From the NCBI GenBank assembly GCA_903813345.2, contig CAIIXF020000009.1, positions 10,782,030-10,846,029 on the forward strand: a stretch of 64,000 bases of DNA. The letters are read 5' to 3'. The notes below the pieces were generated by a model, which was not told where the DNA came from, ran no database searches, and saw nothing but the letters and a program-made list of their open reading frames with translations. Of the stretch, positions 1 through 64,000 are shown piece after piece (positions within the stretch are counted from its first letter, which is position 1; each line of letters opens with the position of its first letter). Both the position numbers and the translations under genes were made by a program. The stretch is from Owenia fusiformis (taxonomy: Eukaryota > Annelida > Polychaeta > Sabellida > Oweniidae).

Positions 1-290
1 TTATACAATCTACATAGAATTGCATCACTCCAACGTTCACAATCAAACAATATTTTGTTATATAACTTAACAAGTCTTGGTGTGACCTTGTTGCTACATT
101 TCTTTAACATTTCATTTACAAGACCATCATTAGCTCAAGATTTTCCATTTGGTAACAATTTTATGCAGTTATATATTTCATCAAATGTAAGTTCTTTATT
201 CATAATTTCAGGATCATTTTGAATACAAGCGTTACAGTGATCATCATGATTTGCTGAGAATCTTTGTTCCATATCAATTTGCTCCTGCTT
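1..290 (-). mobile_element. LINE reverse-transcriptase fragment (decayed)
   Basis: Read on the minus strand, this stretch gives a peptide containing NKELTFDEIYNCIKLLPNGK, then an in-frame TGA, then NDGLVNEMLKK and more. This is the N-terminal region of a CR1/Jockey-type non-LTR reverse transcriptase, where intact copies have a K(S/G)PGxDGIxNEMLK motif. The stop replaces part of that motif, so the copy is dead. It runs off the left edge of the window. The same domain region appears in the LINE further right at about 4.2-4.4 kb, but the two are not close copies. Confidence 0.7.
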
Positions 291-686
291 AACATCTTAT
301 AGACCAATACGCGATTTAACCAAATTCTCCCAACCTTAAAACCATGTTTTTGCGTATTGTCGGGACGATAAAGGTCACATTAATATCAAGTTACAACCCT
401 CACAATTTGCTTTCATTTTTAAATCACAATCTTACCATGAGACACTCAAGCATTACACATATAAAAAATATTTGCACTGAATAATAATAAAAATGCAGTT
501 ATAATAAGACATTTTGCGCGTGTGTGACCGGCCATGTAACCAATGGATTAATTTTTAATCAGAAAAACTGCAGGATTGACGTCAATCTTCTAAGGTAAGA
601 ATATGCTCGGTTCTAGAATAATTGTTTTCATCGTGGAAACCACAATGTATTAATTAGAGAAGGGCAATAGACTTAGGAATTCTTAA

Positions 687-1138
687 AGGCCCCATCTAAT
701 ATGTTCTTATCATTCATTTACTATTTTTCATGACTTTAAAAGTTATTTTTGAGATTTTTGAAAAAGAATTAAGGGGCTATTTTTCAAATAAAAGTTGAAA
801 TTTTTAATCATCAAATATTTGATTATTCAGTGTAAAAATATTAACTTTTTAACACCATACAGTGAAGATTAAACAAAGGACGTACTATTTGAATAATAAA
901 ATGTCATACCTAATGTGCCACTTAAATGTAATAGCATATCAAAAAACGTTTGCAGCCTAAATTTCTTTTCTCAATTTTTATGAATGCTTATACGCATTGG
1001 TTTGAATTATCTCTTATCAAAACATATTTGTGAGTTATAAGATTTAGCTTTAAATAAATTCACGAAATTAAAAAACAAGAGTTTCAGATATCACATTTTG
1101 ATTACAAGCAAAATGGGTTTAAACTTTATATGGGGCCT
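687..1138. mobile_element. piggyBac-like MITE with TTAA target sites
   Basis: The left end reads AGGCCCCATCTAA and the right end is its near reverse complement (TATATGGGGCCT). A TTAA lies directly outside each end, at 683-686 and 1139-1142. TTAA duplication is the hallmark of piggyBac transposition. The 452-bp interior is AT-rich and has no open reading frame, so this is a non-autonomous copy. A truncated relative lies at about 28.94 kb. Confidence 0.7.
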
Positions 1139-1473
1139 TTAACTTTAATTACTCTTTTGTTTTCTTTGTAACCAACAGCATTTAATTAGATGTATAATCA
1201 CCTTAGACCCAAGTCAACTCGAACCTTAAGTCAACTTGTACGTAGGTTATTTTAGATAATTGAATTATTATTATTCAAGAGAGTTAGGAATTCTCAACAA
1301 CTTTGAATACTCTTTTGTTTTTATTGTCATCGGGATTTTGAGCTGACATCCAACAGTATTTAAAAAATTTCTAATCATTTGGACCCAAGACAACTCAGAC
1401 ATTAGTAAACTCAAATTCAACTTCGACTCAGTTAACAGTCAACTTGTAATGTAGCAAGGTTAACGAGGCGAAT

Positions 1474-1891
1474 AGCCTCTTTATATTTTCGTGAAGCCAC
1501 TCAGTAAAATTACGATTTCTCTGCAACGTGATGTCCAATCAAGATCATTCAAGTATCTTTGCGTTTCTGACACGTTTGGGCGTCCTGGAATAACAACGTC
1601 TACCCAAAATTTACGTTATTAATGACCAAAATCGGGAAGACAAAATGTGAGATTCACAAACAAAAATGCTTGTGAAAACTATTTACATAAGTGTTCCAGA
1701 GACTCTAATCTACTTGGCTAAAGTTTTATTTGAAGATACATGGCCTTATTAAGCAAATGCTATGAGTAGACGTTGTCATTACCGGATGTCCAAACGTATC
1801 AGGAACACAAAGATACTCGGATGATCTTGATTGGACATAAAGGTGCAGAGAAATCGTAATTTTACTGAGTGGCTTAACGAAAAAATAAGCA
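1474..1891. mobile_element. Inverted-repeat MITE
   Basis: The two arms, about 1474-1603 and 1766-1891, are reverse complements of each other with scattered mismatches. For example gccactcagtaaaattacg on the left matches cgtaattttactgagtggc on the right, and the inner ends share acaacgtctac / gtagacgttgt. The spacer is about 160 bp. There is no coding capacity. I could not fix a target-site duplication, so the superfamily is unknown. Confidence 0.65.
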
Positions 1892-1984
1892 GCATTTTAA
1901 GCCACCTTAACTAAAGATATTTTGGAAATAGTTTTACTTTTTATTCTAAAAACCGACTAATGATAATAAATGAACTAGAAAAAC

Positions 1985-2363
1985 AGCAACTCCACGGGGT
2001 AGCAAATCCCAACGAAGAAAGCATGCTGAGATAGAGAGTGGCCATTTTGAAAATTTATTGAACAGAGCTCGGCATATAATATTTGAACCAAATCCATCCA
2101 CTTGTATTTGAGTTATTAAAGATTTGAAATTCAGTAGCCATCTTTAAAAAATCTTATTGAGCAAAGCTTCTATGCCCCTAGGCATCGGCACATGAAATTT
2201 GATCCAAATCCGTCAACTGACTCCCGGGTTATCTAAGATTACATTTTGATGAAAAATGGCGGAGATTTTGATAAATAGCGGCCATCTTCTGAAGCAGACC
2301 TCCTTTGTATCTAGAGATCAGCATATAAGATTTGAACCAAATCCATCCACTGGTATTCGAGAT
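1985..2363. repeat. Left half of a ~130-bp tandem repeat, split by a LINE
   Basis: Units of about 130 bp carry the recurring phrases 'ggccat(c/t)ttgaaa', 'gcagagct', 'tttgaaccaaatccatccac' and 'ggtatttgagttatcaaag'. About three degenerate units are visible here. The next unit resumes at 4477, beyond the LINE insertion, so both stretches were once one array. Confidence 0.65.
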
Positions 2364-4476
2364 TAGTTTTTATGGTAACTTTATTTAAACAGTATTAGTA
2401 TACAGCATGAACAGGGCCTAAGCCAAAGCATCATTGGCCCTGTGGGTTACAGCATTTGAATTTACATAGAAGATGGCTCCCCTGTTTGGAGAAATGAACT
2501 GATTGTTTTTGACTCATCATAAATACATGTTATTTTAGACAATTTCTATTATCTTACAAAGAAAATCTGTAAAAGATTTAAAAACTAGACCTTTAATAGA
2601 ATTATTCAATAAAATGTCACCAAACAGGAGAGTATTTGTCTTGTGTTCTAAAGAGCATCTTAGTGAAAAAAAGAAATCAAGTTCAGGTATTATCCTAAGT
2701 TCCCCCCAAAGTTCTTCTCTTTCTCTTAATAATAGTTGAAGATGAGGTACTTAGTAGTTTGGTCTCTGTAACCACATAAACAATTTGGACTGTCAACATT
2801 TCTAAAATTGTGCAGGAAAAAGTGGCCTGTAAAAATAAAATCACATCTAATGCGATTTAGAAGGATTTCACTCTTTCGTGATAATTCTAGCTTAGATGTA
2901 GGTAATGGTAAATCTTTGTCTCGGAAATGTTTTTTAACATTCCTTTTAAAACTAGAATTTTTTTTATTTTCTTTTAGATAATATGGGAGCTTTTCCCATT
3001 CGCGCATTGCTTTTATTATTGGCGATTTAGAAAAGGAGCCAGATGATTTTGGAATATTAAATTCTCTGACATTTCTTAGGTTTATATCTTGAACAGGATT
3101 TCTATGTTGGTCAAAAATTCGTTGGAGATAAGAAGGGACTGTTTTATTTTTTACTTTGTGCATAAGATTTAAGTATTTTTCATGTCTTCTGGTCAAAAGA
3201 TCATTCCAGTTTAGGGATTAAATAGTTTAATTTTTGAAGTTCCCTGAATGCATCCACTTACTAGTAATGCAGCTCTGTAATGTACTTGGTCAAGTTTTGC
3301 AAGATCATATTTGGTGGCTTTTTCGAATAAAATACTTCCATATTCAAGTTTAGGAAGGATAAAGGACAAGTACATTTTTTCAAGATGTTTGGATCTAACT
3401 TTGTTCTTTAAAGCCTTGAAAGGATTCAACATTGTATTACATTTATCAATTACTTCATGTATATGCGAGCTAAAATTTAAGTGTTCATCTAATAACACTC
3501 GTAGGTATTTGTGATTAAATGCTCTGCTGATCCTTTCATTGCTTAAAGAAACAAAAGGGTAATTTAACTGTTTCCTTCTTGACCCCTTAAAAATAATTTC
3601 TACACTTTTGGAAGGTTTAAAATTGGATTTCCATTTAAGGGACCATAATGAAAGTCTGTCGAGGTCTGACTGTAAATTTTTGTGAAGTTCGAAAATATTT
3701 TTACTTCTGTCACATGGAAAGAAAATAGAGCTATCATCAGCATACAGGTATAATTGACTATAATTCAGAGCTTCATTAAGATCATTTATGTAGAGGAGGA
3801 AGCAAAGTGGTCCAATTATGGATCCTTGAGGTATTGAGCTGTTTATAAAGCCATGAGGGGACACTTTTGAGAACTCCCCATTTACTTTTACTTGGAGACA
3901 TCTATTTGACAAGTATGATTTTATTAAGTCAATAATAATTTTAGAAAAGCCATATGATTTTAGTTTCTTTAACAGTAGATAATGAGGGACTCCGTCATAC
4001 GCGGCTTCAATGTCCAAAAAAAATCCTCTTACATCACAGTTATTGTCTATATAATCATCAATCATATTAACAATTGTTATTAATTGTTTTTCAGTACTAT
4101 CTCCTGGAAGAAACCCAGATTGATTTTGATAAATAAGACTGTTTTCAGACACATATTTGAACATATTATTGTATATCACACGTTCAAATATTTTTGAAAA
4201 GTTATTTTATAATGTAATTGGTCTATAATTTTTCGGGTCACACTTGGAACCTTTGTTTTTGAAAATTGGAACAACAATCCCAAGTTTCCAAGAACTTGGA
4301 AATGTATTAAACTCTAAAATCTTTTTAAAAAGGTCAAATAATGGTTGGTCTATGCTATCACAACACATTTTCAACATTTTATTTGTGATTCCATCAGGGC
4401 CACCCTGTTTAGTTGTATTAAGGTCACGCAAAATTTTATTAATATCCTGTTTTGAAAAATCGATTCTTTCTAAACA
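2364..4476 (-). mobile_element. 5'-truncated LINE insertion with 9-bp target duplication
   Basis: The sequence ATTCGAGAT occurs directly on both sides (2355-2363 and 4477-4485), and the interrupted tandem repeat continues outside, so the insertion boundaries are precise. The element lies in minus orientation. Its 3' end, at 2364, has an AATAAA close to the terminus but no long poly(A). It covers only the reverse transcriptase and the C-terminal part of ORF2, so it was truncated at its 5' end on insertion. It is CR1/Jockey-like by its reverse-transcriptase motifs. Confidence 0.85.
2726..4431 (-). pseudogene. LINE ORF2 reverse transcriptase, broken
   Basis: Three blocks can be read. Block 4431-4207 holds GGPDGITNKML and NYRPITL. 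Block 4179-3211 holds QSGFLPGDST, the IPQGSIIGPL fingers/palm motif and the catalytic YADDSS. Block 3196-2726 is the C-terminal domain, with a CxCG zinc-knuckle-like motif. Blocks one and two are in the same frame and are separated by a TAA just after PITL. Blocks two and three are separated by a stop and a frame change near 3205-3215. The His/Cys positions expected after the CxCG are degraded. The copy cannot make a full polymerase and has no endonuclease domain. Confidence 0.85.
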
Positions 4477-4485
4477 ATTCGAGAT

Positions 4486-4870
4486 ATCAACGATTACAAT
4501 TTTTTACGAAAATGGGTGCCATTTTAAATTTCAGTGGCCATCTTGAAAATGTCTTCCTGAGCAGAGCTCCTTTGTCCCTAGGTATTGGCATAAACAATTT
4601 GAACCAAATCGGTCGACTGGTATTTGAGTTATCAAAGATTACATTTTTCAAAAATGGCCGTCATTTTGAATTGAGCAGCCATATTGAAAATTCCTTCTCA
4701 AGTTAAGGTCCTACACCCATAAGCCTGTAAAATGTGAATTCGTGAACCGGTATAAGAGTTATTTCCCGGACAGACGGACGAACGGATGGACGATCGATAC
4801 TAACGAATTAGTGAAAGCATATCACGCCCGGTGATCGTTATTTATTATTGATTTATTATTTTATAAATTC
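4486..4870. repeat. Right half of the split tandem repeat, with GGACAGACGG tail
   Basis: This continues the array cut by the LINE: 'aaatttcagtggccatcttgaaa', 'gcagagctcctttgtccctagg' and 'tttgaaccaaatcggtcgactgg'. It ends in a tail reading gacagacggacgaacggatgg followed by gatcgatac and cacgcccggtgatcg. Tails of this type close many marine-invertebrate repeats. Confidence 0.6.
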
Positions 4871-5447
4871 AGCAATGACATTAATTTAGTTATGATAACA
4901 TCACTTACAAGTATTTATTACAGGTCGTCCAGACCATTGTTGCTTGATTTATAGCAAAAACGTTGATTTGTGCCTGTTGATGGCCTTGCGCCTTTTTTAA
5001 TAGATCTCATACCTTGGATGCGTATCGTTTCAGAAAAAATCCCAGAAAACCTAACATATTTTACCATACCGTGGGCCTATCCATTTAGCAATTCAATAGT
5101 AAACTTTTTCTTGAAAAAATAAATCTTCCAGATTTGTTGAATTTCCTAGCAGAAATTGCCTGCTCCCCCCCTCCGTCCCATATTCACGATCACCGGGCGT
5201 GCATATGTTTCCATAAAAAATATTTTCAATATCGCAATAGAAACAAAACAAACCGTAGTTTTGATACCGTACCATAATAGCCATAGGTGCACCAAATAAG
5301 TATTCGTGACTAATAAAGGTTTCATCATTGATCTTCGATGAGGTCATAAAAAGTGGTATTTTGGAGTTTATTTTAATATACTACATAGCGACATCACAAT
5401 AGAAGCAGATCGTAACTAATATCATTTCCAGTGTCGTCGTAAAGCGA

Positions 5448-8400
5448 TTGGTTGTAATAGACAGGTTCCAATTCAAATAATTCAAGTTTCTGAGGCATTT
5501 TTTAGAAAAAGCAACAGACCTATTTTTACTAGATCAGTTTTTCATGCTGATAAAGATATTAAAAGATGACAGCTCAACGGGGTGGTCACGACACTAAATT
5601 TTGGCATTTTTACCCCCCTAGGAAAATATTCTAGGGGGTACTATGAAACTAGTTCATAACTCAAAGGATATATGAGCTATTGTTTTGAGTTGTACACCAT
5701 ACATTGCTAGTACAAATATGAATACTATCCTAAAGTTATGGGTTGATACCCTTATTGGTCTCAGAAAAATACAAAAAACAGGAAAAAGATACGCAATTTC
5801 TGTCTTGCCAATTTTATATTTGTAGCTTCAAGCACAATATGAGAGCTTTAACAGCTCATAGTAGTATTCTAAAAACATTTCCAAGCTATGTGTGGTATTG
5901 TAATACATCTATTTTAGTTATGAAGTACTATTTTGTAATTTTAATATGACTTTATAGTGCCCTACCCCTGGAAAATTGAAGAAAGTGGATGTGGTGAATT
6001 TTATCATTTTGCAGCATTAAGTTAGAAACATGTATTGATAGACACCAAATCAATAAATTCATACCATCATCAAATGTTAGGTGACATTCTAATTCATTTA
6101 TTACTAGAATATAGGACTTGAGATATTTTATATGTAAGTTTTCAATTAAGTACATGTATCATAATGAAATCTAGTGTAATCACATACTAGAGAGGTTGGC
6201 ATACAGTCTGGACATTGACATAAAGTCTAAACATTATAATCATCAATTGATCTCATTTGAGCAACTAGACTATGGTGGTCATCATGCACAAGTAATGTAC
6301 AGTAGAACCTGCTAAGTGGAACACCTCCGTAAGTGGAACACCTCCCAAGTGGAACGCCTTTTCAAAGTCCCGTTTTAAAAACCCATTGACTTAATGTTAA
6401 TTGAACCTCTGTAAGTGGAACACCTCCAAACTTGAACAGTGAACACCCCATATTGAAAAATTAACCTGCTAAGTGGAACAGTCAATTTCCATAGATTTCA
6501 ATATTGATATATGTAAACAGAATTAATCTCCTTCAATGATATCTGGGTATGAAAACAGGTAATACTGTGATAATTGGCAAATTAGGATTTTAATGGATTT
6601 TAATGGATTAACCTCCTGTAGAGGTCAACATGAGATGCAACCAATAATTAATTTGATAATCAGCAAATTAGGATTTCATAAGATTTTCATTCAGAAAATT
6701 GGATTAACCTCCTGTAGAACTGGACACGTGATGCTACCACTAATTAATATCCCTTGCTGTTTGTTTCAAACTTAATAAGTAAGATTAAAAAGGTCATTTA
6801 AAAACAATTGAATTATTAGCAGTAGGAACAAGTCTTTAAAACTTAATTGCCTAATCCTTGTACCTGAGACTGGCACAATTAGGAGGATTAAGAATGTCAG
6901 AAAACATTTTTGGCAGAATGAGGAGGATTAAGAATGTCAGATACCTTTTTGAGTAAAATAAATGGATTATTAATGGTATATACCTGCCCTGTAATGAAGG
7001 GAGAATCATATTTCATATGATACATATAAATCCTATATTTGATCTTGTATGTTCCCTGTGAACCCAAAACCTCCGTAAGTGGAACACCTTCTAAGTGGAA
7101 CGCTTTGTGGCAGAATGGAGAGTGTTCCACTTACACAGGTTCTACTGTATTTACATAATAATGTTATAAAGGAGCATGCAGGTTATCGCAAACAACTTCA
7201 GACAATTCTAACTTGAATTATGAATATTTTCTGACCATGAACATGGGTATATCTTTTAGATCTATTCATTATCTTCAAGAAAAGTAAATATAATGATTAA
7301 TCAGACCTCAGTGATATTAAAGGGAATGGCCCAATCAACATACTTTTTACTAAAAATGTTGACCTAATTTTTACCAAAGATGCAACCTTTAATTATATTG
7401 TTGAATGCATAGCTTTGAGACATGTTCTATTTCCTAAGAGGAAAAGTGGATTGCTCCAGGGACTTTAAAGACACTGAATTTGGATGACCAAAATGAACTG
7501 AAACCAATGGATAGCATGAATTTTTCAAAGGGGAAATAACATGGGGAACACTAATCTTAGGGAAATTCAGTTTTCTTTTCAAGAGCTATTTGATACGTAA
7601 AAATTAAGAATAGTAATGCATTAAACATTAATAAAATGATAGCATTTTTGGTGAAAATGAGGTCAACAACTTTGAAAAAATATATTGATGGGTTGATTGC
7701 TAGTGAAATATCTCCGAGTCCGATTGACTTTATTATCCCTGTATACCTGTCTTCATGGTCAGAAAATAGTCATAATCAAAGATATAACTGTCTGAAATTG
7801 TTTGTGATAACTTACCTGAACCTTTCCAGGTCAAATCAGGAGTGACAAAATTATTTCCACCAAATTTTTGACATGTCTTCAAATACGATAATATTTTCTT
7901 CATAAGATAGAGTGTCACTTGTGAAATTTATTGATTGACCTGAGATCGTACCATATCTTTATGACATAGAAGCGAAATAGCCATATTGAACTTTAATGAT
8001 GTTTGTTTAATTGTTGTTTGCCACTTTTCGACAATTGTCAAAATTTGGGGGTTTTGGGGGAGGGGTACAATTAGGTTAAAAAATTCACCTGATTCAGACT
8101 ATCCTTAAATGAGCACTGATTCACCCGAGAGCATAACTTTTTCAAAACATGTAAGTGTTATTTTTGGACCACTCACATTAATGTTTCGTCTAATTTTCCC
8201 TCAGAGTTTCATCATCATTGTCCAAATCTTATGCCATATTTGTTGAGATATATGAATGTTCATTATTAAAATCTTGCCTTCCTTTGCAGTTGGAAAAGAT
8301 TCGGCATTAGGTGTTATAAGTCCCAGAGCACGATAAATAAAAAAATAACAACAAAATGACATAGAACTGATAGATGTTTTCTCCTGTGCGTGTCAGCCTT

Positions 8401-9577
8401 GGTCTACCAAATTGCTATTCAGTAGGAAGAAACTCTTTTTTCAGTTTCCATTTTAATTTCCTGACAAATAGGGCGATCATCCCAGGATTTTTTCTATGAT
8501 CTATGTGTCGCCATAGCAACTTCTGTTTTAGAGAACAATAGAACAATAGAAAAGATTACTTTACCATAATTTTAATCATCCCACATTGTAGACATATTTA
8601 GAATTAAAAATATGAAGAGAATGACAAAACCCCTTAAAACACATTTCTTAGGAAACAAATAGTGTCGTATTCTTGTTACTATGGCAACATAGTTTCTTCT
8701 TTTTGTCATTTTTGTCATACAGATTACCTATCATACCAGGACCAAATCCTGAAAATTTGAATTCAGTATCTTCATTAGTATCTTAGATATATAGGTTTAT
8801 TATAGTGTCCCCTGCAGATTTTATCGGATTATATAAGGAAAATGCTCTGAAGAGGGTTGCCCAAGGATGCCACTTAACAGTTCTGGTATTTTTGAGGTCC
8901 CAACCCTCTATTCATGGGAATAGTTAACCATTGTAAAGCTACTCATGGTTAACTGACAGAATTGATTGTATCTTCAACTAAGAAGACAATAAAATGTTAA
9001 AACCAGAAGAAAACCACACCAACTTTCTTCTATTTACCAGGGGTAGGGCACTATAAAGTCATATTAAAATTACAAAATAGTACTTCATCACTATAATAGA
9101 TGTATTACAATATCACACATAGCTTGGGAATGTTGTTAGAATACTACTTTGAGCTGTTTAAGTTATCATATTTTGCTTGAAGCTACAAATATAAAATAAG
9201 CAAGAAAAAATGACAAAAATTGCATATTTTTTTCTAATTAATTGTATTTTTCCGAAACCAACAAAGATATCAACCTATAACTTTAGGGTAGTATTCATCT
9301 CTGTACTAACAATGTATGCTGTAGAACTCAGAACAATAGTTTATATATCCTTTGAGTTATGAACTAATATTATAGTACCCCCTAAAATAATTTCACAGGG
9401 GGGTAAAAACACTAAAATTCAGTGTCGTGACCACCCCGTTGACCTGTCATCTTTTAATATCTTTATCAGCATGAAAAACTGATCCAGAAAAAATAGGTCT
9501 GTTGCTTTTTCTAAAAAATGCCTCAAAAACCCTTTCCCTTGAGATATTCTGAAATTGGAACCTGTCTATAACCAAGA
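5448..9577. mobile_element. 4.1-kb element with ~560-bp inverted ends
   Basis: The left arm (about 5448-6010) and right arm (about 9010-9577) are reverse complements over their whole length. Landmarks are gacaggttcca / tggaacctgtc, ggggtggtcacgacact / agtgtcgtgaccacccc, and tagtgccctacccctgg / ccaggggtagggcacta. The roughly 3-kb interior has no convincing gene and contains a pogo-like MITE. Beyond each arm lies a related direct repeat, 'gtttattttaatat...gacatcacaatagaag' on the left and 'gtttattttgatat...gacatcataatagaag' on the right. These could be remnants of a duplicated target or of a larger repeat. The class of element is not determined. Confidence 0.6.
6300..7147. mobile_element. pogo/Tc1-like MITE, TA target site
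   Basis: The ends read CAGTAGAACCTG and CAGGTTCTACTG and are flanked by TA on both sides (6298-6299, 7148-7149). The subterminal regions are rich in 'aagtggaacacctcc' repeats in both orientations. CAGT-type inverted repeats with TA duplication fit the pogo/Tigger branch of Tc1/mariner. The roughly 850-bp copy has no transposase frame. It sits inside the 4.1-kb inverted-repeat element. A relict of the same repeat lies near 18.78-18.90 kb. Confidence 0.75.
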
Positions 9578-9639
9578 TTGTTTATTTTGATATTTAGTGA
9601 CATCATAATAGAAGTAACTTCTATCATTTGGATTTTCAA

Positions 9640-9647
9640 TGACGTCA
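9640..9647. promoter_or_regulatory. CRE-type palindrome upstream of the unknown gene
   Basis: A perfect TGACGTCA lies 87 bp before the ATG of the intronless gene. This is the binding consensus of CREB/ATF factors, and the spacing suits a proximal promoter. It is only a motif match, and the surrounding bases belong to a repeat-like flank. Confidence 0.3.
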
Positions 9648-9733
9648 TAAAGTGTGGGTGGTAACCAAGTTTGTTTATTAAATATTCGGAGTCATCAAAA
9701 ACAACACAAACCTCAGAAAAGACAATCATCAAC

Positions 9734-10717
9734 ATGGGAAGTAAGGTCAGTTCATTGAGATCTAATACACGAGTTATCCATGTTGCAGAATATCAAGCAT
9801 TTGAAGACACTCATGACAAACTAACAAACATAGTTCCTAAGGTGGAATCAAAACCAAAATCACGAGGAAGAGATAATAGTGATTTACAGAGTATTGGAAT
9901 AATGTACAAACCAAAAATGCATAGGGTAGTTCACAAAGATCAGAGTTATAGAAATGTATCAGGTAGTGAAATCCATGAAATGAACAAAACATATAATGAT
10001 GAGGTGAGTGTGAGGCGTCCATTGAAAACTACTAGCAGCCAAGGTGTCATAGAACACACAGAAATCATAAAAGCGCGCAACCCAGGCGTGCAAAGAAACG
10101 AATTACAAACGAACGATAACCGAGTGACTGCACCAAAGGTCCCGATGGCTTTGGGAATTGTGAGTTCCTTTGATCGTATTCAAGAAAAGCAATGCGTCGG
10201 CCATCGAACAAGTGTGCGCGTTGGAAATAACAAAGATCAGAGGATTGACTCTCATTTGAAGCCTTTGAAAGTATTAAGTCCGACTCTTAGAAATGACCAA
10301 GATAATGCGTTAACCCATCGGTACCCAAATGTCCGACGACCACCAGAAAGGCGTATCATGCCTCTCGACAAACATTCTCGTCTTGGAAAACTTGTAATGA
10401 ATGATGTCGACAGGGTCAAAGTGGCAAACGTTGAAGTTGCCAATGCAATTCCTGTCATCACTTATGATAAACCAGAAACAAGGATCTTCAATCTGAGAAC
10501 AATGAAACATATGAGCCATATTCGTCCCAATAGGTATTCCTACAACATTAATTCCACCCCGTCTGGACAAAATTGTCAATTCAGAAACAGGTTCCATTAT
10601 CCAGAAAATACACCCTCATATAACAGATTTATGCAGGAAAGTTTAAATCATCAAGACGCAAAAGAGAAGAAATCCAAGAGTCCGCGTCCTGCCTGGGAAT
10701 TTCCAACATATCGTTAG
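9734..10717 (+). CDS. Intronless 327-aa protein of unknown function
   Basis: This is an uninterrupted frame from ATG to TAG in AT-rich DNA where chance frames seldom pass 100 codons. The frame is open a little upstream, but the first ATG, in a good context (caacATGG), gives MGSKVSSLRS. That start matches the pattern for N-myristoylation (Gly2, Ser6), so a membrane-linked protein is possible. The protein is basic, hydrophilic and probably disordered, rich in Asn, Arg, Lys and Pro, with no signal peptide or membrane span. It ends SPRPAWEFPTYR, and the Trp/Tyr-rich tail may be a short binding motif. An AATAAA follows at about 10,967. I recognise no family. It lies between two long inverted-repeat elements. 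It could be a single-exon, lineage-restricted gene, or a large exon of a gene whose other exons I missed. Confidence 0.6.
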   Translation: MGSKVSSLRSNTRVIHVAEYQAFEDTHDKLTNIVPKVESKPKSRGRDNSDLQSIGIMYKPKMHRVVHKDQSYRNVSGSEIHEMNKTYNDEVSVRRPLKTTSSQGVIEHTEIIKARNPGVQRNELQTNDNRVTAPKVPMALGIVSSFDRIQEKQCVGHRTSVRVGNNKDQRIDSHLKPLKVLSPTLRNDQDNALTHRYPNVRRPPERRIMPLDKHSRLGKLVMNDVDRVKVANVEVANAIPVITYDKPETRIFNLRTMKHMSHIRPNRYSYNINSTPSGQNCQFRNRFHYPENTPSYNRFMQESLNHQDAKEKKSKSPRPAWEFPTYR

Positions 10718-10984
10718 TCGGGAGCGTCCCAAACTAGAAGGGCCATTCGAAGCAGGGACATGCAGAGCAAAGATTCGTCACATTACACAATATCAATGAA
10801 TATGGTTATAGTAATTCAAAAGTTACCTCTTGTATCTTCTTTATTCCAAACTAGTCTACATACCCCTAATTTATCAGTCAATTTGTTGAGTCAAGGACAT
10901 GTAAACTCTTTATCACAAAAATAGTTATAGAGCACGAAATTAAAAATTATAGATAACAAAAGTCAACAATAAAAAAAATGCAAG

Positions 10985-11490
10985 GTGTCTCCGATTCCAG
11001 CCAATCCTAACCCAGTATTTCTTGTTAAAAAATTGTCATGGTGACAAATTGACTCTCCAGATTGAAATTGATACTTTGCCAAAACATCTTCTTTCAGAAT
11101 TTTCTTATATTATTAGATGATTTCGTAGAAAATGTTTTGCAATGCGCGGTCATACAAAGATTTTGAAACAACACTTTCAATGGGATGATTCATCACACAA
11201 TGCACGGAGTCCAGGGCTTAAATCCTTAATTCACACATAGCTAGTCGACGTGTGTGAAACTCCAGCCAATCAGAGCACGTTATTTCGCGTAACTGCATTC
11301 CAAACTAACTCAAGGTCACTAATTAAACGGTTGTCATGGTGATGACTTGACTCTACAGAGTGAAATTGATACTTTGCCAGCTTGACCCTTGCAAAATAAT
11401 TCATCGAAAAATATGTTCTTACAGTGATTTCGTATCTTTTAGATGATTTTGTAGAAAACATTTTGCAATGTGTGAAAGAATTTAAGCCCA
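10985..11490. repeat. Two direct copies of a ~200-bp repeat
   Basis: Copy one (about 10,985-11,165) and copy two (about 11,255-11,490) share in order 'ctccagccaatc', 'ttgtcatggtgac/gatgac', 'ttgactct(c/a)cag', 'tgaaattgatactttgcca', 'ttagatgattt(c/t)gtagaaaa' and 'ttttgcaatg'. They have diverged by point changes and small indels. No coding function is evident. The second copy starts just after 'tgtgtgaaact', where the motif seems to restart. Confidence 0.55.
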
Positions 11491-13775
11491 AAGACTCAAC
11501 GCATTATGTAATGACCATTCCTTTATTCTATTATTATTATAGAACACGTCAAACGGCGTCGGTATTGGGAAAACATAAGTCATTCGACGTTTGAAAAATA
11601 TAGATCATCACATGTGAAGCTTATCCCCTTTAATAGTCATCGGATCAATGTTGTATTTCAATTTGAAAGTCAAACGTCCACGCGTTTGTATCTTGAAAGA
11701 ATAAATATAATAGCTAAGACTCTGGAATTTCAATTCAAATAAAGTTTTATTTATTTATTTTTTTATTTATCTATTATCATATTCATTTAGTATTACATTA
11801 ACAGTGTTGGCACTTGATACCCAAAAAGGGCATATCAGTGCTAAAATCAAAAGTTGTACAATGTAAAAATATATTATAATTTATATGAATTGAATGAAGC
11901 AAGAAATACAATTATAGATATCATGCCAGTTCATGTTATAAAATATGACAATATACAAAAATGCCAGCACATAAACAATTCAAAATGTTAATCTTTTGAA
12001 ATGAACAACTAAACTATATCATACACTCCCCTCCAAGTTTAGCAACTGGGGATGTAGATGTCTGCCCCTTGACTAAATTGTATACTCATGAATTTGGGGC
12101 ATCTGCCTTATCCCCTCATAAAAGGACACAAGGTATTAATAGGACAATTGGTGCATGATTGCAAATAGTTTCAAAGGATAACAATTTATTACAGAAACAC
12201 AAACTTACCAATGCTGGTCTCAAAAATGGTTTCCATAACAATATGTCACCAATTCTTTGTTGACATAACAACATACTCTCTGTAGAATGTGTTTTTTATT
12301 TTATTTCAATCATTTAGATACATTAACAGATTAAGTGTTCACTACGTTAAAAATACAATCTATGTTTTTCTATTTTTTGAATTTTACATCTCTTTTCACG
12401 CGTATGTGATAAAAAAATACTACAAAAAATCAAACAAATTCAGGAACATCTTCATGATACTAAAACTGAGAGATATTGAATGAAGATTTTGTCATTCAAA
12501 GTCAATGAAATTCCAGACAGAGCGACTCAGGCATTCTTGAACAAAAATTGTTTTCATTCTTCCATCCTGATTTTTTTTGGCATGAATTCATTCGTATAAT
12601 TCCCTCTTGAATCAAGGAGAATTGGCTCCCAGAATGCATCATAGATATTCTGCCCCATATATCATGTATATCTGTATATGGGCATGTCGTGATACAAAAT
12701 TCGAATTCAAACAGCCGCTATTTTGTTCACTTCAACATTTGAATCGTGAATTTTGGTCTTTCCCAAAGAAGAATTCCAAAACTCACAAAAAATGATCCAG
12801 ATATTGGTTCAAGTGTTTTGAATTGTTTATTTTGAATTTATAATCGTTTATAATTTCAGAAAATAACGACATTTCAACGTTTTCATTGTTGGAAAATATC
12901 GAGTTTTGATCTTGGGAGCCAATCCTCCTTGCCGATGGGAGCCGATCCTCTTGCATCAACATTATTGCTTGTTAATTCGTTATATAAATCACAATTGCCA
13001 TCTGTTTTATTTCTGCCCAACTCATAAAAATGAAATCACTAAAATCAAAACAAATTATGGTAATATAAAATCAACATGTGTATCATATATGACTCATAGT
13101 CATAAAAGGAGTTTTTATCATTTAAAAGTATTATTAAATACACTACACATGTATACAATACATGTAATACATTTGAGACATAAAAATAAAAAAACAATGA
13201 GACATTTGACACTAGACATACTACAATTTCATCCATTGTGGAATTTTTGTCAGTAATACAATTTAAAAAATGCATTAACAAATCAAAAGATATTTGTATA
13301 ATTAGGTATTACAGATATACATGCACAATGCAGGTTGCAAGTATGGAATGAATGGTGTGGAAAAGATAAATAAAACTGTGCCTTTGTCGTCGTGTGATTC
13401 ACCAAGGGGCACCATGGGAACATACATTTTTCATATTATCATGTGACATACTGATGCATCATGGGAGCAATCCCAGGTCTAATGTCAAAGACAAGTGCAT
13501 CATGACACACCCCAACTCGATTGTAACTCACCAATGCATCATGGGAGAAAAAGTTGTAATGTAAACATTAGTTGTAAACTAATACAAGTACACAATGGGA
13601 TTATTGTGGTTAAAATATTTTCTACAAAAATAGCGCCTCGTATCACGTCGTTTGTGATACATACTGATTTTCAAAGGCTGGATTTTCAAATACATGTGGT
13701 AGTTCAGAAGTATTAAAGTCAGAATCAGATCTATAGGGGTGGCAAAATTACAAGCAACAATTAATTGACCTACTA
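11491..13775. other. Intergenic stretch, no gene seen
   Basis: The sequence is AT-rich, with T/A runs near 11,740-11,780 of the kind left by retrotransposon tails. Several copies of the short phrase 'gcatcatgggag' lie at 13.39-13.55 kb. The longest frame (116 codons at 12,906) has no splice or composition support. I see no RNA gene. Confidence 0.5.
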
Positions 13776-16700
13776 ATAGTGCAGTCAGAATGAGGGTTTA
13801 GGCGTGCGTTCAGAGGGATTTTATGGGACATCATTTTTCATGTTGCTAGTATGATTTTACATATTTGTATGGATTATTAGATCTTAGTTTTTCAGCTTTT
13901 AGATTTTGTGGCCATTTTACCCCCCATGGGCTATAATTTGGACCCCTACTATAAAATTGGACTGGAACTCCAAAAATACTCAGTGGAATGTATCCAAATT
14001 ACTTGGATATATTGGTATGGGCTAACTGAATATATGATAAAAATTTCATGTCACATGGTTAAGCAGTTGCCATGAAAACAGATAAAACATACCCTTCAGG
14101 TGTTGATTTTCAGGCCATTTTTCAGAAATAATAGAGTCATTTCATGCATATTTTGTCACCATTGTGTTAGGAAGGGTTAAAGTATGAATAGAAAACTTCT
14201 ATAATATATTAGCAACAATCTTATATAAAGATTAGTCCACAGGATTTCAGATTTCGGCCTTATATGGGTCCATGATTTATACAGGGGTCTATTTCACAGA
14301 CTCGAACCCCCACATTAGATGGATGCTATAACTTTTGAAATAATGGAGATACATGTCTCATTTTTTCAGATCTTCATAAATGGTTGGTTTTAAGTATTGT
14401 ATTATACTTTGGGAGCTGGTATGTGATTGGTTGCCATGGTAACCAAGGTTTTATGGAAATTCGGACCCCACATTGGATGGATGCTATAACTTTTGAAATA
14501 AGGGATATACATGTCTCATTTTTTCAGATCTTCATAAATGGTTGGTTTTAAGTATTGTATTATACTTTGGGAGCTGGTATGTGATTGGTTGCTATGGTAA
14601 CCAAGGTTTTATGGAAATTCGGACCCCCACATTGGATGGATGCCATAACTTTTGAAATAAGGGATATACGTGTCTCATTTTTTCAGATCTTAGACAATGA
14701 TTGATTTTAAGGATTGATTCAGACTTTGGGAGCTGGTATTTGATTGGTTACCATGGTAATCAGGGTTTTGTTGAAATTCAGACCTCCACAATTGATAAAC
14801 GCTATACTTATACAGGCAGATACAAATATCATCTTTTCAGATATAAATGTGTATATTGTATTAGACTTTGGAAGTTAGGATTTACTTGGTTGCCATGGTA
14901 ACCATGTTTCATTTTCATGGTAACTGCCATTTTTGTTTTTAGATTCACCTTCATTCTAGATAGGTCAATACATGATATGAAATACCAAATTGCCATTTTA
15001 TTCTTAATTTTGGGATTTTTTCTATTTTATATGATTTACATGCTCATTTATACTAGAGAGGCAAAAATTGTTTGGCTCATAAAATATCAAATACTAGTAA
15101 ACAATACATGTATATTTATATCTGACAATATTGCCTCATTCCATACTACTAGTTCTCACAAATATTCTGACTCCTAACTTGTTCATTTTTACTCATCATT
15201 ACTGTTTTCATTTTGCACAATTGCCTCTTGATTTAAATATCAACCGTTTCTGTTGAAATGAAGGTTTGTTTTGACCATTCTGGAGTTGAGGATCCTCGGG
15301 GGATTTAGTACATTCATGCAGTATTGGGCTTGGCAGAATGGGTTAAGACTGGTCCCTGGGGGTTCACTGTATATAAAATTTGGCTGGGGTCCTAGGCTGA
15401 ACCCTCAGATATCAATATGTTCCCATACCAATCTGTCAAATTTGAATGTATTTCCATACCAACCAAAGTAATGCCCAAAAGTCATACCAAATGCCCAAAT
15501 ATAGGATCAATGCAATATCCAGATATAAAAACATGGCCATTCAAAATGTCTAATGCCCTGAGAAGAAGGCAGACCTTTGAGGAAAACAACCAAAAACAAC
15601 TTCACATTATAAAGGATATATACTAGACCAATGCCATACCACAAGTGAGGGGTAACATATTTTCCAAGACCATTCTCATACCAGTAAGTGGAAAAATCGG
15701 ACCATTGCCATACCTCAAGTCATAATTTGGAGGGCATTCTCATATCAGATCTTAAAAGGAGTAGAGTCACTATATGGAGAGCTTTTTAGAAGGACACAAC
15801 TATTTTATTCTGGAAGTGATCATAATGAAACTTTAACATACTTTTAGAAATGAGGTGAATTCAGAGATCCTAATATATTATTCTCAAATTATTAAAACGT
15901 GGGTTTGTTGAACGTTTTTTGTGAAGAGTTCATCATTGACTACAAAGTAATTCATTGCATTACATTAGCTGCTATGTAGAATATCTTCCACCTTGTAATG
16001 ATTGCTTACTTCAACATTTAGGATTTGTCATTCATCCTCTTCAAATTTCTATATTGTTTCCTATTATGAAGAAAACAACTTTAAGAACCTCAACTGATGT
16101 GAACTCTGTCCCATTAGATGTCAGAAGCTCAACCAAACCTCTGTAGCTGCAAACTTAGAACGAAGTACTGTGTGAAGCCATATTAGCCTTCAATGCGTTA
16201 CGGATCTGAATAATGAGGGCAGTACTGTTTTGGAGAATATCTTATGTTAAACAGCTCATATCGTAATTTATTGATGTCAGTTACAAATGTACTCTTGTAA
16301 TTCTGCTGTTCTTTTGCATGTGAACAATTCAACTTTGGATTTTATTGTTACTGGATCTGATCAAAAGTAAAATAAATCAACTGAAACTGAAGACAAGCAA
16401 TTCTTGTTGTTTCCTTCAATAGGAAACAATATAGGAATTTCTGATACCATAAAATCCAAAGTTGAATTGTTCACCTGCAAAAGTACAGCTGAATTACAAA
16501 AAAATAACTGCCACTAATAGATAACGAGATGAGCTGTTTCACATGAGATACTATAGTATTCTCAAAAACAGAACAGTGCTGCCCTCACTTATGAAGGTGT
16601 TGACATTTCAACTCTTTCACATTTGAAGAGGGTGAATTATCAAACCTGTGTATGGAAACATTCCCACCAGCCAAAACCCAGCTCTACCAAACAAAACACT

Positions 16701-18017
16701 GCATGAATGAATTATGAATTCCCCGAGGAATCCTTAACACCCCAATGGTCAATAGAATCCTTCCTTGTTGAAATTGTTGATATTTTAAATTAAGAGACCA
16801 TTGTGGAAGATGAAAACTATAATGATGAGTAAAAACAAGTTAGGAGTAGAATATGTGTGAGAACTAGTAGAATAGAATGAGGCAATACTGTCAGACATAC
16901 ATGTAAAAATGCTGAAATTAAGAGTAAAATGATAATTTTGAGCAATTTTGCATTCTATGTTGTGTCTTGACCATTCTCAAATGAAGGTAAATCTGAAATC
17001 CAAAATGAAGTTTCCATGACAATGAAACATGGTTATCATGGCAACCAAGTAAATTGTAACCTCCAAAGTCTGACACAAGACACAAGTCTAATTATCTTTT
17101 AAGTTCTGAAAAGCTGATATCTGTATCTGCTTGAATTCAAAAGTTATACCATTTATCAATTGTGGAGGTCTGAATTTCAATAAAACCATAGTTACCATGG
17201 TAACCAATCAAAATTCAGCTCTCAAAGTCTGACTTAATACTTAAAATCAATTATTGTCTAAGATCTGAAAAAATGAGACATGTATCACCCTTATTTCAAA
17301 AGTTATAGCATCCATCCAATGTGGGGTCCGAATTTCCATAAAACCCTGGTTACCATGGCAACCAATCATATACCAGCTCCAAAAGTATAATACAATACTT
17401 AAAACCAGCTTTTTATGAAGATCTGAAAAAATGAGACATGTATCTCCCTTATTTCAAAAGTTATAGCATCCATCCAATGTGGGGGTTCGAATCTGTGAAA
17501 TAGGCCCCTGTATAAATCATGGACCCATATAAGGCCAAAATCTGAGATTCTGTGGACTGATCTTTACATAAGATTGTTGCTAACATATTATAGATGTTTT
17601 CTATTTACACTTCAACCCTTCCTAACACACTGGTAACAAAATATGCACAAAATGACTCTATCATTCCTGAAAAATTGGCCTGAAAATTGACACCGGAAGG
17701 GTATGTTTTATCCATTTCCATGGCAACCACTTAACCATGTGACTTGAAATTTTTATCATAAATTCAATTAGCCCATACCAATATGCCATAGCAATTTGGA
17801 TACATTCCACTGAGTATTTTTTGAGTTCTTGCCTAATTTTATAGTAGGGGTCCAAATTATAGCCCATGGGGGGTAAAATGGCCACAAAATCTAAAAGCTG
17901 AAAAACTAGGATCTAATAATTCATACAAATATGTGAAATCATACTAGCAACATGAAAAATTATGTCCCGTAAAATCCCTCTGAACACACGCATTTAGGCT
18001 CATTCTGACTGCACTAT
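13776..18017. mobile_element. 4.2-kb foldback element with 1.6-2.6 kb arms
   Basis: The left arm (13,776-about 16,345) and right arm (about 16,449-18,017) are reverse complements end to end. The outer ends read ATAGTGCAGTCAGAATGAG and its complement, and the inner ends read caactttggattttat and its complement, leaving a spacer of only about 100 bp. Inside the arms are direct tandem units of about 158 bp with 'acattggatggatgctataac', 'atgtctcattttttcagatctt' and 'ggttgccatggtaacca': about four in the left arm and three in the right. The left arm also has roughly 0.6 kb (about 15.39-16.02 kb) lacking on the right. No transposase frame is visible. Long arms built of tandem units recall Foldback elements. 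An inverted duplication of host DNA is the alternative. Confidence 0.75.
14300..14905. repeat. ~158-bp tandem units inside the left foldback arm
   Basis: Four consecutive units each contain a 'ggatgctataacttttgaaat' core, a 'tctcattttttcagatctt' core and a 'ttggttgccatggtaacca' palindrome-like core. The fourth unit is the most diverged. The mirror-image set lies at about 17.04-17.50 kb with one unit fewer, so copy number has changed since the arms formed. Confidence 0.7.
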
Positions 18018-18524
18018 AATCTTTTCCTTACAATCTCAAATGCAATATCTCCCAAAAAATTCACGATATGTTACTAACTGGTGAAGTTATTATAGATTCA
18101 AAGTGCAAAAATGTTTAAATTTTCTGAAATAATAAGAATGGTAACCATTATTATAGAAAATAATCCATTATTGTAAAAACCTTAAGTTTTCCTGAAATAA
18201 AGTGTGCACTTTGGGGATTTTTAGGAAAAAGACATGACAAGAAATGGCATGAGCCGGAAAAAGTTAGTCCTATCTGAAAATATTCTACTGGTGTCTCAAT
18301 GAGTGTAGCCAGGAATGAGGGAGATGAGGCAAGTGTCTCTCTAATATTTAATAACAGAAAATATAAAAACTTCTTATGAAGTTAATTTTCATGATAGAAT
18401 TATTTCCCAATGCACTCCCTTGCTTTGCCTCCCTTGGCTTTGTGCGCTGCTGCTTTCAGTTGCATAGTTTTCAGTTGCATATATATGCTCAATATGCAAA
18501 AATAGATCTGAGATCACTAAGCGA

Positions 18525-21500
18525 TCATAGCGCTTCTTCCATTTTTTGAGGCGAGTCAAAAAGTTTTCGAACTTGAGATTTTGATTGTCCTCCTGGCCGT
18601 AAGAATGGTGTCATATTGATCCTCTTTGGTGACGCTTCTTTGATTGGTGACACAAAACATTGTCTACAGACTGCAAGGTATTTTTCAGCGCCACCTATGA
18701 CCTCAACCTAGAACATAAGAGTCCAGTTGCTATTGAATAGCGACAAACAAAATAATTCAAATACCTGTGATACCTCAAACTAGTGTTCCATATATGAAGT
18801 GTTCCACTTTGGGAGACCTGTGGAAGTGGAACAATTTTGATACCTCAAATTATTGTTCCACTCGTGAGGTGTTCCACTTTGGAAAACTTATGTAAGCGAT
18901 AATTCTGAATTAGGCGAAAGAATTGAATTCTATGTTATTAACCTTATTCTGGTTATGTATTTGGATAAGTCTTTTTTTCTTGCATCCTAAAATTCTGTAA
19001 AGCGAATGTACATGAAACACATTTTTCTGCCAGAACAGATAAACTATGCAATTTATGTAGGATGGAATTAATCCTATATGTTATGTTTATCATAGCTACC
19101 TCTTTTTCAGCTCCCTTTCTTTTAGTGAAGGCTGCCTCTCCATAACAGATCATACAGACTGCATTCAGTTTTATCACACTCTCTGCCAATGGTACGAGTT
19201 GGAGAATATCAGCAAATTGCTAGAATCAAATATTTTTGTTAGAGTTTTGTATTTGAGTTGTGGGGGGGGGGCTTTGCTTCTTTGTATGTAATATTATTGT
19301 TTGTGATGTTAGGACTAAGTTTTCTAATATCCAGTAAATACTCTTTTGAATTTTCCCTTTTTTTGTGTTTTTGATAAATATTTTTGTGTTTCCCTTATTG
19401 GCAAATTTTTCTAGTTGTATGCCTGGTTAGAAAGGACGATTCTCGGTTTGGAGAACGACGTTCATCAATCTAAATGAGCATTATCCCTGCTTCGGACAAA
19501 TTTGATTTTTTTTCTTTTATTTACAATAAAACAATGATAAAAAAGTTATTTAAAGGACTTGTCTAAATGATGTCATATAATGTTCATAATGGTTTTAGAC
19601 TTAAATCTTAAGATTTTAAATCTTTAGATCTTAAATTGCACCTTCTGTATTTTCCCCTTGATTATGTTAGTGTATACAAGTATAGTACAACATGTATATC
19701 CAAACACTTCTCAATGTGAACACATTTCAGTTCCAATTTTGTTTTCCATTGACTTAAGAAAACTTGAACTATGAACACTTACTAATCTAAAGTATTTTGG
19801 CCTGTCCCTTTTAGTGTAGTGTTTGGATTAGACAGGTTTACCGTATGCTGTACTAAAAATATATTTTGAAAACTCCCTACCTTTCTTTGGTATGTGCCAT
19901 CTAATGCTGCAACTATCACAGTTTTACCAAGACTAGCCATCTCTTCACAGAATGGTACAATATCGGGATACTGCATTTAAAAAATATGTTAAATTTAATT
20001 TCTAACAAGGCAAATGAATGAAAACAGGCAGAATTAGGGGATGTGGCAACAGCCGTGAAATGCAGTGAAACATATAACAATTTAAAACCCTGTAATTAAT
20101 ATATGTTTGGTTAGAGAGCAGGTCAATATTTTTATGTCAAAAAATGAAAGGTTATGCTAATGACTTTGGCTCAATTGCACTTACAAATTGTCCCTCATCA
20201 ATGCCAATAACTTCATAGGGCCTGCATTGCTCTCTCAGGGGAATAAGTTCAGTGGCTTTAGTAGCTTCAAGGGTTTGACTGAAATAACAATAAAAGCACT
20301 AAACACCATGGAGAAGTACTTGCTATGATAACTGAAGTTACAGTAACGGTAAATGGATGAAATAACAATAAAAGCACTAAACACCATGGAGAAGTACTTG
20401 CTACGATAACTGCAGTTACAGTAATGGTAAATGGATGCCCAATGAAGATGACTTATCATATATAAAAAGATATTTATGCTTAATTTGCTACCCACTCAAT
20501 AACAAATACAGTAACTTACTTGTCATGTGTAGCCACTGCATCGGCATCATATCGGGCATCATGGGCATACTTGATAATCATGCATTCATAGTTAGCAAAC
20601 TTGAAACGTTTCATGCGACGAATTAGCTCAGTTCTGAAAAGAGAATATAAGAATATTTAATTGCAGCTGGGCCGCACTATGCTTCAAATGAAAAAAATTC
20701 ACACACTAATAAGTTACTATTGGTAAGAAATTGATAGATGTTATTCAGGGGCTTCATTAGCAGCAAGCAACAGTTGCTTTTCACCAGTTACTTTCACAAA
20801 ATTGCCTGTTGTTTTTAAGGACTTTTCAATTTTTCCATGTTAAGTTTATGATTTCCATTAATTTTGATGACTATCTGGGTAAGAAGTATGAGATTTTTGT
20901 AACAAAGCTTGTCAGTTCATATACTTACGTTTTTCCTGAGAACATTGGTCCAAATATAACCTGAAAATGAAGAAATATTAGTATTATAACACAATATATT
21001 CTCTTGAGAGATGACATAACTGAGAATGAGTTTTTGCATTCTACTATACACAGGGTGGAAGAGGGTAATCTCAACACATTAACATAACTGAGAATGAGTT
21101 TTGCATTCTACTTTACACAGGGTGGAAGAGGGTAATCTCAACACATTAACATAACTGAGAATGAGTTTTTGTATTCTACTATACGCAGGGTAGAAGAGGG
21201 TAATCTCAACACATTAACATAACTGAGAATGAGTTTTGCATTCTACTATACGCAGGGTGGAAGAGGGTAATCTCAACACATTAACATAACTGAGAATGAG
21301 TTTTGCATTCTACTATACACAGGGTAGGGAAGAGGGTAACCTCAACACATTGAGTAATTTTGACACATGAAATGAGTTAACTCTGAATTTCTGATAACTA
21401 TCCTGAGACCTTAAGCTTACGTTAGGGGTATTCTTGGAATTCTAATACTTGAATCCCCAATCATATGGTTTAATTGCCAGAATGAGGAAATTTTCGTTTT

Positions 21501-24500
21501 TAAATCGCAAAATTCTTCCATCTAGACTATTAATTGCTTTATAAGGTGTTCTCCTTCTTGAAAAAAGCTGAAATATTTCCGATGTAAAACCATGGGCTTC
21601 AAGCCCATGGTAAAATGAAAGGCATGAAAATCTCTTCATTCTGCAGACACACCCATACAATTGGTGATTCAAGTGCATATAAAGAAGAATCCTAAAATAC
21701 TCAGGAATGTATCGTCACAGAGACCTATTTACATATGGTTTATAGATCGTTTTAAGAACTTGTAAAAGGACACTCCTGGACCGAGCGCAATCTTTTGCCT
21801 GTACGATTACAACTTGGGAGAATTATCTATGCCCTACTTCAAGAGATTCCTTGGTATTTTAGCATTCTTTTTGTGTAGTTGAATCCACAATTGTCTGGGT
21901 ATATCGGCAGAACGGTAACATTTTTCTTTTTCATCGAGAGAGATTCCATCACTTTGCAAGATGGCGGTTGGATTTAAAAGGGGATTTCCCGTTTGACTGG
22001 CCCGGAAGTACCAATAAATGGAGGAATTTGACGGTTGAAATAAGTTATATATTACACGCAAATATTGTGATCAAAAATGAAAATTTCTTTGTTCTGCCGA
22101 TAAACCCAGACAATTCATGGGCATAGCGCTGTTTTTCTAAGTAGTACGCCACCACCACGGGAACAAGAGTTGAGTGAATAAAAAAGAGTATTCAGGGGGG
22201 TCTGGGGGTTCTCCCCCAGGAAAGTTTTGAAATTTGGTTGTATTTGCAGCTAATTTGCAACCATCTGGTACGCCCGTGCGTACCCAGCGTACCGGGCACT
22301 ACGCCCATGCAATTGTGGATTCAACTACACGAAAAGAATGCTAAAATACCAAGGAATCTATTGAAGTAGGTTTCTAAGTGTAAGGGACGTGGATAATTCT
22401 CTCAAGTCGTAATCGTACAGGCAAAAGATTGCACTCGGTCCAGGACTATAGTCCTGGCACTGGATAAATAAAAGCGACCCCACTGCCCCCTCTAAGGCCC
22501 TCTGAGTGACTGTAGACAAAGGAAAAATTGCACATATCTGAAAGAAGCAATATACAGTAAAACCTGTCTAATCCGAACACCCATGGGACCAGCCAAAAGC
22601 GTTCAAATTGGCAGGTGTTCAGATTTCGAGGATTTTGTTGGTCGGGGGCATTTTCATTGTTCAGTCCACTATATTGAACACTTAATACTAAGTAAGAAAA
22701 CAATACATGCTGTTTATTCTACAATAGGCCTATTTTTATTTACATTTTGAACAATTTCATTATTTTAGTAAAAATAACTTATATTTTGGCAAAAAATTTG
22801 TAATACACTGACAGTATAAGTATATGATAGTCTCCTACGGAATCTTATGCTTCTCAAATGACTTATCCCATATTATGGTTATATAGCACTGCTTTACTTT
22901 TGCTTGAAAAAGTCCTTTTTTTTTTTTTATACATTATCAATTTATTTCATCATAATCATGTTTTACAAGAATGGCTTGCCAATCGCTTATAAAGCATTAT
23001 AGGCTAAGCTAGAAAATACATAAATTTAATTACAAATGTAAATGCATGTAATATGGAAGAATAGCAGCAATTTGGATAAGAAATGGGAAATAGGACAGGC
23101 TGGGGTCATGTGTCATAGTCTCAGTGAGGGAATAGTAGGCATAGTTAATACTTGCTTGGAGGGTCCCATAGAGAATTATGATTATGTTAAGAGTTCTCCA
23201 GTAAAAAATTGGCAACAAGAGCAAAAAGTTCATTATTTTGTGCCAGCGATAAATCGTCACTGCCATGTTTCAGAAAATCTAAAAATTGGCTTTTGCTCCT
23301 TATAGCTAAAGGCTTGTAAGTCTCTACAAGTGCAAGAAAAGTGTTCCTATTTTGTGCTTTATTTGGACAATAAAAGAATAAATGTTTTGGAGTTTCAGGC
23401 ACACCACAAGCGCAGTTTGGTGTTTCAATGTAAGTAAAATTATGGCCATATAGCTGAGCTTTAGTGAGCAAGTCAACTCTGAATCTATTGAGAATTATTT
23501 CTTGATTTCTTTTTAACTTTAATTTAGTAGTTGGTAAAAAGGAGGGCTTAGGGATTTTATTTTTTTGTAAGTTATTGAAGCTGGTAATTGTTTTGCTTTC
23601 TCGAATATACTTTGGTAGCTTATTCCAGTGGGAGATAGCATTGAGGACAGAAGAGTTTCTAAATTTGTGTTGTCTTTGTGATTATAAAACATTTACTGAT
23701 TGAATATTAGCTATCATAACAGACCCATGGGATATAAAACATCTAAGACCTGTTCATAATCTAAATCAAAAACATCCAGTTAATTTCCAATAAGGATAAA
23801 CCAATTATCTCCCAGATTCTCACCTTTCTCTTAGTTCAAATCAAAAACATCCAGGTAATTTCCAATAATGATAAATCAATAATCTTCTTGATTCTATCCA
23901 AACATAAAACATTCAGTTCTTTTCTAATAGGATAAACCAATTAACTCCTGTATTCACACCTTTTCAAATCATCCTGTTGTTTTCCACAAATAAGGGATGT
24001 CACTGAGACTAAATAAGTTAATTAGGACAGTATTGGTTCTTTGTAGGGGTGGGACGGATAACCGAAATACCGAAAAACCGCGGTTCATAGCCTTCGGATC
24101 GGTTTTCAGATCACGGCCCTACTTTCGGATCAGCTTTTCGGATCGTTTTCGGATTAATATTTCATTGGTCAAGTATCAATAAAACAGTTAAAAACACTGT
24201 TTTACAGCAACATTTTTGATATTCCTAGTCCCTACCTTGTCTGTCTTGTCTGTTGCTAGCTCACTCGTTTACTAGATTCGTTTCGTATCCGCGTATTCAT
24301 ATCCCTCGGTAATCAATCATGTGGTCCCTGGTACTATATTCTTTAGTCGTGTATTCTAAATAATATGTATTGTTCATGAAATACTATAACATAAAATTCC
24401 ATCTATAAAATATTGTTATAACGTGGCATAATTGATACAAAGATTTACGCAAATTTATATTTGCGCAGATTCGATATAGGGTATTATTTTGTGCGCGTTC

Positions 24501-25395
24501 TTTTGGGTATTCCGGCGACATCGGTCCCGAGTGAAAGGGTTCTCGACGGCTGGTGACAGCCAGTAACAGCCCAAAGGGCCCAATTGAGACCAGAAGCAGT
24601 GGACATATTAGTTTTTCTAAAGAAAAACATGAAAGTGTAAACTCACTAAACTTACACAATCATGACTTCCTCTGTAAAAAACGCATCACAGAATAAAGGT
24701 TTCTACAAGCATAAATTAGTTATTTTATTGGTTGTATTAAAAGAAAGTGACAGTCAGCAGTGAAGTCAGAGACAAAGCAGCTAATCATGTCAATCAATAC
24801 AAATCCTTAAAATGAATGAACCGAACCGAAAAAACCGAACCGACGGCTGATGATCTGAAAAACCGAACCGAAACGAACCGTCCCATCCCTAGTTCTTTGA
24901 TTACATTGTACATGTATATGTAAAGATAAATAACAACTATAACATTGACTCAATATGTGGCTATTATTGAAATGTCCAGACATTTGATTTCTGATAAAAA
25001 TGTTCAGATTAGACAGGTCACTTTTTCATATCTGGTTGTTCACTGTTCAGATTAGGAGGTGTTCAGATTTCAAGGTTCATTTAACGTGGGAGTCAATGGG
25101 AGGAAAAAATGGGACCAAAAAGTGTTCAAATTGGAAGGTGTTCGGATTAGCCAGGTGTTCAGATATACAGGTTTTACTGTAATTTTACAATTTAGAATAT
25201 CCAGTTACTTTTCACTACATAATCTGAAGAATGCACTAGTCTAGCCTAGGCCTAAAGCTTTATGCAGCCTAAAATAAATTGGCGCGTTTTGTTTTTTGAC
25301 GATTCAAATTTAATTTCGTGAAAACAACGATCACTCACCTGTATCTGACCTTTCGATGCATTTGGGACAACATCTGGTACAGTTATACATGACAT
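18525..25395 (-). CDS. TK1: Cytosolic thymidine kinase, complete, 7 exons
   Basis: It phosphorylates thymidine to dTMP with ATP in the salvage route. Coding exons in order are 25395-25339, 20960-20929, 20633-20520, 20278-20185, 19970-19881, 19219-19100 and 18707-18525. All have GT..AG borders, and the joined frame is 229 residues, against about 234 in vertebrates. Visible features are the P-loop GPMFSGKT (residues 23-30), the DEGQF motif with catalytic Glu96, the [14 protein letters not shown] loop, and four zinc cysteines (C151, C154, C183, C186) in VCMIC and VCRQC, followed by GGAEKY. The C-terminal tail keeps RKLF. The start is the second of two adjacent ATGs (25398, 25395), chosen because family members begin MSC. 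Intron 1 is 4.4 kb and full of transposons; the others are short. It is very likely functional. Confidence 0.93.
20281..20436. repeat. 78-bp tandem duplication beside TK1 exon 4 acceptor
   Basis: Two nearly identical units lie head to tail in TK1 intron 3. Each begins gaaataacaataaaagc and contains caccatggagaagtacttgc. The unit includes the pyrimidine tract of the exon 4 acceptor (cttttattgttatttc on the minus strand). Only the exon-proximal copy is followed by the AG; the other reads ttatttcatcc. The duplicate therefore lacks a working acceptor. Confidence 0.85.
21014..21350. repeat. 67-68-bp tandem array, 5 copies, TK1 intron 1
   Basis: Units start at about 21014, 21082, 21149, 21217 and 21284. 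Each reads 'acataactgagaatgag', 'ttgcattctact', 'cagggtggaagagggtaa' and 'ctcaacacatt'. They differ by few bases, which points to recent expansion. The array ends 54 bp upstream (in plus coordinates, above) of exon 2's acceptor and does not include it. Confidence 0.85.
21769..22452. mobile_element. Inverted-repeat element carrying a second insertion
   Basis: The arms pair over 'tcctggaccgag(c/t)gcaatcttttgcctgtacga', 'ccttggtattttagcattctt', 'gtagttgaatccacaattgtc' and 'tatcggcagaac'. The left arm is about 21769-21945. The right arm (about 22073-22452) is interrupted by a 194-bp insertion at 22116-22309. The right tip adds the palindrome aggactatagtcct. It lies in TK1 intron 1 and contains no gene. 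Confidence 0.65.
22116..22309. mobile_element. Short TIR element, CATGGGC ends, 5-bp TSD (copy 1)
   Basis: The ends read CATGGGCATAGCGC and CACTACGCCCATG, and CAATT is duplicated on both sides (22111-22115, 22310-22314). The interior has 'tctaagtagtacgccacc', 'gagttgagtgaa' and 'ggtctgggggttctcccccagg'. A second copy with the same ends and its own 5-bp duplication lies at 40,884. The superfamily is not assigned. Confidence 0.7.
22912..23690 (-). mobile_element. LINE 3' fragment (ORF2 C-terminus)
   Basis: A long T run at 22,912 is the poly(A) side. The minus strand reads [11 protein letters not shown], later [19 protein letters not shown], then the zinc-knuckle-like [16 protein letters not shown]. 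This matches the C-terminal domain of the LINE at 2.7 kb in layout (WxKLP, LNRxR, CxCG). The frame is open from about 23,640 to 23,187. It inserted into the pogo-like element. Confidence 0.8.
23755..23955. repeat. ~70-bp tandem repeat, about 3 copies
   Basis: Degenerate units share 'caaatcaaaaacatccag(t/g)taatttccaata', '(g/t)gataaa(c/t)caat' and 'tctcc/tcttcttgattct'. They lie between the LINE fragment and the hAT-like MITE in TK1 intron 1. Confidence 0.5.
24044..24891. mobile_element. hAT-like MITE with 8-bp TSD GTTCTTTG
   Basis: The ends are TAGGGGTGGGACGG and CCGTCCCATCCCTA. GTTCTTTG is duplicated exactly at 24036-24043 and 24892-24899. An 8-bp duplication with TAGGG ends fits the hAT superfamily. 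Near both ends are runs of the short motif ccgaa (aaaccgaaccg, cggatcgg), probably transposase-binding repeats. There is no coding frame. Confidence 0.85.
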
Positions 25396-25480
25396 CATGA
25401 TTCTAGATCGGTTATTTATCCCGAAATTGTGCAAAATACAATAGAATAAAGAAATTTAAGTCGAAGTAAACAAAGTCAAT

Positions 25481-25488
25481 TTTGGCGC
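25481..25488. promoter_or_regulatory. E2F-type site upstream of TK1
   Basis: TTTGGCGC lies 86 bp upstream of the TK1 ATG and matches the TTTSSCGC consensus of E2F. TK1 is a classic S-phase gene controlled by E2F in animals, so position and gene agree. A second E2F-like string (ggcgcgttttg) lies just inside intron 1 at about 25,281. No TATA box is evident. Confidence 0.5.
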
Positions 25489-25559
25489 AATTACTATATT
25501 ATCGCGAGATGTTACGAGACTACACTGAACGAAATCTCTGCCACTCACCTGTCATTACC

Positions 25560-26530
25560 GGGAATTCCAGGAACTCTGAATGTAGTCCTACCACGCTGTA
25601 AAAGGGTAGGATGTCCAACTTCCAAGTAATTTATGCAAAAAAAAACACCATTCACCATTTCACCATTCTGCGAATTTCTCGTATGATTTTTAGCCAAAAT
25701 TGTGAAAAAGCCCCCCCCCTGGAAAAAAGCTCACCCTCCTGGTAAAAGCTGGCTACGGGCAAGTTATGGTTCTACTTTCCATTGATTTATATGATGACCT
25801 CTTTCCCTTATTATCTTGTACACAATCAGGGTCAATAAGGGCCTTTAAAAAGGGGGACCATAATCCATGGGGACCATAATTCCTTTCACACCGGTGAGCG
25901 GTATCAGTATTACCTCGAGTATACTGAGTCACTCTCGGGTTTAGACAGCTCAAGGGAATTTTCAGATAAGCCTTAGTTAAACTGTTTCCTCCCGTTTAAA
26001 ACACATATTCCTATTTTATACGTTTTCACCTGTTGAGCACCTGTCAACATTACCGTTTACTTATTAATGAAGGGTCTAATGGGGGTCTACAAAAATGTAA
26101 AAATATTAAATATTAATATTTTTGAAGTTTATGACTGATGATCTTTTAAAGAATATGTTGCTTGAAAGGTAATTAGCATGGCATATATATTCTACTTGTT
26201 ATATTGAAAATGAGTCTGTTTGTCTGTATATTTTAGTTCATCTTTTTTAAATAATTGTCACATTTATTTCACCTTCATTGCATGATGTTCTTCAGGATTT
26301 GACAAGTAAAAGAATACTATTAATTTGTTGTGTAACCCATAGTTTTTAATTAGCTTTGTCATAGGCGTTCCCCAGGGTTGCACTTATTGTCAAACCTATT
26401 TTGATTCATAATCTTGTTATGTTTTGAATCATGATCTTATTGGCAATAAAAGTTGAATCTATGAACATACATTAATGTACAGGCCCATCAGATCAGGGGA
26501 CGGAGGTATGATGGGTGCGACTTCATCCCC
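25560..26530. other. Intergenic stretch after TK1 promoter
   Basis: No gene is seen. A C run (25,711) and the phrase 'ggtaaaagctggctacgggc' suggest a decayed dispersed repeat, similar in wording to 'cccgtagccagg' at 36.24 kb. The rest is AT-rich unique-looking sequence. Confidence 0.45.
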
Positions 26531-26546
26531 TATATATGGCAACCCC

Positions 26547-26930
26547 AGGGCTGTCAACTTGGGACCACCTAATATGAGTGACTTACAAATGTTGGACACC
26601 GAAGTCCAAATCTGAACACTTTTGTCCAAATTTTGAACACCTTTGGCCAACTTTTAAGGTACGAAAATTTCCAATGAACATGCGTGACATATACGGGATT
26701 CGCGTGACAAATCCGAACAAATTGCGTTCGTTTTTTTCCGACGTTCGTATTTTTACCGTATCATAAACATATTTTGAAAAAAATTTTACAGAAACATATT
26801 TGCGTGACAATTACCAGGTAAAATGCGTATTTGCGTGACATTTTCTGTCACGCAAAAAAAACTGGCGTGACTTCAAATTCTTCAGCAAATGCGTGACAAA
26901 TACGCAAATTGCGGGACAGTTGACAGGCCT
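26547..26930. mobile_element. hAT-like MITE with GCGTGAC repeats, 8-bp TSD
   Basis: The ends read AGGGCTGTCAACT and AGTTGACAGGCCT. GCAACCCC is duplicated on both sides (26539-26546, 26931-26938). The 384-bp interior contains about eight copies of GCGTGACA or its near variants on the plus strand plus one tgtcacgc in reverse, forming a hairpin around 26,840. An 8-bp duplication fits hAT. There is no coding frame. Confidence 0.75.
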
Positions 26931-27811
26931 GCAACCCCTCACTGAAATTGAAATCGTGAAACGTTTTATTATTTTTTCTAATTGACTCAAACACTTTAGA
27001 AGTGGATAGAAATCACTGAATAGCATTGAACCCCTTGAAACCTCCTACCAGAGAACAGTGGAATTAAATAGTTTTTGACTTTTGTTGTCTCAAACACAAA
27101 AAGTGTCAAGAAATAATCATAGCACCCCTCTTAAAACAATTTAAAAATAAAAATTCTGAATTTTATTATTGTCTCTAATCAACACTTGAAGTATTGGTAA
27201 AATGCTCTAGTAAGTGTCATGATAAATAAGATATAAATCCAATATATGTAATTTTCGAAACATTGACATCATATATTGATATCTGATGATATCCTCATGA
27301 TAGGTCAATGGAGCCAAAAACAAAACAAAAAATCTGAGCTTCCAAGTTTCACCTACTTTCCAAGGCCAAGGTGAAGAATTTTTATCATCGTTCACTAAGA
27401 ATTTATCATATTTTCACATTTTTGAAGTATTTTTTATAATTGATTATTTTGTAAATTAGACCCCTGCTGAAATCTCAAATTAATAAAAATCTGTAATGTT
27501 GTGTGACACTCAATGATGATATTATAACAAATATGAACTAATTTAAAACATTAGACTGTAACAATAAACTTTAAGAAAAATTGAACAGTGTTTAATAAGT
27601 TATACCACCCACTGTGAGTCAATTCTGATATTATTTTTCAGTTGAAAACATATAAAAATGTGCTTGCTATTAAAGAGTTTATGATATTTTTGCGTATTCA
27701 TTATATATCTAAAAGAATACTTTAAATACAAAAAACTCTCTTGAAAAATGTGTGTAATGCCAAATAGATAATGAACGGTAATGTTGTGTAGTGCTCAACA
27801 AACAATACTAT

Positions 27812-28213
27812 CACTGGTGATCCACTCGATTACCGTTTTGGTAACAAAATGTCGGAACATCGAAGGTACGATTTTTCTCGTTTCCTTATTTTACACGTTG
27901 TAGGCAGAATTCCCACGACATTTTTTTAACACAAACGTGTATCAGTATCATATGTTTAAGAAATTGTACATATTTGCGAACAAATAGTTCAGAAGACAAC
28001 AGAATCGTCGATTTACTTCCTCACTTATCGCAAACATGTACATTTTCTAAAACATATGATACTGATGCACGTTGTGAGAAAAAAACGTCGTGGGGATTCT
28101 GCCTACAACGCGTGAAATAAGGAAAAAAGAAAAATCGTACCTTCGACGTTCCGACATTTTGTTACCAAAACGGTTCGTTTTGGTAACCAGCGTAATCGAG
28201 TGGATCACCAGTG
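27812..28213. mobile_element. Near-palindromic MITE, 5-bp TSD ACTAT
   Basis: Arms of about 175 bp pair around a spacer of about 55 bp: CACTGGTGATCCACTCGATTA against its complement, then 'accgttttggtaacaaaatgtcgg', 'aaggtacgatttttct' and 'tgtaggcagaat'. ACTAT is duplicated outside (27807-27811, 28214-28218). The right arm has one extra 'cggttcgttttggtaacc' partial duplication. CAC ends with 5-bp duplications recall Transib, but this is weak. There is no coding frame. Confidence 0.75.
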
Positions 28214-28470
28214 ACTATGTCCAGTGATATTATATCTTCCGATACAATCTGTTTAAAACAGCGAGGTGCTTCAACGGGAGGAAGTTATTAAAATTTTGTC
28301 AATTCGTTTAGTACTAGTTCAGTCTCCGATCCTCTCAATCCAATCGTCAGAAAAATATTTGACAAACCATTCGACCGCAAACCTATAAATGGCTTTTTCA
28401 TTTTGAGGATATGGTGTGACTCTTTTTGAGTTTGTTCATCCTAGGCCCGGGATCCTAGGCGCCATTAATT

Positions 28471-28750
28471 TAGTACCTTTATAAACGGCGATAAATCATG
28501 TAAAAATGGAAACAAACAAGCTCGTAAACAAAGTATTCATTTAGTACCGTTTATAAACGGTGATAAATCATGTAAAAATGGAAACAAACAAGCTCGTAAA
28601 CAAAGTACTCATTTAGTACCGTTTATAAACGGTGATAAATCATGTAAAAATGGAAACAAACAAGCTCGTAAACAAAGTACTCATTTAGTACCGTTTATAA
28701 ACGGTGATAAATCATGTAAAAATGGAAACAAACAAGCTCATAAACAAAGG
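28471..28750. repeat. 72-bp tandem array, 4 copies, beside tRNA-Leu
   Basis: Units start at 28471, 28542, 28614 and 28686. Each reads tagtaccgtttataaacgg, tgataaatcatgtaaaaatgg, aaacaaacaagctcgtaaac and aaagtactcattt. The unit contains the small hairpin accgtttataaacggt. Copies 2-4 are almost identical. The last copy loses its end shortly before the tRNA gene. Confidence 0.9.
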
Positions 28751-28795
28751 AAGTTATAAATTGGATATGAACTGCCACATATATCCAAAACATTT

Positions 28796-28877
28796 TGGCA
28801 GCGGTGGGATTCGAACCCACGCCTCCGAAGAGACTGGTGCCTTAAACCAGCGCCTTAGACCGCTCGGCCACGCTACC
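28796..28877 (-). tRNA. tRNA-Leu (anticodon AAG)
   Basis: This 82-nt gene has a complete cloverleaf. The acceptor stem is GGTAGCG / CGCTGCC with discriminator A. The A box is TGGCCGAGCGG. The anticodon stem CTGGT/ACCAG encloses loop TTAAGGC, so the anticodon is AAG. A long variable arm (TCTCTTCGGAGG) marks a class II leucine tRNA. The B box GGTTCGAATCC is perfect. There is no intron. A TTTT stop signal for RNA polymerase III follows within about ten bases. Sequence and anticodon agree with the conserved animal tRNA-Leu(AAG). It is very likely functional. Confidence 0.96.
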
Positions 28878-28936
28878 TGTAGGGCACTTAGGGGTTAATG
28901 TTGTTATAAAATCAGAACATAGCATAAAGTTTTTGT

Positions 28937-29130
28937 TAAAGGCTCCATGTAAAGTTTTAAATAATGTTTTTATCATTCTTTTACTATTTTTCGTGACTTT
29001 AAAAGTTATTTTAAAGATTTTGGTAAATTAAAAATAAAATTGGGGAAAAAGTTATCAGCTATTAGTTATCTCACAAATATTCAAGGGGGGGGGGGTGTTT
29101 GTAGAACAAATTCAAACTTCATATGGCTGG
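28937..29130. repeat. Truncated copy of the piggyBac-like MITE
   Basis: TTAA precedes AGGCTCCATGTAAAG, then 'atgtttttatcattcttttactatttttcgtgactttaaaagttatttt' in wording, matching the left part of the element at 687 with scattered changes. A G run follows. The right end is not recognisable, so this is a partial copy. Confidence 0.55.
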
Positions 29131-29134
29131 GAAT

Positions 29135-30300
29135 CATGGATAATCAATTATTTTTTTGAATAATATAAACAATAAATGCTGTTTAGGTTTAATGTATTCC
29201 AATTATTTCCATCGTCGGTTGCCACTATATAAACAAAAACAACCCAATTAACGCATTTAAAGGAGGAAAATTGAAGATGAGGCAATCATTTGTCTCATGA
29301 TGAATGGTTACCATTTTTATTATTTGGGAGAATTGGATTTTATCAATTGATAACACAGATCTTTTGGGAGATTTATTTGAGCTTGTGAGGAATGTATTGG
29401 TAGATCAATTCACAGATATTGGCCAGATCGTTTTGTAGTAGGATCATAGGCTCAAAGAATAATACAGAAGATACGACACTAAATTGGAAAATTTCGAAAA
29501 AAAAGTGACCACCTTTCAAAACGTTCCTTATACAAAATGGTACCTGTTTCCCCGTGACAGATTTTGCACTTATTTTATAGCTGAGATCTTCATCTTTCTA
29601 TTTCTACTTGTTTGGTTCGAGTAAATAACCTATGGATGCAGTTATTTGACTTTCAATACGGCGAATATTTTTCACGAAATCCGGACTCTTGTGTGTCCAA
29701 ATATCATTGTAATGATGACGTCACATTTCTGGAACCACGGGAGCAACATTCAGATTTGGACAGACAAGAGTCCGGCGATAAAATATCACTGTTTTGGCCT
29801 CTTATCAACGCAGTATTGCTTGAATAACGGCCATTGGTGATAAAAAAGGTAAAGAATAACAAGACCCTTCGAATGAGGTATGATTTGTCTCATATTTTTC
29901 AGAAATGGCTCCAGAATCGTCATTTTAAAATTTGAAATTTTCTGAGGTGTCTCATCTTGAGGAAATATTATTGAGCTACTGATTCTACTACAAAAGAATC
30001 TGGCCGGGATCTATGGATCAATTGAACATATTGCTTGCAATTTTGTCACTCCCTATTCTGATTCTGCCTTTAATTTTTCCATGGCGTGGTCGAAAGATGT
30101 CAAAGATTGGCGCCCGAATCTCATATAATGTTTATCTAAAGCCATGCTCATTCTTGATCTAAAAGTGAGTCTTTGCTTTTGTTTTAAGGGAGACAATTAT
30201 GGGTTAATGATGTAGCCACCGTTCCATATGGGCCATATGATCAGTGATGTTTAAAAAAACGGGATGATCGATCCCTAGATTATACCTAAGAGCTCTTCAA
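29135..30300. other. Upstream region of HIF1AN
   Basis: No gene is convincing here; two overlapping frames at 29.6-29.8 kb are 64-71 codons and have no support. A perfect TGACGTCA lies at 29716-29723, about 600 bp before the HIF1AN start. No TATA box is visible near the start, and the start codon itself sits in an AAGATGGCGAC context that resembles a YY1 site. Confidence 0.4.
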
Positions 30301-30314
30301 AAAGAAGTATCAAG

Positions 30315-38781
<8,467 letters not shown>

Positions 38782-40880
38782 AAGACAGTTTTACCTAAAT
38801 CAGCATAAATGAGACAGTGTGTTACATAACATAATACAGCAATTTACACATGTACAAGTGAAATATTCCAGTCTTAGTGAAATGGCCATAAAATGGTGAC
38901 AATTTCAAACAAGGGACAGTTTTTTTATGTTTGTGACACGATGAGGTAGTCAGTCATGATGAAGTGCCACCTATAGTAATTGACCAGGAGTAGCTTTTAT
39001 CTCATAAGGACATCTAGAAAATACTGAATCGCAGCAAGAAAATACAGCACGGACGTGAAAATTGAAAAGCAGAGGGCATTTGTCATCAACAATAGAAAAT
39101 TAAAGCTTGCATATTGCTGTGTACATTTAAACATGTTATAGTTATGGAACTTTTTGGCTGTCTGCAATCATCACATTGACCTTGAACATCAAATTATCCT
39201 TTCACTCTGAACGAGAGCATGAAAATATTGTGAATTATGTTTTAGTAATTACAGTTCAGCTCATTTCTATTTGAAATTATTCCAAGGACACAACTGAGTG
39301 CTGAAATATTCATGGATTTCTTTAGCTATATTTATTATAACTTTGCCAAAGCATTTCCCACCAATCATTGGAGACAATATCAGATTAAATCCTTTCCAAA
39401 TTATATTTCATCTCATTTTAGACATCTTCAGATTTTAGAGTGATTCTTCATTGATTTACAATTTGCACATTGCTTTGAGACCTTGAGTTTACATATACTG
39501 TAGTTTACATGTCAGATCCATAGCCGGTTTTGCTAAAGGGGTCAGGTTTTATAAATTTCCAGGGATTGGGTTACATTTGACAATTTTGACCCAAAACCAT
39601 TTAAAAATTGCTGAAAATGGTGAAGAACTGCATGATTTTGAAAGAATTTTTGGCCAGGAGAAGGGGGTTGAACCAGCATTGTAGGGTCATATCATGTGAG
39701 ACTATTATGTCATATTTGAATTTGGTAGATGAGGAACTGTAACTTGGCACTCTTATTGGTCATAGTAAGCTGAAATTGTGGCTCACATATGCTTCTACTG
39801 TACTATATGAATTTGCTTCACTATATGTACTTGCAGTATCTGGTCTTGATTGTAATTTAAAAAATCCTTAGTTACATGTCCATGTATCTAGATGTATCTC
39901 TGTGTATGAATATTAAAATTTCAAATATACTTATATAATGTATTTTATTTTTTTATGGATACATGTAATTCAAATCTAGCTTTGATTGCTTAACTGTCTG
40001 TAGCTATCCCATAATCCTTCGCAAATGAGCTTGATCTCAATAGATGTCTTCTCGCAAAGTCCTCCAGTCAAAATTGCATTATCAATTGTGGAATATTCAA
40101 AATGTTTGATTTTCTGCGTTTATATCATCATGTCATCTTCAGTTGGCATATAGCTCTCATTAAAAACTCATGCATGCAATAAATCTGAAACATTATTGTA
40201 ATATGTACTTGTATGCATTGTAGCAATGCATTGTAGCAATGCAGTGATATCTCTGTATTGGATTCACTTATACAATGAATATATTTAAATGCAAAGTGTA
40301 ACAAGCTGATTGAGTTTGTATTATTTTGTGTAACTACATGTAGTAAAATTTTAAATGTTAGTGAGTACTTTGTTTCTATTTTTACATAAACTGTTTCAAT
40401 TTGGTCATTTGATTGCTTATTTTTTAAATTCAAAGTACTCATAAACATTTAAAATTTAAAAGTTTGGTAGAGATATTGTGTTCTCTATGTATAGGGTGGT
40501 CCAAAAAAGTGGAACATTACTTAAAATGTAGAAAATTTATTTTCATTCCTAAATACACCAACATTTTACAAAGTATAGATCATTCAAATGTGTATTGGCA
40601 TTAAAGTTTAAAGGTGCAGTCTATCATGGTTTAAAAGGTTAAAAAGGCAATGTTAAATACCCCCCCCCCCATTTCTGAATTACGAGTTCCAGCATGGGTT
40701 CATTGTCGAAATAATTCTTTCAATTTACCCTTTGTTGATTTTTATTCAAGCTATCTTGATTACAGACTTCAACCTGGTCAAACCTCCAATATGTTTGCCA
40801 AAGAAGATTTGATAACACTAAAATATTTTGTTTTCAAATTAGTTGGTATTATAGGTACATTTTGATGGTCATTGTTGGGT
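38782..40880. other. HIF1AN 3' UTR and intergenic sequence
   Basis: The first part must be 3' UTR; the poly(A) site is not clear. Dispersed repeat copy B lies at about 39510-39670. The phrase 'tagggtggtccaaaaaagtgg' at 40,493 recurs as 'cagggtggtcaaaaaatg' at 48,770, 'cagggtggtcacaaaa' at 48,494 and 'cagggtgagccaaaata' at 50,285, so it may be a transposon end. No gene is seen. Confidence 0.45.
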
Positions 40881-40883
40881 GTA

Positions 40884-41008
40884 CATTGGCGTTGCGCTAT
40901 ATTTCTAAGTAGGACGCCACCGCAGGAACAGTAGTTGAGCGAAGCAAAAAACAAGCGTTTAGGGGGACCTGGGGGGTTCTCCCTCAGGAACCGGGCGCTA
41001 CGCCTATG
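40884..41008. mobile_element. Short TIR element, 5-bp TSD GTGTA (copy 2)
   Basis: The ends are CATTGGCGTTGCGC and GCGCTACGCCTATG, with GTGTA duplicated on both sides (40879-40883, 41009-41013). The interior 'tctaagtaggacgccacc', 'agttgagcgaa' and 'gggggttctccctcagg' matches the copy at 22,116. This copy is 125 bp, so it has an internal deletion relative to the other. Confidence 0.75.
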
Positions 41009-41013
41009 GTGTA

Positions 41014-41990
41014 TCAATAAAAAGTCTGTATTGATTGGTAAATGAAGTCCCTCCCGGATCCTGTTCAAAAAGGAAGTAATGGTAGCGAATTTCTTTATTT
41101 TTATTTTTATGTCACCACCAGAAGTGGTGACATATTATGGCTTGTGTGTCCCTCTTTCAACGACTTGTGTATTGCCTGCAGCTTCATGGTGACGACAATA
41201 CATTCTTGCAAAAAGCATCGAAAGCGCAACATATTAGACATAACTCTGACATAGAATGGTCATTCAATTTATCTTTGAGTTATTTTCTAAAATGTCAATG
41301 AATATATAAAATGCTACAACTTTAAAATAAATATTTAAACCCATTGAATTTTGCACCATCTATTGGCGTTCTGAAGATCAATGATTTTGATGAAGGTACA
41401 CCCCCCTTCATTAGTTTGACAACCATATGTTTTATTGGATACCATATCAGAGTCTGCTGGCTTAATTTTGTTCACTCATTACAATAATATGGAAATGGAT
41501 GACTTTGATGAATTTATTGAAATTGCCAAACATAAATAGACAATGATAGGTGATTCAAGAAGGGACTTCCATTTGCCAAACTTATAGAGGGGAGTGTATG
41601 CAGCATTTAGTCCGTGGTTAAAAAACTATATAAACAGCATTAATAACCAAACAAATAAAAAGCAAACATCAAACAGCGAAATACGATACAGCCCTCATGG
41701 AGCACATATACTGACTGAATTGATATACTAACATATTGTGACATTGAGCCTTTTATGTTGGTTTTATTTGTGATTGATGTTTTGCTTTTAAGTTCACTAA
41801 AACTGAAAGGTTAAAATTTTCAAGTGTACTGGTGATTGTACATTCACAATAAATTCCTCAAATTGATATTAGCCCTTCATTTCATTTTAATATCTACCTA
41901 TCTATAATCTTGTGGTTTTGTATGAGAAATTGTATGATTTATTAGGTAAGAAAAGAATGAATAGTTTGTATGAAATTTGCATATATAGAT
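41014..41990. other. Intergenic stretch with a short hairpin repeat
   Basis: GTCACCAC-cagaa-GTGGTGAC at about 41,111 is a perfect 8-bp hairpin; a related 'gccacaacttctggtggc' lies at 63,385. No gene is seen. Confidence 0.4.
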
Positions 41991-41993
41991 ACT

Positions 41994-42740
41994 CTAGGGC
42001 TTGATTGAAAATATTATAGTCAGGGCTTTTTAGGGCTTGATTAAATATATTATAGCCAGGGCTTCTTAGGGCTTGATTGAAAATATTATAGCGAGGGCTT
42101 TTTAGGGCTTGATTGAAAATATTATAGTCAGGGCTTTTTAGGGCTTGTTTGAAAATATTATAGCCAGGGCTTCTTAGGGCTTGATTGAAAATATTATAGC
42201 CAGGGCTTCTTAGGGCTTGATTGAAAATATTATAGCCTGGGCTTTTTAGGGTTTGTTTGTAAATATTATAGCCAGGGCTTCTTAGGGCTTGTTTGAAAAT
42301 ATTATAGCCAGGGCTTCTTAGGGCTTGATTGAAAATATTATAGCCAGGGCTTCTTAGGGCTTGTTTGAAAATATTATAGCCAGGGCTTCTTAGGGCTTGT
42401 TTGAAAATATTATAGCCAGGGCTTCTTAGGGCTTGATTGAAAATATTATAGCCAGGGGTTCTTAGGGCTTGTTTGAAAATATTATAGCCAGGGCTTCTTA
42501 GGGCTTGTTTGAAAATATTATAGCCAGGGCTTCTTAGGGCTTGTTTGAAAATATTATAGCCAGGCCGGGCTTCTTAGGGCTTGATTGAAAATATTATAGC
42601 CAGGGCTCCTTTGGGCTTGATTGAAAATATTATAGCCAGGGCTACTTAGGGCTTGTTTGAAAATATTATAGCCAGGCCTCCTTAGGGCTTGTTTGAAAAT
42701 GTTATGGCCAGGGCTTGATCGAAAATATTAAAGCTAGTGC
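41994..42740. repeat. 36-bp tandem array, ~20 copies
   Basis: The unit is agggcttgattgaaaatatt followed by atagccagggcttctt. Two main variants alternate irregularly (ttgattg and ttgtttg). The edge copies are the most diverged. It is intergenic between HIF1AN and the claudin-like gene. Confidence 0.93.
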
Positions 42741-44030
42741 TCCAAATGGGATTATTAATCATGTATCTGTATTACATGTAATGTAAATGTGGAAAGTGAT
42801 TGCCTCACTACTCTGAAATGATATTTCATGTGTTAAAATGGAACCAATTGCTTCAAGTGTTAATTGGGAAAAAATGAAAATAGTTATTTTATATACTGTT
42901 AAAGTGGTAGCAAAGACTTCTATAGTGTATAATGTAAGTCATCAAGCCTATTTTATTTGAGTTAATTGAGTTATCTGATCAAATAAAGAAATTGTTGTGT
43001 TCTTAAAACCTCATTATACAAGAAAAATTATTCTACCTCACTTTTTAATTGATTTTCCAATTGTTTCTTAACTCAAATATTAAAAAATTGAATTCCAAAG
43101 ACCTAATCTGAACACTTTTGACCAGTCCTAGTGGTCTTTAGATTGGATAGTGTCAATGCACAGCATCAAAAATAGGCTTCCCCTATATTTAACATTAAGA
43201 GGGGCCAGTGGTGCATTCCTGAGGCTGTGCATGACACTGTGGGTAACATTTCCATATGATGTATGATTTATGTGTATATGTTAAATTCTGAACACAAACA
43301 CTATAGGTTTAATATAAAGTCTTGTTTGTTTTAGGACTTTTGCCTTGTTTGGATAAATCTATATTTGAATGGGTGGCATGCTATTGCTAGTTTAAATAAG
43401 AATACTAAATCACTATAATCCATCTCGTGTAATATAGAGCATGGGCGTCTTTAAGAATCACCAATTTTTTGAATGACATATTATCATTTTTCATGTGATA
43501 ATGTATACAAAATACATTTGTTTAAAAAAATTGTTTTAAATGAAAGAAGTTTAACATTTAGCATGATATATGTCATGTTTTTTAGATCCATTTGTGTGCT
43601 TTATTTAATGTTGCAAATAACAAGGGCATGTTTAACCTATTATTTCAAAATCCTATTGGTTGGTGATTCATTTCCTTTTAAAGCATGTTAAACCTTGACA
43701 ATAGCAAATCCCTAGTTTTTATACAGTTGAGCGGGCTCTTTACAGGTATTTTACTGGTGTATTATAATAAAGAAGGGCGGGCCCATTGACCACATGAAAT
43801 CACAGTTCATGTGTACTAGCATAGGACTGTATAATATTGGTATAATTGGATCAGCTTCCATTTGCATGTGAAGTTGAATTTGATTGTTGTATTTACTTCA
43901 ACGACTGACTGGGTGTAGCACATTGGAATGCTGAGTTGAGTGTGGATAAAACTCACATCTTAACAGTTTCAATTAACAGTCAGCAAGCAGGTATAACAAG
44001 GATTGGATTTAAAGCAATACAGCAACAATC
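42741..44030. other. Upstream region of the claudin-like gene
   Basis: AT-rich. 'aatctgaacacttttgaccagtcc' at about 43.10 kb is a relict of the pogo-like family. No other gene is seen, and no clear TATA box lies within the last 150 bp. Confidence 0.4.
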
Positions 44031-44033
44031 AAA

Positions 44034-47000
44034 ATGGCTAAAACTTCACTCTCAAGTTTTAAACCCGCTGCAGGGATGATTTTGATATTCCTGGGGGCGG
44101 GGTTGTGTATTGGAGCGCTTGTGACCACAGGATGGCTCGTTGATTGGTCATTCCGTCCTAGGACTGGAGAAACTAGTCGACATAAAGGATACGGCTTGTT
44201 CCAAGTTTGCGATGTTGCCTTCTTAACAACTTTCGGAGTGAACCTTGATTGCGAAACTGTTGCTTCTAAATTAGGTAAGAAAATATGAAAATAAGTCAAC
44301 TCACATTGCAGTCATTTTAGGGAATGAGATTTGTGCTAATATTCCATTTGTTATTACTATAATGAGCATACATTAGCCAGGCCAATAGCCAAAAAGTTAT
44401 TAATTAAGATATTTGTTTGAAACTGAAAAGAGGCCTATTATTGATTTTACATTATACCCAGTTTTTGCCTCACCTATTTAGGTTTGCCTCACTTATTTAA
44501 ATTTGCCTCGTCTATTTCTGGATCTTGGCAATGCCCTTGAATAAATTTCTAGAGGACCCATAGCTGTATACATGACGTAGGCAATGTTGTAGTATCCCCC
44601 TAAACAAATGTGTAATCTCTGAGTATAAGGTGACAAATGATGGGGGATGTGATACATACTATACCATTGCCTATGGGAAATTGCATTACTTTATTGTATT
44701 ATATATGAACTTTTTCATTTACCCTGAATCACATCACTTAGTCACACCATCCTCTGAGATTATCAGATGATTTTACAATTTTTGTACTGATATGATCTTA
44801 ATGGGCTCCTTTGAATGAACCACATGAAGCTCTCTTTTAAGAAATGAAATAAAAGTATTAATTGGTAAGGGTATCACACATGCAATACTTTCATGTAACA
44901 TATGATTGCCTGCTAACCTATTATTTGTGTATTTAATAAATTTGAGTAAACGGTAAATTACAGCTAAATTACAGTACATACCTTACAGAGGGGGGGGGGG
45001 GGGGGGGGGGGCTTTACAATAACGGGGAAACAGGGAGTTAGGTGAAGATGAAGTCGTGGTCTCTGAGTTTAAATTAAGGGAATTTAAAATATTCACATCA
45101 GTGTACATTTGAACTTTGTAAAAGCATGTGCATTGCTTGGAAAATTATTTTATTGAAAATACACCTGTGAGCTTTTCTGATTTTTAGCTGCATTGCATGT
45201 TTTGGCAGTAGCTATGTGTTAAACTGCATAACATTTTAAGGTAGCCTGCACAATGAAAATTTAGTCAATTTTTTTATAATTATAATAATCACTAATGATT
45301 AATTAAATGGGTAATATTTTCAAAATTTTAGGTTGATTTTACCTGTTATGGAAAAATACATAATTCAAAATGAAAACTTATCAATGAAATGTTATGAATA
45401 CATTCTCTACATTATTGTTTCAACTTTTAAGTGAAGGTGCAGATTCACCTTAAGCTGGCTGTATAACTTAATCATGAATGTTGTCAATATTGGCAAAGTC
45501 TTTAATATAAATAATGTCAATATGTCCTTAATACTAAAGTGTACAAAACCCAGGTGTGGAAAATGTATATAACAGAATATCTGAATATCCATGCTTTTAA
45601 CTCTATTTCATTTTGTTAATGTGAAACTTTAGTAGTATTGATGTGAATACTTTCTGATGTGAACACTTTCTGATGTGAACACTTTCTCACGTGACCACTT
45701 TCCAATGTGAACACTTTCTCATATGAACAATTTCTCATGTGAACACTTTCTCATGTGAACAATTTCCAATGTGAACACTTTCTCATGTGAACAGTTTCTC
45801 GTGTGAACAATTTCTAATGTGAACACTTTCTCATTTGAACACTTTCTCATGTGAACACTTCTTGAACAGAATTTGAAAACATCTTGTTGCTTTTAATATT
45901 GCTAACCATTGAGATATTATTCACTGTGGGATGTTTTCCTTTACTTTCAGACCCATGGCTGCTAACCATTGAGATATTATTCACTGTTGGATGTTTTCCT
46001 TTACTTTCAGACCCATGGCTGCTAACCATTGAGGTATTATTCACTGTTGGATGTTTTCCTTTACTTTCAGACCCATGGCTGCTAACCATTGAGATATTAT
46101 TCACTGTTGGATGTTTTCCTTTACTTTCAGACCCATGGCTGCTAACCATTGAGATATTATTCACTGTTGGATGTTTTCCTTTACTTCCAGACCCATGGCT
46201 GCTAACCATTGAGATATTATTCACTGTTGGATTTTTCCTTTACTTTCAGACCCATGGCTGCTAACCATTGAGATATCATTCACTGTTGGATGTTTTCCTT
46301 TACTTTCAGACCCATGGCTGCTAACCATTGAGATATCATTCACTGTTGGATGTTTTTCTTTACTTTCAGACCCATGGCTGCTAACCATTGAGATATTATT
46401 CACTGTTGGATGTTTTCCTTAACTTTCAGACCCATGGCTGCTTACCATTGAGATATCATTCACTGTTGGATGTTTTCCTTTACTTTCAGACCCATGGCTG
46501 CTAACCATTGAGATATCATTCACTGTTGAATGTTTTCCTTTACTTTCAGACCCATGGCTGCTAACCATTGAGATATTATTCACTGTTGGATGTTTTCCTT
46601 TACTTTCAGACCCATGGCTGCTAACCATTGAGATATTATTCACTGTTGGATGTTTTCCTTTACTTTCAGACCCATGGCTGCTAACTATTGAGATATCATT
46701 CACTGTTGGATGTTTTCCTTTACTTCCAGACCCATGGCTGCTAACCATTGAGATATTATTCACTGTTGGATGTTTTCCTTTACTTTCAGACCCATGGCTG
46801 CTAACCATTGAGATATTATTCACTGTTGGATGTTTTCCTTTACTTTCAGACCCATGGCTGCTAACCATTGAGATATTATTCACTGTTGGATGTTTTCCTT
46901 TACTTTCAGACCCATGGCTGCTAACTATTGAGATATCATTCACTGTTGGATGTTTTCCTTTACTTTCAGACCCATGGCTGCTAACCATTGAGATATTATT

Positions 47001-48475
47001 CACTGTTGGATGTTTTCCTTTACTTTCAGACCCATGGCTGCTAACCATTGAGATATTATTCACTGTTGGATGTTTTCCTTTACTTTCAGACCCATGGCTG
47101 CTAACTATTGAGATATCATTCACTGTTGGATGTTTTCCTTTACTTTCAGACCCATGGCTGCTAACCATTGAGATATTATTCACTGTTGGATGTTTTCCTT
47201 TACTTTCAGACCCATGGCTGCTAACCATTGAGCTATTATTCACTGTTGGATGTTTTCCTTTACTTTCAGACCAATGGCTGCTAACCATTGAGATATCATT
47301 CACTGTTGGATGTTTTCCTTTACTTTCAGACCCATGGCTGCTAACCATTGAGATATTATTCACTGTTGGATGTTTTCCTTTACTTTCAGACCCATGGCTG
47401 CTAACCATTGAGATATCATTCACTGTTGGATGTTTTCCTTTACTTTCAGACCCATGGCTGCTAACCATTGAGATATCATTCACTGTTGAATGTTTTCCTT
47501 TACTTTCAGACCCATGGCTGCTAACAATTGAGATATTATTCACTGTTGGATGTTTTCCTTTACTTTCAGACCCATGGCTGCTAACCATTGAGATATTATT
47601 CACTGTTGGGTGTGCTTGTGCTGTTGTCAGTTTCATCACACTTGTTGCTGGTTCAGTAAGGAGAAAGAGAAAGTTGGGCAAAGCAGGAACTTTTGATCTG
47701 GGATTCTCTCTTTGCTGCATTGCTTTTGCAGGTAAGTACAATATACATTTATTTCAAGTAGGTACAATGTTCAGTTATTGTATACAATATACAATCATTG
47801 CAGGCTGGAACAATACATGATTATTGCAGGTAGGTAAAATACAGAATACTTGCAGGTATTGTAATCAGGTACAATATCAGCTTTTCTCAGGTAGGTAATA
47901 TACAATCATTGCAAGTAGGTACAATACATATTGCAGGTAGGTACTTGACCTTTCGCTTATTTTGATAAAAATTTACCTTAATGTTTTACTTCATATTGAC
48001 AATATTTCCTCCAAATACTTAGTTGCCTAAATTATGATTTCTTGGCCTCAATAATAAACACAATTGCCTCACTGAAAAACACAATTGCTTCACTGAAAAA
48101 CACAATTGCCTCACTGATAAACATATTTGCCTCACTGAAAAACAATTCCTTCTGAAGAATTCTCCATGTATACAGATGTAAGCAAAATTGTATAGACAAT
48201 AATGTTACCCTTGTATTGCCACATAATATTTTTCTTTTTCCTTAAAAATTATGAATTTTGTTTCAGTTCTGCTGATGTTCTTCTCCATGGTGTTGTACTT
48301 CGCCAAGTTCAAGATTATCTATAATGACGACAATCTCAGCACGGACTTCTTTAGTTACTCATTTGCTCTTGGGATGATTGGATGCTTGTTTTTACTCATC
48401 GGTGGCATATTCGTCAAACTCAGCATCGAGGATATCAAGAAACAAAATTTCGACGAAGTGGCTTTAGTGTCATAG
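44034..48475 (+). CDS. Claudin/PMP22-like four-TM protein, 3 exons
   Basis: Coding exons are 44034-44274, 47570-47731 and 48267-48475, joined in frame to 203 residues. Membrane spans lie at about 13-35, 84-108, 125-148 and 165-184, with both termini cytoplasmic. The first outer loop has W38, then G54-L55-F56, C59 and C73, close to the claudin W..GLW..C..C pattern with Phe in place of the third Trp. Basic RRKRK follows TM2. Claudins and PMP22 relatives form junctions or tetraspan membrane complexes; which branch this belongs to cannot be told. Intron 1 (phase 1) ends in 28 tandem copies of its own 3' splice site plus exon start. The choice of the last acceptor as the normal one is inference: only it leads straight into non-repeated coding sequence. 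AATAAA lies at 48573. Confidence 0.85.
44988..45011 (+). repeat. G tract of more than 20 bases in intron 1
   Basis: An unbroken run of more than 20 G lies in the sense strand of the claudin-like intron 1. In RNA it could form a G-quadruplex. Length in the assembly may be unreliable. Shorter G or C runs occur at 19,261, 29,085, 31,026 and 40,661. Confidence 0.85.
45639..45865. repeat. 16-bp tandem array, ~14 copies
   Basis: The unit atgtgaacactttctc, with variants (caatttctc, actttccaa), lies 35 bp before the 60-bp splice-site array in the same intron. The units are more diverged than those of the neighbouring array. Confidence 0.88.
45901..47600 (+). repeat. 28 x 60-bp array of 3' splice site plus exon 2 start
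   Basis: Each unit reads ctaaccattgagatattatt, cactgttggatgttttcctt, tactttcagacccatggctg. In sense this is coding start (DPWLLTIEILFTVGC), a pyrimidine tract and ..ttactttcag. The final copy runs into the unique rest of exon 2 at about 47,600. CTAAC, a branch-point-like motif, comes from the coding part and lies about 45 nt before the next AG. All units are 60 nt except one of 59 (about 46,222). One unit has TAA in frame at 46420. Units differ by single bases (TTATTC/TCATTC, ttgga/ttgaa). Confidence 0.95.
47732..47950. repeat. Degenerate repeat of the exon 2 donor region
   Basis: Just after the exon 2 donor (TTTTGCAG|gtaagtacaatat) come several copies of 'ttgcaggtaggtacaatatac' in varied form, at about 47,755, 47,800, 47,825, 47,855, 47,885 and 47,935. 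They repeat the last exon bases (TTGCAG) and the donor (GTAGGT), so each is a possible decoy 5' splice site. Divergence is high. Confidence 0.6.
48050..48140. repeat. ~20-bp array 'acacaattgcctcactgaaaa', 4 copies
   Basis: Four near copies lie in intron 2 of the claudin-like gene. A related 'tttgcctcacttattta' set lies in intron 1 at about 44,465-44,515. Confidence 0.7.
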
Positions 48476-48589
48476 AATTATGGATTAGTTACAGGGTGGT
48501 CACAAAATTTTCAATTTTTTGTTTGCATGAAAAGCATTATGGATTAATTCATTAGTCAAGATATGGAATGTAAATAAACAAAGACAAAA

Positions 48590-51160
48590 AGAATATGGCA
48601 CAAAACAGTGTAAAAATATGTATATATGGGTGAGATGATTTACCCTTATGGCCCATGAAGGCTTTTCTTGTATTGAATGTCAGTCTTCCTTTACTGAAGG
48701 ACAAAATAGTTTACCACAGCAACATGGATATTAACTTTCCTGTTTAGTGACCATAAACAAGGATATACAGGGTGGTCAAAAAATGTTACAATAATTTTAC
48801 TCAGTGTACCAACAGAATGAGTAACAGTTTTAGGCCCACTCTATATTTTGTATACCACGAAAATGTGATGACATTTATGTTGATAAAACTCAACTTCTTA
48901 TCTACTTATCAATCAGCAATGCAACAATTATTATACCTTTTTTTAAAATCTATATTACATTTAATAATTAATTCATGTGAATTTGAGCTTTATTTCCCCT
49001 TTAATGGGAAAACATAACATATTGTGTGTACAGTATATGTACCGTATATATATCTTCAACTTCAAAACTCAAAAAATATATAAGTCTTCCATTATGCCTT
49101 TGGACCCCCCCCCATCCCCTTCTATCTCCATTCTTGTGTGGATGTTTGAGAGGGAGGTTCACAAGGGCATGGTGAGACTATCAAAACATATGAGCTTATT
49201 GTATTGTTCATGATATATTGTGTTTTAAATTATATTTATCAACATGACTTTAAATGCCACCAATATTAGGCATTGAAATACATGTAACTTATAAAAAACA
49301 AAACATTTGTAAAAATTTTGAGCCCTGAAAAATATGGAATGCTGGCACAAATTTTGGAACATACCACCATTCATGCCACATCGCCCTCTGTCATTTACTA
49401 TGGTGAATTCAGAAGTCATCCAGCACTACAGTGTCATCAAGGGATGTATGTGTCATCAGTTAACACTTCTGTGTCATTAGAGAGATTCCGCGACTCACTT
49501 ATCACACTTATCGATGTATAACGCTGGCAATAAATGATTACGTAATCAAACGTCATAAGTTCATAAGTTATATAGGAATAATAAACATGCTATAAGTGAG
49601 TTGCAAAATTGCTCTATTAACAAACTCTTATGTGTTATTGTCACAGGTTCAGTGATTTGTATTTAAAGTATAACTTGTAAAATATAAGGATGTAAGAAAT
49701 ATAAAAGTTGATTTTTGATTACATAATACATTCTGTTACGTTGTTAGCTGTAGGATTATCTGTAGGTGTCAAACACAACTATTGACCAAAGAGGACTCAA
49801 AAATACTGTTAGGCCTACTGTACAAATTGGACTAGAATAATTTGGAAACATTAGTTTCTTGTATTTTGTGTAAACCTGGACGAATGTGGTTTGACAATTT
49901 GTGCACCCTTTTTAGATACAAAATTTTAAATTTACTTCACCAATTTTTTAATCCTCGCTTCAACCCTGCTAAAATCATGACATAATCGCTACAATCATGA
50001 CATCATAATCACTACAATCAATGACATCATAACCAAAAGGTTGTATAATTCACTGGAATGGGACTTTCCATGGACAAATGACCAATTAAAAAGATATGCG
50101 TGGGTCGAAAAAAGATCAATCAATATGCATACAGTAATCCATCATCAAAACCTTGATAGAATAAAACAATTCTAAAAAATTCACCATCAGCTACAAAACA
50201 CATTTATATTTTCAAAAGATTAATAAATAATTTATTTCTTCAAATGCATTATTTTCCTTACACATTGATAACAATTTTATATACAGGGTGAGCCAAAATA
50301 TACTGACTATAAATCACACTTGTAGACAGTTTTATTCATCAGCTGCATTTTTTGGGTCAACCTGTACTGGGGGGTCATTCAATGACCAATACATTGTACA
50401 TATCCAACAATATACTCACCCTCACCCAAAACAGAATAAAGGAATATTGGAACACAAAAACATTTATCTGCATAAGAAGAATAACATGGGAAACATAAAT
50501 GCATGCTTGACCTACTTTCAAACTATTCTCTAAAGGCAAAAGCATAAATAAAAGTTATGAATATAATTTTTTGTATTGGTTGACCACACAATATGTTATT
50601 CACAAAACTTGAAAATATTATTGCTTTTTACACCATGGTCTCAATCAATGAGATATATCCAATAGGTGTGTAAAATCCAAGGTCATTCCAACTGTATGCA
50701 TAATAAGGGATACGACCAACAATAGAAACGTTAATCAAAAATGCACAAAATATGATGAAATTTTTACAGAATACAAAATAAGATAGGAGGTCTCGGAAGA
50801 TTCAAATTTCCAATTTCAGCTCTATTACAAATATTTCTTTTTTAAACTCTAAAAATTGATGAGTGACAATGGTTCCATAAAAAGCATAACACACAATTCC
50901 AATAGATGAGAGAACATGAATGAAGTATTGCCTTAAACTGAAGCTTTTCTAAGACCTAAATGTCTCTTGCAATTCTGAGTTCCAAATCAAATGACTAAAA
51001 TGTCTTATAACATAGATACTCTGTATGTTACAACAGTAATCTATTCTGACCACATAATGTCCACCATTTTATTTGCTCTTCTGCATAACTTTCCTACTCC
51101 CTGCATTTTTAAAATGTCCACCATTTTGGTTGCTGCTCTATATAATTGTCTTACTCCCTA
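48590..51160. other. Intergenic between claudin-like gene and USO1
   Basis: No gene is recognised. The two genes converge here, so part is 3' UTR of each. Three copies of a 'cagggtg(g/a)(t/g)c(a/c)aaaa' phrase (48,494; 48,770; 50,285) may mark transposon ends. Short frames (up to 100 codons at 50,991) overlap the USO1 terminal exon on the wrong strand or lack support. Confidence 0.45.
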
Positions 51161-51162
51161 TA

Positions 51163-54100
51163 TTAGCTATCTAGTTCATTCTCATCGCCACTTATATCAT
51201 CTAGGTCATCATCTCCCAGGTCTTCGTCATCAGACTCAACCTGAAATACATTTTCATAAATATGTAAAATTACACCTAGATTTTGGGTTTTGAAGAGTTT
51301 ATCAATTTTTAAAATTCAAATTTCTTTGGAAATGTGACTTCTGGGTCGAGGAGATTCCCCATAGACCTAATGATGTAAGATAACAAAAAGTGAAATATCT
51401 TTCCTTGTGTTTGGTGGGTAATATTTTCTTTTACTGGACACATTTTTATTTGTATAACTATCAGATACATAAGGGTAATATGAAAAGTGAAACACTAAAA
51501 CTGATGATTATTCAAGTTTAAGGGAATTTTGTTATACCCTGCCATGTTATTTCCCTCGAATCAGCCACCTGGTGGCGAATGTGGTAACTACCTTCTCGCA
51601 TCTGAGTAATTAAAACAGCTTAAAATGCCTAGACAATTCAGTGATGTTGCTCATTTGATTTATAGTAAAAAGAAATCAATAAGAAGATCGGTATATTAGC
51701 ATCGGTATAATGGTTTGACTTGCAAATATCTACATTTAAATACTATTCCCACAAGGAAAACATTAATGGAATATCATGAAAAAATAAACATCAAAACACA
51801 ACCTAATCCACAAAGTAACCTTGTCCAAATACATCTATCCCCCAGCTAAAAATATACAATCATTATCACAATCTAAAAACAAGACAGGTGGTTTACTGTA
51901 ATTGAGCCCTATAACAAAAAATGAATCCCAAATGAAACCAAGTTCACTTTAATTTTAAGGTCAGTGGTATTCTCACAAACAGTTATAATTCATATTTGCA
52001 TAGTAAAATAATTTAACATTGGTGAACAGCATGCATATGCACACTTTTTTTTGTTCTGGCAACTTTTTTAATTGATTAGTACTATATAGAATGCATTTGT
52101 TTCATGCAAGGAATGAGAAAACTACAAGAATGTTCTATAATTTAAATAAACCGACCACTTGATAATGGATAGTTCTTATAAATAGGGGGAAAAAGTATGA
52201 CTTTTCTCAATTTGTAAATATTAGTAACCTGGGTACCCAAAACACCTGGACAATTAAAACATTAATGAACTAAAAACCAAAATCAAAATTCCACACAACA
52301 CAATGAATCAAATAAAACAATAAAACTTAAAGTAAATCAAAACTTAAGTAATAAACACTGATACCAAACCACACCCGTAAAATATAATCAAAATTTAAAA
52401 GAATTTTATCACCTACATCTAGTTTCTCTTCAATCTTTAAAAAAGAAATAGTACAGTGAATGAAGTGAATAAATGAAAATATTTCATTGGATAAATAAAA
52501 CAATGAATGTAATCAAAAATTAAAAAGTGTAATCAAAATTCAACAGATTCTTAAAATGTGTAAACATTACTAAACACTATAGGAATACAGATAAGTAGGT
52601 GCTAATTTTTACAAATAACACGAATGACAATGAAAAATAACAAAAAAGGAAACATCTAAGTGAGATAAAATAATAAAATATTACCTGTACTCCAAGTTCT
52701 TTGAGTTTAGTTTTATATGTATCTAATTTTGTATCCTGGTCAGCTAATAGTACTAATAGGTCATCTTGTTCAGTTTTTAAAGATTTTGTTTCTTCCTCTG
52801 CTTCTGATTTTTCTTCTAATATTCTCCTATTTTCTTCCTCTAATTTCTGGAAATGGATACAAGTTCATGTACTTTAAATCTAAATGTATTGATTCTTTTA
52901 AGTTTCATAGATCCCACAGTTATTTCAACCCTGAACAAACTGGATGAGTGCCCCCAGAAACTTAAATAACTTAAAACTTTTTTTTATTAGTTGAAAGAAA
53001 AACCACAAAAGTGGGATATTTCTGTGAAACATATTTCTGTATCATGAATGTCTTAAGCAACAGCATGCATTAACTGACTCAGCAGTGAATGTCCTATAGT
53101 ATATTTAATTAATAAAAAGACCTAGACCTGATAAAACCTACCTTTATCTGGTCTTCTAGTTTCAGATTATCTTCATTTGATTTTTTTAATCGTTCTTGTA
53201 AAGTGTTTTTCTCATTTGTCACAGTTTTGTTATCCCCCTCTAGCCCTTGAAGACGTGCCTGGAGTTCTGCCACGCGGGAATCATCAACTGTGGTAGCTGT
53301 TTGGGGTGGTATTTGCTTCTGAAAAAGCAAGTAACATTCATAAGTCTAAGTAATCTGCAGCTACTTGATAGATTAGACAGATTAGACTGGTTCTGTTACA
53401 TAAAATAATCTATTGCAATTTGGCAAAGTTTGCCTCTGAGGAACATTAGTAGATATTCAAAGGGTTCCGATAAGCTTCCCGTATATTTGTTAAAATGAAA
53501 ATCTCCCTTTTATAAATGTGTGATGATCTAAACTGTACCAATGTTATATAAAGGTTAGAGGTGTTGACACAACGACCTCGAGCCTTTGAACCCTTGAGTA
53601 TTATTCCGGGATCGAGCCTTTTATACTAAATGGTGAGCAACACCAGAAACAAGCGTTCGATTTGCTAAACGATATGCGTCACCCTTTAAAGAGATCGAAT
53701 TGGATAGTGGAGGAAGAAGTCACATCCTTTTCAATAATTGTATCACCTTTGTCTATCGTATTTTACCCACTACAAATAAATTCTGTTTTTAGAGAGATTT
53801 TTAAACAAGGGCCAAGAGAGAAGGGTATTTGATTCTATTGACTATACACAAGAGTATTCTAATGGATTAATAACTGTAATTTACCAATTCTCCTATTTGC
53901 CGTTCAGATTCTTCAAATTTATTTTTATATTGCAGAATGTCTTGGTCTTTATTTGCTATGGAAACCTTCATTTCTTCTAACTCTTGCGTCACACGGTTGA
54001 CTGTTGCTTGCAAAATGGCAGCCTCACCAGGAACTGGTTCTCCATTTTCTTCAGAGCTTACTGCTACTAGAGTTTTGGCTTCTGCTATTGTTAAATCATT

Positions 54101-57100
54101 TTTCTAAAAATACATATATGAAAATTTTGAACTATTTTAAGATTTATTTTCTAGCTTTGAATGATTACAGTATAAAGAGATAGATAGATTGGAGGTCACC
54201 TGTTTTGTACAAAAATACTATTCACCAATTAAAGACATATATTTGAAACTTAAGTTACGTAATTAATAGTTAATAATTTCTATTAGAGGCATACAGCTCA
54301 ACCTCTTTATATGATTAGTACTTGAATAGCAAGTTCCAACAAATTGGAAAACTATCAGTAAATACTTACTAATTTTTCTATGGCTGTATTTTTCTCTTCT
54401 AAATCTTTTTGATGCGCTTCTACTTCCTGTTTCAGTTTCAATAATTCAGCACCATTGTTGTCCTGGCCTTGACCTCTGCCAACCTTGAGCAATGCATTCT
54501 GGTCTTTTAGTTGCTGTACCGTCTGCTGGAATTCTTCCAATTGCTTTTCTGCTGCGGAATATTTATTTTTGAGTTCCAGCAATTCTTGACGTATAGACCC
54601 TAATTCTTCATCCTGCAAGCAATGATTTATGTTTATGATCTAGCACTATATACTAATATATTGGCTATTTTATTTTTCCTAATAAAATAAAGTGAGCAAA
54701 AATGCTTCATATTTTACATTTGATCTCAAATGTTTTTTCTTGATTCTCTACATTTCCATCTCACAAAGAAAACATTTTGAAGTACCACCTAGTCTCTTTT
54801 ATCTACTGCTTGCAAAAAAATGCAAAGTGGAGGGAGAGATTATCAAAATGATGCATTTATGAAACAGTTGACTTTTGAAATCCCATATTGAATTGCCAAG
54901 TTAAGAGGGTTTGGGATTTAAGTGGGCTTTTGAACAATGTGAGAACATGAGTGTTAAGATGGTAAGTCCTATAAATGCAACAAAGAACATACTTTATCAA
55001 CAACATTTCATACCTGACTTCTAATAACTTCTTTATACTGCATAACAACCTTATCGTGCTCTTCAACATTGGCAGACTGAACTTCACCATTCTCCTGGAC
55101 TTCTAGTACAGACTTCAATATATCATCTACAAACATTAACATATAAATTGTACAATAAACATGTCATAAATGTACAATCATACATTCGTCTCCATATGGA
55201 TTAAGTATCTATTCATATCACACACATTTTATTTCTTATTATTATAAAAGCAGAAAAAATAAATTACACGACAAATACAGTCATTAACCTCTTGAATCCC
55301 AGGCTCTAAAATTGGTTCAAACCAGAGAATTTTTCATTTTTGCCACCTTTTGACATTTTACTACATACCTTTACAATTTAGATGCTCAAATTAGTAAAAT
55401 TAGATGGCAGAGATCATTTCTACATGTTTTAAAACAATTTTTGTGTAAATTGGATGAAAATTGTTCAAATAAGAGCAATTTTTGTGAACAATTTTGTGAC
55501 GGATTTTCTCGTCCCTCTGGGTTTCAAGGTCATTTCTGAAGTGACGAGAAATCTCGTCATTCTCAATGTATGTATGAAGATGCACATATGCACATCCATT
55601 ACCACAAGACAACGAAAAAAGAAAAAGTTTCGAGATGGCCCAGTAGGCTGTAAACTGGTAATTCATATGTGTAAGGCATTTACTTAGAACATGTATTTCT
55701 ACTTACTTTCTAAAGATTTAAACAGTCTGGTGAAAGCATGGTCGAATAAGACTTCATTCTGTGATTTGAGATTTAACTGTGGTTTCTTGGCAGCTTTGGA
55801 ATATCCTTCGTGTTTCGTAACTTGACTTAGTTTATCGTTAAAGTTTTCAATTCCAATACGTTTCTCTATTATTTGTCGTAATGCTTGCCTGGAAAAAAAT
55901 ATGCAAATTATCATTTTGTCACATGGAGTGTGATTGGTTATATACAATCAAATGATTTGTGAAAGAAGTTTGCAATTATCGATACTACCTCAATGAAAAC
56001 TTGGATATTGGGGCATGTTTTATTCCATTGGAATGTTTCCAAAACATTTACAGAAAATTAAAAATATTAGTTTTTCACTCCCTTGGGAAATTATTCTAGG
56101 GTAACACTACATCGGGTCAAACTTACTTGGTATAATTTGGCTCCTGGTCATTATTAAAGTGTACACAGATGCCTAAAAGGAAAGCACAAAGTCCCTGGAC
56201 TAGCAGTTCATGTTCGTCACCCTCAGAGGCAGAGATCTGGGAGATCAGCTACGGTGCAGTTAAGAATGATAACAGATTGTATTTACCCTGATTCCAACTT
56301 ATCGAGTCATACTACACTCTGATTGCTAAATTTTTTGATACTGATATAATGTTTAACTATATCAAATGAAGCTTTGGATCTTTTAAAATTGAAAGCAAAA
56401 TAGTTACTTGAATTGAAGGCCATAAATGTAGTGTCACAATTTCTGACTATGAGTATATCTCTAATTTAAATAATGTAGACAAGAACATACAGGTTGGTGC
56501 ATGGGGTTGGAGATTTACAAGTCAACTTTTAATAGATATAGAAAAGGGAATACAATTCATACATCATGTACCAAATTGAGAGCTAAATATGGAGATACAT
56601 ATCAAATTGTTAGATAATATATCATGGGAAGCCTATTGTATACAAGTACAGCAGTTGGCTATCATGTTTACAAATAATATCTACAGACACACACAAATGT
56701 GATGATTCTTTTTTGTGATGATTCTATTAGAAAGGATACGAAAGGCACATTATTGGCATGGTGTAGTAAATGTGTAACGCCTACTGTAGAATGAGCGACC
56801 CAGTTACACAAAAGCATCAGTAACCCCACCCTGGTCTGCAACTTTGCACCCTACAATATAAAAACACACAAATTAAAGACTTAACTAGTTATCATAAGTT
56901 CAAAAATAAATAAGATTTTTATGAAAAATAGTTTATTATATTTTTTAACACATTATGATATAGTTTACCGCAAATAAAGACATTTCCTGGTCGAACTCTG
57001 TCATTATTTTAGCTTCTTGAGACGTTTATTTGAACACTATTTTATTTTTGAACACCCTTTCACTCTTTTGTATATGAACACTCTTAATGTCTTAAAAGTG

Positions 57101-60100
57101 CAAACTGGACAAGATTTAGATGATTATAAAAATATTCAATCTTGACCTGTCCAAACCACATTCTAAACCTAGTGTTTATTAACAGTTTGAAGACCATAAG
57201 ATTTTACCAATTCAAAGTAGTGAAAAGTGTGATGCAAAAAGATAAACTATGATGTACAAATGTTTTGCTAAAACCATCCTAAAAGAAACCCACCACAGAA
57301 TGGACAAATATACTATCATATTAATCAGATCTAATTGAATCATATCTATGTCAGATCTAAAATCTAACCCTGTATATCCTGGAATATTGGCACAAAGGGT
57401 CAACTATGGAGCATTAATAAAACTTTTTACCACCAAATGAAAATCAAGGATAGTGAAACTCGTATAACATAGTTTTTCTTCAAACTTTAATGGTACATTT
57501 ATTGTTTTTATTGTTTCGAGCAACAAGTTTGAAAGAAAACTTCATGGTATGAGACACACAATCTTTGATTTTCTTACACCTGGTAGTTTCATTACGCCCC
57601 ATAGTTGACCATGTGTGAACATATTTTCTAACCCTGTGCTGTTTGTATACCTGATCTGCGTCAAAATGATGGGCATTATCCTCCCAAACATTATACTGCC
57701 AGTTAGAATAAAATTGGATTCAACTAATATATTAATCAAATCAGTTTGGGAAAAGCAAAATAATTATAAACTAAAATTGCACAATTAACTGAGAAATGCG
57801 GGAAACATAAGGTTTAATTATTAAACGCAAAGAACGAATTCCAAAGACTACTGATCTGAAAATATCCTACCTGCGCAAGAATATTAGTGCACTGTTGTAA
57901 TAGGGAGACTGGTGGGTTACCAAGACTGGTTGCTAACTGGACCCTTAATAGCTGTTCTTTCTGGGTGGTATTGTCCACTATAGAGTGTAGAAGTGCCACT
58001 GCTGCAAACCAGGTTGAGAGGGTATCTGTACTGAATAACCCGCCACATAGCAACTGCCCTGCTGATATGGTGTTGGCTAGAAACAAAAATGTAATATGTA
58101 AATTTACAGGAATCAAAACTAGAGTACAAAGGTGACGGGCTATAGAAGTAATCCATATTGATACCTGAAATGTGCCATGAGATGTGAGTTTGTGATAAAC
58201 TCATATCATACAAGTGAAAAAGACATGTTTTCTGCAATACATTAGACAGTATAATGCAGACCTACCACTACCTTCTACTTTATTCAACTGCATATCAAAT
58301 ATTGCATCTACCCTTCGTTGATTATATTTTCTTTATTGTTAAATCTAAAACAATATAACTAATGTACAATATTTAGCTGTTTTATTAAATCCAATCCCTA
58401 CAAAACATGCAGAAAATGACCACACTGAAAGATTTCCCCCAACCTTTTAATCTCAAAAATGACTTATTTGAAAAGGGAGGAACATGTTTCTGGAAAACAC
58501 CTGGAACTATAATTTGTGAAACTCAAAAGTCTTCAAAATACAAATATTGTAGTTTATTACAATTGTTCTATCATTTGATACAACTGAATTTCACAAATCT
58601 TAAATCAAGCTATTTTTGAGAAATAGACTTGAATCATATTACAGTCTGGCATTACATACAATTTAATCTAAAAAGATGCACATATGCAATTCCAATACCA
58701 ATAATGTACCTAAATTAAACTACACTTTTCTGAAGTACCCACTAACAATATCCAAAAGTCAACCCATATCAAAATACAAGATAGATTTCAAACAATTTGT
58801 ATATAAATTCGATCATGCATTTATACAAAAATAACTCCAAGATAAACATGCATAGAATGTGCAGACTTTTTGCCGAAAGTGCATTTTAATGTGCAATTAT
58901 TTTATGAAGCATAGCCATCAGATTTACTTCAACCTTATTTCATTTTGCATTATTGAATCGTTATCACATCAACTGTTACCAAAAGAATTTTTAGGGACAT
59001 CTTTAAATTAAATTATATGGAAGTGAAACAGATAACAGGAATAAAGATCATCTTACATTAAACACAAGGACGAAGCACAGACGTACAAATCATTAATTAT
59101 CTTACTTAATTTTTTTAAATTGGTTCATATTATTTTAATGATATAAATGATTTTGTGAAATATTTTCCTTAATTAACTAACAGTAACACAAAAGGAAATT
59201 TGTAAAAAGGGGACTAGAAAACTACAGGTGCATTACATAGTCTTATATCTGAATAGAGAATTTCTTCATCCTGAATCACAGAATCATCCATAATAATTCC
59301 TCTCCATTTCTTAAACATATACTTTCAACTCCACACTTTTCCACTCTATTTTCATTGAAAGACACAACCCTTGTCAAATTGTTGTCATGGTTATATTGGC
59401 TTGACCTCTAGTTTACTTACCCTGGCATTCTAGAATAAAAAATAAATGCAAAACATGCTTGAATCATTGTCATGGTAACAAAAGTTTTAGGGATTGAGAT
59501 TGAAAAGATCTGTCAACATTCCACAGGTCATCATTTTGGAAGTTAACAACAACAAAGTGCAAGAATGACATCAAAACATAAAGATCACAAAGTTTACTGG
59601 GTTGCGCTATTAAATCTTCGTGCCTTAACTTTTGACTCCATTCCAAAGCCACAATTTGTTTACATTTAAACCTTGGCTGAAAAACATGAATTTTTACGCT
59701 TATGGTCGAAAACTTCCTGCAGATTCAACAGATCTCCTCTCTAAAAAATATTTTGACATGAAGCAGAAAATAAAATGTGTCAAAAGCAACTAATGCACAT
59801 AAGAGGAGGAAATACCCAGAGTTCCTAGATGAAACTATCTTCATGAAAACATGAACCTCTAAATAGGTTCACCTCTGAATTCTGGGAATAGTCTCCCCTC
59901 TCAATTTAGTGTTCTATTTTCATTTGTAACTACAGGCACTAATCAGACTCAATAATACGTACAGAATACAAAAGCTTAATTTTCATGGTGACAGCACAGA
60001 AATTGTAAACTTAAGTCTTGCTGTGTGTAAATGCTCTTAGTTATTCAGCAATTAGGTTTTGAATTACTTAAAGAGGATATACAATGGGAGCATTTTCTTC

Positions 60101-62420
60101 ATTGGCAAAGGATTCATTTACACAAATATGCATGATTGAAGATGTTTTTTTTAAACTTCGATTACATGGAACGCTTTATGTTTTTAGCACTGTACACTTC
60201 AGAACTTATCAATCCACTTTGGCACAACAAACTCTTCCAAGAATAAATGTGGGTCAGAATATGTATCGGTCAGATATTTTGTCACAATCGACAAAGACAG
60301 GCAAACCAAACAAATGAAATTGTGTGGAAAAACTAAAAAAAATTGGGTCAAACAAGAATATAAAATCATAACCTTGTATCACAAGCAAATGGGGGCAGAA
60401 GCGTAACACTAACAAAAAAATTATATCACATGTACAAAACTAAATGGGAAACAGGATGAATCCTTGAAAACAGGTGAAATATACGAACTTACCATCAGCA
60501 GATGTCGGCAGAAGGGTCTGAACTATCTGGGACTGTCCCAGTTCATTCTTGTATAGGAAAGACTGGAAGCAGTAAAGTACTGCACATCTACAAGGAAAAT
60601 CAAATGTCAGATTAAATCATTAAATTTGGTCAAAAATCTGAGCCAGTTAATTTTTAGGGCATTGAACATAATCTACTAGGGATGTCATGGTTTCCCGATA
60701 TTGTCCCATCCCTCGGGACTTTGGTCTCGGGACAGGATGGGACAACCCTTGTGTACCGAAGATTTCGGTCCATGTTCAGGATATACTATTTCTCCTGTAA
60801 ATGACCCTAAAACTTCCCAAATGCACGATAAATATGATCTAAACTAGAATTTTCTTCCGTTTTTACAACTTATCTGCTGGATTACGTTCATGCATAAATG
60901 CTATCTAGTGGTAATTACTATAAATGATTATAATAAATGAAAATACATGAAGTTTTATCGATAGAAGTGTTTATATTTCAAATATGCTTTAATTTAAACA
61001 ATAACAAAGAACTTCATCGGCAAAAAAAGGTAACAACTTTAAATTTATCTCAGATTACAAGTTCTTGCGCAATATAGGCAGCCCTTTTATGACGTTCAAA
61101 AGATTCGCGCTGCATAAGTATAACTGGAAGCAGATGGAAAATGTAAGTTGTTGAAATGTTTAAAACTTATTGACTATTTTATTGGTTATGTCCCATCCAA
61201 TCTTGAATGTCCCATCCCGAAATGGATAATTTCCGTCCCGTCCCTAAATATTTTTGTCCCGTGACATCCCTATAATCTACACAACAATTGGTTCATAAAT
61301 TAATTCGTGATTATGATTAATATTGTAATTAATGATGTACTCTATGTGAATTCAAGACAGGTTACTAGGATACATACCTCGGGGAAAGGTTGTTTAGAAA
61401 GGTTGTTTAACATACCTAAGGGGAAAAGGTTGTTTCTCATTCACCATTGACATAAGGAGCACCACAATGGCTGGTCTTGGTGGGTTGCTAGGAGCCATGA
61501 CTGAGGCAAAATACTCCTGGTTGCCAGGGTTACCACGAATCACTTCAGACACTGTGTTGATTGTCTAGAAATCAATAGTAAGTTTATATAGTGACTTAAG
61601 TTCACAACAGAAAATAAGATTTAGTGACTTCTGAAATCCATTTATTCTCAATTCAAATAATCTATAACTTTTTCAAACCAAAGAGTGTCAGTGTTTATGT
61701 TAATCATGACATGTTTTGGCATCTTTGATTGATATATCCATCGTAGCATTTGCAACCTGAATAAGGTCATAATTTGAACCATATCCCAGCATACTGTTAA
61801 TTTGCTTGCGATATCATATATGGCAGAATCAGTGTACTATGACCTTGATTATAACTTTCAAATTCACAAGTTAGTGTACAAGGGCATATATCATTGTAGA
61901 TAGGAAGGATGATTTACCTCTGTAAGGACATCTGCAGGTACCCCAGTAGCCATAAGTATGGAACATAACTCCTGTAGCAGACCTGTAAAATACAATACAC
62001 AATGTTTGACACATGCAAAACCTGTGTTATGAGCCTTGGAACCATAAGAAAATGTTGTTTATGGGCCACATGTCTTTTTAAAAACTTGCTCCTTGTGAAG
62101 TATTAATTAACTACTAAGGACAATTACAAGAGAATGTCACCAACTGGCATTTGTGCCGACTGCCAAATGCTGTTAAAGATGTAAAATGCCAAACACCAAC
62201 TGCCGAACACAGGCCACAAAAATATTGGAGACTATTACAATAGGTCACCCCATGTGGTAGCGAGATAAAAACACGAAACTAACAATAGGATTGCATAAAG
62301 ACCAGATGACCATCCAAAAATTAATAAAACCAAATAGCACTCACCACATTGGTACATGGACTTCTGGCATGACTGGGTTTGTTGTGCAGGGCTGCTGGGT
62401 GAAACCAAAGTACGAACAGC
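51163..62420 (-). CDS. USO1: Vesicle tethering factor p115, 3' part (14 exons)
   Basis: p115 is a Golgi/ER-Golgi tether that binds Rab1, GM130, giantin and SNAREs. Exons in transcript order are 62420-62345, 61982-61918, 61564-61416, 60587-60493, 58076-57871, 56850-56740, 56248-56127, 55888-55707, 55126-55014, 54612-54370, 54103-53885, 53318-53142, 52846-52685 and 51240-51163. They give 665 residues in one frame. The first eight cover the end of the armadillo head (GLLQELCSILMATGVPADVL, SAGQLLCGGLFSTDTLS, LLRVQLATSLGNPPVSLLQQ, EKRIGIENF, ending FTRLFKSLES). Then come coiled-coil exons, the C-terminal EQDDLLVLLADQD motif, and an acidic tail (VESDDEDLGDDDLDD...). The roughly 300 N-terminal residues are missing; their exons must lie above 62,420, probably beyond the window. 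It looks intact where seen. Confidence 0.93.
52417..52434 (-). other. USO1: Candidate 18-nt microexon of USO1
   Basis: Between the last two USO1 exons the minus strand has tttcttttttaaag|ATTGAAGAGAAACTAGAT|gtaggtga. The enclosed 18 nt encode IEEKLD, keep phase 0 with both neighbours, and match the acidic, charged nature of the tail. Acceptor and donor are plausible. It may be an optional exon or a chance match. Confidence 0.45.
60677..61272. mobile_element. hAT-like MITE, 8-bp TSD TAATCTAC
   Basis: The ends are TAGGGATGTCA and TGACATCCCTA, with TAATCTAC duplicated at 60669-60676 and 61273-61280. The subterminal parts repeat 'gtcccatcc', 'ctcgggac' and 'cccgtccc'. It lies in a USO1 intron between the exons ending at 60587 and starting at 61416. 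There is no coding frame. Confidence 0.85.
61375..61440 (-). repeat. Duplicated USO1 exon/donor junction
   Basis: The exon ends AACAACCTTTTCCCCTTAG|gtatgt. Thirty-eight nt downstream the intron repeats AACAACCTTTCCCCGAG|gtatgt, with a further partial aaacaaccttt between. The copied donor is as good as the real one. Reading into it from the exon meets a TAA within eight codons. Confidence 0.7.
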
Positions 62421-62883
62421 CTGGAATATACAAAATATTTAGAATGTGAATTATATGTTTGTGAAATATCTGAATATAGTTTCAAATCATTGAACATAGT
62501 TGTATTATATAAATTCAATAACTATTATAAATGTAATGACTGTGTTCAGAAAACAAAACAATGTTATCTATTGTCATGGAGATGGCATCCATGATGTCAT
62601 AATGAACCATTTGTATGTAGTAGTCATTTTACCTGGTTACAATAAAACACTGGTATATCAGGATTATGACATCATAATAAGATTTACTAGAATTTAAAAT
62701 ATTAGGGTTGCTAGGTGCTATGTTTACGCCAACAAAAATGTTAAAATGTGACATCACAATTAAATTCATAAAAACAATTGAATATCACTCAGCAACTAAG
62801 AATAATCATTTCTATGGAAAATATAAACAAAACACCATTGCCTTGCTAGCTTTTGATCTGCAAAGACACACAAGCGTTTCAGG

Positions 62884-64000
62884 ATGACAAAAACAATGAA
62901 TTTGTTTCTACTGCTGAACATCTGTATTGCACTGGCTGCTAACCGGAGTGCAACCTATTTGAAAAGCGATGACTTAAGGTAACTAACACAATTTTAACAA
63001 TTTGAAATATGAATACTGCCAGACAAAAGAACATTCACTCGCATATAATATTTTGTGAAAATATAAACAATGCAAAAACAAAAAACAAAAAAGTTGAATA
63101 TACTCTCAAAAGTCATTTTCTATTTGTAATTGATTTATTGTTTGTTTCAGATTAAGACCATCTTTAGTAGCAGTCTATGATCGCCTTCAGAGTGTTGATA
63201 TGAGCCAATACAATGACAGTTTATATGAAAGGTATAAATGAAAAACAGTATTATTGGATACTAAACCAAACAATTACTAGATTAGTAATAAACATTTACT
63301 AAAAATATACAATTCCTCAGGTGTTTAACTTTGTTTTTAATTAGAACCTGAGCATTCATACACAAAACAATATGCCACAACTTCTGGTGGCGATATAAAA
63401 TGTGCTAGCTGCCTATTTTTAGATCCTCTATTAAATTCTAATGAAAAACATGTTCTTAACAAAGTGTGAAATAAAAAGCTTTACATTTCCTTTTCTGATT
63501 TCTGTTTTAGTATGGGGAGCATGTATGACACAATTGCATCAACAGTAAAAGATATCCAAGAAGCTGCAATGGAAACAATTGATGACATCACTGAGGCCAC
63601 AACTAATCTTGGAGAAGGAGTGGTTGAATGGGCCAACCAGAAAATTCATGGCATAACCAAAGGAATGGGAATTCTGACAGATGTCATCGATGAATGGTAC
63701 AATGAGACAACATACAGCATCTCCATGACAACAATAGTTTATATAAATGATACACTCAAACGGATGAATGAACTGATGAATGTTGTGGCGCAGTGCAAAT
63801 TTGGAACATGGTTTATAAAAAATGGTAAGTCAACTTCACAAAAAATATTTTAAAAAGATCTGAGATTAACTTTTCAATACAGAAATTAACTGTAAATTGC
63901 AACAAGACCTCAAAACACTACAAAATGACCAATAAACATAGCAGGTTGAGTCCTGTGATTCAATAAAAAATGTGTTTTTCTTTTTTCAGATCCATTCAAA
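62884..64000 (+). CDS. Secreted protein of unknown family, 5' part (partial)
   Basis: Exons are 62884-62978, 63151-63231, 63511-63824 and 63990 onward, with good GT..AG borders and one frame. The product starts MTKTMNLFLLLNICIALAA, a clear signal peptide. Then come NRSATYLKSDDLRLRPSLVA and, in exon 3, a long helical region rich in Asp, Glu, Met and Thr (STVKDIQEAAMETIDDITEA...). Potential N-glycosylation sites are NRS, NDS, NET and NDT. One Cys lies near the end of exon 3 (VAQCKFGTWFIKN). I do not recognise the family. It is transcribed opposite to USO1 and may lie within a USO1 intron. It continues past the right edge, so length and C-terminus are unknown. An earlier ATG is unlikely, since this one directly begins the signal peptide. 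Confidence 0.7.

Follow-up and report, generated by a model that had tools for sequence, protein, structure and literature searches.

The junction between intron 1 and exon 2 of a claudin-like gene of Owenia fusiformis is spanned by a tandem array of 60-bp units that carries 28 putative acceptor sites. The reading that we favour, with a probability of roughly 0.7, is that the array belongs to the mirage type of splice-boundary minisatellites and is tolerated by the gene, with the exon-proximal acceptor mainly used and possibly some leakage to the next few. The window that was analysed comprises 64,000 nt of the forward strand (assembly GCA_903813345.2, CAIIXF020000009.1:10,782,030-10,846,029); its relevant features are collected in Table 1.

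Table 1. Features of the claudin-like gene and of the tandem arrays around its exon 2 (positions in the window)
Feature	Position	Strand	Remarks
Exon 1, coding part	44034..44274	+	ATG at 44034 to donor AG/GTAAGA; ends in phase 1; best genomic match 99%
16-bp minisatellite, intron 1	45641..45860	+	13.8 copies (TRF); ~40 bp upstream of the 60-bp array
60-bp splice-boundary array	45900..47613	+	TRF: 28.6 copies, 97% matches, 0% indels
Truncated first unit	45900..45930	+	Carries the CTAAC upstream of acceptor 1
Units of acceptors 1-5	45951..46249	+	Out of frame
Units of acceptors 6-8	46250..46429	+	Early stop, TAA 46420-46422 in unit 8
Nineteen in-frame units, acceptors 9-27	46430..47569	+	Would add 20 aa per unit
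Exon 2, from the exon-proximal acceptor	47570..47731	+	162 nt, phase 1-1; first 44 nt are the last copy of the array
Decayed donor-site copies, CAGGTAGGTACAAT-like	47752..47952	+	Just 3' of the true donor; TRF rows 47797-47858 and 47888-47944
Exon 3, coding part	48267..48475	+	Ends at stop TAG 48473-48475

Anatomy of the acceptor array

Each unit consists of 44 nt of exon 2 followed by 16-20 nt of intronic sequence ending in the acceptor AG. The CAG/ACC acceptors (n = 28) run from 45951 to 47570, and the distance between neighbours is 60 in 26 out of 27 cases, the single exception being 59 (unit 5, 46191-46249). Both the AG and the pyrimidine tract are kept at 28/28 acceptors, 23 of which are identical over the 20 nt before the cut. 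A CTAAC lies 20-60 nt upstream of 27 acceptors and a CTTAC upstream of the remaining one; this motif always sits in the preceding exon copy. Thus the central claim of the original prediction, i.e. 28 tandem 3' splice-site modules of 60 bp in front of one exon, was borne out. In the consensus, 45 nt separate the CTAAC adenine from the last base of the acceptor AG; one other AG occurs in between, which begins just 7 nt past the adenine and is probably too close to it for use. With the CTAAC supplied by the exonic part of the copies and the pyrimidine tract and AG by the intronic part, each unit has, on paper, everything that a 3' splice site requires. A small correction concerns acceptor 1, which is preceded by a truncated unit bearing a variant of its own.

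When the assembly was searched with the array DNA, at least 29 matches were obtained, all of them at one locus on C9 (array and exon 2). No second haplotype copy of this locus was found in the assembly searches.

The host gene and its predicted product

According to the gene model built from the sequence, the gene lies on the plus strand and has three exons that encode a 203-aa protein. Introns 1 and 2 are both of phase 1, and intron 1 is 3,295 nt long. The protein has four hydrophobic spans and, at residues 34-73, the first-loop pattern W...GL[WF]xxC...C (here W-GLF-C-C, loose spacing being used), which we take to be a feature of the PMP22/claudin family. The match to the PMP22/claudin profile PF00822 is nearly full-length (profile positions 9-160 of 161), with a score under the Pfam curated cut-off (15.8 versus 26.7 bits, E = 0.014). 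A phmmer search of PDB (E <= 10) found no claudin structure, just four pentatricopeptide chains (best E = 0.064). On these sequence features the protein is claudin-like; it is not called a claudin. As for paralogues, there is one weak match elsewhere in the assembly (C10, E = 0.147).

The 3' edge of exon 2 was also inspected. The donor context copied after this exon is TTGCAG/GTAAGTACAATATACA. Matches to it at >=14/22 positions occur at 27 plus-strand places in the window besides the true donor, 7 of them within 219 nt after the donor. Since 39 such matches are counted on the minus strand over the entire window, the excess of donor copies is in their clustering and not in their total. Similarly, 6 out of the 17 plus-strand occurrences of CAGGTA in the 64 kb fall at 47729-47934 (true donor included). 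Fifteen other GTA/GTG positions after exon 2 were tried as donors, and 13 of them lead to an early stop; the candidate donors after 47761 and 47779 would extend the protein in frame by 10 or 16 residues. Both edges of exon 2 therefore appear to be tandemly duplicated; the left-hand array is homogeneous, whereas the right-hand one has decayed. Farther upstream, a 36-bp array ending 1.3 kb before the ATG of the gene overlaps a 223-aa frame of the minus strand.

Consequences of acceptor choice for the reading frame

When combined with exons 1 and 3, each of acceptors 9-28 yields a full-length protein, the longest having 583 aa and each following one 20 aa less, down to 203 aa. The 59-bp length of unit 5 puts acceptors 1-5 out of frame, and acceptors 6-8 run into the stop of unit 8. 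It had been claimed beforehand that the frame is open over 19 units, so that the last 20 acceptors keep it, and that acceptors 1-8 meet a frameshift or a TAA; both claims hold. Since acceptors 1-8 yield no full-length protein, a working gene cannot depend on the first acceptor reached. The length of exon 2 is 162 nt from the last acceptor and then 222, 282 and 342 nt from the next ones upstream.

The 20-aa block, a copy of the beginning of span 2, had been described as membrane-span-like. This description is marginal: the mean Kyte-Doolittle value of the block is 1.33, and no separate span is seen in the proteins with one, two or three additional blocks, which display the same four spans (19-residue window, threshold 1.6).

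We consider the open frame over 19 units as weak evidence for a splicing switch, since with a unit length that is a multiple of three any frame free of stops within the unit remains so along the array, and since an open frame exists on the minus strand as well. The unit consensus has one open frame on each strand, and a 444-aa open stretch of the minus strand lies over the array. As a control, TRF rows of period >=12 were collected from the window and from 61 other loci (see below), overlapping rows and the 60-bp array being counted. The period was divisible by three in 31 of these 101 rows, and at least one consensus frame was open in 21 of the 31: 17/17 at 12-30 bp, 4/7 at 31-99 bp and 0/7 at >=100 bp. 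The 60-bp array is itself one of the four open rows at 31-99 bp; the other rows of this class whose consensus is truly divisible by three are all open (3/3). As a control, these rows thus carry weight for short units, but they are few for units near 60 bp.

Variation among units

Units 1-27 were compared, with unit 5 omitted for its deletion (26 units of 60 bp). They differ by 11 types of variants: 3 synonymous, 7 missense and 1 stop. The neutral expectation, with transitions weighted 4 to 1, is about 3.4 synonymous, 7.1 missense and 0.5 stop. The variants look neutral and give no hint that the encoded blocks are under selection, in a test that has little power. Among the 19 in-frame units there are 8 substitution types, the probability that none of them creates a stop being 0.68. 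The two disrupting changes (the unit 5 indel and the unit 8 stop) both fall within the first 8 of the 27 units, the last 19 being free of them; the chance of such a distribution, calculated post hoc, is 28/351 = 0.08. The position of the disruptions thus leans weakly toward downstream units being used.

Units three apart are more alike than in shuffled order (units 6-27; 0.4% of 2000 shuffles, lag 3 being the best of the 8 lags tested), a pattern that duplication of blocks of several units would produce. The unit 5 frameshift and the unit 8 stop stand as single changes in an otherwise homogeneous array.

Distribution in the genome

The frequency of boundary arrays was estimated on 61 loci (L007-L067) matching four families: globin (10 out of 19 listed matches), ADH (8/30), p450 (25/106) and tetraspanin (18/29). 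Several loci belong to a single gene, the sample is biased to the best-scoring and thus longer exons, and the match ends are not proven exon edges. Six further loci (L001-L006) were excluded from the count, five because they come from the claudin-like gene and one as a weak match. In none of the 61 sampled loci did an array (period >=7) overlap the matched coding stretch, the nearest one being 78 bp away. At this sampling, boundary arrays are not frequent in the genome, and nothing suggests that the genome has a general habit of forming them. In the same assembly PF16915 (Eryth_link_C, an annelid haemoglobin-linker domain) has 3 matches above its cut-off, located beside a globin cluster on C6, which speaks for an annelid host and against amphioxus. 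A scan for the GFP family yielded no match, nor did its control, so that absence does not follow; a COX1 scan for a mitochondrial contig likewise yielded none.

Interpretation

The following scenario would account for the array. A tandem duplication would have taken in the last 16-20 nt of intron 1 together with the first 44 nt of exon 2. Amplification and homogenisation of this unit could have come about through unequal exchange and through the duplication of local blocks. The spliceosome would then face 28 nearly equal acceptors, with the CTAAC of the exonic copy as the presumed branch point. In genes with long introns, short exons beside a donor are favoured by exon definition. Because intron 1 is long, recognition of exon 2 most likely takes place across the exon, together with the donor at 47731; this would favour the exon-proximal acceptor at 47570, with an exon of 162 nt. 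Low-level use of the nearest few acceptors upstream of it may add 20-residue blocks to the protein. Among the points against a tolerated mirage, AG and pyrimidine tract are kept at every acceptor, so that the acceptor sequence gives no ground for choosing the last one.

That several of the last 20 acceptors are instead spliced to exon 1, so as to produce length-variable isoforms with 0-19 extra 20-aa blocks before span 2, is in our opinion unlikely. The argument for such isoforms is that acceptors 9-28 are all in frame, that all acceptors have full signals, that disruptions are confined to the first eight units and that the human IFI6 minisatellite, so far as the accessible text on it goes, does likewise with donor sites. 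However, the unit variants look free of coding constraint, an open frame comes cheap, the 20-aa block is not a clear membrane span and the longer exons (222, 282 and 342 nt) are expected to be less favoured; furthermore, amphioxus mirages are reported to be spliced regularly in the part of PMC3087553 available to us. It is less probable still that the array acts as a molecular ruler, in which exon 1 would join one of the last 20 acceptors, stochastically or in a controlled manner, to give a ladder of 0-19 extra 20-residue blocks set by array-length polymorphism; if true, the array would be to acceptors what that of IFI6 is to donors. The original prediction had left the choice between a splicing switch and a minisatellite that the gene must tolerate: the second term fits both the mirages and the neutral-looking variants, and the first is the less likely, its main argument, the open frame, being weak.

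Two other explanations have, in our view, very little chance of being correct. Expression could be tuned by array length, either because acceptors 1-8 lead to early stops and mRNA decay or because 28 pyrimidine tracts titrate splicing factors. Acceptors 1-8 do end in early stops and the tract is found at 28/28 acceptors (23 identical over 20 nt), but the frameshift and the stop on which the early stops depend are single changes in an array that is otherwise homogeneous. Alternatively, the array could be an assembly artefact or the gene no longer in use; tandem arrays are indeed hard to assemble and a second haplotype copy was not found in the assembly. Against this, there is a single locus with ordered internal variants and a block pattern, and the gene has an intact 203-aa frame, four hydrophobic spans and the W-GLF-C-C pattern.

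Provided that the gene is transcribed, the array would constitute a natural competition test between 28 nearly identical 3' splice sites differing mainly in position, and junction counts would directly show how position and exon length decide acceptor choice.

Comparison with known systems

The closest relatives of the array in anatomy are the mirage minisatellites of amphioxus. In the accessible text of PMC3087553, the globin gene BflGb6 is described as having tandem copies of the 3' end of an intron and the 5' part of an exon (6 and 3 copies in its two haplotypes), and BflGb9 as having an exon 3' boundary copied in tandem; splicing of these globin genes is stated to be regular. Somatic instability is reported there for the Adh3 mirage, and further amphioxus loci are cited. 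PGBD5 has boundary repeats of 60 and 108 bp, whose copy number differs between two assembly versions, and the Adh and troponin C mirages are said to generate no aberrant mRNAs (PMC3902484, text available in part).

The Owenia array resembles these cases, as described in the portions available, in being made of tandem copies across an exon-intron boundary, which may lie on either side of the exon, and in having splice signals in many copies. Each unit contains intron and exon bases of one boundary (the exon being that of the gene model), and the signals are retained (28/28 AG), while published cases keep them in many but not all copies. The unit of 60 bp falls within the reported range of 10 to 160 bp, which includes the 60-bp case in PGBD5. 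By its anatomy the array is thus a mirage-type minisatellite. It differs from the mirages in that the host is an annelid and not a cephalochordate, in that there are 28 copies and not the 6 and 3 given for BflGb6, in that the unit preserves the reading frame over 19 copies and in that there is no second case among the 61 Owenia loci sampled. In the open-licence literature, so far as its text was accessible, no boundary array of this kind was seen outside amphioxus, and the present case would extend to an annelid a phenomenon described in cephalochordates. It would also offer a place to test the published idea that boundary repeats seed new introns.

Two other groups of genic arrays are related in part. 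The variable internal tandem repeats of human segmental duplications are likewise genic minisatellites whose expansion alters exon/intron structure, an array of complete 3' splice sites not being mentioned in the available portion of PMC2812944. The arrays in intron 1 of earthworm metallothionein are likewise annelid intronic minisatellites; they lie within the first intron, and the available portion of PMC12783039 does not mention splice-boundary copies.

Finally, the human IFI6 gene (6-16/G1P3) contains a minisatellite with multiple splice donor sites (Turri et al. 1995, cited in PMC4526556), and the use of more than one of these donors is reported in the accessible text of the citing paper. 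As in Owenia, a minisatellite at the edge of an exon presents splice sites in series, through which residues encoded by the repeat could be added; the IFI6 repeats are donors, whereas those of Owenia are putative acceptors. On the text available, IFI6 is the nearest case in which several copies are reported to be in use.

Repeats and genes around the claudin-like gene

Exon 2 of the claudin-like gene appears to be tandemly duplicated at both edges, since decayed copies of its donor site lie in intron 2 (see table). Intron 1 contains a run of 22 Gs (44990–45011). Upstream of the gene, a minus-strand open frame of 223 amino acids (41902–42573) overlaps the 36-bp minisatellite and is an example of a repeat structure giving rise to an open frame.

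Features of the window
Feature	Position	Strand	Pfam match	Remark
Reverse-transcriptase region	2729–4503	minus	PF00078	
36-bp minisatellite	41995–42716			19.9 copies; upstream of claudin-like gene
Decayed tandem copies of exon 2 donor site	47752–47952			intron 2
Open frame, Uso1/p115 head region	57817–58200	minus	PF04869, E 3.4e-9	

The PF04869 match identifies a predicted p115-like gene downstream of the claudin-like gene. In the reverse-transcriptase region, the Pfam match is carried by the frame 3214–4206 (E 5e-21); the two adjoining frames have no Pfam match at E 0.01.

Elsewhere in the genome, three Eryth_link_C (PF16915) matches adjoin four globin matches (G000:C6:27033687–27081772, on a contig of the assembly searched), perhaps an annelid extracellular haemoglobin locus.
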